From Methylophilus medardicus (lineage in GTDB: Bacteria > Pseudomonadota > Gammaproteobacteria > Burkholderiales > Methylophilaceae): a DNA stretch of 64,000 bases. Below the pieces are notes generated by a model that was not told the DNA's origin, searched no databases, and saw only the letters and a list, made by a program, of their open reading frames with translations. Within the stretch, counting starts at the first letter, position 1. Each line of letters begins with the position of its first letter. Positions 1 to 64,000 of this stretch are shown here, piece after piece. Where the stretch lies: the NCBI RefSeq assembly GCF_006363955.1, contig NZ_CP040948.1, positions 1,116,001-1,180,000 on the forward strand. Reading direction: 5' to 3'. A program made the translations under genes and the position numbers.

Positions 1-888
1 CCGATTGAATCGATTGAAAACGTTAACTTAGAGCAAGTTCGCACAATCGAAATGGGTTACCGTTCTTTTGAGGGCGAAACCGCACGTAGTAAAGAGTTGC
101 GCGAATCGCTGATGCTCACGGACGATGAAAATATTATCGATTTGCAGGTGGCGGTGCAATACAACCTGAAGTCAGTTGAAGATTACCAATTCAGTAATCG
201 TTCTACCGAAGAGAGCGTGCGCGGCGTGGCTGAAACTGCGATTCGTGAAATTGTCGGTAAGAGCAAAATGGACTTTGTGCTGTATGAGGGCCGTGATGAC
301 GTGGCCGCTAGAGCTAAAAAACTGATGCAGGACATGCTAGACAGGTACAAGTCCGGCATCAACGTGGTCAACGTGACGATGCAAAACGCGCAGCCACCGG
401 AGCAGGTGCAAGCTGCCTTTGATGATGCGGTGAAAGCCAAGCAGGATCTTGAGCGTCAGAAAAACGAGGGCCAGGCATATGCCAATGATGTGATCCCGAA
501 AGCGCGAGGGACGGCTTCGCGTCTGACCGAAGAGGCAGCGGGTTACAAGCTGCGAGTTGAAAATGAAGCCAAGGGTAATGCAGATCGCTTCGAGCAAGTG
601 CTGACGCAGTACAACAAAGCGCCTGAAGTCACCCGTCAGCGTTTGTATCTGGATGCGCAAGAGCATGTGTTATCCAATACCAGCAAAGTATTGGTTGATC
701 AGAAGGGTAGCAATAGCCTGTTGTACTTGCCACTAGACAAATTGATGACCATAAGTGGTGCTCCTGGCAACGCAGCGACAGCTCCCGCGGCGACCACTGA
801 AAAGCCTGCGCAGGAGCCGCAAGCGGATTCAAGTACCCTAGATCGCTCACGCGATGCCATGAGAACCCGTGATCGCGAATATCGCTAG
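1..888 (+). CDS. hflK: HflK, membrane protease modulator (5' end missing)
   Basis: This is the C-terminal 295 residues of HflK; the reading frame is open from base 1, so the start and the membrane anchor lie outside the window. HflK forms a complex with HflC that encloses and modulates the FtsH protease at the inner membrane. What is visible is the SPFH/band-7 domain, then a long Ala/Glu/Lys/Gln-rich helical stretch (about residues 130-220) and a low-complexity tail rich in Ala, Pro and Thr. hflC follows 22 bp later on the same strand, the usual hflK-hflC order. Identification is firm from sequence plus neighbour. Confidence 0.95.
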   Translation, partial: PIESIENVNLEQVRTIEMGYRSFEGETARSKELRESLMLTDDENIIDLQVAVQYNLKSVEDYQFSNRSTEESVRGVAETAIREIVGKSKMDFVLYEGRDDVAARAKKLMQDMLDRYKSGINVVNVTMQNAQPPEQVQAAFDDAVKAKQDLERQKNEGQAYANDVIPKARGTASRLTEEAAGYKLRVENEAKGNADRFEQVLTQYNKAPEVTRQRLYLDAQEHVLSNTSKVLVDQKGSNSLLYLPLDKLMTISGAPGNAATAPAATTEKPAQEPQADSSTLDRSRDAMRTRDREYR

Positions 889-910
889 ATTGCCCTGAAG
901 GAAGAGATAC

Positions 911-1780
911 ATGAAAAATATTGGAAGTCTGTTAATCGGGGTGTTTGTATTGCTGGTGATCATCACCTCGTCAGCGTATACGGTCGATCAGCGCGAATAC
1001 GCACTGGTGTTCCGTTTGGGTGAAATTGTGTCGGTGAAACGTGACCCCGGACTCTACTTTAAAATGCCAATGGTTGAGAATATTCGCTATTACGACAAAC
1101 GTATTTTGACTTTGAACTGGGAAGAGCCGGATCGGTTTATCACCAGTGAAAAGAAAAACGTGCTGGTCGATTCATTCGTGAAGTGGCGCATTATTGATCC
1201 CTCAAAATACTATGTGTCCGTGCGGGGAGATGAGGTGCAGGCAGAGCGTCGTTTGTCACAAATGGTGAATGATGGTTTGCGTGCTGAATTTGGTAAACGC
1301 ACCATTCACGATGTGGTGTCAGGTGAACGTTCCGAAATTATGGAGATTTTGCGTCAACGCGCGGACAAAGAGAGTCGCCAGATGGGTATCCAGATTTTGG
1401 ATGTGCGTTTACGCCGCGTAGATTTGCCAAAAGAGGTCAGCGAATCGGTCTACCAGCGCATGGAGGCCGAGCGTAAATCTGTGGCCAATGAGCTGCGTTC
1501 ACAGGGCGCTGCCGCTGCTGAAAAAATTCGTGCGGATGCAGATCGTCAGCGTGAAGTGATCATTGCTGAAGCTTATCGAGATGCGCAGAAAGTCAAAGGT
1601 GAGGGCGACGCCAAAGCGTCTGAGGTGTATGCTCAAGCGTTTGGCAAAAATCCAGAATTCTATGCATTCTACCGCAGCCAAGAAGCGTATAAAAATAGCT
1701 TCAAAAGTAAATCTGACGTGATGGTGATTGACCAGAGTTCTGATTTCTTTAAATACATGCGTAGCAGCGGCAAAAAATAA
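911..1780 (+). CDS. hflC: HflC, membrane protease modulator
   Basis: Full-length 289-residue HflC, partner of HflK in the FtsH-modulating complex. An N-terminal membrane segment (residues 5-22, IGSLLIGVFVLLVIITSSAY) precedes the motif VDQREYALVFRLGEI that opens the SPFH domain. A charged helical region around residues 175-245 includes the Ala/Glu/Arg-rich stretch typical of the family. The ATG follows a GGAAGAG Shine-Dalgarno sequence at normal spacing. It sits between hflK and a DUF2065 gene, as in most betaproteobacteria. Confidence 0.96.
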   Translation: MKNIGSLLIGVFVLLVIITSSAYTVDQREYALVFRLGEIVSVKRDPGLYFKMPMVENIRYYDKRILTLNWEEPDRFITSEKKNVLVDSFVKWRIIDPSKYYVSVRGDEVQAERRLSQMVNDGLRAEFGKRTIHDVVSGERSEIMEILRQRADKESRQMGIQILDVRLRRVDLPKEVSESVYQRMEAERKSVANELRSQGAAAAEKIRADADRQREVIIAEAYRDAQKVKGEGDAKASEVYAQAFGKNPEFYAFYRSQEAYKNSFKSKSDVMVIDQSSDFFKYMRSSGKK

Positions 1781-1808
1781 TCATTTGTGCTGTTGTGAGG
1801 GATGACTG

Positions 1809-1988
1809 ATGAACGGCTGGTGGTTAATTGGTGGTGTCCTGTTGGTGGAAGGGATCATGCCCATGTTATTTACCCGTCAATGGCGACAAACCTTTGAAAA
1901 GTTATTGCAGCTGAGAGATGGTCAGATCCGTTTCATCGGGCTGATCTCTTGTTTAATCGGTTTGTGTCTGATGTCGTTTCATCGTTAA
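1809..1988 (+). CDS. DUF2065 small membrane protein
   Basis: A 59-residue protein, MNGWWLIGGVLLVEG... to ...LCLMSFHR. Two hydrophobic stretches (about residues 4-20 and 42-56) flank a basic loop with RQWRQTFEKL, matching the DUF2065 (YjeT-like) family, which is normally found between hflC and purA or hisZ. The start follows GAGGGATGA at good spacing, and the gene begins 28 bp after hflC, so it is probably the last gene of the hflKC operon. Molecular function is not known; the position suggests a link to the HflKC/FtsH membrane complex, which is inference. Confidence 0.85.
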   Translation: MNGWWLIGGVLLVEGIMPMLFTRQWRQTFEKLLQLRDGQIRFIGLISCLIGLCLMSFHR

Positions 1989-2002
1989 TCGTTTGGTTTA
2001 TG

Positions 2003-2035
2003 AAAAAAAGCACGCTCAAAGGGCGTGCTTTTTTT
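2003..2035 (+). terminator. Rho-independent terminator after hflKC-DUF2065
   Basis: A perfect stem with arms AAAAAAAGCACGC and GCGTGCTTTTTTT around a 7-base loop, ending in seven T. It begins 14 bp after the DUF2065 stop codon. It separates the hflKC unit from hisZ, so hisZ needs its own promoter. Confidence 0.9.
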
Positions 2036-2103
2036 ATGGCATTTATGCAGTCGATCTGACCATTGCAATTGCTAAAACCGTGCCTAGGATAGGGGTTTGC
2101 GGT

Positions 2104-2109
2104 TATAAT
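2104..2109 (+). promoter_or_regulatory. -10 element of hisZ, possibly leaderless
   Basis: A perfect TATAAT lies exactly 6 bases before the hisZ ATG (2116), downstream of the hflKC terminator. A start site 7 bases after the hexamer would be the A of the ATG. There is no Shine-Dalgarno sequence in the gap (AGCGGG) and no good -35 element 16-18 bp upstream. It is one of six similar cases in this window. Confidence 0.55.
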
Positions 2110-2115
2110 AGCGGG

Positions 2116-3270
2116 ATGCATAATTGGTTACTTCCTGAATATATTGAAGACGTGTTGCCTGCTGAAGCGGCCCGTCTTGAGTCTTATCGCCGACAGTTGC
2201 TGGACTTGTTTCGTGTCCATGGCTATCAGTACGTCGTACCTCCCATGATGGAGTATGTCGAGTCTTTACTCACCGGCACCGGGCATGACCTGGATATTGC
2301 CACCTTTAAGGTGGTCGATCAGTTGACCGGTCGATTGATGGGTTTGCGTGCCGATACCACGCCGCAGGCGGCGCGTATCGATGCGCACATGCTCAACCAT
2401 GAGGGTGTGTCTAGGCTTTGCTATGCGGGCACCGTATTGCGCACCACGCCTGATGGATTAGCCAGAACCCGTGAGCCACTTCAATTGGGCGCTGAATTGT
2501 ATGGTCATGCCGGCATCGAGAGCGATATTGAAGTACAGCGCTTAATGGTCAAAGCCCTACAACTGCTAGGTATGCCTACGCTATTTGTTGATCTTAGCCA
2601 CGCTGCGATTTTTGCCAGCCTGTCACATATGGCCCAGCTCGGTGTGCAGCAAGAGCAATCGTTGCAAGCAGCGTTGCAAGCAAAAGACATCACCTTGGTT
2701 GAGCAGCTGGTGGCTAATTTGCCCGGTAAATCTCGTCAAGCCTTTGTTGCGCTGGCACAACTGAATGGTGGTATTGAGGTGTTGGATCAGGCAAGAGATC
2801 TGTTACCCGAGTCTGCAGAGTTGACGCAAGCGTTGTCAGAGCTAGAAGCGGTGGCTAAGGCCTTAAGTTCTGAGCAGGTGACAGTGACTTTTGACCTGAG
2901 CGAATTGCGAGGCTATCACTACCACAGCGGCATGGTGTTTGCAGCCTATGCCAAAGGGTATGCGGGCCCCATTGCATTGGGCGGCCGCTATGATGAAGTG
3001 GGCGCCGCTTTTGGTCGTGCACGTCCGGCGACCGGATTTAGTTTGGATTTGCGTGGAGCGCTACAAGCGTTAGGGCCAGCCCCGATCAGTCAAGGGATTC
3101 TGGCACCGGTGGCCACGGATGCCGACTTGCTGGCATTGATCAGTACTTTGCGTGCGCATGGCCAGATTGTGGTGGAAGCGCTACCAAACACACCTGTTAA
3201 CTACTCTGAATTGGCTTGTGACCGCACCCTGCAAAAGGTGGATGGTCACTGGCAAGTGGTGGCTGTTTAA
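2116..3270 (+). CDS. hisZ: ATP phosphoribosyltransferase regulatory subunit HisZ
   Basis: A 384-residue HisZ, the class II aminoacyl-tRNA-synthetase-like subunit that pairs with short-form HisG to make the first enzyme of histidine synthesis and sense histidine. The HisS-like core is clear: PEYIEDVLPAEA near the N-terminus, TFKVVDQLTGRLMGLRADTT (motif 2 region) and GGRYDEVGAAFGRARPATGF near residue 295. It lacks the C-terminal anticodon-binding domain of true HisRS. The frame stays open upstream of 2116, but homology begins at MHNWLLPEYIEDVLP and the upstream part overlaps the terminator, so 2116 is chosen. purA follows after 42 bp. Confidence 0.93.
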   Translation: MHNWLLPEYIEDVLPAEAARLESYRRQLLDLFRVHGYQYVVPPMMEYVESLLTGTGHDLDIATFKVVDQLTGRLMGLRADTTPQAARIDAHMLNHEGVSRLCYAGTVLRTTPDGLARTREPLQLGAELYGHAGIESDIEVQRLMVKALQLLGMPTLFVDLSHAAIFASLSHMAQLGVQQEQSLQAALQAKDITLVEQLVANLPGKSRQAFVALAQLNGGIEVLDQARDLLPESAELTQALSELEAVAKALSSEQVTVTFDLSELRGYHYHSGMVFAAYAKGYAGPIALGGRYDEVGAAFGRARPATGFSLDLRGALQALGPAPISQGILAPVATDADLLALISTLRAHGQIVVEALPNTPVNYSELACDRTLQKVDGHWQVVAV

Positions 3271-3312
3271 CACAGCACACCCTTTTTCGTTTTTACAAGA
3301 TATTAATTGAAC

Positions 3313-4647
3313 ATGACACAGACTAAGCAAGCAAAAAACGTCGTTGTAATTGGCACCCAATGGGGCGACGAGGGTAAAGGCAAAATCGTTGACTGGTTAA
3401 CAGACCACGCCCAGGGGGTAGTCCGTTTTCAGGGTGGCCATAACGCAGGCCATACGCTGGTCGTTGGTCAGGGCGCGGCACAAAAGGTATATAAGCTCAA
3501 TCTGGTGCCCTCAGGCATTGTCCGCAACGGGGTGAGCTGTTACATCGGCAATGGCGTCGTGCTCGATACTACCCACTTGCTGCATGAAATATCCACGTTG
3601 GAGCAGGGCGGTCTTGATGTCACTAACCGCCTTAAAGTCAGTCCTGGCTGCCCGCTGATTTTGTCTCACCATGTTGCCGTGGATGTAGCACGTGAGGCCA
3701 AGCGCAGTGCTGAGAAAAAAATCGGCACCACCGGTAAAGGCATTGGTCCCGCTTATGAAGATAAAGTGGCTCGCCGCGCTTTGCGTGTGTACGACTTATT
3801 TTATCCTGACCGCTTTGCCGAAAAACTGCGTGAGGTGATGGATTATCATAATTTTGTGCTGACGAATTACTTGGGAGCTACGGCAGTCGATTTTCAGCAG
3901 CAATATGATGCCAGCATGCAGCATGCAGATGTATTGAAACCGATGGTGGCTGATATCTCGGCGGCTTTGTATGAAGCCAATGCGCGCGGTGAACATCTGT
4001 TATTTGAAGGCGCGCAGGGCACCTTGCTTGATGTTGATCATGGCACTTATCCATACGTGACCTCTAGTAACTGTATCGCAGGCCAAGCTTCTGCCGGCAC
4101 TGGCGTCGGTGCCAACATGCTGCATTACGTGTTAGGGATTACCAAAGCCTACACCACGCGTGTCGGCGGTGGTCCGTTCCCGAGTGAACTGGATATTGAG
4201 ACGGAAGGTGCACCTGGCTACCAGATGTCTACCAAAGGCCAAGAAATCGGCACAGTCACGCGTCGCAAGCGTCGTTGTGGCTGGTTTGATGCAGCTGCGC
4301 TGCGTCGTTCTGCAAGCATTAACGGCTTAACTGGTTTGTGCATCACTAAACTCGATGTGTTGGATGGTATTACGTCACTGGATATTTGTACCGGCTACAA
4401 GTTGGATGGAAAAATTGTAGATATGCTGCCGGTAGGTGCCGATGATGTTGCCCGTTGTGAGCCCATCTATGAAACCGTGCCTGGGTGGACGGAGACCACA
4501 TTCGGCGCGAAAACATGGGATGCCTTACCCAAAAACGCACAGCATTACCTCAAGCGCCTAGAGGCAGTATGTGGTGTGCCGATTGCAATTGTGTCGACCG
4601 GGCCTGAGCGCGATGAAACCATCGTGCTTCAGCATCCGTTTGCTTGA
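3313..4647 (+). CDS. purA: Adenylosuccinate synthetase
   Basis: A 444-residue PurA, which joins IMP and aspartate with GTP to give adenylosuccinate in AMP synthesis. The N-terminal GTP-binding motif [16 protein letters not shown] is intact, with its catalytic Asp and Lys, followed by the [13 protein letters not shown]-binding segment. [14 protein letters not shown] and [10 protein letters not shown] are also present. An in-frame TTG lies 6 bases upstream; the ATG at 3313 is preferred because it matches the family start. It sits between hisZ and the C1-cofactor genes with short gaps, so co-transcription is likely. Confidence 0.97.
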
Positions 4648-4665
4648 ATTTAAGCGTTGTCATTT

Positions 4666-5253
4666 ATGCGATCAAAACGACTGGCTTGGGCAATCACGGG
4701 ATCCGGGCATTATTTACGCGAATCATTAGCCATATTGCAAACCTTGCAAGACGTGGATATTTATCTCAGCCGCGCGGCGGCTGAAATTATCCAGCAATAC
4801 GGCTTTCAGGCCGCCCTTGAAGCCACGGGCCATAAAGTCTATCAAGATAAAACCGCCAGCAGTGTGCCGGTTGAACGTTTCTACGAGTCGGTGTATCACA
4901 CATTGGTGATTTCTCCTGCCACCTCAAATACCATCGCCAAGATGGCCTACGGATTTTCTGACAGTCTGGTCACCAACTTATTTGCGCAAGCGGGTAAAAC
5001 ACGCGTGCACAGCGTTGTGTTTGCCTGTGATACCGCGCCAGAGCTCGAGTCTGAAGCGCCGCGAGATCACATGGTGAAAGTGTTCCCGCGGCAGATCGAT
5101 CTAGATAATGTGGCCAAACTAAAGCACTTTGCCGATACCACTGTGGTTGAGGATATGAACGCCTTGCAGGCGACCATCATGCAGCGTTTGGCAACATTAC
5201 ATGACCTGCATTTGCACGATGGCATACAGGTGTTTGACGCGTTAACCGAATAA
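4666..5253 (+). CDS. Flavoprotein, probable dihydromethanopterin reductase (DmrB/AfpA type)
   Basis: A 195-residue protein of the flavoprotein fold, with the FMN-binding loop AITGSGHYLRES at residues 8-19 and a second conserved segment SPATSNTIAKMAYGFSDSLV at about residues 82-101. It resembles archaeoflavoprotein AfpA/DmrB, which reduces dihydromethanopterin to tetrahydromethanopterin, the C1 carrier of many methylotrophs. The next three genes belong to the same cofactor routes, which supports the call. An in-frame TTG at 4657 is a possible earlier start; I prefer the ATG at 4666. It begins 18 bp after purA and ends 4 bp before the next gene. Confidence 0.8.
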   Translation: MRSKRLAWAITGSGHYLRESLAILQTLQDVDIYLSRAAAEIIQQYGFQAALEATGHKVYQDKTASSVPVERFYESVYHTLVISPATSNTIAKMAYGFSDSLVTNLFAQAGKTRVHSVVFACDTAPELESEAPRDHMVKVFPRQIDLDNVAKLKHFADTTVVEDMNALQATIMQRLATLHDLHLHDGIQVFDALTE

Positions 5254-5257
5254 CTTC

Positions 5258-6700
5258 ATGACTCGGCTGCTTTTTCTTACCGGAAAACTGGCAGAACACA
5301 GTCTGCGTCAAATCTTGCAGACGATTCAGGCTGACAGCAAGCAGGCACCTTTTGAATTCGAAGTAAAACAGATAGGTGTGTCCGTCGCCGCGTTGATGAC
5401 GCCACCCTTAATCGCGCGGCGAGTCGCGCGAGTAGATCATTTTGACAAGGTGATCGTGCCAGGGTTATGCCAAGGAGACCTGACGCAACTCGAAGCGCAA
5501 TGGGGGGTGCCAGTGGAGCGTGGACCGAAAGATTTGAAAGATTTGCCACAGTATTTTGGCCAGCAGGGCAAAGCCCCAGACCTGTCGCAGCATAGCGTGA
5601 AGATTTTTGCTGAGATTGTGGATGCGCCAGACTTGAATATTGCACAAATCTTGGTTAAAGCCCGTCATTTTCAAGCGCAAGGCGCTGACGTGATTGATCT
5701 GGGTTGTTTGCCGGGCAAAGCGTTTGCACACATGACAGAGACGGTGCGTACACTCAAAGCCGAGGGCTTTCAGGTGAGCGTGGACTCTATGCGCAATGAA
5801 GACCTGCTCGCCGCTGGCAAAGCAGGCGCGGATTATCTGCTGAGTCTGAACGAAAACAATTTGTGGATTGCTGATGAAGTCGCCGCCACACCGATCTTGA
5901 TTCCAGCGACCCCAGGTAATTTTGCCAGTTTGCTGCGTGCGATTGAACATTGTTTGCAACATGGCAGACGTTTCATTGCTGATCCTATTTTGGATCCGAT
6001 TCATTTTGGGCTTACCGATTCCATCGTCCGCTATCATAAGTTGCGCAAAAAATATCCTGAAATCGCCATCATGATGGGCGTTGGGAATCTGACGGAGTTA
6101 ACCGACGCCGACACCACTGGCATCAATGCCATGCTATTTGGCATGATCAGCGAACTCAACATCAATGCGGTATTGGCTACCTCGGTGAGTCTGCATGCCA
6201 GTGAAGCAGTTGCAGAGGCGGATGTTGCACGGCGCATTATGTACCGCGCCCGCCAGGACAAGCGTTTACCTCGCGGTTACTCGCCGGGTCTGCTCGGTCT
6301 CCACGATCGCAAGCCTTTCCCTTATTCTGCACAAGAAATTACGGAGATGGCTACGCAGATTAAAGACCCCAGTTTTAGAATTATGGTGAGTGAGGAGGCT
6401 GTGCATGTTTATAACCGAGATGGCATCCAACACGACACGGATCCTTACCGGTTTTATGCGGGCTTGAATGTGCAAAATGATGCGTCTCATGCGTTTTATC
6501 TAGGCGTAGAGCTGGCACGTGCACAAATTGCCTGGCAATTAAAAAAACGCTACGTTCAAGACGAGTTGTTGGATTGGGGTGTTGCGTCAATCCAACAGAA
6601 CAAAGAAGCGAAAGTCGCACACCGCGATGCGTCGATTAAAGAGCGTCTTGAATCGGCAAGGCTTGATCAGGACAACCCTCCCAGCAATGATGCGGAATAA
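5258..6700 (+). CDS. Dihydropteroate-synthase-like protein (DUF6513 type)
   Basis: A 480-residue protein. The N-terminal ~120 residues (MTRLLFLTGKLAEHSLRQIL onward) form a domain found in methylotrophs and methanogens. The centre is a pterin-binding TIM barrel like dihydropteroate synthase, with KIFAEIVDAPDL, GADVIDLGCLPG, VSVDSMRNEDLLAAGKAGAD and DPILDPIHFGL. In methanogens a homologous protein (MJ0107) has been assigned the pterin condensation step of methanopterin synthesis; the same role here is inferred. It lies between the DmrB-like gene and a DUF447 gene with 4-bp gaps on each side, so translation is probably coupled. Confidence 0.82.
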   Translation: MTRLLFLTGKLAEHSLRQILQTIQADSKQAPFEFEVKQIGVSVAALMTPPLIARRVARVDHFDKVIVPGLCQGDLTQLEAQWGVPVERGPKDLKDLPQYFGQQGKAPDLSQHSVKIFAEIVDAPDLNIAQILVKARHFQAQGADVIDLGCLPGKAFAHMTETVRTLKAEGFQVSVDSMRNEDLLAAGKAGADYLLSLNENNLWIADEVAATPILIPATPGNFASLLRAIEHCLQHGRRFIADPILDPIHFGLTDSIVRYHKLRKKYPEIAIMMGVGNLTELTDADTTGINAMLFGMISELNINAVLATSVSLHASEAVAEADVARRIMYRARQDKRLPRGYSPGLLGLHDRKPFPYSAQEITEMATQIKDPSFRIMVSEEAVHVYNRDGIQHDTDPYRFYAGLNVQNDASHAFYLGVELARAQIAWQLKKRYVQDELLDWGVASIQQNKEAKVAHRDASIKERLESARLDQDNPPSNDAE

Positions 6701-6704
6701 TGTG

Positions 6705-7280
6705 ATGATTTATGAGACGATAATTACAAGTTGTTCGGCAACAGGTGAGGTGCATGTTGCGCCATTTGGGATTCAATGGCAGGAGGGCCGCGTGTTAATC
6801 ATGCCTTTTCAGCCTTCTACAACCCTAGACAATATTTTGCAGACACAATTGGCAGTGATGAATTTGTCTGATGATGTGCGTGTATTTGCAGCGGCAATTG
6901 CCAAGAAAACCAGCGTCGCCACTGTAGCGATTGCCGGCATGCCAGCAGCTAGGCTGAAAGACAGTTTGGCCCACCATTTACTGGCTTTGGATCAGGTTGA
7001 AGAGGATGCGGTGCGCCCTAAATTATGGATGCGCGTAGTTTCGAGTGAGACGCATGCCCCTTTTATGGGCTTTAATCGTGCGCAGGCTGCGGTGATTGAA
7101 CTGGCGGTATTGGTCAGCCGCTTACAACGATTGCCGGTTGAGAAAATCACACAAGAAATGCAATATCTTCAAATTGCGATTGATAAAACCGCAGGACCGC
7201 GTGAATTAGAAGCATGGCAGTGGCTAGTGGATTGCGTCAACAATCATTTGACACAGCAAAGTGGTCTTCAACAAGCGTGA
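6705..7280 (+). CDS. DUF447 family protein (C1-cofactor cluster)
   Basis: A 191-residue protein beginning MIYETIITSCSATGEVHVAP, with HVAPFGIQWQEGRVLIMPF and MGFNRAQAAVIELAVLVSRL as the most conserved-looking parts. This matches DUF447, a split-barrel, flavin-reductase-like family shared by methanogens and H4MPT-using methylotrophs. The exact reaction is not known to me; context places it in methanopterin or methanofuran synthesis. The frame is open upstream inside the previous gene, but homology starts at 6705, 4 bp after the previous stop (a GTG at 6702 is also possible). Its TGA overlaps the next start. Confidence 0.78.
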   Translation: MIYETIITSCSATGEVHVAPFGIQWQEGRVLIMPFQPSTTLDNILQTQLAVMNLSDDVRVFAAAIAKKTSVATVAIAGMPAARLKDSLAHHLLALDQVEEDAVRPKLWMRVVSSETHAPFMGFNRAQAAVIELAVLVSRLQRLPVEKITQEMQYLQIAIDKTAGPRELEAWQWLVDCVNNHLTQQSGLQQA

Positions 7281-7996
7281 GTCATTCGATGCAAGCCTTA
7301 GTAAGTGTTCATTCTGTGCCTGAAGTCGAGCTCGTGCTCGCTGCAGGCATTTCACTCATCGATTTGAAAGAAACTAGTCACGGGGCCCTGGCAGCCCTCG
7401 ATCTGACGACCTCAAAGGCCATTGTGGTCGCGGTGAACCAATTCAGACAACAAACCTCACAGACAGATATAGTGATTAGTGCCACGGTAGGTGATGATTG
7501 TGATTCGCCAACCACATTGCATCAGAGGATTGACGATAGGCTGCATATCGGCGTTGAAGTGATTAAATTGCCTATGGTCATTTGGGGTCAGCTTGGTTAT
7601 CAAGCCACTATCGATCATTTCCTCAAACTCCGCGTGCCACTCATCGCGGTAATGACCCCAGCCAGCATGGCGGCAGAGAACATGCACGAACAATTAAAAT
7701 GGCTTGCGCAGCAGAAGTATTGGGGCGTGATGGTCGATACGCAGGATAAATCAAACACACTTACCGCGTTGGTATCGATATCAGCCTTGCAGGGATTTGT
7801 GCAGGTCGCCAAGTCTTTGGGCTTATTTGTCGGTATTGCTGGCGGCTTGCAATTAGCGCATTTTGAAACGCTGGCAGCCCTCAATCCTGATTACCTTGGA
7901 TTTCGCAGTGGCCTGTGCGCACAAGGGCAAAGAGCGCAAGCGTTATTGCCCGAAAAGGTGGACGCATTGGCTTCAAGAGTGTCACAAATTTGTTGA
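7277..7996 (+). CDS. mfnB: (5-formylfuran-3-yl)methyl phosphate synthase MfnB
   Basis: A protein of 235-239 residues matching MfnB (old DUF556), which makes the furan precursor of methanofuran from two glyceraldehyde-3-phosphates. Family hallmarks visible are ALVSVHSVPEVELVLAAGIS with LIDLKETSHGALAAL near the N-terminus, VIKLPMVIWG in the middle, and GLFVGIAGGLQLAHFETLAA then PDYLGFRSGLC near the C-terminus. The GTG at 7277 overlaps the DUF447 stop (GTGA); the ATG at 7289 is an equally possible start. It is the last gene of the C1-cofactor run. Methanofuran analogues carry formyl groups in the bacterial H4MPT-linked formaldehyde oxidation pathway. Confidence 0.88.
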   Translation: MSHSMQALVSVHSVPEVELVLAAGISLIDLKETSHGALAALDLTTSKAIVVAVNQFRQQTSQTDIVISATVGDDCDSPTTLHQRIDDRLHIGVEVIKLPMVIWGQLGYQATIDHFLKLRVPLIAVMTPASMAAENMHEQLKWLAQQKYWGVMVDTQDKSNTLTALVSISALQGFVQVAKSLGLFVGIAGGLQLAHFETLAALNPDYLGFRSGLCAQGQRAQALLPEKVDALASRVSQIC

Positions 7997-8079
7997 ATAA
8001 TTGGTCTCAAACCCAACAAATAAGCGTTACAGATGGCCGTTAGGGTTGCGTCCGGGAGCCGCTTTGCGTATAGTTCAAT

Positions 8080-8109
8080 TTGTAAGTTTTTTCAAAGATG
8101 TGGCAAAAT
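8080..8109 (+). promoter_or_regulatory. Possible ompA promoter
   Basis: TTGTAA (8080-8085) and CAAAAT (8104-8109) are 18 bp apart upstream of ompA, giving a predicted leader of about 20 bases that contains AAGGAG. The match to sigma-70 is only moderate. Confidence 0.35.
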
Positions 8110-8134
8110 AGCCCAATTACGAAGGAGTCAATGA

Positions 8135-9247
8135 ATGAAAAAAAGCTTTTTAGGCTTGGCAATTGCTTCTGCATTTGTGTTTGCATCGCAAGTTGCACAA
8201 GCTGAAGACATGTACCGTGGTGCTTGGTATGTTGTTCCAGGTGCAACCTACATGAACACTGACAACGATCTCGAGGCTGACAATGGCCGCGGTGGTTTCC
8301 TGTCTATCGGTAAAGAGCTGAGCGAGCATTGGGACATTCAAGGTCGCTTGGGCTATAACCGTGCTGACGAAGATCTAGGCATTGCTGGCGCAAGCGGTAA
8401 GTACAAGCAGACTGCACTGGGCTTGGATGCTTTGTATCTGTTTAGCCGTGATAAATTCCGTCCATTCTTGCTGGCAGGTTTGGGTGCAGCGCGCAACAAC
8501 GTTGACTACTCCGTGCCTGGTTTAGACGTCGATGGTAAGAAAACCTCTTGGATGGCAAACGTAGGTTTGGGTGCACAATACTTGTTTAACGATAAGTTTG
8601 GTATTCAAGCTGATTTGCGTCATCAGTGGAGCCGTGCACGCGTTGCGGCGACAAATGGTGTTGTGAGCGATTCTGAAACCGATACCATCGGTAACACATT
8701 GTTCAATATTGGTGGTATTTTCCGCTTTGGTGCACCAGCACCAGTGGTTGAAGAGCCAACACCAGAACCAACGCCAGCGCCAATGGCAGCTGCTGAGCCA
8801 GCACCGGCTCCAGCACCAGCACCAGCGCCAATTCCAGCACCAATGTGCAAACCACAAAACGAAACAGTGACTGTTAGTGCAGAAAAACTGTTTGGTTTCG
8901 ACAAGGCCAATTTGCGTGAAGAAGGCCGTAAAGTGTTGGAAGAAACAGCTGCTAAAATCAAATCTAACCCAGAAATTTCTGCAGTGGTTGTGACTGGTCA
9001 CACTGACCGTATCGGTTCCGATGCTTACAACCAGAAATTGTCTGAGCGCCGTGCTAAACAAGTGGCTGATTATCTGATCGCTCAAGGTGTAGATAGCAAT
9101 ATCATCACTTCTGAAGGTAAAGGTAAAACTGAGCCAGTGGTTCAGTGCGATGGTAAAAAAGTAAGCAAAAAATTGATTTCTTGCTTGCAACCTAACCGCC
9201 GCGTAGAGATCCGCGCTGAAGGCACCAAACAAGTTGGCTGCCAATAA
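8135..9247 (+). CDS. OmpA family outer membrane protein
   Basis: A 370-residue OmpA-type porin. A signal peptide (about residues 1-23, ending QVAQA) leads to an N-terminal eight-strand barrel (about 24-200). A linker made of Pro-Ala-Glu repeats (about 205-245) follows, then a C-terminal peptidoglycan-binding domain with VVVTGHTDRIGSDAYNQKLS and ERRAKQVADYL, including the Asp and Arg that bind diaminopimelate. It anchors the outer membrane to the cell wall. The start follows AAGGAGTCA at good spacing; an out-of-frame ATG 4 bases upstream is ignored. A strong terminator follows, so it is probably a single-gene unit. Confidence 0.93.
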   Translation: MKKSFLGLAIASAFVFASQVAQAEDMYRGAWYVVPGATYMNTDNDLEADNGRGGFLSIGKELSEHWDIQGRLGYNRADEDLGIAGASGKYKQTALGLDALYLFSRDKFRPFLLAGLGAARNNVDYSVPGLDVDGKKTSWMANVGLGAQYLFNDKFGIQADLRHQWSRARVAATNGVVSDSETDTIGNTLFNIGGIFRFGAPAPVVEEPTPEPTPAPMAAAEPAPAPAPAPAPIPAPMCKPQNETVTVSAEKLFGFDKANLREEGRKVLEETAAKIKSNPEISAVVVTGHTDRIGSDAYNQKLSERRAKQVADYLIAQGVDSNIITSEGKGKTEPVVQCDGKKVSKKLISCLQPNRRVEIRAEGTKQVGCQ

Positions 9248-9265
9248 TCAGATGTTGCTCTGAAT

Positions 9266-9294
9266 AAAACCACGCGTAAGCGTGGTTTTTTTTT
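9266..9294 (+). terminator. Rho-independent terminator after ompA
   Basis: Perfect 10-bp stem AAAACCACGC / GCGTGGTTTT with a GTAA loop and a run of nine T. It begins 18 bp after the ompA stop. Confidence 0.93.
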
Positions 9295-9335
9295 GCCTAT
9301 CGGCTTGACTGAGATTTTTGTGGGATTGGCTCAGT

Positions 9336-9341
9336 TATAAT
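9336..9341 (+). promoter_or_regulatory. -10 element of mtaD, possibly leaderless
   Basis: A perfect TATAAT ends 6 bases before the mtaD ATG (9348), just after the ompA terminator. There is no Shine-Dalgarno sequence (gap CCAGCT). A TTGACT at 9305-9310 is 25 bp upstream of the hexamer, too far for a standard -35. Confidence 0.55.
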
Positions 9342-9347
9342 CCAGCT

Positions 9348-10685
9348 ATGGTTGAAACTCGATTTATTATCAAAGCACGCTGGGTGATTCCGATGGATGC
9401 GGGTGATCCAGTGCTTGAGCATCATGCCGTGTTGGTGGATGACGGACAAATCAAGGCCATTGTGCCTAAAACTGCGATTCCAGCGTGGGCAGAGGATTGG
9501 CCAGTCATTGATTGCGCTCAACACGCCTTGCTTCCTGGCTTCATTAATTTGCATGCCCATAGCAGTATGAATTTGTTAAAAGGCTATGCGGACGATGTCG
9601 CGTTAATGCCATGGCTTCACACGCATATTTGGCCTGCAGAAAAACGGTGGGTATCCAAACCATTTGTGCATGATGGTAGCCTGCTCGCCTGTGCAGAGAT
9701 GCTCAGTGGCGGCATCACCACTTTCAATGACATGTATTTTTTTCCGCAATCGACCATAGAGGCCGTGAAACGAGCGGGGATGCGCGCGCACATTGGGTTG
9801 GTTGTGTTGGAGTTTCCAAGCAATTATGCAGCCACCGCCCATGAGTATATTCGATTGGGCACCGAAGTCCGTGACCAATACAAGTCTGAATCATTGCTGA
9901 GTTTTTCATTTGCACCGCATGCGCCCTATACCGTGAGTGACCTCACTTTTGAGCAGATCGTCACTTTGTCTGAACAACTCAATCTGGGCATTCATACGCA
10001 CTTACATGAAACGCGCGCAGAGATAGACCAAAGCCTTGAGCAATTTGGTGTGCGGCCGTTGCAACGCTTGCTGTCACTGGGTGCGATTGGTCCCGGTACC
10101 GTGCTGGCCCATGGTGTGCACCTAGAGCCGCATGAGCTGGAGACCTTATCCAGACAAGGTGCCCACCTCGCGCACTGCCCCAGTTCAAATTTGAAACTCT
10201 CCAGTGGTATCGCCCCTGTGGCGGCGGCGCTAACGGCAGGTGTCAATGTCGGCTTGGGCACGGATGGTGCGGCGAGCAATAATCGGCTGGATCTTTGGCA
10301 AGAGATGCGCACCGCTGCCTTGTTGGCTAAAGTGAGTGAGCAGGGTGCAGCGGCACTGCCGGCGTATCAAGCCTTATCTATGGCAACATTGCATGGCGCA
10401 CGTGCGCTGGGCCTACAGGATAAAGTTGGCAGTATTGAAGTCGGTAAACAGGCTGATTTGGTTGCAGTTAAGCTGGATGACCTGAATAGCCTACCTTGTT
10501 TTGATCCAATCTCGCATCTGGTCTATGTGGCTGGCCGTGAGCAAGTTACCCATACCTGGGTGGATGGCTCGTTACTTTATCAGCGAATGCCGGATGGCCA
10601 ACCGCAATTTAATCAGATCGAAGTTGAAGAATTAAGGTCTATTGCATTGCAGTGGCAATTAAAGCTGCAAACAACCGCCAGTTAA
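9348..10685 (+). CDS. mtaD: TRZ/ATZ family amidohydrolase, probable 5-methylthioadenosine / S-adenosylhomocysteine deaminase
   Basis: A 445-residue metal-dependent amidohydrolase. Metal ligands are visible as NLHAHSSMN (two His), [22 protein letters not shown] and [15 protein letters not shown]. These fit the MtaD/TRZ-ATZ group that deaminates 5'-methylthioadenosine and S-adenosylhomocysteine, by-products of S-adenosylmethionine use. In betaproteobacteria it commonly sits before ubiG and gph, as here; ubiG is an SAM-dependent methyltransferase, so removal of its product is a sensible link. The frame extends 30 bases upstream to a TTG, but the ATG at 9348 matches the family start. The substrate cannot be proven from sequence. 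Confidence 0.82.
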
Positions 10686-10722
10686 GCTAACTGTTAGTGC
10701 ACCACTAATTAAAGGAGCGATT

Positions 10723-11421
10723 ATGACGAATGTAGAAGTCGCAGAGGTGAATAAGTTTTCTGAGTTGGCCCATCAGTGGTGGGACCAACAAGGAGTGTTT
10801 AAACCTTTGCACCAATTAAATCCGTTACGTCTGGATTACATTGATAACCGTGCTTCTTTGCAGGGTAAGCAAGTGTTGGATGTAGGCTGTGGCGGGGGAA
10901 TTTTAAGTGAATCCATGGCGCAACGCGGCGCGCAAGTGACGGGTATCGATTTAGCAGAAAAATCGCTGCAGGTGGCCCAGCTGCACGCACTGGATTCTGG
11001 CGTTCAATTGGAATACCGTTGTGTGGCCGTTGAAGCGCTCGCGGAAGAACAACCGCAAACGTTTGATGTGGTGACTTGTATGGAAATGCTGGAGCATGTG
11101 CCAGATCCTAGTAGCGTGGTGCGTGCCTGCGCGCGCTTAGTAAAGCCGGGAGGGCACGTTTTTTTCTCGACTTTAAACCGCAATGCCAAAGCGTATTTGA
11201 TGGCGGTGGTTGGCGCAGAATACGTGCTCAATCTGCTACCCAAAGGGACGCATGATTACAGCAAGTTTATTAAGCCCTCAGAGCTTGCGGCATGGATGCG
11301 TGCATCTGGCCTAGAACTGCAACACCAAACTGGCGTGAGTTATCACCCATTGAATAAGCAATATGCATTGACGTCAGATACGAGTGTCAATTATATGTTG
11401 CATGCCATCAAGGATCTTTGA
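10723..11421 (+). CDS. ubiG: Ubiquinone biosynthesis O-methyltransferase UbiG
   Basis: A 232-residue class I SAM-dependent methyltransferase that performs both O-methylations in ubiquinone synthesis. The start is [20 protein letters not shown], where the [10 protein letters not shown] motif is typical of UbiG. The SAM-binding glycine loop is [20 protein letters not shown], followed by [11 protein letters not shown] and [22 protein letters not shown] before the ATG is a strong ribosome site. The gene overlaps a TTG-extended reading of the next frame, but gph most likely starts 11 bp after this stop. Confidence 0.95.
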
Positions 11422-11432
11422 CAGGACGTGTA

Positions 11433-12077
11433 ATGCAAGCTGTGTTGTTTGATTTTGACGGGACGTTGGTCGATACCGCCCCCGATCTAGGTTATGCCTT
11501 GAATTTGCAACGTGAGCGTCATGGGCTGCACGCGTTACCGGATGCCGCTATTCGACCCTATGCCTCTCACGGCTCGCGTGGCTTGCTTGAAGTCGGCTTC
11601 GGCTTGCTGCCTAGTGACGCCGATTTTGAAGCCATGCGCACCGAATATCTGGCGCTGTATACGCAGGTGATGACCCGTCAACCGCAGTTATTTGATGGCA
11701 TGGCAGAAACGTTGCAAGGGATTGAGCAACGTGGGTTGCGTTGGGGGATCGTCACCAACAAGCCGCGACGCTTTACCATGCCGATGGTGACGCACATGGG
11801 ATTAGATCTGCAGGCTGCAGCAGTGATTAGTGGTGATGATGCGCCCCAACCCAAGCCCTCACCACAAACCTTGTTACTTGCTTGCGAACGCATGGCCATC
11901 GATCCGAAAACCGTCTGGTATATCGGCGATGCAGAGCGGGACATTCAGGCGGGCAGAGCCGCCGGAATGAAAACACTGGTGGCTTTGTTTGGCTACCTGT
12001 CGTCGAATGACCAACCGCACACTTGGGGTGCCGATGGTTGTATTGCGCATCCCCAAGATTTGCTGGCTTATTTGTAA
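11433..12077 (+). CDS. gph: Phosphoglycolate phosphatase (HAD family)
   Basis: A 214-residue haloacid-dehalogenase hydrolase. Motif I is LFDFDGTLVDTAPDL with the nucleophile Asp and the second catalytic Asp; motif II is the Thr in WGIVTNKPRRF; the Lys of motif III lies in PQPKPSPQTLL; motif IV is YIGDAERDIQAGRAAGM. This matches the Gph group that hydrolyses 2-phosphoglycolate; related activities such as pyrimidine nucleotidase cannot be ruled out. The ATG at 11433 has GGA seven bases upstream and is preferred over a TTG at 11418. It is the last gene of mtaD-ubiG-gph and converges on the EAL-GGDEF gene with a 5-bp gap. Confidence 0.87.
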   Translation: MQAVLFDFDGTLVDTAPDLGYALNLQRERHGLHALPDAAIRPYASHGSRGLLEVGFGLLPSDADFEAMRTEYLALYTQVMTRQPQLFDGMAETLQGIEQRGLRWGIVTNKPRRFTMPMVTHMGLDLQAAAVISGDDAPQPKPSPQTLLLACERMAIDPKTVWYIGDAERDIQAGRAAGMKTLVALFGYLSSNDQPHTWGADGCIAHPQDLLAYL

Positions 12078-12082
12078 TGGGT

Positions 12083-14467
12083 CTATGGCTGCCTTGCGCT
12101 ACTGAGGACCGCCATGGCTGCAATATTAATATCTGCCACCAAGATGCTCTGAAGTTGACCTGCCTCATCCAGCAGCGGTAGCGAAACGGTGAGACAGAAA
12201 TCCTCAGTCGCTGTTGATAGGTAAATGCTTGATATATACGGCGCGTGCGTTTCAGCAACACTTTGATAATACGCTTGTTGACTGCGGTTAATACCGGCGC
12301 CACCCGCTTTGATTTTGCCGTACATGTTTGGATTAATCCAGTTGGCATGGCGTTGTACACCATTTGGTTCCAGTTCGAAGATGACCTCAAAGTAGGGAAA
12401 CTCAGCAAAGCAACCGTCCAAATCATGCGAACCAGTCGACCGCTGGATGTGGAGCAGGGATTGCAAGGCGGCTAAGGCGCGCTGCTGCCAATCAGAATAG
12501 AATTCTTTTTTCGGGAATATGGTTTGTGGTGGGGTATCTTCTACCACCACAATGCTACCGAGATTGGCTTTGCCTATTTTTTTAAGCATGGCTGCCCGCT
12601 CTGCGGCCATCACACTGTTTTCTAGCGTGCCTTGCGCGCCATTTACCACTGCAATAGACACGCTGGCCACTGGGTGGTCTTTGCCATCCTCTGTGGTGAA
12701 AAAACCACGCTCGAGGTCAGTCGCATCGTAGAGGTGCACGGCGAGTGCTTGAAATTGGCTGATAATGTGCAGCAGCGTATCGCTGAGGGTTGCGACCTTA
12801 TGATCGTAGATCAATACAAAATCATCCCCACCGATATGGCCGACCATCACCCCTGATTTATCTTGAAACTCTTGGCGGATGATTTCAGAAAGTAGTCGGA
12901 TCATGGCATCCCCGCGGATAAAGCCATAACGATCGTTATAGGCCTTAAAGTGGTCCAGATCGATATACACCAATTGCGTATTGGGGTTGTTGCGCAAGCT
13001 ATTGTCTAGTGTTTGCCGCAGCGTAGGGCCCGTGGTGAGATGGCTCAAGGGATGTAAGTTTCCAGTGGATGCTTTACGGCTGATTAACTGGGCCATGATT
13101 TCCATCGGTTGCAGTATGCCGACATAGGCGCCATGCTCGTTCACGGTAATCCATATGTCTGTATTGCCTCGCTCCAGATAAAAAATGCGCGCAAGCACAG
13201 AGGAGGGGATCATGTGATTGATCACTTTGGGTAAGGGGTCGCAACAAGCGCCCAAGCCAGACACTTTCTTTGAAAAAACTTTACCGCGCCGCAGCACCCC
13301 GAGCGGAATGCGACCATCCAGTACCACGGCGATGGCGACATCGGTGTGTGCGTTGAATAAGCTTCTGGCTTCGGCAAGCGAGCTACTCACGTCAATGGTG
13401 AGTCCGTGACTGATGAATTCGCCAATATGGAAGTCATCGGGCACATGTGAGCGATGCGACTCATCACGGATAGGGAGTGCGGTGACTTGGTCACTCGGTT
13501 CGCTTTGCGGGTGGGCAAAATAATGACCTTGCGCGTAGTGCAATCCTAAATCCTGACAATAGGTAATATCTTCAACCCGCTCCAAGCCCTCTGCAATAAT
13601 GGTGCAACCCAAACGTTGTGCCATTGAAATGATGGCTTCGAGCAGCACGGTTCTAACGCGGCTACCTTGAGCCTCATGCACAATCGCGCGGTCAATTTTA
13701 ATGAAATCTGCGCGGACTTCAGCCAGTATCCGCAGTCCGTTAAAGCCAGATCCCATGTCATCGAGTGCAATGCGCAAGCCATGCATGCGAATTTCGTCAC
13801 AGTAGCGTGCCAGTGTTTCTGGGTTGGTTTTCTCACTTTCGACAATCTCGATCACCACATCGCGTTTATCAATCGCCTGCTGGGACAACATATTTAAAAT
13901 AAAATCTAGCCAGCCCGGGCTCATGATCGTTTGCGGCAATACGTTAATAAAAATCGGCTTGGTGGCGGAAATGGATTGTGACTTGCCAACGAGTGCCAGA
14001 CGCTGGCACGCCAAGTCTAGTTCGTGGGTACGCCTCACTTCTGCGGCCAGTGCAAACGCTTCCGCGCCATTGAGCCAGTGTCCCTCCGGTGTTTTTAGTC
14101 GGCAAAGCGCCTCAAATCCAAACACTTTGCCGCCTTGGCTAAAATCAACAATCGGCTGGTAATGCATTTGCACATGCGGTTCAAGCGCTGACAACAACCA
14201 CGGATATTTGTGACGCGCGTAGAAGGTATTAAACGGCATGGTGGCTGCTAAAGCCGCCATTGGCGCCAGGCGTTGGTTTGCCAGCGCAACCAGCACCCAA
14301 GTCTCTTTTAAGGTGTCTGCGGATACTTGTTCAATGATTTGATCTAGTTTTTGCAGCAGTTCCGTTTCTGTTTGATAACTGAATCCGGTGTCGTTCATGC
14401 TGGTTAGCCCTAGCCGCGCTAATTGGGCGTGATTGTTAGCGTCAAAGGTATGTAGAAACAGTTCCAT
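12083..14467 (-). CDS. EAL-CBS-GGDEF cyclic-di-GMP protein with C-terminal Cache-like domain
   Basis: A 794-residue protein with no clear membrane segment. The order is unusual: an N-terminal region, an EAL phosphodiesterase domain (about residues 95-335), a CBS pair (about 350-475), a GGDEF domain (about 495-650) and a PDC/Cache-like C-terminus (about 670-790). The EAL residues appear complete (FGFEALCRL, INVLPQ, EIVESEK, ALDDMGSGF, DFIKIDRA, AEGLE, YAQGHYF), so phosphodiesterase activity is likely. The GGDEF signature reads GGDDF and I see no RxxD inhibitory site, so cyclase activity is uncertain. No Shine-Dalgarno sequence is seen. Its neighbours give no hint of the signal. Confidence 0.85.
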   Translation of the reverse strand: MELFLHTFDANNHAQLARLGLTSMNDTGFSYQTETELLQKLDQIIEQVSADTLKETWVLVALANQRLAPMAALAATMPFNTFYARHKYPWLLSALEPHVQMHYQPIVDFSQGGKVFGFEALCRLKTPEGHWLNGAEAFALAAEVRRTHELDLACQRLALVGKSQSISATKPIFINVLPQTIMSPGWLDFILNMLSQQAIDKRDVVIEIVESEKTNPETLARYCDEIRMHGLRIALDDMGSGFNGLRILAEVRADFIKIDRAIVHEAQGSRVRTVLLEAIISMAQRLGCTIIAEGLERVEDITYCQDLGLHYAQGHYFAHPQSEPSDQVTALPIRDESHRSHVPDDFHIGEFISHGLTIDVSSSLAEARSLFNAHTDVAIAVVLDGRIPLGVLRRGKVFSKKVSGLGACCDPLPKVINHMIPSSVLARIFYLERGNTDIWITVNEHGAYVGILQPMEIMAQLISRKASTGNLHPLSHLTTGPTLRQTLDNSLRNNPNTQLVYIDLDHFKAYNDRYGFIRGDAMIRLLSEIIRQEFQDKSGVMVGHIGGDDFVLIYDHKVATLSDTLLHIISQFQALAVHLYDATDLERGFFTTEDGKDHPVASVSIAVVNGAQGTLENSVMAAERAAMLKKIGKANLGSIVVVEDTPPQTIFPKKEFYSDWQQRALAALQSLLHIQRSTGSHDLDGCFAEFPYFEVIFELEPNGVQRHANWINPNMYGKIKAGGAGINRSQQAYYQSVAETHAPYISSIYLSTATEDFCLTVSLPLLDEAGQLQSILVADINIAAMAVLSSARQP

Positions 14468-14728
14468 GAAATATCACTTTGCTTGTGTGAGATGAAGAAC
14501 AGGCTGGCTTGTGGCTTGGCCCTGGCGAGCATTCGCCGGAGGTGAGGCTGGCTAAGCTGCTTCACTACTATAACGACAGGCAAACTTTTTTATTTGCAGG
14601 AAGAACGGGCATAACACGGCGGAAACCATGCGATTGGCGGCTGTCAACGGCCCAATAATGCTTAAATTTGAGACAAAATCTGCGCCAAGAATGCGCAAAA
14701 TCAACGTGCAGATGGCGCTAAGAAATCT

Positions 14729-15328
14729 TTAAGTGACGGCTTTGCGCTCTAGCAGGGCGGTCGAAAGTGTGCCGCTATCGACGTACTCAATTTCACCACC
14801 CATGGGTAAGCCGCGTGCGATGCGACTGACTTGAATACCACGCGATTTAAGCATCTGACCAATGTAATGGGCAGTGGCTTCCCCTTCAGAGGTAAAGTTG
14901 GTGGCAACGATGACTTCATGAATGGCCGGGTCTTGCGCCCGTTTTAACAGGGTGTCCAGGTGGATATCTTTCGGGCCGATGCCATCCATGGGCGAAAGTT
15001 TTCCCATTAATACGAAGTATTGGCCCTGATAACTGCGTGTATTTTCAAGCATCATGAGATCGGTGGGCATCTCGACCACACACAGGATAGATTTGTCGCG
15101 CTGACTGTCTTGACAGAGGCTGCATGCGCTATGCTCGCTGAAGTTATTGCAATAATCGCAATGCGCCAGCTTGTCCAGCGCCTGCTGTAAGCTAGCGGCC
15201 AGCTTTTGTGCACCCTCGCGGTCGCGCTGTAGCAAGTGGTAAGCCATGCGGGTGGAGGACTTTGGGCCGACGCCGGGCAAGCAGCGCAGCGCGCTGATCA
15301 GCTGTTCAAGCACTGCTGGATTATTCAA
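14729..15328 (-). CDS. recR: Recombination mediator protein RecR
   Basis: A 199-residue RecR, which works with RecO and RecF to load RecA on gapped DNA. Visible parts: the helix-hairpin-helix [19 protein letters not shown], a four-Cys zinc finger ([16 protein letters not shown]), and a Toprim domain with [18 protein letters not shown] and [16 protein letters not shown]. The start is a TTG at 15328, supported by GGGAGG five bases upstream and by the family N-terminus. It is the last gene of the dnaX-ybaB-recR operon, the standard bacterial order. Confidence 0.96.
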
Positions 15329-15333
15329 GCAGC

Positions 15334-15339
15334 CTCCCT
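15334..15339 (-). promoter_or_regulatory. Ribosome binding site that fixes the TTG start of recR
   Basis: Read on the minus strand, GGGAGG precedes the TTG at 15328 by 5 bases (CTGCT region between). No ATG or GTG at a suitable place gives the conserved N-terminus, so the unusual TTG start is accepted. Confidence 0.7.
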
Positions 15340-15341
15340 GA

Positions 15342-15653
15342 TTAGAACGGCAATTTAAAGCCAGGTGGCATTAAGTTGCCCATTTTGGCGGCACTGGTCG
15401 CCTCTGCTTTGGCTTTGGCATCTTTTAATGCGATTAACAGCAGATCTTCCAGTGTTTCTTTATCGTCCATGGCTGCGTCCTCAATGTGCACGCGTTTGAC
15501 GTCATGACTACAGGTCATGACAATTTTTACCATGCCGTTGCTAGCGATTCCCTCGACTTCTAACGTCGCGAGTTCCGCTTGCGCTTTTTGCATATTGGCC
15601 TGCATCATCTGGGCCTGTTTCATCATATTGCCCATGCCACCTTTCATCATCAT
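15342..15653 (-). CDS. ybaB: YbaB/EbfC nucleoid-associated protein
   Basis: A 103-residue YbaB/EbfC-family DNA-binding protein, a dimer with a tweezer shape in known members. [19 protein letters not shown] at the start is the family hallmark, followed by [20 protein letters not shown]. Three ATG codons stand in a row (15653, 15650, 15647) after AGGAGC; spacing favours the second or third, but the longest form is given. It lies between dnaX and recR as in most bacteria and is probably translated from the same mRNA. Confidence 0.94.
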
Positions 15654-15673
15654 CTGCTCCTAAAATAGTGGGG

Positions 15674-17443
15674 TTAATGTAAGGGTTTAATGGAGTTAGG
15701 GATAATGGTAGCCCCCATCTCCTGCATCAAGCCCTGCACGAAGCGGTCAGCCATGATGGCCTCGGTTGCTTGATCTTGTAATTCTGCTTTTTCAACGGCT
15801 TGTTGTCTGGCGGGCGTATTCGCTTCTTGCCCGGTGACGATGTTTAATTTGAGACGCCGACCAAAATGGCTACTGAGCGCGCTATTGAGCTTGTCGAGAT
15901 AGTTTGCACTGGCCAAGTGCTTATGGGCTTCACTGATACGTAATGTCATCGTATCTGCATCAAAGCTGACCAGCTCACAGTTTTGTGCCAAGGCGCGCAC
16001 CAGTCCCAGTTTACTTAAATGGTTTTCGACCAACCCCCGCCAGTTCCCATCCCAAGCGACTGGCGCCGATTCTGACGCCTGCGCCATGATCGGTGCAGAG
16101 AACGACTGTTGCGGAATTTGCTCTAGGGCCGCTATCGCCTGACGAGGCGCGGCTGGCGTTGAAGCTTGCGCTGGCCGGGTTGCGATCACCGGTGCAGAAG
16201 CAATGGCGGCGGCACCAGTCTGCGATGCCTCGTTGCTCTCGCTCGCACTCATCTGGCGTGTGTTTGCTAATGCAGCACGCGCGCCACCTCCGCCATTGCT
16301 CCGAGACGGGCCTTCGGAAGACCCACCATTGCTCGATGTTGGCGCGCTGGGAGTCATCGCGTCTGCTTTGAAAGCCAGCAGACGCAGCAAGGTCATGGTA
16401 AATCCGGCGTATGCATCCGGCGCCAGACCGATATCACGGTGGCCTAAAATGCAAATTTGGTAATACAGTTGCAGCATCTCTGCGCTCAACTGTGACGCTA
16501 AATCCAGCAGGGTTTGCCGCTCAGGATGATCATCAGCAATGGCCTGCGGGCTGTATTGGGCCACTGCCAGCAGATGTAGCAGGGCCGCCAGATCGTTCAA
16601 AGCGCTTTCAAAGCCGATACTGCGCGACTCCATCTGCTGGGCAATATGCAGTAAACGCGTTGCGTCGCTGGCAATCAATGCATGCAACAGTTCATATAAA
16701 TAACTTTGGTCAATGGCCCCCAACATGCTGCGCACATCACTTTCACGCACAGATTGATTGCCATAAGCAATCGCTTGGTCGGTGAGTGACAAAGCATCTC
16801 GCATACTGCCATTTGCCGCACGCGCAATTAATTGCAAGGCAGGTGCTTCAAACGGTAATTGTTCTTGACCGAGAATATCTTGCAAATGCGCGGTAATGGT
16901 GCTGCTGGCCATTTGGCGAAGATTAAACTGCAAACAGCGTGAAAGAATGGTGACCGGCACTTTTTGTGGGTCAGTGGTCGCCAGTATAAATTTGACATGG
17001 GCTGGCGGTTCTTCCAGCGTTTTCAGCATGGCATTAAAAGCTTCTTTAGTCAGCATATGCACTTCATCGATCATATAGACTTTGAAGCGCCCGGAGGAGG
17101 GGGCATAAATTGCCTGCTCTAGCAGGCTGACCATGTCAGCGATCCCGCGGTTTGATGCTGCATCCATTTCTACGTAGTCGACATAGCGGCCAATATCAAT
17201 GGCAAGACAAGCTTCGCAGGTCCCGCAAGGCGTGGCAGTGATACCAGTGGCACAGTTGAGTGATTTTGCCAGAATACGCGATAAGGTGGTTTTGCCCACC
17301 CCACGCGTGCCCGTGAATAAATAGGCATGGTGCAGGCGTTGTTGGCTGAGTGCATTGCTTAATGCCTGAACCACATGGTCTTGACCGACCAGACTGCTAA
17401 AGGATTTTGGGCGCCATTTACGCGCCAATACTTGGTAAGACAT
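15674..17443 (-). CDS. dnaX: DNA polymerase III subunits gamma and tau
   Basis: A 589-residue DnaX, the clamp-loader ATPase that organises the replisome. AAA+ motifs are intact: Walker A FTGTRGVGKTTLSRILAK, a four-Cys zinc module (CATGITATPCGTCEAC), the Walker B region YMIDEVHMLTKEAFNAMLKT, and sensor 1 ILATTDPQKVPVTILSRC. After residue ~370 comes a low-complexity Ser/Gly/Ala-rich linker and a tau-like C-terminal domain. I did not see an obvious slippery A-run followed by a hairpin that would make a gamma frameshift product. The gene heads the dnaX-ybaB-recR operon, downstream of the SRP RNA gene on the same strand. Confidence 0.96.
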   Translation of the reverse strand: MSYQVLARKWRPKSFSSLVGQDHVVQALSNALSQQRLHHAYLFTGTRGVGKTTLSRILAKSLNCATGITATPCGTCEACLAIDIGRYVDYVEMDAASNRGIADMVSLLEQAIYAPSSGRFKVYMIDEVHMLTKEAFNAMLKTLEEPPAHVKFILATTDPQKVPVTILSRCLQFNLRQMASSTITAHLQDILGQEQLPFEAPALQLIARAANGSMRDALSLTDQAIAYGNQSVRESDVRSMLGAIDQSYLYELLHALIASDATRLLHIAQQMESRSIGFESALNDLAALLHLLAVAQYSPQAIADDHPERQTLLDLASQLSAEMLQLYYQICILGHRDIGLAPDAYAGFTMTLLRLLAFKADAMTPSAPTSSNGGSSEGPSRSNGGGGARAALANTRQMSASESNEASQTGAAAIASAPVIATRPAQASTPAAPRQAIAALEQIPQQSFSAPIMAQASESAPVAWDGNWRGLVENHLSKLGLVRALAQNCELVSFDADTMTLRISEAHKHLASANYLDKLNSALSSHFGRRLKLNIVTGQEANTPARQQAVEKAELQDQATEAIMADRFVQGLMQEMGATIIPNSIKPLH

Positions 17444-17590
17444 CGCGCACTCGAGTGATTAAAAGCTATAAAGCAAAACCATACTTTAGCTTAAATTGCC
17501 GGCTCATGCTTGACTCCATGACCACAAAATTGCGCATATTCAAACATGCAAGGCGTCGTCAATTGTATGTCAAATCGGAGGGCAATATGG

Positions 17591-17690
17591 AAAGGGTGCG
17601 AGCCCAACCCCCGGCACTTGCTCAATAGTTGTGGCTGCTTGCTTCCGCACCTGACCAGGTTGGCTATCTTACAATGCGGGGAGGCCCGCG
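17591..17690 (-). ncRNA. ffs: Signal recognition particle RNA (4.5S)
   Basis: On the minus strand the conserved apical segment GGTCAGGTGCGGAAGC, continuing AAGCAGCC, is the SRP RNA tetraloop and symmetric loop that bind Ffh. The ends pair as expected: GCGGGCC at the 5' side with GGCTCGC at the 3' side, including one G-U pair. A TACAAT hexamer (plus-strand positions 17697-17702) lies upstream at a distance that puts the start near 17690. The RNA is about 100 nt. The gene lies upstream of dnaX, a common arrangement. Ends are estimated from pairing only. Confidence 0.9.
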
Positions 17691-17861
17691 GGGGCTATTG
17701 TAACGCAAAACGATTTTACATAGATTTCTTTTTTAAGTTGATTGTTGCCGCTGCGCGATGCGCTAGTCTGTGAAATAACCAATAATCAAGCCTCTTATAG
17801 CCACATAAAAGCCAAGAGTTGCGCGCCATAATTATCTATATTTTTTTAGATTTAACTTATT

Positions 17862-19685
17862 ATGGCAACCAACGGATCCTCAATGACTGCCTCGGAAATT
17901 GCACGAGAAACGATTAAGCAAATCGCGGTGCGCCGGGTAGAGCCGACGCCTGATAATTACACGCAGATTTATCACGAAATTTCAGGCAAACCAGTCAAAG
18001 AGGATGCGGCGGTCGCGCTGAGAAAAGCGCTCAAACAGCTTCCCCATGATTCACTCGAGCAAACCAATTGGATTAATCGCTGGGAAAAGGTGCTTAAACA
18101 AGATAACTGGCAAGGTTTAGGCGAGTTACTCACCGAGTCTATGCAACAAGAGCTTAGTCATTCCAACAAATGGCCCAAGGCCATTCGTACTCTGTTACAG
18201 GGGTGGGATGATAAACGCAGCGGCGTTGATGTTGCCAGAAAGCGGGAGACGTTAGAGCGCGTGCTGATTAATTTTGGCAGCGATGCGTCCCTGTCTGACA
18301 AGCTGATTGGCATGGCAAATCACTGGCTGCCAGCAGAGGCCAGGGTGGACAGTGCACCGTTAGCAGATATGCCTACCACAGCAGATAGCCCAGCTCCCGT
18401 GGCAGCCATAACAGAAGCGAGCACAGAAATGCTGCCTAAAGATGTGCAGCAGTTTCATGGCGCTTTCGCCATTTTGCAAACCCTGCTTAAACAAACCTTG
18501 CAGTTAGGCTTGATCCCCCGTTTAGAAGGTTATCCAGATTTACAGGCGGAGGCACTCGCTTTGCAGGAAACCACTGAGCGTGCCAAAAAACTGAAAGAAT
18601 GGGAGAGTCTGGCCAAGTCACTGAAAGCGCTACTCATGCGAGTGGAGGTGATCGGCGCCAAAGAAGACGATGTGCGTGGGGACATCATCGATTTGTTACA
18701 TTTGCTATTGTCAAATATCGGCGAGTTGGTGGCCGAGGATGGATGGCTGACTGGCCAAGTGTATGCGGTGCAATCCATTATCAGTGGGCCGCTGGATAGA
18801 GCCAAACTCAAGCAAGCCGAAAAAAGCCTGAAAGAGGTGGTGTACAAGCAAAGCCTGGTCAAACATAGCCTCATGGAGGCAAAAAATTCTTTCAAAACGC
18901 TGATTGGCACCTTCATTGATAAACTCAAATACATGGGGGACGCCAGCGATTTATATAGTGGCAAGATCGAAAACTATGCCAAAGAGCTGTCACAAACAGA
19001 CGATCTGATTAAGATTAATGAATTGGTCAATCATTTGATGCGTGATACCTCGGTCATGCAGACAGATATTTTGCGTTCACGCGACGATTTGCTAAGCCAG
19101 CAACGGTTAGCCAATGACACCCAAGCACGTATGCAGCTTTTGCAGGATGAATTGCAACAATTGAGTGAAGTCGTCCGCATTGACCAACTCACAGGTGTGC
19201 TTAATCGTCGCGGTATGGATGAGGCTTTCAGTACCGAGATTGCGCGCCATCAACGCAGTGGTGAGGCCCTGAGTGTGGCTTTACTCGACATTGATAACTT
19301 TAAAATGCTCAATGACCAACATGGGCACGCCGCTGGCGATGCTGCGCTCAAGCACCTGGCTGCTGTGATTAAACGTGCCGTCAGGCCGACAGATATTGTC
19401 ACCAGAATGGGCGGGGAAGAGTTTGTGGTGATATTGCCGAATACGCAGCTAGCAGAGGCCGTGATGACCATGAGTCGCTTGCAACGCGCGCTGACAAAAG
19501 AATATTTTTTAGGCAATAACCAAAAACTGCTTATCACCTTTAGCGCAGGTGTCGCTTTGTTTCAGGGTGGCGATGATGTGAATTCCATTTTGTTACGTGC
19601 AGACCAAGCCATGTATCTGGCTAAAAAAAGCGGCAAGAATCGCGTCATGACCGAGCTGGATTTGCAAACCAGCGCAGCTTCATAA
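17862..19685 (+). CDS. Diguanylate cyclase with long N-terminal region
   Basis: A 607-residue cytoplasmic protein; no membrane segment or signal peptide is seen. The C-terminal ~165 residues are a GGDEF domain: DQLTGVLNRRGMDEAF, VALLDIDNFKMLND, then RPTDIVTRMGGEEFVVILPN. The GGEEF signature is catalytically competent, and RPTD five residues before it is an intact inhibitory I-site, so active, product-inhibited c-di-GMP synthesis is likely. The N-terminal ~430 residues are mostly helical with an opening EIARETIKQIAVRRVEPTPD; I cannot name this domain. No clear Shine-Dalgarno sequence precedes the ATG. It is followed by a two-component pair on the same strand. Confidence 0.88.
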   Translation: MATNGSSMTASEIARETIKQIAVRRVEPTPDNYTQIYHEISGKPVKEDAAVALRKALKQLPHDSLEQTNWINRWEKVLKQDNWQGLGELLTESMQQELSHSNKWPKAIRTLLQGWDDKRSGVDVARKRETLERVLINFGSDASLSDKLIGMANHWLPAEARVDSAPLADMPTTADSPAPVAAITEASTEMLPKDVQQFHGAFAILQTLLKQTLQLGLIPRLEGYPDLQAEALALQETTERAKKLKEWESLAKSLKALLMRVEVIGAKEDDVRGDIIDLLHLLLSNIGELVAEDGWLTGQVYAVQSIISGPLDRAKLKQAEKSLKEVVYKQSLVKHSLMEAKNSFKTLIGTFIDKLKYMGDASDLYSGKIENYAKELSQTDDLIKINELVNHLMRDTSVMQTDILRSRDDLLSQQRLANDTQARMQLLQDELQQLSEVVRIDQLTGVLNRRGMDEAFSTEIARHQRSGEALSVALLDIDNFKMLNDQHGHAAGDAALKHLAAVIKRAVRPTDIVTRMGGEEFVVILPNTQLAEAVMTMSRLQRALTKEYFLGNNQKLLITFSAGVALFQGGDDVNSILLRADQAMYLAKKSGKNRVMTELDLQTSAAS

Positions 19686-19790
19686 GGCAATATTTCAAGC
19701 CTTTTCTCGCACTGGCTGATCACTAGTAGATAGGTTAGCCACTGATGGCTGGGCGTGATATGCTAATCAGCATCTTAACTGAGGTGCCCT

Positions 19791-20924
19791 GTGTCTACGC
19801 CTGTTGTGAATTCCCCACTGACTAGTCTGCCTGTTGATAGCGTCAAAGATGCCTTGTACGAAAGCGAGCGCAGATTTTCGGCCATTGTCTCGAGTATTCC
19901 CGGGCTGGTGTTTCAAATGCACATGACTACCGATGGGCAAGTTGTGTTCACTTATTTGAGTGAGGGTTGTGAGGCCTTGCTGGGGATTCCGGCTGCGGCC
20001 TTACTCAAAGACACACAAACGCTGCTCAATGCGATGGAAGCGCATTCTGCCAGCCAGTTCAGGCAAAAATTACAAAAATCCGCCAAACAGCATAAGCGTT
20101 TAGATTGGGAGGGTCGGATCTGGATTGCCGACTGGCAGGATATGAAATGGGTCAATATCCGGGCCACCGTGCAGGATTTGGGTCAGGGGGCGGTGCAGTG
20201 GGATGGCATTATGCTCAATATCAGTCAGAGCAAGCATGAGAAGCAAGAGATTGAGCAAGCCAGAAGCGATTTGCAAGCATTAACGGCACATGTGCAGCAG
20301 GTCAAAGAGCAAGAGCGCGTCTGCATTGCCCGTGAGATTCATGATGATTTGGGCGGTAATCTGACCGCCATGAAGCTCGGGCTATCCACCATGATTCAAC
20401 AGATTGAAGGTGGTCTGCCGGTCAGTCTGGAGCAAGCCAATATGCTGCAGGCCATTATTAACCAAACCTTTGATGCGGTGCATCGGATATCAGGCAACTT
20501 ACGTCCAAATATTCTCGATTTAGGCTTAGTGGATGCCCTAGAGTGGCAAGTGAACCAATTTAAAAAACAGTTAGGCGTCTCCGCCAAATTTGTGACCAAT
20601 TGCCATGATCTTGAATGTGACGCTGATCAGTCCATGGCGCTGTTCCGCATCTGTCAGGAAGCGCTGTCCAATATTGCTAAATATGCTCAGGCCAATCAGG
20701 TCGCCGTGGAGTTATCATTGTTAGAGGATGATCTCGTCATGCGCATTACTGACAATGGCATTGGTATTGCGCTCGCAGATAAAATTAAAGCCAATGCGTT
20801 TGGCTTGCGTGGCATGCAGGAGCGGGCGGCAGCCTTGGGGGGCGAGTGTCATATTGATGCCTCTAAAGACGGGCCGGGCACCTGTATCTATGTTCGCACC
20901 CCATTAGCAGCGGTTGCCACGTGA
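19791..20924 (+). CDS. PAS-domain sensor histidine kinase (NarL/LuxR-type)
   Basis: A 377-residue soluble sensor kinase. A PAS domain (about residues 28-150, FSAIVSSIPGLVFQMHM to WDGIMLNIS) is followed by a HisKA_3 dimerisation helix with the phospho-acceptor His in CIAREIHDDLGGNLTAMKL. The ATP-binding domain has CQEALSNIAKYAQA, ITDNGIGI and GLRGMQERAAALGG. The start is GTG with GAGGTG upstream. The response regulator gene begins 81 bp downstream on the same strand and is the obvious partner. The signal is unknown; absence of membrane segments argues for an internal cue. Confidence 0.93.
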   Translation: MSTPVVNSPLTSLPVDSVKDALYESERRFSAIVSSIPGLVFQMHMTTDGQVVFTYLSEGCEALLGIPAAALLKDTQTLLNAMEAHSASQFRQKLQKSAKQHKRLDWEGRIWIADWQDMKWVNIRATVQDLGQGAVQWDGIMLNISQSKHEKQEIEQARSDLQALTAHVQQVKEQERVCIAREIHDDLGGNLTAMKLGLSTMIQQIEGGLPVSLEQANMLQAIINQTFDAVHRISGNLRPNILDLGLVDALEWQVNQFKKQLGVSAKFVTNCHDLECDADQSMALFRICQEALSNIAKYAQANQVAVELSLLEDDLVMRITDNGIGIALADKIKANAFGLRGMQERAAALGGECHIDASKDGPGTCIYVRTPLAAVAT

Positions 20925-21005
20925 CACAAGCGATTATCCGATTTACAATCCATCACGCCGTGTTTGACATGGCAAATCACGCGTTAGCGTATTAGAGGGA
21001 TCTGG

Positions 21006-21647
21006 GTGGACATACAAAAAATTAAAGTCATTATTGTGGATGATCACGCAATTCTGCGCTCCGGAATCAAGCAGATTTTAACTGCAAGTGGCGACATTGA
21101 AGTCGTCGCAGAAGCTGAAAATGTGGCCCAAGCCATTAAGTGTGTGCGCGAGTTCGCGGCAGATGTCATGCTGCTCGATATTTCATTGCCTGACAAAACG
21201 GGGATCGAAGCCCTGAAACTCATCAAGCGCGAAAACGCCGCGATTAATATTCTGATGCTGTCGATGTACATGGAAGAGCAGTATGCGGTGCGTTCCATAC
21301 GTTCTGGGGCTTCTGGTTACTTGTGTAAGCATACCGCCTCAGAGGAGCTGTTGACCGCGATTCATACCTTGGCTAAAGGCAAAAAATACATCACACCCAA
21401 TGTGGCTGAGATTCTGGCAGAGCAGGTGGGCAATGACCACACCGCAGCGCCACACGAAATATTGTCTGACCGTGAATTTCAGGTGATGCGTTTAATTGCC
21501 TCTGGCTTATCGGTGAGTGAGATAGCCGATAAACTCTCTTTGTCTGTGAAAACGGTCAGTATGTATCGCACCCGTTTGCTTGAAAAAATGCATCTCAAAC
21601 ACAACGCGGATATCACCCATTATGCGATCAAAAACGAGTTGGTTTGA
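21006..21647 (+). CDS. LuxR/NarL-family response regulator
   Basis: A 213-residue two-domain regulator. The receiver domain has VIIVDDHAILRSGIKQIL, the phospho-acceptor Asp in VMLLDISLPDKTGIEAL, and the conserved Lys in ASGYLCKHTASEELL. The C-terminal LuxR helix-turn-helix reads LSDREFQVMRLIASGLSVSE and KLSLSVKTVSMYRTRLLEKM. The GTG start follows AGAGGGA. It pairs with the PAS kinase just upstream. Targets cannot be told from the sequence; the strong terminator behind it shows that it ends its transcript. Confidence 0.94.
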   Translation: MDIQKIKVIIVDDHAILRSGIKQILTASGDIEVVAEAENVAQAIKCVREFAADVMLLDISLPDKTGIEALKLIKRENAAINILMLSMYMEEQYAVRSIRSGASGYLCKHTASEELLTAIHTLAKGKKYITPNVAEILAEQVGNDHTAAPHEILSDREFQVMRLIASGLSVSEIADKLSLSVKTVSMYRTRLLEKMHLKHNADITHYAIKNELV

Positions 21648-21662
21648 TAGGTTTTAAGCACC

Positions 21663-21692
21663 AAAAAAAAGGCCTCACTAGAGGCCTTTTTT
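21663..21692. terminator. Bidirectional terminator between response regulator and pgi
   Basis: Stem AAAAAAGGCCTC / GAGGCCTTTTTT around ACTA, with A and T runs on both sides, so it works for both converging genes. Confidence 0.92.
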
Positions 21693-21705
21693 CATATTAA
21701 TCAAT

Positions 21706-23361
21706 TCACTGCGAAAGTTTCTTCGCGTAATTAATTAAACCATTAGTCGAGCCGTCAAAGCTATGGACTGCTTCAGGGGTATTAAGCTGCGGCAGAATCT
21801 GGCTGGCAATCTGTTTGCCATATTCCACGCCCCACTGATCATAGCTGTTGATGTCCCACAAGATGCCTTGGACAAAAATCTTGTGTTCATATAACGCAAT
21901 CAGTTTACCCAAGGTGTAAGGCGTGAGCTGCTTAAACACGATGGAGGTGGTCGGGCGGTTACCTTCAAATACTTTGTGTGGCAGCAAGCTTTCAAGCGCT
22001 TCACCACTTAAGCCCTGCTTTTCGAGCTCTGCGCGTGCTTCATCCCGTGTTTTACCCAACATTAAGGCTTGGGTTTGTGCTAAAAAGTTGGCCAGCAGAA
22101 TTTTATGGTGCTGGTCTTCTGGTTCGCCCACTTGATAATGACTATTGGCTGGCATCAAGAAATCAGCGGGAACAATTTGCGTGCCTTGATGAATCAGCTG
22201 GTAAAAAGCATGTTGACCATTGGTGCCCGCTTCGCCCCAGATGACTGGACCGGTTTTGTAAGTCACACGGGTGCCATCTCGGCAAATAAATTTACCGTTG
22301 CTTTCCATGTCTGCTTGTTGTAGGTAAGCAGCAAACCGAGACATGCCTTGGTCATAGGGCAGAATGGCGTGGGTGTCCACATGGAAGAAGTTGTTATACC
22401 AGATGCCCAGTAAAGCCATGATCACCGGCATGTTTTGTTCTAGTGGCGCGGTTTGAAAGTGCTGATCCATGGCATGACCACCTGCCAGCAGTTGCTCAAA
22501 ATTATCCATACCCACATAGAGGGCGATGGATAAACCAATGGCAGACCACAATGAATAACGCCCACCAACCCAGTCCCAAAAAGCGAACATATTGTTGGTA
22601 TCGATGCCAAAAGCTTTGACTGCAGTTGCATTGGTGGACAGCGCGACAAAGTGCTTAGCCACGTGTTGCTCTTGTTTGGCTGCATTTAGAAACCAGCGAC
22701 GTGCGGAGTGCGCATTGGTCATGGTCTCTTGGGTAGTAAAGGTTTTGGAAGCCACAATAAAAAGCGTGGTCTCCGGGTTGCAGCTTTCCAGCACTCGCAT
22801 CAAGTGCGCACCGTCAATATTCGAAACGAAATGCGCCTTCAGGTCCGGGCTGGCATAAGGTTTTAAGGCGTCGCAAGCCATCACTGGGCCCAGATCAGAA
22901 CCGCCGATGCCGATATTCACCACATCGGTAATCCGTTTGCCGGTATAGCCGGTCCATTGACCACCCCGCACTTGCTCGGTGAAACCACGCATTTGAGTCA
23001 GCACGGCGTTGACGTCAGGCATCACATCTTTGCCATCTACATACACCGGGGTATTGCTGCGGTTGCGCAGGGCGGTATGCAATACTGCACGGTGTTCAGT
23101 GATATTGATTTTTTCACCGCTAAACATGCGCTGACGCCATTGTTCGATGTCAGAGTCACGCGCTAATTGAAATAAATGCTTTAACGTTTCGTCAGTGATG
23201 CGGTGCTTAGAGTAATCAAGCAAAATGTCATCGACAATTAAGCTAAACGTTTCAAAACGTTTTGGATCTTGCTTGAAGAGATCGCGCATTTGAATATCGC
23301 GCATTTCAATTTGATGCTGGCACAGCGCCTGCCAGCTTGGGTGTGTGGTTAGTTTTGCCAT
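21706..23361 (-). CDS. pgi: Glucose-6-phosphate isomerase
   Basis: A 551-residue Pgi, which interconverts glucose-6-phosphate and fructose-6-phosphate. Family signatures are present: [50 protein letters not shown], the second signature region [20 protein letters not shown] with GKFICRDG, and the C-terminal [19 protein letters not shown]. Length is normal. In a ribulose-monophosphate methylotroph this step links the C1 assimilation cycle to glycogen. It lies downstream of glgB on the same strand with a gap of about 130 bp. Confidence 0.97.
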
Positions 23362-23490
23362 GTTATGTTGTTGCTATCGTTTTCAAGTCAGTTAATTTTT
23401 TTTACAGGGCCCGCAATTGCACACTCTTTAAAGGTGATGCGGCGCCAAAATGCGTGTTGTCTGATGACATTTTTCAACCAGTTTAACCAG

Positions 23491-25722
23491 CTATTGTAAC
23501 TGAAGTATGACACCACCCAGCGGCGGCAGGTTGAGGCTGATTGAGGCTGGTTGTTCCATCCAAGGGACGGGATCGCTTTGACAGCCGTGACCATTGCCGA
23601 CATTGCTACCACCATAAATGGCAGCGTCACTGTTAAACACTTCTTGATAGTTACCCGCCTGTGGTACACCCAAACGGTATTGATGGCGCGGTACTGGTGT
23701 GAAATTCAATACTATTATAACAAAACTATGGTCATTACCGCGCCTGATGTAGCTCAATATTGATTGGGCTGCATCTTCACAGTCTATCCATTGAAAGCCG
23801 GCGCTATCAAAGTCCAGCGCGTGCAGCGCAGGGGATTGACGATACAGGCCATTAAGGTTGCGGTTGAGCGATTGTATCCCTCTGTGTAGAGCATGGTCTG
23901 GGCTGCTTGCTTCCAACAAATGCCAATCCAAACTCTGATTCACGCTCCACTCACGACGCTGACCGAACTCATTGCCCATAAAATTCAGTTTTTTGCCCGG
24001 CATGGTCATTTGCATGGTGAGCAACAAACGCAAATTGGAGAATTTTTGCCAAACGTCGCCAGGCATTTTTTCGAGCAACGATTTCTTGCCGTGTACCACT
24101 TCATCGTGTGAAAAGGGCAGCACGAAGTTTTCAGAATAGGCATACATCTGGCCAAAGGTCAGGCGGTTGTGATGGTATTGCCTGTATACCGGGTCAAGTT
24201 GCATGTAGGTCAGAATGTCATTCATCCAGCCCATGTTCCATTTCATGCTAAACCCTAAGCCACCCGCGTATACCGGGCGTGATACGGCAGGCCACGCGGT
24301 AGATTCCTCAGCAATGTTAAGTACGCCAGGAAAACGCTCGCCGACCATCATGTTTAATTGCTTGAAAAATTCGATGACATCCAAGTTTTCTCGTCCACCA
24401 TAAGCGTTGGGGAGCCATTCCCCCTCTTTACGTGAGTAATCAAGGTAAAGCATGGAGGCCACGGCGTCCACGCGGAAGCCATCAATATGAAATTCTTTCA
24501 GCCAATAGTAGGCGTTGCTCAGTAAAAAACCACGCACTTCATTGCGGCCGTAATTGAAAATATAAGTGCCCCAGTCCATGTGCTCACCCAGTCTAGGGTC
24601 CGCATGTTCATAGAGTGCGGTGCCGTCGAAGCGCGCTAGGGCCCAATCGTCTTTCGGGAAGTGTCCGGGCACCCAGTCTAAAATGACGCCGATATTGGCG
24701 GCATGGCAACGATCAATAAAGTATTTCAAATCGTCCGGGCTGCCATATCTTTGGGTGGGCGCAAAGTAACCAGTGACTTGATACCCCCATGATTCATTCA
24801 GCGGATGTTCTGCAATCGGTAACAATTCGATATGGGTGTATCCCATATCGGTCAGATGCGGAATCAAGGTGTCTGCCAATGCACGATAACTTAGGAAGTG
24901 GCCTTGATCGTCGCGCTGCCAACTACCGAGGTGGACTTCGTAGCAGGTAAAAGGCGCATGTAACCAGTCGCGGTGCGCACGCTGTTGTTGCCATGCCTCA
25001 TCCTGCCAAGCGTAATGGCTTTGCGTGATGCGGTTTGCCGTACCCGGTCTCGCCTCAAAGGCTTTGCCATACGGGTCAGCTTTCAGCATGACATGTCCGT
25101 GCTCGCGATTACGGATCTCAAATTTGTATAAATCATGCTCGGTCAGTTTTGGGATAAACAACTCCCACACACCGCTACTGCCCAGCACACGCATGGCATG
25201 CACACGACCATCCCACTGGTTAAAACTGCCAACAACACTCACACGTGCCGCATTAGGCGCCCAAACGGCGAACCTGACCCCGGCGACACCGTTGATGGTC
25301 ATCGGGATTGCCCCTAAGGTGTTATAAGCTTCATATAATCTGCCCTCTGCAAACAAGTGCAAATCATCGGCAGAGATGGAACTTTCAAAGCCATAAGGGT
25401 CGGTGGTCTCATAACTGACCTTCTGACCCTGGGGTTGGATTTTTAGCAATAACGGAGGCAGGAGTTGGGTGTTCGATGGGTACACAAACAAGCCCCGCTC
25501 ATGGGCTAGGGTCATGGCTTGCCAGCGCTGATCGACTTTGACCCAAACGTTTGCCGCATTTGGTAAAAAAACGCGCGCATGCCAGCGGCTAGATTCGCTA
25601 TCTTTGTGGACGCCCAAAAATTCAAAAGGATTGTGATGGGTAGCGTCTAAAATACGTTGAAGATGTAGAGCGTCGGACGGGGGAATCACTGAAGGTTTGG
25701 CGGTCATGCTAGCGGGGTCCAT
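23491..25722 (-). CDS. glgB: 1,4-alpha-glucan branching enzyme GlgB (GH13)
   Basis: A 743-residue branching enzyme that makes alpha-1,6 branches in glycogen. Domain order: N1 region ([11 protein letters not shown]), carbohydrate-binding module 48 ([20 protein letters not shown]) and a GH13 barrel. Active-site segments are [31 protein letters not shown] (nucleophile Asp), [10 protein letters not shown] (acid/base Glu) and [15 protein letters not shown]. The frame is open 210 bases further upstream, but homology starts near [20 protein letters not shown]; a GAGG lies upstream of 25722, and a second ATG at 25707 is possible. It is divergent from glgC across a 201-bp region. Confidence 0.95.
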
Positions 25723-25923
25723 TTGATTAACCTCAATCCTATCAAAAAAAGTTAAGACTGACGTCGTTTGTCTGCGAAATTTCGTTGTCTTTACCTGAAT
25801 TCTCATGCAGACTGTAGGTGTCGGACCTGCGGTTAACAAGCGTTGTGTCGTCTCTGCCGAAACGCCAAACGCTGCGTATGACTGCGGGCTGATTTTCAGG
25901 ATCAGGAAAACAGGAATAGCATC

Positions 25924-27246
25924 ATGTCTCAAGCAGCAGAGTTTATCGAACGTCGTAAATCTAACCGCAGACAGGAACGTCCTTCTGACCGGTTCATCAG
26001 TAATCTGACTAAAAATACCGTGGCGATCATTCTGGCCGGTGGCCGCGGAAGCCGATTAAAGAATCTCACAGATTGGCGTGCCAAGCCAGCGGTCCAGTTT
26101 GGCGGAAAGTTCCGTATCATTGACTTCCCACTTTCAAATTGCATCAATTCCGGTATCCGTCGCATTAATGTTGCCACCCAATACAAGGCACAGAGTCTGA
26201 TTCAGCACGTGCAACGCGGCTGGGGCTTTTTGCGGGGTGAGTTTAATGAGTACGTGAACATTATTCCGGCACAACAACGCCTAGGTGAAGAGTGGTACAA
26301 AGGTACGGCAGATGCCGTATATCAAAACATCGACTTGCTGCGTGAAAATAGCGGTGAATACATTTTGGTCCTGGCAGGGGATCACATTTATAAAATGGAT
26401 TACGGCAAAATGCTGGCCACGCACGCACGCAGTAACGCAGACATGACTATCGCCTGCATTAATGTGCCGCTGGAAGAGGCGAAGGGCTTTGGCGTGCTGG
26501 AAGTAGATGGCACAGACCGAGTCATCGCCTTTGATGAAAAGCCTGCCAATCCAAAACCAACACCAACCAATCCCGACGTGGCTTTTGCCAGCATGGGGAT
26601 TTATGTATTTAATGCCAAATTTTTGTATGAGCAATTAATTCGCGATGCGTATGACCGCAAATCGAATCATGATTTTGGTCAGGATATTATTCCTTACATT
26701 ATTAAAAAATATCGCGTACAGGCGCATCGCTTTACCGATAGTTGTGTGGGCGCGCAGGACAACAACTTCTATTGGCGGGATGTGGGCACGATTGATGCCT
26801 ACTGGGAAGCCAATATGGAGCTGACCAAAGTCATTCCTGAGCTTAATTTATACGACAGTGATTGGCCTATCTGGACCTACCAAGAGCAACTTCCCCCCGC
26901 GAAGTTTGTCTTCAAGGATGAGGGTCGCACGGGCAAAGCCACCGATTCGCTAGTCTCTGGCGGCTGCCTGATTAGCGGCTCTTGTGTGTCGAATTCGGTG
27001 TTGTTTTCGGGCGTCCATGTGGCGGATTATTCTGATCTAGATGGCGCGGTGGTGTTGCCCAAGGTCAAAATCAACGAGGGCGTCGTCATGCGTAATGCGG
27101 TGATTGATCGGGGTTGTGAGATCCCGGCGGGGATGCATATCGGGGTGGATCTCGAGCGGGACAGAAAGCGTTTTTACGTCTCTGAAAAAGGCATTGTGTT
27201 GGTCACGCCAGACATGCTTGGCCAGGATTTGTATCGTGTAAAGTAA
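25924..27246 (+). CDS. glgC: Glucose-1-phosphate adenylyltransferase GlgC
   Basis: A 440-residue ADP-glucose pyrophosphorylase, the committing step of glycogen synthesis. The nucleotide-binding loop [20 protein letters not shown] is intact, then [19 protein letters not shown], and the catalytic-site segment [15 protein letters not shown]. The C-terminal part is a left-handed beta-helix with an allosteric role in the family. AGGAATAGC before the ATG is the ribosome site. It heads the run glgC-GH57-malQ-glucokinase and is divergent from glgB. No glgA is present next to it, which is unusual. Confidence 0.96.
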
Positions 27247-27287
27247 TCTGCCATTGAATGAGGTTGTAATGAAAAAAAGGTTGAATC

Positions 27288-28994
27288 ATGTCCAATAAAA
27301 AACTGCTGTTGAATCTGTATTGGCATATGCACCAACCTGATTATCGTGATTTGGTCACGGGTGAGTATGTGTTGCCATGGACCTATCTGCATGCGCTCAA
27401 AGATTACAGTGATATGGCCTATCACCTCGAGCAAAATGCGGCGGCGAGAGCTAGTTTCAATTTTGTGCCGATTTTAGTGGAGCAATTGCAGGATTATGCT
27501 GAACAATCTCGCGCGGGCCAATGGCGTGATCCTCTGTTGCACTTGCTGGCTAGTCCTGATTTAGATCACATTACTGATGCTGAGTGTCAGCTGATTGTAG
27601 ATAGTTGCTTTAAAGCGCACCACGAAAAGATGCTCAGCCCTTTTCCGCATTATCAGCGCTTGTTAAAACTCTACGAGCTGGTGGCGCCGATTATGCAAAA
27701 TGGACAGTTTCATTATCTGTCTGCGCAATACAAGGCGGATTTACTGGTCTGGTATCACTTGGCATGGACAGGTGAGAGCTTGCGCCGCAAAAATAAAACC
27801 GTTCAAAAGCTCATGCAAAAGGGCTTGTTATTTACCCTAGAAGACCGCCAAGCGTTGTTGGGCGTGATCAGTGAAACTTTGCAGAATATTTTGCCGCGCT
27901 ATCAGGCCTTGCTGGCAAAAGGGCAAATCGAAATTTCCACCACGCCTTACTATCATCCGATCTTGCCTCTATTGATAGACCTGAAGAGCACGCGCGATGC
28001 CATGCCAGAGGCACCGTTGCCGCAGTCGGCGGCCTATCCTGATGGCTATACCCGCGCGGTCTCACATGTGGCTGCGGCGCAGGCATTTCATACACAGACG
28101 TTTGGTGAGCCAGCCGTGGGTATGTGGCCCGCGGAAGGGGCCGTATCCCATGCCGCACTTTCATTGCTCGCGCAGCAAGGCGTCGCTTGGGCGGCCACCG
28201 GTCAGGGGGTCTTGGCAAACAGTTTACGTAAGCTGGACTTGCCGCATGAACATACACGAGACTATCTGTATCAGCCTTACAAAATTACCAATGGTCAGCA
28301 GGATATTGTGTGTTTTTTCCGTGATGATCACCTGTCCGACAAAATAGGCTTTGAATACTCCAAACAATATGCCAGCGAAGCGGTTCATGACTTTGTTCAG
28401 TCACTAGAAAATATCTTGCTGCATAGTGGCGACGAGACACCTGTGGTCAGTGTGATTCTCGATGGTGAAAATGCTTGGGAATATTATCCTTACAATGGCT
28501 TTTATTTCTTGCAGGAGCTTTATCAGGCACTCGCAGGGCATGCGGATATTCAGATGACCACTTTCAGTGACATTTTAACTATGCAACAGGCGCAGCAATT
28601 GCCACCGCCTAAGTTACTCAAGGATATCTGCGCCGGTAGCTGGGTATATGGTACGTTTAGCACCTGGATTGGCGAGCCAGCCAAAAATCGTGCCTGGGAT
28701 TTGCTCTGCGAAGCGAAGCGACAGTACGACCAGCATGTGCACGCCTTGTCTGCGACCGCCAAAGAAAAGTGTCAGCAACAATTAGCGCTTTGCGAAGGCT
28801 CGGACTGGTTTTGGTGGTTTGGTGATTACAATAATGCCCAGAGTGTACAAAGTTTTGACCAACTCTACCGCCGCAACCTCAGCAACCTCTATCAATTGTT
28901 GGGCTTAACGCCGCCTGCGCATTTATCCCAACCGATTAGTCTAGGTGGTGGCGATGCCGAAAATGCAGGCACCATGCGTCGTGGCCAAACTTAA
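27288..28994 (+). CDS. Glycoside hydrolase family 57 alpha-glucan enzyme
   Basis: A 568-residue GH57 protein. The five-motif pattern of the family can be followed: YWHMHQPDY near residue 12, the nucleophile Glu in VGMWPAEGAVS, and the acid/base Asp in SVILDGENAWEYYPYNG; the conserved SWVYGTFSTWIG and WFWWFGD follow. GH57 includes amylopullulanases, 4-alpha-glucanotransferases and branching enzymes; I cannot choose among them, but a glucan-degrading or remodelling role fits the neighbours glgC and malQ. AAGGTTGA precedes the ATG. A 9-codon open frame (27270-27299) overlaps its start. Confidence 0.9.
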   Translation: MSNKKLLLNLYWHMHQPDYRDLVTGEYVLPWTYLHALKDYSDMAYHLEQNAAARASFNFVPILVEQLQDYAEQSRAGQWRDPLLHLLASPDLDHITDAECQLIVDSCFKAHHEKMLSPFPHYQRLLKLYELVAPIMQNGQFHYLSAQYKADLLVWYHLAWTGESLRRKNKTVQKLMQKGLLFTLEDRQALLGVISETLQNILPRYQALLAKGQIEISTTPYYHPILPLLIDLKSTRDAMPEAPLPQSAAYPDGYTRAVSHVAAAQAFHTQTFGEPAVGMWPAEGAVSHAALSLLAQQGVAWAATGQGVLANSLRKLDLPHEHTRDYLYQPYKITNGQQDIVCFFRDDHLSDKIGFEYSKQYASEAVHDFVQSLENILLHSGDETPVVSVILDGENAWEYYPYNGFYFLQELYQALAGHADIQMTTFSDILTMQQAQQLPPPKLLKDICAGSWVYGTFSTWIGEPAKNRAWDLLCEAKRQYDQHVHALSATAKEKCQQQLALCEGSDWFWWFGDYNNAQSVQSFDQLYRRNLSNLYQLLGLTPPAHLSQPISLGGGDAENAGTMRRGQT

Positions 28995-29025
28995 GTTCTT
29001 TTAATTTTATCTGAATGCCAATCAC

Positions 29026-30495
29026 ATGACTCAAGCACGACAAGCGGGTGTGTTGCTGCACATCACTTCATTACCCAGCGGCAGTCTTGGCCCCGATGCC
29101 TATCGTTTTGTGGATAAGCTGGTTGAGATGGGCGTCTCTGTTTGGCAAACATTGCCGGTGAATCAGCCGCATGGCGACCATTCCCCTTATCAAAGCGTAT
29201 CGGCCCACGCAGGCCACACCGGCATGATCAGTGCTGAACAGTTGCAGCATGATGGTTTGTGTTTGCCGGACGAAGTCGAATTACCTTTACATGCGCTGAT
29301 CGCCAAAGTCATGTCGCGTGTGCAGTCGGGTGGGGCGACGTCTCGCACCGATGGCCATGGGTTGACTTGGCCCGGGTTTGCACGTTTTTGTCAGACACAG
29401 CATTATTGGCTAGAAGACTTTGCCTTGTTTCAGAGTTTGCGTGAACAACACGCGGAGCAAAGTTGGCAGCAATGGCCTGAGGCTTATCGATTGCATGACG
29501 TGATGGCCTTGCAGGCCTTTACAAGCACACACCAAGATAAATTAAGCCTGATTAAATTTACGCAATATGTATTTTTTCAACAATGGGTACAACTGAAAAT
29601 ATACGCCAACCAGCGCGGCATTCAGTTGTTTGGTGACATCCCGATATTTGTGGCCTACGACAGCGCCGATGTTTGGGCGCACCCTGAGTGGTTCAAGCTG
29701 GATGCAGATCTCAATATGACGGTGGTGGCTGGCGTTCCGCCGGATTATTTTTCGGAGACAGGTCAGCGCTGGGGTAATCCGCATTATGACTGGCCTGTCA
29801 TGCAAGCAGATGGGTTTGCTTGGTGGTTGGGCCGTATCGATACGCAAGCGCAACTGTTTGATGTATTACGTATTGATCATTTTCGCGGCTTGCAAGCGGC
29901 ATGGGAGATACCGTCCATGGAACCCACCGCCATCAATGGCAGTTGGCAAGAGGCACCGGGCCATGCTTTGTTACAAGCGATGACTGACACCTTTCCGCAG
30001 CTACGTCTGGTGGCTGAAGATTTAGGTATTATCACGCCTGAAGTGGACGCACTGCGCCATGCGTTTGATTTGCCCGGCATGAAGATTTTGCAATTCGCGT
30101 TTGGTGGGGATGACGATAACCCATATCTGCCCGACCACATCGAGCCGAACAGTGTGGCCTACACTGGTACACATGATAACGATACTACGCTCGGTTGGTA
30201 TCAAGCCGCGCCGGAGCATGTGCGCAACCATCTACAGCATTATTTCACGCAACATTTGCAACAGGACGGCGTGGAGATGCCTACATCTCTGATTCAACTG
30301 ACACTTCACAGCAACGCAAATCTGGCGGTGGTCCCGATGCAAGACATCTTAGCACTCGACACGCAGGCACGCATGAATACCCCCGGGACGACGGAGGGAA
30401 ATTGGTTGTGGCGAATGGAGTGGTCGCAATTAACTGATGAAAAGCGCTTAGCGTTCAGGCATCTGGTTGAAGAAAGTGGACGCGTGCATGGATAA
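29026..30495 (+). CDS. malQ: 4-alpha-glucanotransferase (amylomaltase, GH77)
   Basis: A 489-residue MalQ, which moves alpha-1,4-glucan segments and releases glucose. GH77 landmarks: AGVLLHITSLPSG at the N-terminus, FGDIPIFVAYDSADVWAHP, the nucleophile Asp in LRIDHFRGLQAAWEIP, the acid/base Glu in RLVAEDLGIITPEV, and the third Asp in YTGTHDNDTTLGW. It starts 31 bp after the GH57 gene and its stop overlaps the start of the glucokinase gene by 8 bp, so the three are one operon and the last pair are translationally coupled. Confidence 0.95.
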   Translation: MTQARQAGVLLHITSLPSGSLGPDAYRFVDKLVEMGVSVWQTLPVNQPHGDHSPYQSVSAHAGHTGMISAEQLQHDGLCLPDEVELPLHALIAKVMSRVQSGGATSRTDGHGLTWPGFARFCQTQHYWLEDFALFQSLREQHAEQSWQQWPEAYRLHDVMALQAFTSTHQDKLSLIKFTQYVFFQQWVQLKIYANQRGIQLFGDIPIFVAYDSADVWAHPEWFKLDADLNMTVVAGVPPDYFSETGQRWGNPHYDWPVMQADGFAWWLGRIDTQAQLFDVLRIDHFRGLQAAWEIPSMEPTAINGSWQEAPGHALLQAMTDTFPQLRLVAEDLGIITPEVDALRHAFDLPGMKILQFAFGGDDDNPYLPDHIEPNSVAYTGTHDNDTTLGWYQAAPEHVRNHLQHYFTQHLQQDGVEMPTSLIQLTLHSNANLAVVPMQDILALDTQARMNTPGTTEGNWLWRMEWSQLTDEKRLAFRHLVEESGRVHG

Positions 30496-31423
30496 ACCAA
30501 CGCCGGTACATCATCTGGGCTTAGATGTTGGCGGTACTAACCTACGTTTAGGGGTGTTTGCGGATCTATCTCTGGTTGAAGAAATTCGTTTTCAAGCGAA
30601 TTATTCGGCCATTTGCAAACAATATCCGCCAGCCGAGGCGTGGCAGCGTATTTTACTAGCGACCGCTGACGCCATTCGCCCGTTGTTGATCAAGTATCCT
30701 GATTTGCAAGCCATAGGCATAGGCTTTCCTGGGTTTATTGATCCCAACACTGGCATATTGGCGCAATCTCCCAACTTGCCCGGATTGCAAGACGTGAATC
30801 TGGGGCAAGATTTGTCAGCCTTGCTAGGCTTGAAGGTGCGGGTTGAAAATGATGCAAATGCGGCTGCGTACGGTGAGTTTTATCAATTAGGTCAGCCAAC
30901 GGGCGGTCTACTTTATGTGGGATTAGGCACCGGAGTGGGGGCCGGACTGGTGGTTAACGGTGGTGTTTGGGTAGGGCATCATGGCTATGCGCTGGAGGCC
31001 GGACACATCATTGTCGTGCCGGAAGGCCGGTTGTGCGGGTGCGGTAATCGGGGCTGCGTTGAGCAATATGCATCAGCCACCGGCATCATTGAAGCCTATC
31101 TTGAGCAAACCGGTCAACGCCTCACTGCGCACGCAATTGCGCAGTTGGCCGAGGCGGGAGACTCGCATGCGCAAGCCGTATATGCCGATGCCGGCAGTAA
31201 ATTGGCACAAATGCTGGCCAGCGTATTAAAAGTGATCGATGTAGAAAATGTCTTGGTCGGTGGTGGCGTGGTTGCTGCTTGGCCTTTAATGTCGGCCGCG
31301 TTTGAGCAGCGGCTCGCGCACGACCTGATCCCGGTGCTGCGCGGTAAAATTCAATTACATATCACCCGTTCGGGAGACATCGCAGGCATGCTCGGCGCAG
31401 CCCTATTGGCGTCTAAGGTTTAA
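30488..31423 (+). CDS. ROK-family glucokinase
   Basis: A 311-residue ROK kinase. The ATP-binding phosphate loop is LGLDVGGTNLRLGVF; the catalytic region is VENDANAAAYGEF; the zinc-binding ROK signature is the HIIV...CGCGNRGCVEQYAS segment with its Cys cluster and Glu. The ATG at 30488 lies within the last codons of malQ (an in-frame TTG at 30467 is less likely). Glucose released by MalQ and GH57 is the natural substrate, so glucokinase is the likely activity; fructose or N-acetyl-sugar kinases of the ROK family cannot be excluded. Its end overlaps convergent queG by 4 bp. Confidence 0.88.
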   Translation: MDKPTPVHHLGLDVGGTNLRLGVFADLSLVEEIRFQANYSAICKQYPPAEAWQRILLATADAIRPLLIKYPDLQAIGIGFPGFIDPNTGILAQSPNLPGLQDVNLGQDLSALLGLKVRVENDANAAAYGEFYQLGQPTGGLLYVGLGTGVGAGLVVNGGVWVGHHGYALEAGHIIVVPEGRLCGCGNRGCVEQYASATGIIEAYLEQTGQRLTAHAIAQLAEAGDSHAQAVYADAGSKLAQMLASVLKVIDVENVLVGGGVVAAWPLMSAAFEQRLAHDLIPVLRGKIQLHITRSGDIAGMLGAALLASKV

Positions 31424-32517
31424 CTGCTAGGCAGATGTTTTGCCAATGCCCAAGCGACGTGTTCTCTCACCAAGGCATGGGCATCATCTTGACGGGCTTG
31501 CAATGCATGGATGACTGCAGGAGTGCTTGGTGCGTTACCTAGGCCAACTGCCACGTTACGCAACCATTGTGCATAGCCGATGCGATAAATAGCACTGCCC
31601 GCCATGCGCGCTTGAAACTCAGCTTCTGTCCAGGCAAAGCAGTCGATTAATGCAGTGCTGTCCAAGCCGTTTCTAACGGCAAAATCGCTTTCTTCTGTCT
31701 TGACCGCGAATTTATTCCAAGGGCAAATCAGTTGGCAATCATCACAGCCATAAATACGGTTGCCAATCAGTGGCCGTAATTCCAGCGGAATGCTGCCTTT
31801 GTGTTCAATGGTGAGGTAGGAGATGCAGCGCCTTGCATCCAGCTCATAAGGCGCGACAATGGCGCGGGTAGGGCAGATATCTATACAAGCCGAACAACTG
31901 CCGCAATGGGCGGAGGTGGGCGCATCTATCGGCAAGGGCAGATTGGTATAAATCTCCCCCAAGAAAAACCACGAGCCTTGTTGACGATTTAACAACAGTG
32001 TATGTTTGCCACGCCAGCCCACACCGGCTTTGGTTGCTAATGCGACTTCCATGACGGGTGCACTATCGGCAAACACGCGATATTCAAACTGTCCGTAAGT
32101 GTCGGTGATACGCGTGCACAGCTGTTGCAGTTTTTGGCGCATGACTTTGTGATAATCACGACCCATCGCATATCGGGCAACATATGCCTTATCCGGTGTC
32201 GCCAATACTTGCCAGCCGTCAGCCACTTGTTCTGGCAAATAATTTAAATTCACGGAGATGACGCGTAGTGTTCCAGGCACCAATTCTGCCGGACGGCTTC
32301 GCTTGGTGCCATGTTTTGCCATATAATCCATATCGCCATGGTATTGCTTGGCGAGCCAGTCTAAAAAGTCTGGTTCAGCAGCAGATAAATCGGTGTCCGT
32401 AATGCCGATATTGCCAAAACCTAATTCTCGTGCCCAGTCCTTAATGGTTGCCGACATTTGTGCGGCAACGGCAGGATCAGGCCATTGAATAGGGGTTGGA
32501 TGTGATTGATGTGACAT
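31420..32517 (-). CDS. queG: Epoxyqueuosine reductase QueG
   Basis: A 365-residue QueG, the cobalamin-dependent iron-sulfur enzyme that makes the last step of queuosine in tRNA. LGFGNIGITDTDLSAAEPD and YHGDMDYMAKHGTKRSRP match the family start. RYAMGRDYHKVMRQKLQQL and FADSAPVMEVALA line the active site. Two 4Fe-4S motifs are CGSCSACIDICP and CDDCQLICPW. A C-terminal HEAT-like part follows. The frame opens 81 bases further upstream, but MSHQ at 32517 fits the family. That start codon shares two bases with the divergent tsaE start. Confidence 0.94.
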   Translation of the reverse strand: MSHQSHPTPIQWPDPAVAAQMSATIKDWARELGFGNIGITDTDLSAAEPDFLDWLAKQYHGDMDYMAKHGTKRSRPAELVPGTLRVISVNLNYLPEQVADGWQVLATPDKAYVARYAMGRDYHKVMRQKLQQLCTRITDTYGQFEYRVFADSAPVMEVALATKAGVGWRGKHTLLLNRQQGSWFFLGEIYTNLPLPIDAPTSAHCGSCSACIDICPTRAIVAPYELDARRCISYLTIEHKGSIPLELRPLIGNRIYGCDDCQLICPWNKFAVKTEESDFAVRNGLDSTALIDCFAWTEAEFQARMAGSAIYRIGYAQWLRNVAVGLGNAPSTPAVIHALQARQDDAHALVREHVAWALAKHLPSS

Positions 32518-32974
32518 GACAGAAACGTATTCTACACAGATTTTAAAAGACGAAGCAGCCACCATACATACAGCTGAGGTATTGGCAACGCAACTCAAAC
32601 CGGGACAAGTGATTTATTTGCACGGTGACCTCGGTGCGGGCAAGACGACGCTGGTGCGCGGCATCCTGCATGCATTGGGCCACGTCGGCAAAGTCAAAAG
32701 CCCCACCTACACCATTGTAGAGCCGTATGCTCTGTCTTTAGGGGTGTGTTATCACTTTGATTTATATCGTTTTCAGGATCCTGAAGAGTGGGAAGCCGCT
32801 GGATTTCGCGATTACTTCAATCCCGATAGTTTATGTCTGGTCGAGTGGCCAGCACGCGCTGAGTCCGTGTTGCCGCGCCCCGATATTGAGATTCAATTTG
32901 AGATATTGCCGCACGGCCGTGTGCTGCAAATCATCAGTCAGCATGCGCTGGCCTTGGAAGGACTATGCCAGTAA
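32516..32974 (+). CDS. tsaE: tRNA threonylcarbamoyladenosine synthesis ATPase TsaE
   Basis: A 152-residue TsaE, the ATPase that works with TsaB and TsaD to make t6A37 in tRNA. Walker A is YLHGDLGAGKTTLVRGILHA, followed by VKSPTYTIVEPY and the Walker B-like HFDLYRFQDPEEWEAAGFRD; the end LCLVEWPARAESVLP is typical. No Shine-Dalgarno sequence or convincing -10 is seen before the ATG, which overlaps the divergent queG start. Its stop overlaps the next start as TAATG. Confidence 0.95.
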   Translation: MTETYSTQILKDEAATIHTAEVLATQLKPGQVIYLHGDLGAGKTTLVRGILHALGHVGKVKSPTYTIVEPYALSLGVCYHFDLYRFQDPEEWEAAGFRDYFNPDSLCLVEWPARAESVLPRPDIEIQFEILPHGRVLQIISQHALALEGLCQ

Positions 32975-34278
32975 TGCCTAAGTTTTTAAGTGTGTGGCTG
33001 TTAACGATATTGGTATGGATGAGTGTGCATGCCGCACAAGCGGCTGAAGTGATTCTGGCTAATTTGCAACAACACGGCAGCCAAGTGCAACTGGAGTTGC
33101 TGCTCGACCAGCAGGTGAAATATCGGGTATTCACGCTGGACAATCCATTTCGGGTAGTGATCGACATGGATGGCGTCGCCATTAGCCCGACCCTCAAAGC
33201 GTTGCCGCCACAGCTAGACGCCCAGCATCCTTATTTATCCAAAATCCGTATCGCCCCCTTTAGCGAGCTGACTACTCGACTGGTGTTCGACATCAAATCA
33301 GACATCAAGCCTTTGGTCACAGACATGAATGCAGGCAGCTCGCAGCAGCGCTTGGCGATTAGTATTGCGCCAGCCAGTGCGACCCCTGAGGCTGAAGTAG
33401 CCAGCCCGGTTTTAACGCCCTCTAAACATTTGCAAGCATTGCCATCAAGCAGTCCAGATGAAAAGCCCGCAGAGCCAACGGTGGCGCCGTCGATCACCGA
33501 ACCCGTGGCAGTGGCGCCTGCTTCTGATAAACCGGCAGAACGCGTCGTTGAAAAGCCTAAACAAGCCAAGGCTGGTCAAAAGATCATCACTATTGCGGTT
33601 GATGCGGGTCATGGTGGCGAAGATCCTGGGGCGCGCGGCTCGAATGGCAGCCATGAAAAAAACATCACCTTGGCAATTGCCCGCAAACTTAAGCAGCAGA
33701 TAGATGCTGAAGAAAATATGCAGGCAATCTTAATTCGCGATGGGGACTACTTTGTGCCGCTAGGCGATCGCGTAAAAAAAGCCAGGGCGGCAAAAGTCGA
33801 TTTGTTTATTTCTATCCATGCGGATTCTTTCGTCAACAGCACCGCGAAGGGATCATCGGTGTTTGCCTTGTCAGAAAGAGGTGCCACCAGCGCCAGCGCA
33901 CGTTATCTGGCGAAAAAAGAAAACGCGGTGGATTTAATTGGAGGTGTCTCGCTGGACACCCGCGACATGGACCTTGCGCGCACCTTGCTCGATTTATCGC
34001 AAACCGCAACCATCCACGATAGTATTCGGATGGGTAAAGCGGTGTTGGGGCGTATTTCTAAGATCAACACCCTGCATTCAAAATATGTCGAGCAGGCCGC
34101 ATTTGCGGTGTTGAAGTCACCTGATATTCCATCCATTTTGGTTGAAACCGCGTTTATCAGCAACCCAGACGAAGAAGCGCGCTTGAATGATGATGCCTAC
34201 CAAGATAAATTGGTGAATGCGATCTTGTCAGGCATAAAGTCTTATGTCGCAACCAACCCTTCATTTGCAAAAAAATAA
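32974..34278 (+). CDS. amiC: N-acetylmuramoyl-L-alanine amidase with AMIN domain (AmiC type)
   Basis: A 434-residue periplasmic amidase that splits septal peptidoglycan. Signal peptide residues 1-23 (VWMSVHAAQA at its end) lead to an AMIN domain (about 25-130), a Pro/Ala/Ser-rich linker, then Amidase_3. Zinc and catalytic residues are seen in IAVDAGHGGEDPGARG, SHEKNITLAIARKLK, FISIHADSF and ILVETAFISNPDEEARL. The ATG at 32974 overlaps the tsaE stop and has GGAAGGA 11 bases upstream; the ATG at 32965 is only 2 bases from that site and less likely. tsaE-amiC-mutL proximity is common in proteobacteria. Confidence 0.93.
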   Translation: MPKFLSVWLLTILVWMSVHAAQAAEVILANLQQHGSQVQLELLLDQQVKYRVFTLDNPFRVVIDMDGVAISPTLKALPPQLDAQHPYLSKIRIAPFSELTTRLVFDIKSDIKPLVTDMNAGSSQQRLAISIAPASATPEAEVASPVLTPSKHLQALPSSSPDEKPAEPTVAPSITEPVAVAPASDKPAERVVEKPKQAKAGQKIITIAVDAGHGGEDPGARGSNGSHEKNITLAIARKLKQQIDAEENMQAILIRDGDYFVPLGDRVKKARAAKVDLFISIHADSFVNSTAKGSSVFALSERGATSASARYLAKKENAVDLIGGVSLDTRDMDLARTLLDLSQTATIHDSIRMGKAVLGRISKINTLHSKYVEQAAFAVLKSPDIPSILVETAFISNPDEEARLNDDAYQDKLVNAILSGIKSYVATNPSFAKK

Positions 34279-34301
34279 GCCATTTGCGCACAATCCAACA
34301 A

Positions 34302-34332
34302 TCAAGCATTGTTTCTTAAGAACAATGCTTGA
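34302..34332. terminator. Perfect 12-bp hairpin between amiC and the suv3-like gene
   Basis: TCAAGCATTGTT / AACAATGCTTGA around TCTTAAG, placed between two converging genes. It has no U-tract, so termination is possible but not certain. Confidence 0.5.
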
Positions 34333-34405
34333 GGACGGCGCAAATCCTTAAGCAAAAAATAGCGCCGAGCACAGACGTCGGGGCTGCATGTTGGTCGCAG
34401 GTGGC

Positions 34406-35929
34406 TTAGCGATTAGGCATCAACGCCGTCTCGCGTTGTGTTTTGCCATAGCCGGCCTGCATGCGTAGCGCCCGGCTGATGTAAGCGTTGAGTGTTTTTC
34501 TTGCATCGTCTATCAAGTCTCGGTCAGGAAACACTAGAGGATATTGATAAGACAGCCAGCTATACAAGCTTAAATGCTGGCAAATAAGCTCTGCCTGCGC
34601 TAAGTGCTGTGCGTGTTGTCCATAAAGCCAATCTGGCATGGTAGGCAAAGATCTTATTTGTTGCGAAGCGACAGCTTGTACGCATTGCAAAAAATAATCA
34701 CGTGCAATCGGCACTTGTATCGCTAGTGGTGCGCATAGCAGGCGGTATTTGTCTCGCATACTGAGTTTGGGAGCGACCTCGTCAATCAACAAGGCTTGTT
34801 GGTATTGGATGGGGGTGATTTGGTATTGAAAAGGCTGTGCGCTGGATGGACGCTGATGCAGGTTTTGCAAATACGCCACACACTCTGCGATGCGCCAAGT
34901 GGGTATTTTCTGGCTAAGGGTCTCAATATCAGCCCCTTCCATGGCAATGGGCAGGGCGAAAATGGGGACCGTATCATCGAGCGCCAGCATGGCTTGTAAA
35001 TGCCATTGCTCGTCATCTTCAAGCACCGTAACATAGCCTGTGTCATACAAACCGTGCCGGCCAGCGCGGCCTGCAATCTGGCGCATTTCGGTGGCATTCA
35101 GCGGTCTCGAGGCAACGCCATCAAATTTATCGATATTGGCAAAGATCACGCGGCGGATTGGCAAATTAAGCCCCATGCCGATCGCGTCTGTTGCCACCAA
35201 TATTTGTGCCTCACCGCTGGCAAAGCGCGCAGACTCCCCACGACGCACTTCTGGCGACAGCGCGCCATAAATGGTCGCTACGTGAAATCCCCACTGTCGA
35301 ATACGGGCCGCCAAGGTGAGCACATCCTTGCGACTGAAGGCGATGATGGCATCTCCGGTTTGTAAGGCTTGGCGCAAAGTGGATGCATGGTAGCGTTGGC
35401 CGCAAATACTGCCTGCCTCGATGAGTAACGGCGTCATGCGCTGTAAATGCGTAAGCGTGTAGGGTTCGCCTAAGCGATCCAGCACCCGTGTGCAGCTTTC
35501 AGTCACGCTGTTGGCACCGCAAATAAACACTTGCTTGGCAGGCACCCCGACTAAAGCGGCGGTCCAGGCACTACCGCGGTCTGCGTCCATCAGCATCTGG
35601 ATTTCATCAATGACGGCGACCGCGACCGCCATATCTGGTCGCAGCATTTCAATGGTAGAGGCGGTATGTTTGGCCCCAGGCACCATAACGCGCTCTTCCC
35701 CTGTGACCAAGTTGCATGGCACCCCGGCTTCCATCAGGCGGTCGCGCACCTCCATTGCCAATAATCGTAATGGCGCAAGATAGACCCCAGACTCGGCTTT
35801 GCGCAAGGTCTCCAGGGCTTGATAGGTTTTACCAGAGTTGGTCGGGCCCACAAAAAAATGATGCTGACGGCCCAATTGACGTGCAAGGGTGAAACGCGAT
35901 AAATATTGCTGAAATTGGCTGGTGAACAT
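34406..35929 (-). CDS. Suv3-like superfamily 2 RNA helicase
   Basis: A 507-residue helicase. Motif I HFFVGPTNSGKTYQALETL, motif Ia YLAPLRLLAMEV, TGEERV, motif II VIDEIQML (DEIQ rather than DEAD), motif III region VFICGANS, and in RecA2 ATDAIGMGLNLPIRRVIF and MRQIAGRAGRHG. The DEIQ box, GPTNSGKT loop and the C-terminal helical part are those of Suv3, the helicase of the mitochondrial RNA degradosome. Bacterial homologues exist in proteobacteria; I cannot tell the RNA substrate. The start at 35929 has TAGAAT 6 bases upstream and no Shine-Dalgarno sequence. It is divergent from mutL with a 34-bp gap. Confidence 0.88.
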   Translation of the reverse strand: MFTSQFQQYLSRFTLARQLGRQHHFFVGPTNSGKTYQALETLRKAESGVYLAPLRLLAMEVRDRLMEAGVPCNLVTGEERVMVPGAKHTASTIEMLRPDMAVAVAVIDEIQMLMDADRGSAWTAALVGVPAKQVFICGANSVTESCTRVLDRLGEPYTLTHLQRMTPLLIEAGSICGQRYHASTLRQALQTGDAIIAFSRKDVLTLAARIRQWGFHVATIYGALSPEVRRGESARFASGEAQILVATDAIGMGLNLPIRRVIFANIDKFDGVASRPLNATEMRQIAGRAGRHGLYDTGYVTVLEDDEQWHLQAMLALDDTVPIFALPIAMEGADIETLSQKIPTWRIAECVAYLQNLHQRPSSAQPFQYQITPIQYQQALLIDEVAPKLSMRDKYRLLCAPLAIQVPIARDYFLQCVQAVASQQIRSLPTMPDWLYGQHAQHLAQAELICQHLSLYSWLSYQYPLVFPDRDLIDDARKTLNAYISRALRMQAGYGKTQRETALMPNR

Positions 35930-35963
35930 GTAGTCATTCTATCAAACGGTTTAAAATGGCAGC
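35930..35963. promoter_or_regulatory. Overlapping divergent promoters of suv3-like gene and mutL
   Basis: In 34 bp there is TAGAAT on minus (35936-35941), 6 bases before the helicase ATG, and TAAAAT on plus (35952-35957), 6 bases before the mutL ATG. The hexamers are 10 bp apart. Each promoter's -35 zone (17-bp spacing) would fall on the start region of the other gene; neither -35 matches consensus. Confidence 0.55.
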
Positions 35964-37844
35964 ATGAAAATCCAATTATTACCCGACCAACTCATTTCAC
36001 AAATCGCCGCCGGCGAGGTGGTTGAGCGTCCAGCCTCGGCACTTAAAGAACTACTTGAAAATAGTGTGGATGCAGGCAGCACACAAGTGCAGGTGACTTT
36101 GCAACAAGGTGGCATGAAGTTACTCAAGGTGACTGACAATGGGCACGGTATCGCTAAAGAGGATCTTGAACTCGCGCTGACGCGCCACGCGACCAGTAAG
36201 ATTCAGAGCCTTGAAGACTTAGAACAGGTGGGGAGTCTGGGTTTTCGCGGCGAAGCACTCGCCAGTATCGCCTCAATTTCACGTACGCTATTGACCAGCC
36301 GCCAAGCGGCTGCCAATCATGCCTGGCAAATTGCAGTGGAAGGCACACAGGGGCACACGATCAGCCCCGCGGCGCTGGATGCGGGAACCATCGTTGAAGT
36401 GCATGATTTATACTTTAATACACCGGCCCGGCGTAAGTTTTTAAAAACCGAGAATACGGAGTTTGGACATTGTGAGGATGCCTTTACCCGCGTGGCATTA
36501 TCACGTCCGAATGTTGGTTTTTTATTGCAACATAATGGCAAAGCGATCACTCGACTTGCGGCGAATACGCCGCAACAGCGCATCACTGATATCCTCGGTA
36601 ACGAGTTTGCTGCACAAAGTGTTTGGCTTGAAGAGGACAGCGGCGGCCTGCGTCTGTGGGGCATGACGGCCTCACCGACTTACCAGCGTCATAGCCGGGA
36701 TAGTCAGTATGTATTCGTAAATGGTCGCTTTGTGCGGGATAAACTGATCGCCCATGCGATTAAACAAGCCTACCAAGATGTGTTGCATGGTGACAAACAT
36801 CCGGCTTTTGTGCTTTTTTTAGAGCTCGATCCTGCCCTGGTCGATGTGAATGTGCACCCGGCCAAAACCGAGGTCCGCTTTCGTGAGTCGCAAGCGGTGC
36901 ATCGCTTTATTTTTCATAGTCTACACAAAGCCTTGGGTAAAACCTCGGCTGAAATCCAAGCGAGTCAGCCGGTTCAAGCGCCATTTAATCCGTTCCGGCC
37001 TGCCAATGGGTCTATGTTGAATATGCCGCATGAACAGGTTGAAATGGCCTTACAAAGCCGCCCAGCCTTTGGCGGCTACAATCAACCCAGTGTGAGCAAT
37101 GGCGCGGCGTTGGCGCAGCAGTTTTATGGTCAACTGTATGGTGATTTAAATACCGATCCAACTGCAACAGATCGGGGGCAAGGCCGTGCGGCGTTGGCCT
37201 CGCTGCCAGACACCTCCGAATTGCCAACGACGCTCGCGGATAACGTACCGCAACAATATCCGTTGGGGTTTGCCTTGGGCCAATTGCATGGCATCTATAT
37301 ACTTGCCCAAAATCTACAGGGGATGGTCGTGGTGGATATGCATGCCGCCCATGAGCGCATCATGTACGAGCGATTAAAATTAGCCATGAGCGAGCAGGCG
37401 ATAGCAACGCAGCCATTGTTGATTCCGATGAGTTTTTATGCCGAAAAAGTGGAAGTGGCAACTTTGCAAAGCTTGCAAGGGAGCGATACGCTTCAACAGC
37501 TTGGATTTGATATGGCAACCTTGTCACCGACGACCATTGCGATCCGTGCCGTTCCGAGTTTGTTGCAAGATTCGGATGCCGTGGCGCTCGCCCGGGCCGT
37601 GCTGCGTGATTTGCATACTTATGGCGCCAGTCGTGTATTGGTTGAGCGTCAGAACGAAGTATTAGGCACTATGGCGTGCCATGCGGCGGTGCGCGCTAAC
37701 AGGCAACTGACGATCACCGAAATGAATGCGCTATTACGCGATATGGAGACCACGGAACGCAGTGGTCAGTGCAATCACGGCAGGCCAACCTGGTTTCAGG
37801 TCAGCTTGCCGGATCTTGATAAAATGTTTATGCGCGGCCAGTAA
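35964..37844 (+). CDS. mutL: DNA mismatch repair protein MutL
   Basis: A 626-residue MutL. The GHKL ATPase motifs are intact: AAGEVVERPASALKELLENS with VDAG, VTDNGHGIA, and LGFRGEALASIASIS. The C-terminal domain has DMHAAHERIMYE (fits the DQHA-x2-E-x4-E endonuclease motif apart from Q to M), MACHAAVRANRQL and CNHGRP, so it looks like the metal-dependent nicking type and not the E. coli type. A TAAAAT 6 bases before the ATG suggests a leaderless message; no Shine-Dalgarno sequence is present. Confidence 0.96.
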   Translation: MKIQLLPDQLISQIAAGEVVERPASALKELLENSVDAGSTQVQVTLQQGGMKLLKVTDNGHGIAKEDLELALTRHATSKIQSLEDLEQVGSLGFRGEALASIASISRTLLTSRQAAANHAWQIAVEGTQGHTISPAALDAGTIVEVHDLYFNTPARRKFLKTENTEFGHCEDAFTRVALSRPNVGFLLQHNGKAITRLAANTPQQRITDILGNEFAAQSVWLEEDSGGLRLWGMTASPTYQRHSRDSQYVFVNGRFVRDKLIAHAIKQAYQDVLHGDKHPAFVLFLELDPALVDVNVHPAKTEVRFRESQAVHRFIFHSLHKALGKTSAEIQASQPVQAPFNPFRPANGSMLNMPHEQVEMALQSRPAFGGYNQPSVSNGAALAQQFYGQLYGDLNTDPTATDRGQGRAALASLPDTSELPTTLADNVPQQYPLGFALGQLHGIYILAQNLQGMVVVDMHAAHERIMYERLKLAMSEQAIATQPLLIPMSFYAEKVEVATLQSLQGSDTLQQLGFDMATLSPTTIAIRAVPSLLQDSDAVALARAVLRDLHTYGASRVLVERQNEVLGTMACHAAVRANRQLTITEMNALLRDMETTERSGQCNHGRPTWFQVSLPDLDKMFMRGQ

Positions 37845-37901
37845 GACGTTTTTTCCCCTGCATCCTCAGCCTGCAGGGACCGACCACACTGGCCGATACG
37901 C

Positions 37902-38387
37902 TTATTGAATCACGCCTAATTGCTTGAACAAGCCATAGGTGTCCAGCACATCCCAATGTTCGGCCAGTCTGCCTTGTTCAATCCTAAATATATCCACCGC
38001 ATGAATGCGATAGGGTTTGCCCGTCGCTGGGATTCCTAACCAATCGCCGGTTTGTGTACCGGAGTAGACGCCATACGCCCAGACCGTATCGCCTTCAGCC
38101 ACCAGTTTTTCGAGTTGATAGTGCCAGTCTGGCACGGCCTTAAACCAATCCGAAAAAAACTGCTCGAAACCGGCTAATCCTTGCGGCACCAGCGGGTTGT
38201 GTTGAATATAAGCCGGTTGCATGTAGTTTGGCAGCTTGCGCAGGTCCTTTTGCACAAATACAGCATTTGCAAACTCGGCCAATAATTGTTTGTTTTGTTG
38301 AATATTATCTTGTGCCATGACGGTGGTGCCTTTCATTAATAACGTGGTAAAAATCACTGCACGGATGACGTGTTTACTCCATCTCAT
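37902..38387 (-). CDS. SnoaL-like polyketide-cyclase-fold protein, exported
   Basis: A 161-residue protein with a signal peptide (MRWSKHVIRAVIFTTLLMKG to VMAQ, cleavage near residue 25) and a SnoaL-like NTF2-fold domain: YIQHNPLVPQGLAGFEQFF, KAVPDWHYQLEKLVAEGDTV, and DIFRIEQGRLAEHWDVLDT with the conserved His-Trp-Asp. Family members range from cyclases to proteins with no known activity, so the role is open. AAAGGAATG is a good ribosome site. It is divergent from an HxlR regulator across a region with a palindromic operator, so it is probably that regulator's target. Confidence 0.85.
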   Translation of the reverse strand: MRWSKHVIRAVIFTTLLMKGTTVMAQDNIQQNKQLLAEFANAVFVQKDLRKLPNYMQPAYIQHNPLVPQGLAGFEQFFSDWFKAVPDWHYQLEKLVAEGDTVWAYGVYSGTQTGDWLGIPATGKPYRIHAVDIFRIEQGRLAEHWDVLDTYGLFKQLGVIQ

Positions 38388-38430
38388 CTTTCATTCCTTT
38401 CATTGTGCTTTCATCGAATGGATCCAGCAG

Positions 38431-38459
38431 TTGCGCATATTAATTGCATTAGTTACTAT
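38431..38459 (+). promoter_or_regulatory. Candidate hxlR promoter
   Basis: TTGCGC (38431-38436) and TACTAT (38454-38459) are separated by 17 bp upstream of the HxlR gene. The -10 lies inside the palindrome TTACTATTAGTAA (38453-38465), which suggests control by a bound repressor. Confidence 0.4.
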
Positions 38460-38491
38460 TAGTAAGTAGGCACCTTAAAGTGACTAATGCA
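38445..38491. promoter_or_regulatory. Palindromic operator between SnoaL-like and HxlR genes
   Basis: Outer inverted repeat TGCATTAGTTAC (38445-38456) and GTGACTAATGCA (38480-38491), 11 of 12 positions matching. A second perfect palindrome TTACTATTAGTAA (38453-38465) overlaps the left arm. Spacing of arm centres is 35 bp. This is a natural binding place for the adjacent HxlR regulator. Confidence 0.55.
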
Positions 38492-38503
38492 CTTTTAATT
38501 CAT

Positions 38504-38962
38504 ATGAGACCTAAACATACGATGAATGAATATACCGATACGGCGTTGCAGATCACGAAAAGTTGGAACGCTTATCAGGCCGCCTGTCCAACCCGGCTGA
38601 TGCTCAACAGAATTGCAGATAAATGGACTGTGTTGGTATTAGGTTTGCTCGCACTCGAAACCAAGCGGTTCAGCCTTTTGCAACGCGAGATCGGCGGAAT
38701 CTCGCAAAAGATGCTGACACAAACTCTGCGGGGTCTCGAACGAGATGGACTGGTGCTGAGGACGGTGTATCCTGAAGTGCCGCCTAGAGTGGAGTACAGT
38801 ATTACCCCTTTAGGGCAGACCTTGGTCGGGTTGTTGGCAGAATTAAGGCGATGGTCAGAGACCCATATTGAAGCGGTGTTACAGGCGCAACAGGCCTACG
38901 ATCAGCAGGCGCATGCTGCCACTGACCAAGAGATCAGTGGGATTAGACGCATTCGATTTTGA
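38504..38962 (+). CDS. HxlR-family winged-helix transcriptional regulator
   Basis: A 152-residue regulator (146 if started at the ATG at 38522). The HxlR pattern is clear: ACPTRLMLNRIADKWTVLVL, RFSLLQREIGGISQKMLTQT, LRGLERDGLVLRTVYPEVPP and RVEYSITPLGQTLVGLL. Members sense redox or aldehyde signals, and the founding B. subtilis HxlR responds to formaldehyde, of interest in a methylotroph but not evidence of function here. The frame is open to a GTG at 38480, but that would put the operator arm inside the gene, so an internal ATG is preferred. It probably controls the divergent SnoaL-like gene and itself. Confidence 0.88.
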   Translation: MRPKHTMNEYTDTALQITKSWNAYQAACPTRLMLNRIADKWTVLVLGLLALETKRFSLLQREIGGISQKMLTQTLRGLERDGLVLRTVYPEVPPRVEYSITPLGQTLVGLLAELRRWSETHIEAVLQAQQAYDQQAHAATDQEISGIRRIRF

Positions 38963-38970
38963 GCCGGCGA

Positions 38971-39684
38971 CTAAGCCAGCAACAAAAATACGGTTGGTTT
39001 TTTGTGAATGTCAGGCAAGGGTGACTTGTTCCAATCGGCAACGGTTTTGGTGACAATCATTTCATCCTGCGCCGTGAGATTGCAAGCCACGCATAGGCGA
39101 GTTTGCGGCTGCAGCTGGCTGATCAGGTCTTCCAGCACATGCTGATTACGGTAGGGCGTCTCAATAAACAGTTGGGTCGCTTGCTGTTTTCGCGAATCAA
39201 ACTCAATGCCTTTGATGGTTTTAATGCGCTCAACCTTGTCGCTGGGTAAATAGCCCAGAAAGGAAAAACGCTGGCCATTAAGCCCACTCGCCATGAGGCT
39301 CAACAACAAACTGCTTGGGCCAATCAAAGGGACCACCCGGATGCCCTTGTGGTGTGCGACCGCTGCGAGTGCCGCACCGGGATCGGCGATGCCCGGGCAA
39401 CCGGCTTCACTCATTAATCCAACATCAATCCCTTGTTGCAAAGGCTGCAATAATTTTGATAGCTCTTTATTAGGGGTGTCCTTGCTCAGCACCGACAAGG
39501 CTAATTCGCGCATCGGCCCTGGGTGGCCACTTGCGGCCAAGAAATGACGCGCTGTTTTTTCGTTTTCGACAATAAAATGGCGCAAGCGATGTAGTTGCTG
39601 CACGACCTCTGTCGGCACCACCTGTTGTGGTGAGGTATCTTCAGTAAGAGGAACAGGAATAAAGTATAAAGTGCCGGCAGCCAT
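38971..39684 (-). CDS. RsmI-like tetrapyrrole-methylase-family methyltransferase
   Basis: A 237-residue SAM-dependent methyltransferase of the tetrapyrrole methylase fold. GTLYFIPVPLTEDTSPQQVV at the start, VGLMSEAGCPGIADPGAALA and GIRVVPLIGPSSLLLSLMAS follow the RsmI pattern, but the protein is about 50 residues shorter than RsmI, lacks its C-terminal helical domain, and has IVENEKTARHFL in place of the usual AEDTRHT motif. It is probably a paralogue with a different substrate and should not be named rsmI. It is convergent with the HxlR gene (8-bp gap). Confidence 0.78.
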   Translation of the reverse strand: MAAGTLYFIPVPLTEDTSPQQVVPTEVVQQLHRLRHFIVENEKTARHFLAASGHPGPMRELALSVLSKDTPNKELSKLLQPLQQGIDVGLMSEAGCPGIADPGAALAAVAHHKGIRVVPLIGPSSLLLSLMASGLNGQRFSFLGYLPSDKVERIKTIKGIEFDSRKQQATQLFIETPYRNQHVLEDLISQLQPQTRLCVACNLTAQDEMIVTKTVADWNKSPLPDIHKKPTVFLLLA

Positions 39685-39732
39685 GGGAGGTTCTACAAAG
39701 GATTAAAGCCGGATTATCCCATGTTGATGCAG

Positions 39733-39766
39733 AAAAAAAGCATTCTTTTGCAAGAATGCTTTTTTT
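39733..39766. terminator. Terminator between DUF4139 gene and RsmI-like gene
   Basis: Perfect 15-bp stem, AAAAAAAGCATTCTT / AAGAATGCTTTTTTT, with a TTGC loop and A/T runs on both sides. It lies downstream of the DUF4139 gene on the minus strand. Confidence 0.93.
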
Positions 39767-39788
39767 GGCCGTGCTTAAGTAGACTTGG

Positions 39789-41228
39789 TTAATACTTTAC
39801 TTGCACCCGGTATTTCAGCGTGGCGGTGCCTTCCGCAGGCACACGCAGTTGCCAGCTGGCTTGATGGGCTGTCGTTTTTTGGTGAGGGTGCGACTCACTC
39901 AACATCTTCCAGTCGCCATTGAGCGGTTCTTGCACGTTCACCGTGACGGCTTCTTTTTTTGCGTTGTGCAGCGTAATGGCGTAAGCACTTTCATACACTG
40001 GGGTCTGGTTTGCTTTGGTTAAGTTTTTAAAGTCAGTTTGCTGTCGATCAGCCGTCACATCGAAGGCGTTGCCGAGTTTTAGGCGAATAGTGTCATTTTT
40101 CGGGGTGTGATCAATCTGGTCTTCACCGACAAATTGGGCGGCGCCATCCTGGTCTTTTTGATAGACGCGCATGGTGCCTCTGGGTAAAGGCAAGCCAAGT
40201 TTGCTGCTTTCTTTGTTATCAAACTCGACAAATACCTGCACCTTTTGGTTTTTTTCTTGCACACGAGATTGGGCCTGATAGTCATTGTCGGCGCCGATCA
40301 ATACCAACGATTTGCGGGCTGGAATATGCTGTGCGGATAGCAAGGCCACTTGTTTGGTTTGCTGATCATTGATGGATGTGGTGCGCGGCAAAGTGTATAG
40401 GTGATATTCAAGCAGTCCTTGTTCGGTCGGCATCACTGCGTCTTCCACCATGGCCTCTGCACGCATCATCATGGCTTTGGGTCGGATCGTTTCTCGTACG
40501 CGATTCACATCCCCCGCGACTAACTGCAGTTTTGCGTTAGGATAGGCCGTGCCACTGGTATTGGTCAATGTTACCCAGCCTGAGAGATCGATGGCGTCCT
40601 CTTTGTTACTGAGTTCTGCGACGTAGTCTGCTTTCCATTGCAGTCCCCCCGTTAGATAACTTAATTCTAGGCTGGCTTGCTCAGCGCCTTTGTATTGTAT
40701 TTGCGTGGTCAGGGTCGGGCGGTCTTTGAGTTGGTCTGGGACATCTGCATACACAATACGGCCGGGAATCCCAGTCTCAATTCGTTGGCCTATCTTTAAC
40801 ACTACGCCTTCTTGCGCTGATAACACGGTGGCTACTTCTTGCGTCTCAGTACCGGTGACGGGGTTGCTATGAATGACAGTGACTTGCTGTCCGACATGCT
40901 TTTCTAACAGTTTTTGCGGGGTCAGCAGATCAAAGTCAAAGTTCTGTTCTAACACCTGCAAGCTGCTGTTGGGCAATAAGCTACGCAATAGCGCGGTTTC
41001 AGGTTTGATCTGCCCGCTCACATCGCGAAACGACAGGGTGGATAGGCCATTCATCAACTTAATTTGACGGTTATCTTTAACAAGTGCCAAATCTTCATTG
41101 TAGATGGTGACCGCTAAACTGGTCTGATCAGAGATTGGACTGACCACCGCAGCGGCCGCTTGAGCCAGTGTCAGGTTGCACAGTGAGGCACTCCCCAAAG
41201 AAAACAACAGTAGGGCGCTGAGTCGCAT
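39789..41228 (-). CDS. Exported DUF4139 domain protein
   Basis: A 479-residue protein with a signal peptide (MRLSALLLFSLGSASLCNLT, then LAQAAAA). An N-terminal segment (VTIYNEDLALVKDNRQIKLM, LSFRDVSGQIKPETALL) precedes the DUF4139 region (ELSYLTGGLQWKADYVAELS, VTLTNTSGTAYPNAKLQLVA). The C-terminus is beta-rich. Family function is unknown. The frame opens 132 bases further up, but GAGAGGATC before 41228 and the signal peptide fix the start. It lies between maf (103 bp upstream on the same strand) and a strong terminator. Confidence 0.85.
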   Translation of the reverse strand: MRLSALLLFSLGSASLCNLTLAQAAAAVVSPISDQTSLAVTIYNEDLALVKDNRQIKLMNGLSTLSFRDVSGQIKPETALLRSLLPNSSLQVLEQNFDFDLLTPQKLLEKHVGQQVTVIHSNPVTGTETQEVATVLSAQEGVVLKIGQRIETGIPGRIVYADVPDQLKDRPTLTTQIQYKGAEQASLELSYLTGGLQWKADYVAELSNKEDAIDLSGWVTLTNTSGTAYPNAKLQLVAGDVNRVRETIRPKAMMMRAEAMVEDAVMPTEQGLLEYHLYTLPRTTSINDQQTKQVALLSAQHIPARKSLVLIGADNDYQAQSRVQEKNQKVQVFVEFDNKESSKLGLPLPRGTMRVYQKDQDGAAQFVGEDQIDHTPKNDTIRLKLGNAFDVTADRQQTDFKNLTKANQTPVYESAYAITLHNAKKEAVTVNVQEPLNGDWKMLSESHPHQKTTAHQASWQLRVPAEGTATLKYRVQVKY

Positions 41229-41340
41229 AATGATCCTCTCGTTTTGAGTAAAAAACAGTGGGTTGAGTGCCACTTTAACGCAACACGCAGGCAAAAGTGA
41301 ACACAGTCGAAAATCGCGGTCCAAACTGAGCCACCAGCGA

Positions 41341-41931
41341 TTAACGTGGCGACAACACATCCACCCCAGCCTGATGCAGCATGCTTACTAGAACAATCAA
41401 GGGTAAGCCAATTAAGGCATTTGGGTCGTCGCCACGCATGTAATCTAACAGCGTGATGCCCATGCCCTCAGACTTAGCACTACCCGCGCAATCGTAGGGC
41501 TGCTCAAGATGCAGATAGGTTTCAATTTGCAATGCTGTTAATGGTTTGAATTTCACAAAGTAAGGCACGATGGTGGATTGCATGTGCTGGCTGGCGCTGT
41601 TGAGCAAACACAAAGCACTATGAAAAATGACTTCTCTGCCGCTAAGCATGGTGAGTTGTTTGACCGCGTTCGCATGGTTGCCAGGTTTGCCGATCTGTAG
41701 GCCATCTACCGTGGCCACTTGGTCGCAACCAATGATGAGCGCGTTGCGCTGACTTTCCGCTATCTTATGAGCCTTGGCCTCAGCCAGCCGCAAGCAGGTC
41801 TGCTCAGGGCTTTCATTGGCTAAAGGCGTCTCATCAATGGCGGGCGAGATACTCTCAAAAGGCAGATGTAACTTTTGGAGTAGTTCGCGCCGATAGGGCG
41901 AAGAGGAGGCGAGTATTAGGGCTTGGTTCAT
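41341..41931 (-). CDS. Maf-family nucleoside triphosphate pyrophosphatase (YceF type)
   Basis: A 196-residue Maf protein. LILASSSPYRRELLQKLHLP is the family N-terminus, SPAIDETPLANESP follows, LIIGCDQVATVDGLQIGKPG holds the catalytic Asp, and the C-terminal YDCAGSAKSEGMGITLLDY and NALIGLPL are present. The sequence looks like the YceF subgroup (7-methyl-GTP pyrophosphatase), known next to rpmF/plsX in other proteobacteria; here it is 3.7 kb from yceD-rpmF. The ATG at 41931 is chosen over an upstream start because it gives the canonical N-terminus. Confidence 0.9.
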   Translation of the reverse strand: MNQALILASSSPYRRELLQKLHLPFESISPAIDETPLANESPEQTCLRLAEAKAHKIAESQRNALIIGCDQVATVDGLQIGKPGNHANAVKQLTMLSGREVIFHSALCLLNSASQHMQSTIVPYFVKFKPLTALQIETYLHLEQPYDCAGSAKSEGMGITLLDYMRGDDPNALIGLPLIVLVSMLHQAGVDVLSPR

Positions 41932-41940
41932 GATGCAAAG

Positions 41941-41971
41941 AAAAAATCCCTGAATCACTTCAGGGATTTTT
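41941..41971. terminator. Terminator between pycB and maf
   Basis: Perfect stem AAAAATCCCTGAA / TTCAGGGATTTTT with a TCAC loop and flanking A and T runs. It lies just after the pycB stop on the minus strand. Confidence 0.9.
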
Positions 41972-41981
41972 ACACGCTCAA

Positions 41982-43835
41982 TTATTCAGGTTGAATTTCA
42001 ATCAATGTTTCGTCTGGCGTCACGCTATCGCCTTTGCTGACATGAATGGCCAACACAGTGCCCGATTTGCTGGCCTGAATTTCATTTTCCATTTTCATGG
42101 CCTCGATCACAAGTACGCCATCCCCTGCAGTGACTTTGTCGCCAACGTTGACTTTTACGGTGACGATGGTCCCTGGCATTGCAGTCGTAACACAGCCAGG
42201 ATGGTTAGGACGCGGACGGCCACTGGCAGCAACCGCCGCCTTTTTCTTGCCGCCAGTCGAACCATTGTTGCCACCGCCACTGACTTCCATTTCACTCAGT
42301 GTCTCTACAAACACTTCTTCAGAAATCCCATCCACTTTCACATAGTAAGGCTTGCGTTCTTCACCTGCATGACCGCTGCCGGTCAATTTGATGTGATAGG
42401 TTTCACCATGCAAGGTGATGTTAAATTCATTTGGAGCGTAGCGGGCTGCTGCTGATTGCTGTGTCACCGCATCTTTGCTCAACAGTGTTTCAGGAATCAA
42501 TGAGCCTGCATTACGTTCTTGCAAAAAGGTTTGGCCAATATCCGGAAACATGGCATAAGTCAGCACGTCTTTTTCATCATTGGCAAATCGCTCAGATTCG
42601 GACTGCAGTCTGGCCATTTCAGGGGGCAACAAATCCGCCGGGCGGCAAGTAATGACTTCAGCATCGCCCACAGCCTGTTTGCGCACGTCAGCATTGACGG
42701 CGGCTGGTGCCTTGCCGTATTGCCCCAATAAGTAATTTTTGACTTCATTGGTGATGGATTTATAGCGTCCACCAGTAAGCACATTTAATACCGCTTGTGT
42801 ACCCACGATTTGAGAAGTTGGCGTCACCAACGGCGGGAAACCTAAATCTTCACGAACGCGTGGAATTTCGGCCAACACTTCATCCATGCGGTTGAGTGCG
42901 CCTTGTTCTTTTAACTGATTGGACAAGTTAGAGATCATGCCGCCTGGTACTTGGTTGACCAACACACGGGTATCCACGCCGGTGAAATCACTCTCAAACT
43001 GCCAGTATTTTTTGCGGACCTCTTTGAAGTAAGCCGTAATTTCTTGCAGTTTGCCAAGATCAAGGCCAGTATCGTATTCAGTCCCTTTTAAAGCTGCCAC
43101 CAAGCTCTCAGTAGTTGGATGGCTGGCGCCCTCGGAGAATGAAGAGTTGCAGGTGTCGATGATATCAACGCCGTTTTCTACGCTCTTGAGCATGACCATG
43201 CTGGCCAGACCAGAGGTAGCGTGGCTGTGCATGTGCACAGGTAGGCTCACTGCCGCTTTCAGGGCTTTGACCAGTTCTCCCGCCATGGTGGGAGTGAGCA
43301 AACCAGCCATGTCTTTCACACCGATACTGTCACAGCCCAGCGCCTCAAGCTCTTTTGCCATGCTGACGAAGTAAGCGACATCATGCACCGGGCTGGTGGT
43401 AAAAGATAACGTACCGATTGCGTGCTTTTTAACGGATTTTACCGCCTCAATGGCCGTTTTTAAGTTGCGAATATCATTCATCGCATCAAAAATACGGAAT
43501 ACATCTACCCCGGTGTCGGCCGCTTGTTTGACAAATGCATGCACAACATCATCTGAATAGTGACGATAGCCCAGCAGGTTTTGCCCACGCAGCAACATAT
43601 TGATCGGCGTATTGGGGACGGCTTTACGCAAGCTGCGCAGGCGCTCCCAAGGATCTTCTTTCAGAAAACGTACACAGGCGTCAAAGGTCGCTCCGCCCCA
43701 GGCTTCTAGAGACCAGAAACCAATCTCATCCAGTTTGCCGGCGATCGGCAGCATATCTTCGGTGCGCATGCGTGTGGCAATCAGGGATTGGTGCCCATCT
43801 CTTAACACGAGTTCGGTGACATGTATTTTGCTCAT
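41982..43835 (-). CDS. pycB: Pyruvate carboxylase subunit B (carboxyltransferase + biotinyl domain)
   Basis: A 617-residue protein: an HMGL-like carboxyltransferase barrel (LVLRDGHQSLIATRMRTEDM, FRIFDAMNDIRNL, DSIGVKDMAGLLTP, PVHMHSHATSG), a conserved carboxylase domain, a Gly/Asn/Ser-rich hinge and a C-terminal biotinyl domain with IEAMKMENEI. The same architecture serves oxaloacetate decarboxylase alpha, but the neighbouring biotin carboxylase gene and the lack of OadB/OadG membrane subunits point to two-subunit pyruvate carboxylase making oxaloacetate. It starts 39 bp after pycA on the same strand. Confidence 0.88.
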   Translation of the reverse strand: MSKIHVTELVLRDGHQSLIATRMRTEDMLPIAGKLDEIGFWSLEAWGGATFDACVRFLKEDPWERLRSLRKAVPNTPINMLLRGQNLLGYRHYSDDVVHAFVKQAADTGVDVFRIFDAMNDIRNLKTAIEAVKSVKKHAIGTLSFTTSPVHDVAYFVSMAKELEALGCDSIGVKDMAGLLTPTMAGELVKALKAAVSLPVHMHSHATSGLASMVMLKSVENGVDIIDTCNSSFSEGASHPTTESLVAALKGTEYDTGLDLGKLQEITAYFKEVRKKYWQFESDFTGVDTRVLVNQVPGGMISNLSNQLKEQGALNRMDEVLAEIPRVREDLGFPPLVTPTSQIVGTQAVLNVLTGGRYKSITNEVKNYLLGQYGKAPAAVNADVRKQAVGDAEVITCRPADLLPPEMARLQSESERFANDEKDVLTYAMFPDIGQTFLQERNAGSLIPETLLSKDAVTQQSAAARYAPNEFNITLHGETYHIKLTGSGHAGEERKPYYVKVDGISEEVFVETLSEMEVSGGGNNGSTGGKKKAAVAASGRPRPNHPGCVTTAMPGTIVTVKVNVGDKVTAGDGVLVIEAMKMENEIQASKSGTVLAIHVSKGDSVTPDETLIEIQPE

Positions 43836-43874
43836 AATCTAGTCGATCTAAAGTAATTTCTGCAATACGGTTAA

Positions 43875-45293
43875 TCAAATGCCTTCATGGGCTGCAATTG
43901 CCGCAGCAATTGCTGCAGCCATCAACTCTTTTGGTAATCCGACATCATATTCGGTCAGCTCAGGGTGTTGCTCCACAAAGCTAGTATTAAAATTAGCGGC
44001 GCGAAAATCGGGGTGTAGCATGATTTGCTGGTAATACGGAATCGTTGTTTTAACGCCATACACCACCATGTCATTCAGCGCACGACGGCCGCGCTCGATC
44101 ACACCCTCCCAATCCAATGCCCATACAGTGAGCTTGGCGCACATCGAGTCATAATAAGGGGGAATCACATAGCCGCTGTAGATCGCTGCATCCATACGCA
44201 CACCGGGTCCGCCGGGCGCATAGTAGCGTGTAATTTTACCAAAGCTCGGCAGAAAATCCTTTTGGGGGTCTTCAGCGTTAATCCGATATTCCATAGCAAA
44301 GCCGCGGAAAGCGATTTCACTTTGCTTGTACTGCAAGGGTAGACCAGCTGCGACTCTAATCTGTTGTTGCACTATGTCGACACCCGTAATGGTTTCGGTG
44401 ACGGTGTGCTCCACCTGCAAGCGGGTGTTCATTTCCATGAAATAGAAATTGTTGTCAGAATCCAGTAAAAACTCTACCGTACCCGCGTTTTCATAGCCAA
44501 CCGCTTTTGCCGCTTTGACGCCTAGGCTGCCGATGTAATCTCGTTGTGCCTGGGTCAGTTGTGGGGATGGGGCAATTTCAATCAGTTTTTGATTGCGGCG
44601 TTGGATAGAGCAATCCCGCTCAAACAAATGGATGACATTGCCGTGGGCATCTGCCAATACCTGGACTTCAATATGGCGAGGATGAACCACGCACTTTTCC
44701 AGAAAAACTTCTGGCTTGCCAAAGGCCTTACTAGCCTCTGAAATCACGCGATCATAGTTGCTGAGGAGTTCTTTTTCGCTGTCACATCGGCGGATACCGC
44801 GGCCACCGCCACCGTTGGTGGCTTTTAGCATGACCGGATAGCCGATTTTCTTAGCCAACACAACCGCGGCTTCTAAGGATTCCAAATTACCGTCACTACC
44901 AGGGACGCATGGGATGCCAGCGTTGATCATGGCGTTGCGGGCCTGAATCTTGTCACCCATTTGGCGAATCACATCGGCCTCAGGGCCAATGAATTTGATG
45001 CCGCGACGGGCACATACTTCAGCCAACTCTGGGTTCTCAGACAAAAAACCGTAACCGGGATGCAGCGCATCGCAGCCTGCAGCCACGGCAATATTTACGA
45101 TGTTGTGTGCGTTCAAATAACCTGCGACTGGGTCGGCGCCGATGTTATAGGCTTCATCCGCCTTTTTGACGTGTAAAGCATGACGGTCAGCGTCCGCGTA
45201 AATGGCCACTGATTTGATGCCCATCTCCGAGCAGGCGCGCACAATACGTACCGCAATTTCACCGCGATTCGCGACTAAAATTTTCTTAAACAC
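43875..45293 (-). CDS. pycA: Pyruvate carboxylase subunit A (biotin carboxylase)
   Basis: A 472-residue biotin carboxylase: KILVANRGEIAVRIVRACSE, HPGYGFLSENPELAEVC, the ATP-grasp glycine loop KATNGGGGRGIRRC, EKCVVHPRHIEVQVLAD, ERDCSIQRRNQKLIEIAPSP and FYFMEMNTRLQVEHTVTE. Length and context (pycB next) favour the pyruvate carboxylase subunit over AccC. The start is a GTG with AAGGG upstream. Pyruvate carboxylation is a common anaplerotic step in ribulose-monophosphate methylotrophs. Confidence 0.9.
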   Translation of the reverse strand: MFKKILVANRGEIAVRIVRACSEMGIKSVAIYADADRHALHVKKADEAYNIGADPVAGYLNAHNIVNIAVAAGCDALHPGYGFLSENPELAEVCARRGIKFIGPEADVIRQMGDKIQARNAMINAGIPCVPGSDGNLESLEAAVVLAKKIGYPVMLKATNGGGGRGIRRCDSEKELLSNYDRVISEASKAFGKPEVFLEKCVVHPRHIEVQVLADAHGNVIHLFERDCSIQRRNQKLIEIAPSPQLTQAQRDYIGSLGVKAAKAVGYENAGTVEFLLDSDNNFYFMEMNTRLQVEHTVTETITGVDIVQQQIRVAAGLPLQYKQSEIAFRGFAMEYRINAEDPQKDFLPSFGKITRYYAPGGPGVRMDAAIYSGYVIPPYYDSMCAKLTVWALDWEGVIERGRRALNDMVVYGVKTTIPYYQQIMLHPDFRAANFNTSFVEQHPELTEYDVGLPKELMAAAIAAAIAAHEGI

Positions 45294-45624
45294 ACATTAC
45301 CCTTAAAGCAAGAAAAAAGGAAAGAGTCTTTATGTAACTCAACCGTTTATTAATTAGCAACTATTTGTATTTAAACGCTTTGAGTTGGTCTGGTTGTGGA
45401 TTTGCACCAACAAGGCCGCCGAAGTGGATGGCCGATTATGCAAACCGGCACCATGTGAGCACTCATGAAAAGAGCGCCGTGTGATGCGAAGTCATTATAA
45501 CAATAAACCTTAGTCTTAAAAAGTAGGACGTTATGTTGAATGCCCGATGACCCTTTGCAGGTCGTCAAGTGTGGCTGGGTTTGGTATAGTGTTGGATTGT
45601 AAACATTAGGAGCTTTCAAAGCGT
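45294..45624. other. Non-coding divergent region between pycA and yceD
   Basis: 331 bp with no credible gene; an antisense open frame here runs into yceD and is not supported. It should hold the pycA and yceD promoters. For yceD an extended -10 (TGGTATAGT, 45582-45590) and an AGGAG ribosome site are visible. For pycA a TATAAT can be read on minus (about 45493-45498), without a good -35. Confidence 0.5.
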
Positions 45625-46131
45625 ATGGCGCAATTTCAGGAGCTGGCCCGGCAGCAAAAAAAGAGTGAAGGGGAGTTGTTGATTGCCGCTTTGCCACGTT
45701 TACAGCAAGCGCTTAAAACGCTTGGTGTTGAGGATTCCTCTGCATTGTCCGCAATGCGGGTGCGGTTTCAGCTGCAAGGCTTGCCACCGCGGTTTTTTGG
45801 TGATTCCGCCTTGCCGATGTTATCCCTCGCTGTGCAGGCTGAACTGCCATTAGTGTGTCAGCGTTGCTTTGCAGCACTGCCCGAGAATTTAGACTTGCAC
45901 TTTGAGTTTGCTTTGGCCGATACGCCGCCGGAAGCGCTGTTAGAGGACGAACAGGTTGACTGGCTGGAAGAGGCGGCTGACGCGTCAGTGGAGTCGTTGG
46001 TCGAGGACGAGTTGCTCATGGCGTTGCCGATTGCAGTCATGCATCCTTCTGATTGCGTGAGCCTTCAGCAATCTGCGGGTGAAAAGCCAAACCCATTTGC
46101 GGTGCTTAAAAATTTAAAATTGGGGCAGTAA
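45625..46131 (+). CDS. yceD: DUF177 protein YceD
   Basis: A 168-residue YceD/DUF177 protein, linked in bacteria to 23S rRNA accumulation and nearly always next to rpmF. It begins MAQFQELARQQKKSEGELLI. The centre has VQAELPLVCQRCFAALP with the CxxC of the family, then an acidic stretch (LLEDEQVDWLEEAADASVE) and a C-terminus ending KPNPFAVLKNLKLGQ. AGGAG precedes the ATG. rpmF lies 181 bp downstream with its own promoter. Confidence 0.92.
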   Translation: MAQFQELARQQKKSEGELLIAALPRLQQALKTLGVEDSSALSAMRVRFQLQGLPPRFFGDSALPMLSLAVQAELPLVCQRCFAALPENLDLHFEFALADTPPEALLEDEQVDWLEEAADASVESLVEDELLMALPIAVMHPSDCVSLQQSAGEKPNPFAVLKNLKLGQ

Positions 46132-46198
46132 ATGGTGGTGGTCGTTGCCTCGTGATTTCTCAAAAAAGTAAATCAAAAGCGATATTTGCAGGATTTAT

Positions 46199-46227
46199 TT
46201 GCAGTTGTCTCTGGAATATTTTATAAT
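46199..46227 (+). promoter_or_regulatory. Sigma-70 promoter of rpmF
   Basis: TTGCAG (46199-46204), exactly 17 bp, then a perfect TATAAT (46222-46227). The predicted start near 46234 gives a leader of about 80 bases before rpmF with GGAG near the ATG. Confidence 0.75.
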
Positions 46228-46312
46228 GTTGGATTAGGTAGCAATTTAAGTTTATTTATAACTGCCCTTTAACTTCATTTGTGAAGCGGCGGTTCGATTT
46301 TGGAGTATACAA

Positions 46313-46492
46313 ATGGCAGTTCAGCAAAACAAAAAAACACCGTCAAAGCGTGGCATGCACCGCTCACATGACTTTTTGACAAACCCACCTTTGGCAATCG
46401 AGCCAACGACTGGTGAAGTACATTTGCGTCATCACGTGAGTCCAAACGGTTTTTACCGTGGCCGTAAAGTGATGCCTGCAAAAGGCGAGTAA
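46313..46492 (+). CDS. rpmF: Ribosomal protein bL32
   Basis: A 59-residue bL32 of the large ribosomal subunit: [20 protein letters not shown], then [20 protein letters not shown] and [14 protein letters not shown]. It lacks the zinc-binding Cys pairs found in some L32 proteins, as usual for gram-negative forms. GGAG lies before the ATG. It has a strong promoter and is followed by two hairpins before plsX, the order yceD-rpmF-plsX-fabH being conserved in proteobacteria. Confidence 0.97.
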
Positions 46493-46500
46493 TCGCTAGA

Positions 46501-46552
46501 TTAAAGCGTTCACGCTTTAAACCACGCCGCGCACTAAAATGCGCGGCGTTTG
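46501..46552 (+). terminator. Two tandem hairpins after rpmF
   Basis: TTAAAGCG / CGCTTTAA around TTCA (46501-46520), then ACGCCGCGCA / TGCGCGGCGT around CTAAAA (46524-46549), followed by TTTGT. The weak T-tract suggests partial termination or 3' end protection that sets rpmF above plsX. Confidence 0.6.
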
Positions 46553-46645
46553 TGTATCTGGCGTAAGCCTCTACTTTTTCTGTATGCATGATGCAGCCCT
46601 GTATTGATGTCAGGCGGTGTGCGGAAAGTATCTTTGGGAAACAAC

Positions 46646-47698
46646 ATGACAACTGGTCAACACGCGCATTCACAAGAGGTTGTGATTGCAATCGATGCCA
46701 TGGGAGGAGATCACGGTCCGCACGTGACGGTCCCTGCGGCTGTGCGTATTTTGAAAGAAAATCCGAATCTCAATATCATTTTGGTCGGTTTGACAGCGTC
46801 GGTTGAGGCTGAACTAAAAGCGTTACACATTACCCCCCATCCGCGACTGCGGGTGCAGCATGCGAGTGAAGTCGTGCTGATGGACGAATCCCCGCAGAGC
46901 GCCATGAAGAACAAAAAAGATTCCTCCATGCGTGTCGCCATTAACATGGTGAAAACGGGGGAGGCGCAGGCCTGTGTCAGCGCTGGCAATACCGGGGCGT
47001 TGATGGCGACCGCGCGTTTCGTGCTTAAAACCTTGCCAGGCATCGATCGGCCAGCGATTGCTTCGACCTTGCCATCTGAAAAAGGCAGTACCTTTATGTT
47101 GGACTTGGGCGCTAATGCCGATTGCACGCCAGAGCACTTGTATCAATTTGCCATTATGGGTGCGATGGTGGTGAGCTGTATTAGCAATAAACCAAATCCG
47201 ACTGTGGGTTTGCTGAACATTGGTTCTGAGGATATCAAGGGGAACGAGGTGGCCAAGCAGGCTGCTGAGCTCTTGCGTGGTAGCCACTTGAATTTTTACG
47301 GTAATGTAGAGGGCGATGATATTTTCAAAGGCACCACGGATGTAGTGGTCTGTGATGGTTTTGTCGGCAATGTGGCTCTCAAAACCACAGAGGGCTTGGC
47401 GCATATGATGGGCAAGTTTCTGACGCAGGAATTTAAGCGCAACTGGTTGACCAAGCTGATGGCGCTCGGCGCGTTCCCTGTGCTGAAGGCGTTTAAAAAG
47501 CGGCTAGATCCGCGTCGCTACAACGGCGCCAGCTTTTTAGGTTTGCGCGGCATTGTCGTGAAAAGCCATGGTGGCGCTGACAGTATCGGTTTTTATCATG
47601 CGATTCATGTTGCGATGGAAGAGGCGCAAAGTGGCGTTCTGAAAAGGATTCAAGCGCAACTAGAAATCGAGCATCTGACGTCCTCCGAGCAGTCCTGA
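46646..47698 (+). CDS. plsX: Phosphate acyltransferase PlsX
   Basis: A 350-residue PlsX, which makes acyl-phosphate from acyl-ACP for phospholipid synthesis. [20 protein letters not shown] at the start, [50 protein letters not shown] and [15 protein letters not shown] are typical. The frame is open to a TTG at 46604 and an ATG at 46607; the ATG at 46646, with GGGAAA upstream, places the conserved N-terminus best. It is first of the plsX-fabH pair, 48 bp apart. Confidence 0.95.
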
Positions 47699-47746
47699 GC
47701 TGGATGCAGCTAGGTAATTTGACCCAATTAAGGCATAATCGTCCGA

Positions 47747-48688
47747 ATGATTAACGCACGAATCGCAGGCACAGGCAGCTATCTGCCGCCCACTATTTTA
47801 AGCAACACTGACCTAGAAAAAATGGTCGATACCACCGATGAGTGGATCTTTGCACGCACTGGTATCAAGCAACGTCATCGCGTCACGGATGAGCGTACCA
47901 GTGATCTGGCCACCGAAGCCGCGCGCAATGCCATTGCGTCTGCAGGAATTGAAGCCCAGGCCATCGACCTCATTATTGTTGCTACAACCACCCCAGACAA
48001 AATTTTCCCGAGTGTGGCGACCATGGTTCAGCGCAAGCTAGGCATTAGTGGTTGCCCTGCCTTTGATGTGCAAGCAGTGTGTAGCGGATTTGTTTATGCA
48101 CTCACCATCGCCCATCAATTTATTAAATCTGGTCAATCCCGCACCGCGCTGGTGATTGGTGCAGATACGTTTACACGGATAACCGACTACACTGACCGTA
48201 GTAATTGTATTTTATGGGGGGATGGCGCAGGGGCCGTGATTTTGCAAGCCAGCGATACCCCAGGCGTGCTCTCAACCCATATTCATGCCGATGGTAATTA
48301 TGAAACGTATCTGCATGTGCCTCGGAATGAAGACGGCCCAGACACGGTGGTGATGGAGGGCAACGCTGTATTTAAAATGGCGGTGAATACACTGGATCAA
48401 ATTGTGGACGAAACGCTCGCTGCCAATCAAATGCAAAAATCTGACATCGATTGGTTGGTGCCGCACCAAGCCAACATTCGTATTTTGCAAGCAACGGCTA
48501 AAAAACTAGATATGCCGATGGATAAAGTCGTCGTTACCGTCGATCAGCATGGCAATACTTCAGCGGCCTCTATTCCTTTGGCCCTCGATACAGCCGTGCG
48601 CGATGGCCGTATTCAGCGCGGTCACATTCTGCTGATGGAGGCCTTTGGGGGTGGTTTCACCTGGGGCTCTGCATTAGTCAAATACTAA
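47747..48688 (+). CDS. fabH: Beta-ketoacyl-ACP synthase III FabH
   Basis: A 313-residue FabH, which starts fatty-acid chains from acetyl-CoA and malonyl-ACP. The Cys-His-Asn triad is visible: Cys in [18 protein letters not shown], His in [16 protein letters not shown], Asn in [19 protein letters not shown]. No Shine-Dalgarno sequence precedes the ATG; CATAAT lies 7 bases upstream, close to the leaderless pattern but one base off. A terminator follows before fabD. Confidence 0.96.
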
Positions 48689-48708
48689 GGCAATACACTT
48701 TTTCTTCG

Positions 48709-48738
48709 CAGGCCTCGTTTTGTAGAGGCCTGATTTTT
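48709..48738 (+). terminator. Terminator between fabH and fabD
   Basis: 8-bp stem CAGGCCTC / GAGGCCTG with an 8-base loop, followed by ATTTTT. It separates plsX-fabH from fabD-fabG. Confidence 0.75.
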
Positions 48739-48751
48739 ATGGGTAAGTGGA

Positions 48752-48757
48752 TACACT
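48752..48757 (+). promoter_or_regulatory. -10-like hexamer of fabD, possibly leaderless
   Basis: TACACT lies exactly 6 bases before the fabD ATG, 13 bp after the fabH terminator. No ribosome site (gap AAAACT) and no clear -35. Confidence 0.4.
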
Positions 48758-48763
48758 AAAACT

Positions 48764-49687
48764 ATGTCTAATTTTGCTTTTTTCTTTCCGGGCCAGGGCT
48801 CGCAGTCAGTGGGGATGATGCAGGGCTTCTCCTCACATAGCATTGTCAAACAAACCTTTGATGAGGCATCTGCTGTGCTTGGCGTTGATTTTTGGAAGAT
48901 GGCCACCGAGGCCAATGATGAAATTAACCTTACCGAGAATACCCAGCCCATTATGCTCACTGCCGGCATGGCGACATGGCGCGTGTATCAATCGTTGGGA
49001 GGCAAGTTGCCGACGGTGATGGCCGGTCACAGTTTGGGCGAATATACCGCGCTGGTGGCGGCAGGTGCCGTGACTTTTGCAGATGCATTGCCTTTAGTGA
49101 AGTACCGTGCGCAGGTCATGCAGCAAGCTGTGCCTGAGGGCCAGGGGGCTATGGCCGCTATCCTAGGGTTGGATGATGACACCGTGCGTGCTGTGTGCAG
49201 CGAGGCGTCACAAGGCCAAGTCGTGCAAGCTGTTAATTTTAACTCGCCCGGTCAAGTCGTCATTGCCGGCGATAAAGCTGCGGTTGAGCGGGGGATGGAA
49301 TTGGCAAAAGCCAAAGGCGCAAAACGTGCGCTCCCCTTGCCTGTGAGTGTGCCATCGCATTGTGATCTCATGCAACCGGCCGCAAATCAGCTGCGTGACT
49401 ATCTGCAAAACGTGACTGTACATGTTCCGTTAGTGCCTGTGTTGCATAATGCAGATGTGGCTGCCTACAACGACGCCACGCAAATCAAAGACGCCTTAGT
49501 CCGGCAGCTATACCACCCAGTGCGCTGGGTCGAAACCGTTCAGCAATTGGCTGCGCAAGAGGTGCTGTCTGCTGCTGAGTGTGGGCCGGGCAAGGTATTG
49601 GCTGGCTTAGCCAAGCGCATCGTCGCTGACATGCGCTGTGATGCACTGGTCAATGATGAATCTATGCACGCATTTGTTGCGCAATAA
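48764..49687 (+). CDS. fabD: Malonyl-CoA:ACP transacylase FabD
   Basis: A 307-residue FabD, which loads malonyl groups on ACP. FFFPGQGSQSVGMMQGF is the N-terminal signature; the catalytic Ser is in MAGHSLGEYTALVAAGA; the catalytic His is in LPVSVPSHCDLMQPA. It lacks a Shine-Dalgarno sequence and stands after a terminator. fabG follows after 11 bp with GGGAG as its ribosome site, so fabD-fabG form one unit. Confidence 0.96.
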   Translation: MSNFAFFFPGQGSQSVGMMQGFSSHSIVKQTFDEASAVLGVDFWKMATEANDEINLTENTQPIMLTAGMATWRVYQSLGGKLPTVMAGHSLGEYTALVAAGAVTFADALPLVKYRAQVMQQAVPEGQGAMAAILGLDDDTVRAVCSEASQGQVVQAVNFNSPGQVVIAGDKAAVERGMELAKAKGAKRALPLPVSVPSHCDLMQPAANQLRDYLQNVTVHVPLVPVLHNADVAAYNDATQIKDALVRQLYHPVRWVETVQQLAAQEVLSAAECGPGKVLAGLAKRIVADMRCDALVNDESMHAFVAQ

Positions 49688-49698
49688 GGGAGCAAAAT

Positions 49699-50439
49699 AT
49701 GTTGAATCAACAAGTCGCTTTGGTAACGGGCGCTAGCCGTGGGATTGGTGCTGCCATCGCCCAAACATTAGGCAAACAGGGAGCCATCGTGATTGGCACG
49801 GCAACCACGGCGAGTGGCGCAGAAGCGATTACCACGTATCTCAAAGCTGCCGGCGTCACAGGCATGGGGCTTGCGCTAGATGTAACTCAGCCAGAGCAAA
49901 TTGAAGCTGCGTTAAAACAAATCTCAGATCAATACGGTGATGTTTCCATTTTGGTGAATAATGCGGGCATTACCAAAGATACTTTGCTCATGCGAATGAA
50001 AGACGATGATTGGGATGCGGTGTTAAACACCAATTTAAAATCGGTGTTTCGCATGAGTCAGGCGGTATTGCGTCCGATGATGAAAGCCCGTCAGGGCCGC
50101 ATTATTAATATCTCGAGCGTGGTGGGCCATATGGGTAACGCAGGTCAAACCAACTACGCCGCTGCTAAAGCAGGGATGACTGGGTTCACCAAGTCGATGG
50201 CGCAAGAAGTGGGCAGCCGTGGCATTACAGTCAATTGCGTCGCGCCAGGCTTCATTGAAACTGACATGACCGCCGAACTGCCAGAAGAGATCAAAGCCAA
50301 AATGCTGGAGCGTATTGCCTTGGGTCGTCTGGGTCAGGTTGAGGAAATTGCAGCCACGGTGGCTTTCCTTGCATCGCCACCAGCGGCTTACATCACTGGT
50401 GAAACCATTCATGTCAATGGGGGCATGTACTGCGCATAA
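49699..50439 (+). CDS. fabG: 3-oxoacyl-ACP reductase FabG
   Basis: A 246-residue short-chain dehydrogenase. The NADPH-binding motif is ALVTGASRGIGAAIAQTLG, NNAG is in ILVNNAGITKDTLLMRM, the catalytic Ser-Tyr-Lys lie in RIINISSVVGHMGNAG and NYAAAKAGMTGFTKSMA, and the end YITGETIHVNGGMYCA is characteristic of FabG. It reduces beta-ketoacyl-ACP in fatty-acid elongation. It stands between fabD and acpP in the usual order. Confidence 0.96.
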   Translation: MLNQQVALVTGASRGIGAAIAQTLGKQGAIVIGTATTASGAEAITTYLKAAGVTGMGLALDVTQPEQIEAALKQISDQYGDVSILVNNAGITKDTLLMRMKDDDWDAVLNTNLKSVFRMSQAVLRPMMKARQGRIINISSVVGHMGNAGQTNYAAAKAGMTGFTKSMAQEVGSRGITVNCVAPGFIETDMTAELPEEIKAKMLERIALGRLGQVEEIAATVAFLASPPAAYITGETIHVNGGMYCA

Positions 50440-50451
50440 AATTTTGTTTCT

Positions 50452-50480
50452 TTGGTATTCTGGGCAACTTTTGCTAGAAT
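50452..50480 (+). promoter_or_regulatory. Promoter of acpP with extended -10
   Basis: TTGGTA (50452-50457), 17 bp, then TAGAAT (50475-50480) preceded by TGC, an extended -10. The predicted start near 50487 gives a leader of about 40 bases that carries AAAGGGG before the acpP ATG. Confidence 0.65.
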
Positions 50481-50525
50481 ACCGGTTTACTGAACACGAC
50501 ACTTATCAACAAAGGGGTATTTTAG

Positions 50526-50762
50526 ATGTCCGACATCGAACAACGCGTAAAGAAAATCGTTTGTGAACAACTGGGTGCAAACGAAGCTGACGTTAAAAAC
50601 ACATCATCTTTCGTAGATGATCTGGGTGCAGATTCACTGGACACCGTAGAACTGGTGATGGCTTTGGAAGAAGAATTCGATTGCGAGATTCCTGATGACG
50701 AAGCAGAAAAAATCACAACCGTTCAACAAGCGATTGACTACGTCAACGCTAACCTCAAGTAA
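50526..50762 (+). CDS. acpP: Acyl carrier protein
   Basis: A 78-residue acidic ACP that carries growing acyl chains on 4'-phosphopantetheine. The modified Ser lies in [20 protein letters not shown]. The rest ([40 protein letters not shown]) is a close match to proteobacterial AcpP. A strong ribosome site (AAAGGGG), an own promoter upstream and a hairpin just downstream fit the high expression that ACP needs. Confidence 0.98.
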
Positions 50763-50781
50763 TTCATTGACTTCATTCTTC

Positions 50782-50807
50782 AATCAGCCCTCGCAAGAGG
50801 GCTGATT
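50782..50807 (+). terminator. Hairpin between acpP and fabF
   Basis: Perfect 11-bp stem AATCAGCCCTC / GAGGGCTGATT closed by a GCAA tetraloop, followed by TTC. It ends 7 bases before the fabF ATG. GAGGG in the right arm is the only Shine-Dalgarno-like sequence near fabF and is buried in the stem. It may be a partial terminator, an mRNA end-stabiliser for acpP, or a translation gate for fabF. Confidence 0.65.
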
Positions 50808-50814
50808 TTCTATT

Positions 50815-52047
50815 ATGACGAAACGCAGAGTAGTAGTAACTGGCTTGGGCGTGGTGTCTCCAGTAGGGATTGGTACCCAAACCGCTTGGGACAATCTGGT
50901 TGCTGGTCAATCAGGCATTACCCGCATCACCAAATTCGATCCCACACCATTCGCTTCCCAAATTGCTGGCGAAGTGAAAGGCTTTAACGCTGAAGATTTT
51001 ATTCCAGCCAAAGATGCACGCCGGATGGATACATTCATTCAGTATGGCTTGGCAGCTGGTATAGAGGCTTTTCGCGACTCAGGCCTTGAGGTGACTGACG
51101 CCAATGCAGAACGCATCGGTGTCACCATTGGTTCTGGCATTGGTGGCTTGGGGTTGATTGAATCGACCAACGACAGTTATGACGAGGGTGGCCCGCGTAA
51201 AATCTCGCCATTTTTCATTCCAGGCACCATCATTAACATGATTTCTGGCAACCTGTCGATTATGCTGGGCTTAAAAGGCCCAAACATCGCCGTTGTGACC
51301 GCTTGTACCACAGGCACACATAGCATCGGTGAGGCTGCACGCATGATCGAATACGGTGATGCCGATGTCATGGTAGCCGGTGGTGCAGAAGCTGCTATCA
51401 CCGAGTTAAGTGTGGGTGGCTTTGCCTCTGCGCGCGCCTTGTCTGGCCGCAACGATGACCCCGCAACCGCAAGTCGTCCCTGGGATAAAGACCGTGATGG
51501 CTTTGTGATCGGTGAGGGGGCAGGCGTATTGGTGCTAGAAGAGTACGAGCATGCCAAAGCCCGCGGTGCAAGAATATATGCGGAATTGGCTGGCTACGGT
51601 TTAAGCGCCGATGCCTACCACATGACCGCACCTAATATGGATGGACCACGTCGGTCTATGGTAAACGCCCTCAAAAATGCAGGTGTAAACCCAGACCAAG
51701 TCCAGTTTATGAATGCACATGGCACATCGACACCACTGGGTGATACCAACGAGACCAATGCAATTAAAGCCACCTTTGGTGATCATGCCTATCAATTAGT
51801 CGTGAACTCTACCAAGTCGATGACCGGCCATCTATTGGGTGGTGCAGGGGGCTTAGAGTCAGTATTTACGGTATTGTCTTTGTATCACCAGATTTCACCG
51901 CCAACGATTAACTTGTTTAATCAAGACCCAGAATGTGATTTGGATTACTGTGCTAATACAGCACGGGATTTGCAGATGGAGTACGCGCTGAAAAATAATT
52001 TTGGTTTTGGGGGCACGAACGGCAGCTTGTTGTTTAAGCGGGTGTAA
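50815..52047 (+). CDS. fabF: Beta-ketoacyl-ACP synthase II FabF
   Basis: A 410-residue FabF that extends acyl-ACP with malonyl-ACP. The catalytic Cys is in [20 protein letters not shown]; the two His are in [17 protein letters not shown] and [18 protein letters not shown]; the C-terminal [17 protein letters not shown] is typical. The ATG at 50815 gives the standard [18 protein letters not shown] start. No free ribosome site exists; the upstream hairpin ends 7 bases before. A strong terminator follows. Confidence 0.97.
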
Positions 52048-52060
52048 TTGATTTCTTAGC

Positions 52061-52098
52061 GCAATAAAAAAGCCAGCATATGCTGGCTTTTTTATTGC
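52061..52098. terminator. Bidirectional terminator between fabF and tpx
   Basis: A perfect 38-bp palindrome: GCAATAAAAAAGCCAGCAT followed at once by its reverse complement, with A and T runs on the two sides. It serves the converging fabF and tpx genes. Confidence 0.94.
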
Positions 52099-52109
52099 AT
52101 TTACAAGGC

Positions 52110-52613
52110 TTATGCGAGTACTGCTAAGGCCGCTGCATAGTTTGGTTCATTTGCAATTTCAGAGACCAGTTCACTGTGCAGCACTTTATCGTGCTCATCC
52201 AGCACAACCACTGCGCGAGCTGTCAAGCCAGCCAAGCTGCTGTCGGTGATGAATACACCATAGTCGGTGGCAAATTTTGCAGTGTCGCGAAAGGTGGACA
52301 GGGTAACGACGTTTTCCAGACCTTCGGCACCACAAAAGCGGCTCTGTGCAAACGGTAAGTCAGCGGAAATGCAAAGTACGACTGTGTTGGCAACGCTGCT
52401 GGCTTCTTTATTGAAGGTACGCACAGAGGTTGCGCATGTTGGCGTGTCAATGCTTGGGAAAATATTGAGCACTTTGCGTTTGCCGGTGTAGGCATCTAAA
52501 CCTAGCAGATTACGTTTGGCATCTGCAAGTTGAAACGCTGGGGCAGAATCGCCGACCGTTAAAAATTTACCGCCAACGGCGACTGGGTTACCTTTAAGCG
52601 TGACGCTTGCCAT
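52110..52613 (-). CDS. tpx: Thiol peroxidase Tpx
   Basis: A 167-residue atypical 2-Cys peroxiredoxin that removes lipid and hydrogen peroxides with thioredoxin. The peroxidatic Cys is in [17 protein letters not shown] and the resolving Cys in [36 protein letters not shown] and [11 protein letters not shown] close the fold. The ATG at 52613 follows GGAGAAG and gives the usual N-terminus [21 protein letters not shown] second, degenerate Tpx gene lies 86 bp upstream on the same strand. Confidence 0.96.
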
Positions 52614-52699
52614 AATCTTCTCCATTTGATGTTTAGATTGTTAATTGCGTACTTTAACGTGTTGGGCGATGTCAATCAACCACACAACATGTAAGGGAA

Positions 52700-53224
52700 T
52701 CACTTTTGAAGTACAGCCAAGGCAGCAGCGTAGTCGGGCTCATTACTTAATTCTTTCACTAGTTCAACATGCAACACCTGGTCGTTTTCATCGGCCACCA
52801 TCAGCACACGGGCAGGTAAGCCGGCGAGCTTACTGGTCATCATTAGCACGCCATAGTTTTTGAGCATGTCGCGACCGCGCATGGTGGACAAGTGGATGCA
52901 GCCACTCAAGTTTTCTGCACTGCAAAATCGGCTCATAGTGAAGGGTAAATCTGCAGAAATATGCAGAATGACTGTATTCGGCAGCTGTTTGCCCAGCGTC
53001 TCCAGTGTGCGCAGGCTGTTTGCACTTGCGGGGGTGTCTATGGCGGGGAAGAAGTGCAGAATCTTGCGCTGGCCACGAAATGCCTCCAGCGAGACATCTT
53101 CCAAGGCCTGATTTACCAATTGAAAAAAAGGCAAGGTCTGACCTAGGCTGGGTAAATCGTCCTCCACGAGGATGGGGTCATCTATTAAAGCAGTAGCATT
53201 CGTCATGCGTGGCAATCTTTTCAT
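52700..53224 (-). CDS. Tpx-like protein lacking the peroxidatic cysteine
   Basis: A 174-residue paralogue of the neighbouring Tpx, alignable throughout. At the peroxidatic site FPAIDTPASANSLRTLE has Ser (codon AGT) where Tpx has Cys; the resolving Cys is kept in LPFTMSRFCSAENLSGC and a further Cys follows (SGC). It should not work as a normal peroxidase. The C-terminus ([13 protein letters not shown]) is conserved and the frame is intact, so it is not a decayed pseudogene. The start at 53224 has GAGG upstream; an ATG at 53206 is possible. It is transcribed toward tpx and is divergent from dnaE. Confidence 0.88.
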   Translation of the reverse strand: MKRLPRMTNATALIDDPILVEDDLPSLGQTLPFFQLVNQALEDVSLEAFRGQRKILHFFPAIDTPASANSLRTLETLGKQLPNTVILHISADLPFTMSRFCSAENLSGCIHLSTMRGRDMLKNYGVLMMTSKLAGLPARVLMVADENDQVLHVELVKELSNEPDYAAALAVLQK

Positions 53225-53378
53225 AAAAAACGCCTCACATCATAGAACATTATGCCGACATGTTAAATTTTTTTATTGAGCAGCATGATAAAACTCAGTT
53301 GGGGCATGGGTCGATCTTTTAATGCTGTCAATCAGATTATTTGCACTCGTCAGGGGTACAAAAAGCCGTGTTGGCGGT

Positions 53379-53384
53379 TAAAAT
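53379..53384 (+). promoter_or_regulatory. -10 element of dnaE, possibly leaderless
   Basis: TAAAAT lies exactly 6 bases before the dnaE ATG (53391). The gap AAAGCC has no ribosome site, and the -35 zone (GTACAA) is far from consensus. Confidence 0.5.
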
Positions 53385-53390
53385 AAAGCC

Positions 53391-56300
53391 ATGGAAGCAC
53401 CCGAAATTCCCCCCATTCAACCCGCATTTATTCATTTGCGCTGTCACAGTGAGTACTCCATTGTGGATGGCACTGTGCGTATTGACGATTATGTCAAAGC
53501 TGCCAAAAACGATGCGATGCCAGCGATCGCGCTGACTGACCTCGCCAACTTGTTTGGTGCGATCAAGTTTTATAAAGCGGCGCGCGGCAAAGGCTTAAAA
53601 CCTTTGCTGGGTTGCGATGTGTGGATTGAAAATACCGTTCAACGCGATCAGCCCCATCGCGTTTTGTTGCTGGTACAAAATCAGCAAGGCTATACGCATT
53701 TATGTGAATTACTGTCTAGCGCTTATCTTGAAAATCAATATCGGGAGCGAGCAGAAGTCAAAGCGGAGTGGTTGCAAGCCAAAAATGCTGGTTTGTTAAT
53801 GCTATCCGGTTTTGCTGCAGGGGATGTCGGCCAATGTTTGCAAGCGGGCAATCAGGCGCAAGCTTTGCAGTATGCGCAGCAATGGGCGCAGTTGTTTGCC
53901 GGTCGCTATTACCTTGAAGTGCAGCGTGTGCATGCGCCCGGCAGTAGTGACGCCTATGCGCAGGAGCAGCTCATTCAGCAAACGGTGCTCATCGCACAAA
54001 CCCTAGATCTGCCAGTGGTAGCCACCCATCCCGTGCAGTTTCAAACTGCGGATGACTACATGGCCCACGAGGCGCGCACATGTATTGCCGAGGGTTATGT
54101 GTTGTCGGATAAGCGTCGTCCACGTCGTTTTGTCGCCACACAATATATCAAGAGCCAGGCCGAGATGCAGACTTTGTTTGCCGACATGCCTTTAGCATTG
54201 CAGAACTCGGTAGAAATTGCCAAGCGTTGCAACCTCACGCTGACGCTCGGCAAAAACTACTTGCCGGATTTTCCAACGCCGAATGGTGAAAGCCTGGATC
54301 AATATCTGATTGACCAGTCAAAAGCTGGGCTGGCGCATCGTCTGGCTTATTTATATCCCGATGAACAGCAGCGCGAAGCGAAGCGTGAAGAATATGAAGC
54401 GCGTTTGCAGTTTGAGTGCGGCATCATCGTTCAGATGGGCTTTCCTGGGTATTTTTTGATCGTTGCCGACTTTATCAACTGGGCAAAAAACAACGGGGTG
54501 CCGGTTGGCCCGGGCCGGGGCTCCGGTGCAGGTTCGCTGGTCGCTTACAGCTTGGGCATTACTGATCTGGACCCGTTGAAATACAACCTGTTGTTTGAGC
54601 GGTTTTTGAATCCTGAGCGGGTATCCATGCCCGACTTTGATATTGACTTTTGCCAGGAAGGGCGCGATCGCGTCATCGATTACGTTAAGCACAAATATGG
54701 CTTGGCATCGGTCTCTCAGATTGCCACCTTCGGGACGATGGCGGCCAAAGCGGTGATCCGCGATGTTGGCCGCGTGCTGGATTTACCTTTTAATTTCGTC
54801 GATGGCATTGCAAAGCTTATTCCATTGGAGTTGGGGATTACGCTTGAGTCTGCACTTGAAAAAGAGCCACAGCTACAAGAGCGTCGCGAAAAAGAAGAAG
54901 AAGTCTCAGAATTACTCTCATTGGCGCTAAGGCTAGAAGGCTTGGTGCGTAACGTCGGTATGCATGCCGGTGGCGTGTTGATCGCGCCAGGCAAAATCTC
55001 TGACTTTTCACCGGTCTATTGCCAACCGAATGGCGATAGTTTGGTCAGTCAATATGATAAAGACGATGTAGAAGCCGTTGGCCTGGTCAAATTCGACTTT
55101 TTGGGCTTGCGGACGCTGACCATTCTCAATATGGCACTCGAAAATGCCAATATGCAGCGCGCACAAGAGCAATTGCCGCCACTCAGTTTTGAGACGATTC
55201 CGCTCGATGATAAGCGCAGCTACCACTTGCTGAAAACGGCCAATACCACAGCGGTGTTTCAGCTCGAATCGCGGGGCATGAAAGACATGCTCAAGCAGGC
55301 CAAGCCTGACTTGTTTGAGGATATTATTGCGCTGGTTGCGCTCTACCGACCAGGTCCGATGGACCTGATTCCTGACTTCTGCCGTCGTAAACATGGTACG
55401 CAACGCGTGGAGTACCCGCATGCATCCACAGAATCGATTCTGAAAGAGACGTACGGCATTGCGGTATACCAAGAGCAGGTCATGCAAATTGCGCAGGTGG
55501 TGGCCGGCTACAGTCTAGGTGGCGCCGATCTGTTGCGGCGTGCCATGGGTAAGAAAAAGCCCGAAGAGATGGTGCAGCAGCGCGAAATCTTTAATGAAGG
55601 CGCGCTGAAAAATGGTCTGACGCTACAACAGTCAAATGATTTGTTTGACTTACTCGAAAAATTTGCCGGTTATGGCTTTAACAAGTCTCACGCAGCGGCT
55701 TATGCCTTGGTGGCGTATCACACGGCCTTCCTCAAGGCGCATTACCCTGCGGCTTTCTTGGCGGCCACCATGTCTGCGGACATGAATAACACCGATAACG
55801 TGCATACATTTTTTGATGATTGTGCGGCCAACCAGATTGAAGTATTGCCACCTGATATCAACGCCAGTATTTACCAATTTAAACCCCTCAACGCGCAGCA
55901 GGTGCTGTATGGCCTAGGCGCGATTAAAGGCACTGGCTTGGCGGCGATTGAGTTGATTTCTGCCTCGCGACAAGCGCAAGGGCCTTTCAAGGACATTTTC
56001 GATTTCTGCCAGCGTCTCGATTTGCGCAAAGTAAACCGTCGGGTCATCGAGTCGCTGATTCGTGCGGGTGCGTTTGATAAGTTGGAACCCAATCGGGCAG
56101 CGTTGTTGGCTGGGTTAGATACCGCCATTAGTGTGGCCGAGCAAAGTGCCGCCCATGCTGGGCAAGATTGTCTGTTTGGTGGGGTGGTCGAAACACGTCA
56201 TGCGCTACCTGACATCGCGCCGTGGAGCCCAGAGCAGGCTTTACTCGAAGAGAAAGTCGCCTTGGGTTTTTATCTGAGTGGGCATCCTTATTTGAGTTAC

Positions 56301-56870
56301 AAACCGCAACTGAGCGCTTTCATTAAAGGCAACTTAGGCGAGCTGGCACCGCAAGATCAGCCCAGGTTGTTGGCTGGCGTGGTCATGGGTGTCCGTGTAC
56401 GGATGACGCAACGCGGCAAAATGGCGATTGTGACGCTTGATGATGCCGTCGGTCGTACCGAAGTGGTGGTGGGCTCAGAGTTACTGATGCAACATGCGCA
56501 GTGGATTAAAGAGGATCAACTGCTGGTTGTTGAGGGGCGCATCAGTCATGATGAATTTTCGGGTGGCATCCGTGTCAGCGCCAGAAAACTCTATGACCTG
56601 GCGGCTGTTCGTAACCGTTTTGCGCAAATGCTGACCTTGAGCTGCAATGGTTCGTCGGATGTGCAGCGTTTGATGAATGTACTCACGCCCTATCGCTATG
56701 CGGGGGAAGAGCAGAAGCGTTGTCCGATCAAAGTGGACTATCATAATCAATCGGCACAAGTGAGCTTGATGTTAGGCGATGACTGGCAAGTGGTGCTGCA
56801 TGATGACCTGTTGCAGAATTTACAGGGCTGGTTATCTAAAGAAAACGTCAAAATCCTTTATAATGCCTGA
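53391..56870 (+). CDS. dnaE: DNA polymerase III alpha subunit
   Basis: A 1159-residue replicative polymerase. N-terminal PHP domain (FIHLRCHSEYSIVDGTVRID, ALTDLANLFGAIKFYKAARG), polymerase palm and fingers with GPGRGSGAGSLVAYSLGITD, the catalytic PDFDIDFCQEGRDRVIDYV, FDFLGLRTLTIL and YRPGPMDLIPDF, then the helix-hairpin-helix region (YGLGAIKGTG) and an OB-fold (LLAGVVMGVRVRMTQRGKM). Length is normal. It has a leaderless-type start and is followed by accA after 34 bp, as in many proteobacteria. Confidence 0.98.
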   Translation: MEAPEIPPIQPAFIHLRCHSEYSIVDGTVRIDDYVKAAKNDAMPAIALTDLANLFGAIKFYKAARGKGLKPLLGCDVWIENTVQRDQPHRVLLLVQNQQGYTHLCELLSSAYLENQYRERAEVKAEWLQAKNAGLLMLSGFAAGDVGQCLQAGNQAQALQYAQQWAQLFAGRYYLEVQRVHAPGSSDAYAQEQLIQQTVLIAQTLDLPVVATHPVQFQTADDYMAHEARTCIAEGYVLSDKRRPRRFVATQYIKSQAEMQTLFADMPLALQNSVEIAKRCNLTLTLGKNYLPDFPTPNGESLDQYLIDQSKAGLAHRLAYLYPDEQQREAKREEYEARLQFECGIIVQMGFPGYFLIVADFINWAKNNGVPVGPGRGSGAGSLVAYSLGITDLDPLKYNLLFERFLNPERVSMPDFDIDFCQEGRDRVIDYVKHKYGLASVSQIATFGTMAAKAVIRDVGRVLDLPFNFVDGIAKLIPLELGITLESALEKEPQLQERREKEEEVSELLSLALRLEGLVRNVGMHAGGVLIAPGKISDFSPVYCQPNGDSLVSQYDKDDVEAVGLVKFDFLGLRTLTILNMALENANMQRAQEQLPPLSFETIPLDDKRSYHLLKTANTTAVFQLESRGMKDMLKQAKPDLFEDIIALVALYRPGPMDLIPDFCRRKHGTQRVEYPHASTESILKETYGIAVYQEQVMQIAQVVAGYSLGGADLLRRAMGKKKPEEMVQQREIFNEGALKNGLTLQQSNDLFDLLEKFAGYGFNKSHAAAYALVAYHTAFLKAHYPAAFLAATMSADMNNTDNVHTFFDDCAANQIEVLPPDINASIYQFKPLNAQQVLYGLGAIKGTGLAAIELISASRQAQGPFKDIFDFCQRLDLRKVNRRVIESLIRAGAFDKLEPNRAALLAGLDTAISVAEQSAAHAGQDCLFGGVVETRHALPDIAPWSPEQALLEEKVALGFYLSGHPYLSYKPQLSAFIKGNLGELAPQDQPRLLAGVVMGVRVRMTQRGKMAIVTLDDAVGRTEVVVGSELLMQHAQWIKEDQLLVVEGRISHDEFSGGIRVSARKLYDLAAVRNRFAQMLTLSCNGSSDVQRLMNVLTPYRYAGEEQKRCPIKVDYHNQSAQVSLMLGDDWQVVLHDDLLQNLQGWLSKENVKILYNA

Positions 56871-56904
56871 ACTTTTTTTATAAGAATTCATATTGGAATT
56901 CACC

Positions 56905-57900
56905 ATGAGTGCAAAACGTTTAACGCCTAGTAAACTGACTTATCTTGATTTTGAGCAGCCAATCGCTGCGCTTGAGAAACGCATTGAGGCATTGCAAGTT
57001 TCACATGACGAGCATGACTCTCTTGATATCTCTAAAGAGCTGGACTTGTTGCAAAAGAAAAATGCCAAGCTCCTGCAAGACACTTACCAAAACCTCACTG
57101 CATGGCAAATCTCTCAAGTCGCTCGTCACCCGCAGCGGCCTTACACCATCGATTATATTCACGCCTTATTCACCGATTTTCAAGAGCTGCATGGGGATCG
57201 TGCTTATGCAGATGATCCAGCCATTGTCGGTGGGATTGCCCGCTTTAAAGGCACGCCAGTCATGATTATTGGCCACCAAAAAGGCCGTGACATCAAAGAG
57301 CGCCAATACCGTAATTTTGGCATGCCGCGACCGGAAGGCTATCGTAAAGCCTTGCGTTTATTTAGGCTGGCTGAAAAATTTCATCTGCCCATTATTACGT
57401 TTATCGATACCCCCGGTGCTTATCCTGGCATCGGTGCTGAGGAGCGTGGGCAATCCGAAGCAATTGCCCGCAACCTGTATGTGATGGCTGAGCTGAAAAC
57501 ACCCATTATCGGCGTGGTGATTGGTGAAGGTGGATCTGGTGGTGCTTTGGCACTAGGCGTGGTGGATCATCTCAATATGTTGCAATATTCAACCTATTCG
57601 GTGATTTCTCCCGAAGGTTGTGCCTCTATTTTGTGGAAGAGTGCAAGCAGGGCGCCAGAAGCTGCTGAAACATTAGGCATTACCGCCGATCGCCTCAAGT
57701 CGCTGGGGTTGGTGGACACCATTATCAGTGAACCGCCGGGCGGGGCACATCGCAATTACGAAGATGTGATGGAGAGTATTGCCAACGCCATAGGCCAGCA
57801 ACTCAAAACCTTACAAGCCAAAAAATTGCCGCAACTTCTGGATACGCGCTACCAGCGCTTGATGAGTTACGGCAAGTTTAAAGTGGTTAGTGAAAAATAA
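56905..57900 (+). CDS. accA: Acetyl-CoA carboxylase carboxyltransferase subunit alpha
   Basis: A 331-residue AccA, which with AccD moves CO2 from biotin to acetyl-CoA. [19 protein letters not shown] at the start, [60 protein letters not shown] and [18 protein letters not shown] are all family features. An in-frame TTG at 56893 is a less likely start. It stands between dnaE and tilS, with tilS starting one base after its stop. Confidence 0.97.
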
Positions 57901-57901
57901 C

Positions 57902-59350
57902 ATGGCTTTGTTGTCTCAGTTAGAAAGCGTTCTCGAAGCCTTTCTGACTGCCCCCAGCACTGAGATCAGCAAGCCGCGTCATTGGCTGGTTGCACTCAGT
58001 GGTGGGGTCGATTCCATCGTGTTGTTACACACATTGTCTCAGCTACGTGGGCGGTTAGGGTTCACCCTGTCTGCGGTGCATGTGCATCATGGCTTGAGCC
58101 CAAATGCAGACAGCTGGCAAAGTCTGTGTGAACAAGCCTGCCAAGCACAACAGATCCCATTGTATACAGAGCGCGTCCGCGTGGATTTACAAAGCGGCTT
58201 GGGAGTCGAAGCAACCGCGCGCGAAGCCCGCTACGTCGCCATAGAGCGCTGGCGGCAACAGCTTGACGCCGAAGCGATAGTCACTGCACACCACATGCAG
58301 GATCAGGCAGAAACGCTGCTATTGCAATTGGTACGCGGCGCAGGGGTCAAAGGCCTCAGCGCCATGGGGGCGTGGGATGTTGATCGATTTTTACTCAGGC
58401 CATTACTGGCCGTGCCAAAAACCACATTGTTGCAATACGCGGCCGAGCAACAACTCACTTGGGTAGATGACGAGAGTAACGCTGACACGCGCTATGACCG
58501 TAACTTTATTCGTCAAGAAGTCATGCCGCGCATGCGTGCGCGTTATCCACAATTGGATTCGGCTTTGAGCCGCAGTGCGAGTCATCTGGCTGAGGCGCAA
58601 ACCTTACTCGACACCCTCGCGCAACAAGACCTCGTCCAATGTGACTTGCGAGAGGAGTGGTTAGGGCAATCGATCGCCATTTCACACCTGCATTGCTTGG
58701 GCGACGTGCGTGCCAAAAATGTCTTGCGTTTCTGGTTTCAGCAGCGGCAGTTACGCATGCCAAACACAGAGCAATTGCAAGACTACTGGCAACAGTTGTC
58801 GTCGGTGAAGCCGCATCGCTACCTGCATTTGCCATTACAAGGCCAATCGGGTCAGTCTGTTACCTATTTGCATCACTATCAACAGCGTTTGTACTGCGTT
58901 ACCAAGCCCAATGCGTTGCCGCAAACACCCTTGGTCTGGCAGGGTCATCAAAACCAGATCTGGGGCGATTGGCAGATTCAGTTTAAGGTCAGCAAAGGCC
59001 GAGGCATTGCACTCGCTAGGCTGGGCATTTCACCCGCCGCGATCACTTTAAATAAACGCTATGGGCAACCTATTGTGTTGCCTGAGGGTACTCAGCTGTT
59101 GCTGACCCCACGCGCTGGCGGCGAATCTTTGCAGCCGGATGTAAAACGGCCAAGACGTGAGTTAAAAGTCATTTTTCAAATGCTCGGGATTCCGCCCTGG
59201 CAGCGCGCTTTTTATCCTTTGATTCAAGTAAAAACCAGCCAACCCAACCCCTATCAAACACTGGTCGCTTTGGCGGCGCTTGCCGTAGATGAAGCTTGGC
59301 GCCCAGGCCGTAATGCTTACGGTCTCGAGATCTCACTCACTCCCATTTGA
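57902..59350 (+). CDS. tilS: tRNA(Ile)-lysidine synthase TilS
   Basis: A 482-residue TilS, which makes lysidine at C34 of tRNA(Ile2) so that it reads AUA. The PP-loop is WLVALSGGVDSIVLLHTLSQ; AVHVHHGLSPNADSWQSLCE, TAHHMQDQAETLLLQLVRGA and ESNADTRYDRNFIRQEVMPR are conserved. The N-terminal, substrate-binding and C-terminal (LLTPRAGGESLQPDVKRPRR) domains are all present. The ATG at 57902 lies one base after the accA stop; a GTG at 57890 would overlap accA. A strong hairpin follows 30 bp downstream. Confidence 0.95.
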   Translation: MALLSQLESVLEAFLTAPSTEISKPRHWLVALSGGVDSIVLLHTLSQLRGRLGFTLSAVHVHHGLSPNADSWQSLCEQACQAQQIPLYTERVRVDLQSGLGVEATAREARYVAIERWRQQLDAEAIVTAHHMQDQAETLLLQLVRGAGVKGLSAMGAWDVDRFLLRPLLAVPKTTLLQYAAEQQLTWVDDESNADTRYDRNFIRQEVMPRMRARYPQLDSALSRSASHLAEAQTLLDTLAQQDLVQCDLREEWLGQSIAISHLHCLGDVRAKNVLRFWFQQRQLRMPNTEQLQDYWQQLSSVKPHRYLHLPLQGQSGQSVTYLHHYQQRLYCVTKPNALPQTPLVWQGHQNQIWGDWQIQFKVSKGRGIALARLGISPAAITLNKRYGQPIVLPEGTQLLLTPRAGGESLQPDVKRPRRELKVIFQMLGIPPWQRAFYPLIQVKTSQPNPYQTLVALAALAVDEAWRPGRNAYGLEISLTPI

Positions 59351-59357
59351 TCCATGA

Positions 59358-59420
59358 ATTGGTTGTAATAAACCAATATAAACCATAAAATTGGCTTTTT
59401 ACAGCCAATTTTATGGTTTA
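59358..59420. promoter_or_regulatory. Paired hairpins upstream of the TonB receptor gene
   Basis: A 7-bp stem ATTGGTT / AACCAAT (59358-59377) is followed at once by an 18-bp perfect stem, TAAACCATAAAATTGGCT (59379-59396) with its complement (59403-59420) around TTTTAC. The second could end the accA-tilS transcript, but its T-rich part is inside the stem rather than after it. Confidence 0.6.
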
Positions 59421-59500
59421 AAGCCATCCTCAATTTTGTATTAAATTGATTTTAAACATCTTTTTAAACAGAGTTCAGCAGGAACGATTATTGCTATTAA

Positions 59501-59541
59501 GAAGTGCTTTTAAATCAAAAGATATTCAATAAAAGTACTTC
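59501..59541 (+). promoter_or_regulatory. Imperfect inverted repeat in the TonB receptor leader
   Basis: GAAGTGCTTTT (59501-59511) and AAAAGTACTTC (59531-59541), 10 of 11 matching, with a 19-base gap. The right arm is 20 bases before the start codon, just upstream of the GAGGGA ribosome site. It could be an operator or an RNA hairpin. The AT-rich region 59421-59500 holds no clear promoter. Confidence 0.4.
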
Positions 59542-59561
59542 GGGAAAGAGGGATCGTTCGT

Positions 59562-62030
59562 ATGAAAAAAAATAGTATCAAGCCATTGTTGCTTGCAATT
59601 GCTTCTGCCTATTCGGCACAAGCGGTATTAGCCAATGCAGAGCCATTAATTCTGGATAAAGTGGAGGTGTACAGCACTACGCCACTAAAGGGCATTGGAC
59701 TGCCATTACATAAAGTCCCTGCAAATGTTCAGCGGGCCAATCCATCTGCAATTAATAATCAGACAGGTGTTTCGATTGCTGATTATATGAATAGCAACAT
59801 GCAAGGTGTTACAGTGACTGAGTTGGGGGGCAACCCATGGCAGCCTGAGATCAACTTCAGAGGCTACTCAGCGTCTTCTTTATTGGGTAATCCGCAGGGC
59901 TTATCTACCTATATCGATGGCGTGCGTGTGAATGAACCCTTTGGTGATGTGACTTCTTGGGACAAGATTCCTAATTTCGCTATCGGTGATATGCAGTTGG
60001 TTCCTGGTTCTAACCCACTGTATGGTTTGAACACCCTCGGTGGCGCCATTGCAATTCAGACCAAAAGTGGGCGTAACAACCAAGGAATCGCCATTGAGGG
60101 TGAAATGGGTTCATGGGGCCGCAAACGTGGCTTGGTTGAGTTCGGTGGAGTTTCCAAAGACGGTTCGGTGGACTACATGATCGGTTATCAACATATATCC
60201 GATGATGGTTGGAGAAAATATTCACCCTCACATGTTAATCAGCTATTTGCTAAAACAGGATGGCAGAGTGAGTCCACAAAGCTTGATCTTACTTATATCG
60301 GCTCTGACAATCGTTTAATTGGGAATGGTTTAACGCCTGAGTTCTTATTGAGTGGCGATAATGACCAAATTCATACCAGACCAGATTCCACAAACAATTA
60401 CTCACACTTTCTGGCGCTGAATGGAAGCCACTGGGTCAACAACGACCTTATGTTGTCCGGTAATGTGTATTACAAAAAATCCAATCGCAGAACCGTTAAC
60501 GGTGATGGCTATGAAGGCAGTTTTGAGGATGTCGGCGGTGTCAGTACCTTAGATGGTTACCCAGGAATCACTTGTAGCCAAGCTGTAGACGATTGCGAGG
60601 TGATTGGCTCTGTGTCAAACAGAACACAGACCAGTCAAGATACTTACGGGACGACTGGACAGGCGACATTTAATCAGGATTTCCTAGGTAAAGAAAATCA
60701 ATTCGTGATTGGTGCAGGTTACGACTACAGCCTGATTCGTTTCAAACAAAGTGAGCAAATTAATCTATCTTCTGCAAGTGAGTCGATTGCTGATGGTGAT
60801 ATCACGGGTACCACAGGCAGTGGTACCGTGTTTGATCCTACCAGAGCACCAGTGTTAGAAGGTGATGGTGCGTTGGGTACACGCCAATCCGTCGGTTTAA
60901 CTGGTAAGCAATATACGGCACGGTTGTTTGCAACAGACACCTTATCGCTGAATGAATTTTGGCATCTAAACGCTGGGGCCAGTTGGAACTTCACCAGAGT
61001 CGATAATGTGGATACCTTGCGTGGTGGTCCATCTGCGGCGAATGGATTTAACAGCTTAACAGCACGTGACAGCTACACACGTTTAAATCCCACGGTTGGT
61101 TTAACATTTACACCGACCAAACAGCTGACTATTTATACTTCATACAGTGAGTCAAGTCGTGCGCCAACCGCTATTGAATTGGGTTGCTCAAACCCAGCAT
61201 CTCCTTGTTTGCTGCCTGCAGCCTTGGCTGATGACCCACCACTCAACCAAGTCGTTGCTAAAACATACGAGTTTGGCGGACGAGGCCAACTGACAGACAC
61301 TATTGGTTGGAACGCTGGTGTGTATCACGCAGTGAACCATGATGATATTCAATTTACTGCTGCCAACACCCAGACCGGTGCTGGTTACTTCAAAAACGTC
61401 GGTAGAAGTAAGCGTCAGGGGATTGATCTTGGTGTGAACGGGGTCGTTGAAAACTTCAAATGGAGTGCCTCATATAGTTTTGTGCACGCCACTTATGACA
61501 CCGATGTCGAATTTGTCAACGGGTCTAACTCCACCGGTATTAATTCTGATGGCATTTACACCGCACGTGCGGGTGATCGCCTGCCAGCGATCCCGCAGCA
61601 TCAGTTAAAACTGCGTGGTCAATATGCAGTGACCCCAAGCTGGAATGTGGGCACCAACGTAATTGGTTACTCAGACCAGTTCGTGTACGGAAACGAGAAT
61701 AATGGTCATCAATCTAATGCTGCGGATTGTAATGGAGGCGATGATTGTGCAGTGGGCCGAGGTAAGTTAAGTGGCTATTTCATTGTCAATCTTGATACCC
61801 AATATAACTTTGGCAACGGTTGGAAGTTATTCGCCAAAGCAACCAACATTTTTGACAAAGATTACTATATTGCAGGCCGTTTAGCAGAATCACTGTTTGA
61901 TGCTTCTGGTTCATTCGGTAGCGAGAGTAAGGTGTTGAGCTTGCTGCCAGGTGCGCCACGTGCGGCATGGTTTGGTTTCAGATATGAGTTCGGTGCGAAA
62001 CCATCGCTGGCTAGTTACGACCGTGATTAA
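59562..62030 (+). CDS. TonB-dependent outer membrane receptor
   Basis: An 822-residue TonB-dependent receptor. Signal peptide about residues 1-26 (IASAYSAQAVLANA), a possible TonB box (LDKVEVYSTTP), a plug domain (VSIADYMNSNMQGVTVTELG, NFRGYSASSLLGNPQGLSTY, NTLGGAIAIQTKSG) and a long barrel with a C-terminal beta signal region (APRAAWFGFRYEFGAKP). Two Cys pairs occur in loops (CSQAVDDC; CNGGDDC). The ligand is unknown. GAGGGA lies before the ATG. It is followed 23 bp later by a sigma-54-type regulator gene, probably in the same operon. Confidence 0.92.
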   Translation: MKKNSIKPLLLAIASAYSAQAVLANAEPLILDKVEVYSTTPLKGIGLPLHKVPANVQRANPSAINNQTGVSIADYMNSNMQGVTVTELGGNPWQPEINFRGYSASSLLGNPQGLSTYIDGVRVNEPFGDVTSWDKIPNFAIGDMQLVPGSNPLYGLNTLGGAIAIQTKSGRNNQGIAIEGEMGSWGRKRGLVEFGGVSKDGSVDYMIGYQHISDDGWRKYSPSHVNQLFAKTGWQSESTKLDLTYIGSDNRLIGNGLTPEFLLSGDNDQIHTRPDSTNNYSHFLALNGSHWVNNDLMLSGNVYYKKSNRRTVNGDGYEGSFEDVGGVSTLDGYPGITCSQAVDDCEVIGSVSNRTQTSQDTYGTTGQATFNQDFLGKENQFVIGAGYDYSLIRFKQSEQINLSSASESIADGDITGTTGSGTVFDPTRAPVLEGDGALGTRQSVGLTGKQYTARLFATDTLSLNEFWHLNAGASWNFTRVDNVDTLRGGPSAANGFNSLTARDSYTRLNPTVGLTFTPTKQLTIYTSYSESSRAPTAIELGCSNPASPCLLPAALADDPPLNQVVAKTYEFGGRGQLTDTIGWNAGVYHAVNHDDIQFTAANTQTGAGYFKNVGRSKRQGIDLGVNGVVENFKWSASYSFVHATYDTDVEFVNGSNSTGINSDGIYTARAGDRLPAIPQHQLKLRGQYAVTPSWNVGTNVIGYSDQFVYGNENNGHQSNAADCNGGDDCAVGRGKLSGYFIVNLDTQYNFGNGWKLFAKATNIFDKDYYIAGRLAESLFDASGSFGSESKVLSLLPGAPRAAWFGFRYEFGAKPSLASYDRD

Positions 62031-62053
62031 CTTACTATAATTAAGGAAGAAGC

Positions 62054-63469
62054 GTGCTCTCACAACTTTCATCCACTACGGACAAATCAGTTTTTTTACC
62101 GATAAAGAAAAAAGTGCTCTTGGTTGAGGACGAAGTTCTGTTTGCCAAAGCAGTGGTGAAACGGTTACAAAAAGCTGGTTTTGAGTGCGAGCACGCAGAA
62201 TCCTTACAGGATGCCAGATTGCTGGTAAAACAATTTGAACCCGATATGGCGCTTTTGGATATGCGCCTGCCGGATGGCAATGGATTGGATTTATTAGCGG
62301 ATTTCGTGGCAAAAAACATCAATACCATCGTCATGACTGCCTTTGGCGATGTGACCGATGCCGTCAACGCCATCAAAATGGGGGCGATTGATTATTTAAA
62401 GAAACCGATTGATCTCGAAGAACTGTTATTGATCATTCAAAAGAATGAAAAAACCACGGATTTACAGGCTAGTCTCGATTATTCAAGGCAGCGTGATTCG
62501 GTGGTGAATGATTCTGTGCAACTGATTGGTGAGAGTGCTGCCATGCAAAGTGTGCGTCAGCAAATCACCCGGATTGCACAATTAAGTGCGCTGAGTGATG
62601 CGGTTCAGCCTACGGTGCTGATTACGGGTGAAACTGGCACCGGAAAAGATGTTGTTGCGCGTTATTTGCATGCGAGTTGTGCTAATCATGATAAGCCGTT
62701 TGTGCATGTGGACTGTGCTTCGCTGCCTGCTGAGTTGATTGAGAGTGAGTTGTTTGGGCACGAAAAAGGGGCGTTTACCAATGCCGTCGCCTCGCGCCCA
62801 GGTTTGATTGAGTCGGCCGAAGACGGCACATTGTTTTTGGATGAAATTGGCGAGTTACCATTGGGCTTACAGGCAAAATTGTTAAATGTGCTTGAACGTC
62901 GCATGGTACGCCGATTAGGTTCGACCAAAGAGCGTCCGGTGCAAGCGCGAATTATCGCTGCGACCAATCGTGATTTATATCAAATGTCGAGTGAAGGGCG
63001 CTTTCGTTCTGACCTGTATTATCGGTTGAACGTGATTACGATGCAGATGCCGCCCTTGCGTGACCGTGGTCAAGATGTGTTGTTATTGGCTAATTATTTT
63101 AGGCAATTGACTGAAAAACGCTATGCCTTGCCACACCATGAGTTTAGTACGCTGGCACTGATGGCGATCCAAAAATATCATTGGCCTGGCAATGTGCGTG
63201 AAATGCGCCATCAAATCAGCCGGGCGGTGTTGATGTGTACACAGCCAATGATTTCAGAGCATGATTTAGGTTTGCCGCAAATGGCGGCAGCGAGCGCGAG
63301 TGTTTCTATGCAGGGCGAAACGCAAGTGACGTTAGACGATGCGGAAAAAGCCATGTTGTTGAATGCCCTTGAGCAATCGCGACACAATGTCTCAAAGGCC
63401 GCACGGTTACTGGGGATTACTCGGATGACCATGCGCTACCGCATGGATAAACATGGAATCTCGGTATAA
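62054..63469 (+). CDS. NtrC-family response regulator (REC-AAA-HTH)
   Basis: A 471-residue regulator. Receiver domain VLLVEDEVLFAKAVVKRLQK with the phospho-acceptor Asp in MALLDMRLPDGNGLDLL and Lys in AIDYLKKPID. The AAA+ domain has Walker A LITGETGTGKDVVARYLHAS, FGHEKGAFTNAVASRPGLIE (GAFTNA in place of the sigma-54-contact loop GAFTGA), Walker B GTLFLDEIGELPL and RIIAATNRDL. The C-terminal Fis-type HTH is HNVSKAARLLGITRMTMRYR. The start is GTG with AAGGAAGA upstream. No kinase gene is adjacent. It probably controls, or is controlled with, the TonB receptor. Confidence 0.92.
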   Translation: MLSQLSSTTDKSVFLPIKKKVLLVEDEVLFAKAVVKRLQKAGFECEHAESLQDARLLVKQFEPDMALLDMRLPDGNGLDLLADFVAKNINTIVMTAFGDVTDAVNAIKMGAIDYLKKPIDLEELLLIIQKNEKTTDLQASLDYSRQRDSVVNDSVQLIGESAAMQSVRQQITRIAQLSALSDAVQPTVLITGETGTGKDVVARYLHASCANHDKPFVHVDCASLPAELIESELFGHEKGAFTNAVASRPGLIESAEDGTLFLDEIGELPLGLQAKLLNVLERRMVRRLGSTKERPVQARIIAATNRDLYQMSSEGRFRSDLYYRLNVITMQMPPLRDRGQDVLLLANYFRQLTEKRYALPHHEFSTLALMAIQKYHWPGNVREMRHQISRAVLMCTQPMISEHDLGLPQMAAASASVSMQGETQVTLDDAEKAMLLNALEQSRHNVSKAARLLGITRMTMRYRMDKHGISV

Positions 63470-63478
63470 ACGCAAATT

Positions 63479-63503
63479 AAACCTCGCTCAAGCGAGGTTT
63501 TTT
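63479..63503 (+). terminator. Terminator after the NtrC-family regulator
   Basis: Perfect 10-bp stem AAACCTCGCT / AGCGAGGTTT with a 2-base centre and six T at the end. Confidence 0.92.
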
Positions 63504-63535
63504 GTTTGTGTTTGCTAGGGAAGATGTGGTCTGCT

Positions 63536-63551
63536 TGTGACATAAATCAAG
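63536..63551. promoter_or_regulatory. CRP/FNR-like site upstream of purT
   Basis: TGTGACATAAATCAAG matches the TGTGA-N6-TCACA consensus at 8 of 10 positions. It lies 61 bp before the purT ATG. A TATCAT at 63583-63588 could be the -10. The assignment rests on pattern alone. Confidence 0.35.
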
Positions 63552-63612
63552 CACGATCAGCCGTCAGCGAAATTGCCCATGGTATCATTGCGTTTTTACT
63601 GTGGAGCGAAAA

Positions 63613-64000
63613 ATGATTGGGACCCCGTTGAGCGCAAATGCCACCAAGGTGATGCTACTAGGGAGTGGTGAGCTTGGTAAAGAGGTGATTATTGCCTTGC
63701 AGCGTTTAGGGGTCGAGGTCATTGCGGTAGACCGCTACGCAAATGCGCCAGGGCATCAGGTGGCGCATCATGCATACACTATCGATATGACGGATGCAGC
63801 GGCATTAAAAGCACTCGTGCATGAAGTAAAGCCGCACTATATCGTTCCAGAAATCGAGGCGCTCAACACCGAGGCATTGGCTGAGATTGAGGCCAGTGGC
63901 GTGACGGTAGTGCCTACGGTGCGCGCGGTGCAGTTGACCATGAATCGCGAAGGGATTCGTCGGCTAGCCGCTGAAGAATTGGCGTTGCCGACTTCGCCTT
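63613..64000 (+). CDS. purT: Formate-dependent phosphoribosylglycinamide formyltransferase PurT (3' end cut)
   Basis: The first 129 residues of PurT; the gene runs off the window. It uses formate and ATP to formylate GAR in purine synthesis. [20 protein letters not shown] and [20 protein letters not shown] are the diagnostic ATP-grasp N-terminal features, followed by [24 protein letters not shown] lies before the ATG. Formate is plentiful in C1 metabolism, so the formate-using enzyme suits a methylotroph. Confidence 0.95.

Follow-up and report, generated by a model that had tools for sequence, protein, structure and literature searches.

The window analysed here, a stretch of 64,000 nucleotides from Methylophilus medardicus, carries two neighbouring genes of the thiol peroxidase (Tpx) family on its (-) strand. 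One of them, tpx (52110..52610), encodes a normal thiol peroxidase with both cysteine residues; its listed frame reaches 52625, and its start is probably at 52610, behind a conserved GGAG. The other, at 52700..53224 (-), is an open, full-length frame of 174 codons whose product shares 48% identity with that of the adjacent tpx. Because all other copies of this paralogue begin in the alignment at the residue equivalent to Met7, its true start is probably at 53206, which would give a protein of 168 amino acids. The paralogue motif AIDTPASANSLRT aligns with its tpx counterpart without gaps and with serine in the place of cysteine, and the slightly longer motif FPAIDTPASANSLR likewise aligns without gaps. 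This serine, Ser67, is encoded by the AGT codon at 53024..53026 (-) and occupies the position of the peroxidatic cysteine (C_P; C61 in E. coli), since phmmer aligns it with position 61 in the structures of Tpx C61S from E. coli and Yersinia. The initial annotation of the locus, an intact Tpx paralogue with serine (AGT) for the peroxidatic cysteine in tandem with a normal tpx, is thereby confirmed.

The paralogue scores 165.9 bits against the NCBIfam model NF001808 (Tpx; cut-off 123) and 73.2 bits against Redoxin PF08534 (cut-off 26.6). NF001808, a curated equivalog model, thus names a protein lacking the catalytic cysteine "thiol peroxidase" well above its cut-off, an annotation trap in which automatic naming would call the paralogue an active enzyme. 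Nine places in the genome of the window exceed the PF08534 cut-off (Redoxin/AhpC-TSA), tpx and the paralogue included, and given these other proteins, defence against peroxides does not depend on the paralogue.

In the 16 species whose paralogue carries the serine (the Ser species), the usual gene order is fabF, tpx (-), paralogue (-), dnaE (+). No fabF was found in the stretches from genomes G063, G075 and G076 (L013, L016, L032); the far neighbour in G075 is a frame that resembles mazG. In four of the species whose paralogue has cysteine (G066, G069, G071, G078), the pair is found next to a FIST-like frame and to a cluster of the cheW/pil type, and about 10 kb separate it from dnaE (names read from the frames). 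Since the tandem is present in Cys species too, it is older than the loss of the cysteine. The segment with the FIST-like frame and a cheW/pilJ-like chemotaxis cluster seen at these loci (L036-L039, from G066, G069, G078 and G071, respectively) is missing from the stretch that separates the pair from dnaE in the Ser species, and its loss falls in the same part of the tree as the Cys-to-Ser change.

The spacer between the two genes holds a candidate sigma70-like promoter for tpx, TTGATT-N17-TAAAGT (52651..52679, (-)), proposed from sequence conservation only and found upstream of tpx in 15 of the 16 Ser species and in none of the five Cys species. On the same kind of evidence, CTATGATG at 53238..53245 (-) is a candidate -10 element of the paralogue: it occurs in 14 of the 16 Ser species and as TTATGATG in one more, with the box 37-40 bases before the paralogue in these 15 species and 47-51 bases before it in two of the five Cys species. 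As there is a conserved promoter-like box ahead of each gene, tpx and the paralogue may be transcribed separately; a strict operon is unsupported, the spacer carrying a conserved promoter-like site. Farther upstream, in the dnaE/paralogue spacer, lies the block AAATAATCTGATTGACAG (53325-53342 of the window, (-)), within which AAATAAT and TTGACA are invariant in the 16 Ser species; it could be a promoter of dnaE or an operator.

In a Tpx gene tree built by a quick method with SH-aLRT support only, the paralogue does not join tpx but lies beside Tpx proteins of other genera, so that a recent tandem duplication is unsupported. The G077 paralogue has a long branch and clusters with other genera, and its orthology therefore rests on position. 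The copies of G075 and G076 are placed inside a group of closely related species by the gene tree but not by a tree of DnaE, a placement that we take for long-branch attraction. G077, the deepest-branching member of the genus, also encodes a second DnaE-like protein (L128, G077:C162:422-3610), 40% identical to the DnaE of the window.

Within the family Methylophilaceae, 163 of 187 genomes gave a Tpx match, and 21 of the 22 Methylophilus genomes contain two side-by-side copies. The sole genome of the genus in which no Tpx match was found is G070, a draft that is 88% complete; its nearest relative by DnaE, G078, carries the pair, and the absence in G070 is either an assembly gap or a true loss. 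Position 67 was read in 103 sequences, of which 42 belong to the genus and 61 to other genera of the family. It is cysteine in all 61 of the latter and in 21/21 tpx products of the genus, and among the 21 genus paralogues it is serine in 16 and cysteine in 5. The DnaE tree was built from 22 genomes and an outgroup row in which 36% of the columns are filled; in it, the 16 Ser species form one clade with support 100/100 and a single change of state, and the five species with a Cys paralogue branch deeper, outside this clade. With serine throughout the clade and cysteine in the five species outside it, the Cys-to-Ser exchange arose once, as a single, clade-defining change in the ancestor of this Methylophilus clade, in which it is fixed. 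Its presence in 16 genomes rules out a sequencing or strain error as the source of the serine. Whether paralogues in Methylophilaceae genomes conserve the serine, a question raised by the initial annotation, can thus be answered with 16/16 species of one clade; the accompanying suspicion, that homologues with cysteine would mark the serine as strain-specific, holds in so far as such homologues exist, but they are confined to the five deeper-branching species, the Ser clade is free of them, and the exchange is not strain-specific.

A scan of 84,980 species genomes in public databases for the AGY-encoded serine version of one Tpx motif context yielded 12 matches, 10 of which are Methylophilus or Methylophilaceae records; these 10 include M. 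methylotrophus DSM 46235, M. aquaticus and M. rhizosphaerae. The other two are chance matches outside Tpx, one antisense to a putative RNase G-like frame and one in frames unlike Tpx. This count is a lower bound, because the scan used one motif context and AGY codons only and missed the known members G068 and G076. With cysteine in place of serine, the same motif was found in 11 of 369 genomes from the class and therefore captures only some of the diversity of Tpx. Among the 187 family genomes, a TCN-encoded serine version of the motif had no match, and a looser motif allowing Ser, Thr or Cys returned 145 rows, 14 with AGY, all in the genus, and the rest with TGY (by eye).

The paralogue has been kept by purifying selection since the loss of the cysteine. 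Its median NG86 dN/dS is 0.064 (range 0-0.078), about five times that of tpx (0.011), as estimated from the 12 of 120 Ser-clade pairs with dS below 1.5 in both genes, which are not independent of each other. A dN/dS near 0.06 and open frames in 16/16 species rule out a pseudogene; the genus frames read to the first stop are full length, and a few rows of the family-wide Tpx search carried a flag for a stop within the aligned part. On the DnaE topology, codon 67 has undergone at least four switches between AGT and AGC and no amino acid change. Under neutrality and a 2:1 transition weight, roughly a sixth of the changes at an AGY codon should leave the amino acid as it is, so that four of four has a chance of about 0.001, and neutral drift at this codon is unlikely. 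Position 101, once the resolving cysteine (C_R; E. coli C95), was replaced at least six times on the same topology. In the window, the cysteine is present within an FC pair (codon 52922..52924, (-)); among the Ser species it is kept in 10/16 and replaced in 6/16, by Y, Y, L, A, K and K, and four of these six have no cysteine at any aligned position. Ser67 has thus been uncoupled from the resolving cysteine in evolution. As 54 of 168 paralogue positions are invariant in the Ser clade, the invariance of Ser67 is unremarkable by itself; what carries weight is how differently position 101 and the relaxed loop around the serine have behaved. In G075 and G076 (L016, L032), the serine is kept, the paralogue evolves much faster, and lysine replaces the resolving cysteine.

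The claim that the resolving cysteine is retained therefore stands for the window and, in the clade, for 10/16 species. The related suggestion, that a second cysteine downstream (Cys109) could form a different disulfide, found no support: with Cys109 in only 3/16 and Cys101 in 10/16 of the Ser species, a Cys101-Cys109 disulfide is rejected.

Constraint on the paralogue lies away from the former redox centre. In the redox loop (C_P loop and helix, residues 60-72), 4 of 13 positions are invariant in the paralogue (Pro60, Ile62, Asp63, Ser67), against 13/13 in tpx of the same 16 species. The most conserved part of the paralogue comprises residues 116-145 (52790..52879, (-)), where 20 of 30 positions are invariant against 34 of 138 elsewhere (Fisher p = 2e-5, this being one of six regions tried); the corresponding figures for tpx are 24/30 and 97/138. 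The block contains the equivalents of the dimer-contact residues of Yersinia Tpx, in which R110 contacts main-chain atoms of G125, P126 and A128 (PMC3288085, cited throughout from excerpts); by phmmer alignment, Yersinia R110, G125, P126, A128 and R133 map to R116, S131, K132, A134 and R139 of the paralogue. Compared with its own tpx, the block differs at 17 of 30 residues and contains a one-residue gap (counted on the alignment). Active-site and dimer residues have largely persisted in the Ser clade: Pro60, Arg116 and Arg139 (E. coli R133; codon 52808..52810, (-)) are found in 16/16 members, as are D63 and R99, and Thr64 (E. coli T58; codon 53033..53035, (-)) in 15/16, with isoleucine in G068. 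The retention of Pro, Thr and Arg may be structural. Twelve positions, among them H57, F58, S67, L74, T96 and P137, carry a residue that is typical of the Ser clade (at least 14/16) and occurs in none of the 26 Cys-type sequences of the genus, a pattern that suggests repacking around the old active site.

An AlphaFold model of the paralogue, built from 51 sequences, reached a pLDDT of 92 and has the Tpx fold, including an N-terminal hairpin (strands 9-13 and 16-21); its best PDB matches are all Tpx proteins. Its rmsd is 0.8-1.0 A to Yersinia Tpx in the reduced state and to the E. coli and Yersinia C61S mutants, and 2.1-2.6 A to oxidised chains from these two species. In PMC3288085, the Yersinia C61S protein is a folded dimer with the same structure as reduced Tpx, and it is called catalytically inactive. 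The model agrees with a locked reduced form, which we take as weak support and not as proof, because AlphaFold likely gives the reduced form for any such sequence.

Taken together, these patterns indicate that the paralogue most likely no longer carries out peroxidase chemistry and serves a different purpose. Lacking C_P, it would form neither a sulfenic acid nor a C_P-C_R disulfide, so that peroxidase turnover is not expected and the protein is predicted to stay in the reduced, fully folded Tpx state; a loss of thioredoxin-dependent peroxidase activity is also expected by analogy with Tpx C61S (PMC3288085). We infer that the paralogue works by binding instead of turnover, as a constitutive "reduced-state" dimer in which the Pro/Thr/Arg peroxide pocket and the 116-145 surface would hold either a ligand (peroxide, lipid hydroperoxide or a related acid) or a partner protein. 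The kept pocket, the kept surface and the free loss of the resolving cysteine fit such a binder in the reduced-state fold. Self-pairing would be more probable than pairing with Tpx, because the conserved block is of the paralogue's own type, set off from its tpx by the gap and the 17 differing residues, and the paralogue thus probably forms a homodimer. That it is a maintained pseudo-Tpx which lost peroxidase chemistry through one Cys-to-Ser change, has been selected since and acts by binding as a reduced-state dimer has, in our estimate, about an even chance of being correct. More tentatively, we propose that it is a natural Tpx pseudoenzyme, as far as seen in one Methylophilus clade, in which the exchange of C_P for serine made a dedicated, permanently folded binding protein, which would either sense hydroperoxides or lipids or supply the non-catalytic half of a mixed dimer with Tpx. 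Of the earlier idea of a pseudo-peroxidase with another role, the core survives, namely an intact, maintained protein without the catalytic cysteine (16/16 Ser, dN/dS about 0.06), and the disulfide is dropped.

Pairing with Tpx is possible and makes the most interesting rival, because both subunits contribute to the Tpx cleft and the β4-α2 loop residues are retained in 16/16 Ser species. The paralogue would then be the non-catalytic subunit of a heterodimer with the adjacent Tpx, whose active site it would complete and tune, or else dilute. In Yersinia Tpx, the cleft uses the β4-α2 loop of the other subunit (PMC3288085), and the loop residues S90, D92, L93, P94, F95, R99 and F100 as well as the dimer arginine R116 are kept in 16/16 Ser species, and D63 likewise counts among the kept residues that bear on interface compatibility; hetero-oligomers of eukaryotic Prx1/AhpC-type paralogues have been published (PMC13038412, excerpts). 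The two genes stand in tandem in 21/21 genus genomes in which Tpx was found, but they already did so before the cysteine was lost, and their proximity does not have to stem from the new role. Nor does the arrangement force co-expression, since a conserved promoter-like site stands before tpx itself. With just 13/30 identities and a gap between the two proteins in block 116-145, and with tpx and the paralogue being separate, older Tpx types in the gene tree, we regard the heterodimer as unlikely, though less so than the readings that follow. Slow decay, in which a redundant duplicate is gradually being lost and its serine is a neutral leftover, would account for the loss of the resolving cysteine on at least six occasions, the relaxed redox loop and the long branches of G075 and G076; it is largely refuted by the dN/dS of about 0.06, the open frames in 16/16 species, the codon 67 record of at least four synonymous and no amino acid changes, and the conserved upstream elements, and we consider it improbable.

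The remaining readings give the paralogue a new chemistry. Ser67 could have become a nucleophile, its pKa lowered by the Thr/Arg pocket, in an acyl or ester hydrolase or transferase, as the occurrence of serine alone at position 67 (16/16) and the retention of Pro60 and Arg139 would allow. No His or Asp charge relay was identified (without a structural search for one), Thr64 is isoleucine in one species, serine suits the packing of the folded helix better than any other residue, and we know of no relative with such an activity; the proposal is therefore very doubtful. Least credible is a residual Cys-dependent enzyme with Cys101 as the new peroxidatic residue: that cysteine is present in 10/16 Ser species, but the six species without it, four of them without cysteine at any aligned position, refute this role across the clade.

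In a literature search with subscription journals mostly outside its scope, the matches listed included no natural Tpx without C_P and no Tpx-type pseudoenzyme; as far as its excerpts go, PMC6617597 concerns an engineered mutant and PMC8945050 holds nothing on a natural Tpx without C_P. Peroxiredoxins, Tpx and pseudoenzymes are known, and, as far as we have seen, a Tpx with a fixed and selected serine for C_P is new. Peroxiredoxins have been suspected of non-redox work such as signalling and chaperoning, which is hard to part from peroxidase activity. In the paralogue, evolution itself would have separated the two, with the Cys orthologues of sister species as a natural control, and the system sits in culturable methylotrophs, M. 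methylotrophus among them.

Compared with Tpx proteins (NF001808; E. coli, Yersinia), the paralogue has the same fold, length, N-terminal hairpin, active-site Pro/Thr/Arg and dimer arginine, but it lacks the peroxidatic cysteine in 16/16 and the resolving cysteine in 6/16 species, and its redox loop is relaxed. It has the same residue exchange as the laboratory Tpx C61S mutants (PDB 3HVV, 4AF2, 2YJH), whose conformation its model takes; unlike in those mutants, made to trap the reduced state, its serine evolved and is kept by selection. In pairs of the Tsa1-Tsa2 type, both subunits are active peroxidases, in contrast to what is expected of the paralogue. The present pair resembles such hetero-oligomeric Prx1/AhpC pairs in providing two peroxiredoxin paralogues per cell that might co-assemble (PMC13038412). 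It differs from Tsa1-Tsa2 in belonging to another subfamily. In pseudoenzymes such as pseudokinases and inactive rhomboids, the fold was kept, a catalytic residue was lost once and the loss fixed, and constraint moved to another surface, and the Methylophilus paralogue is alike in these respects.
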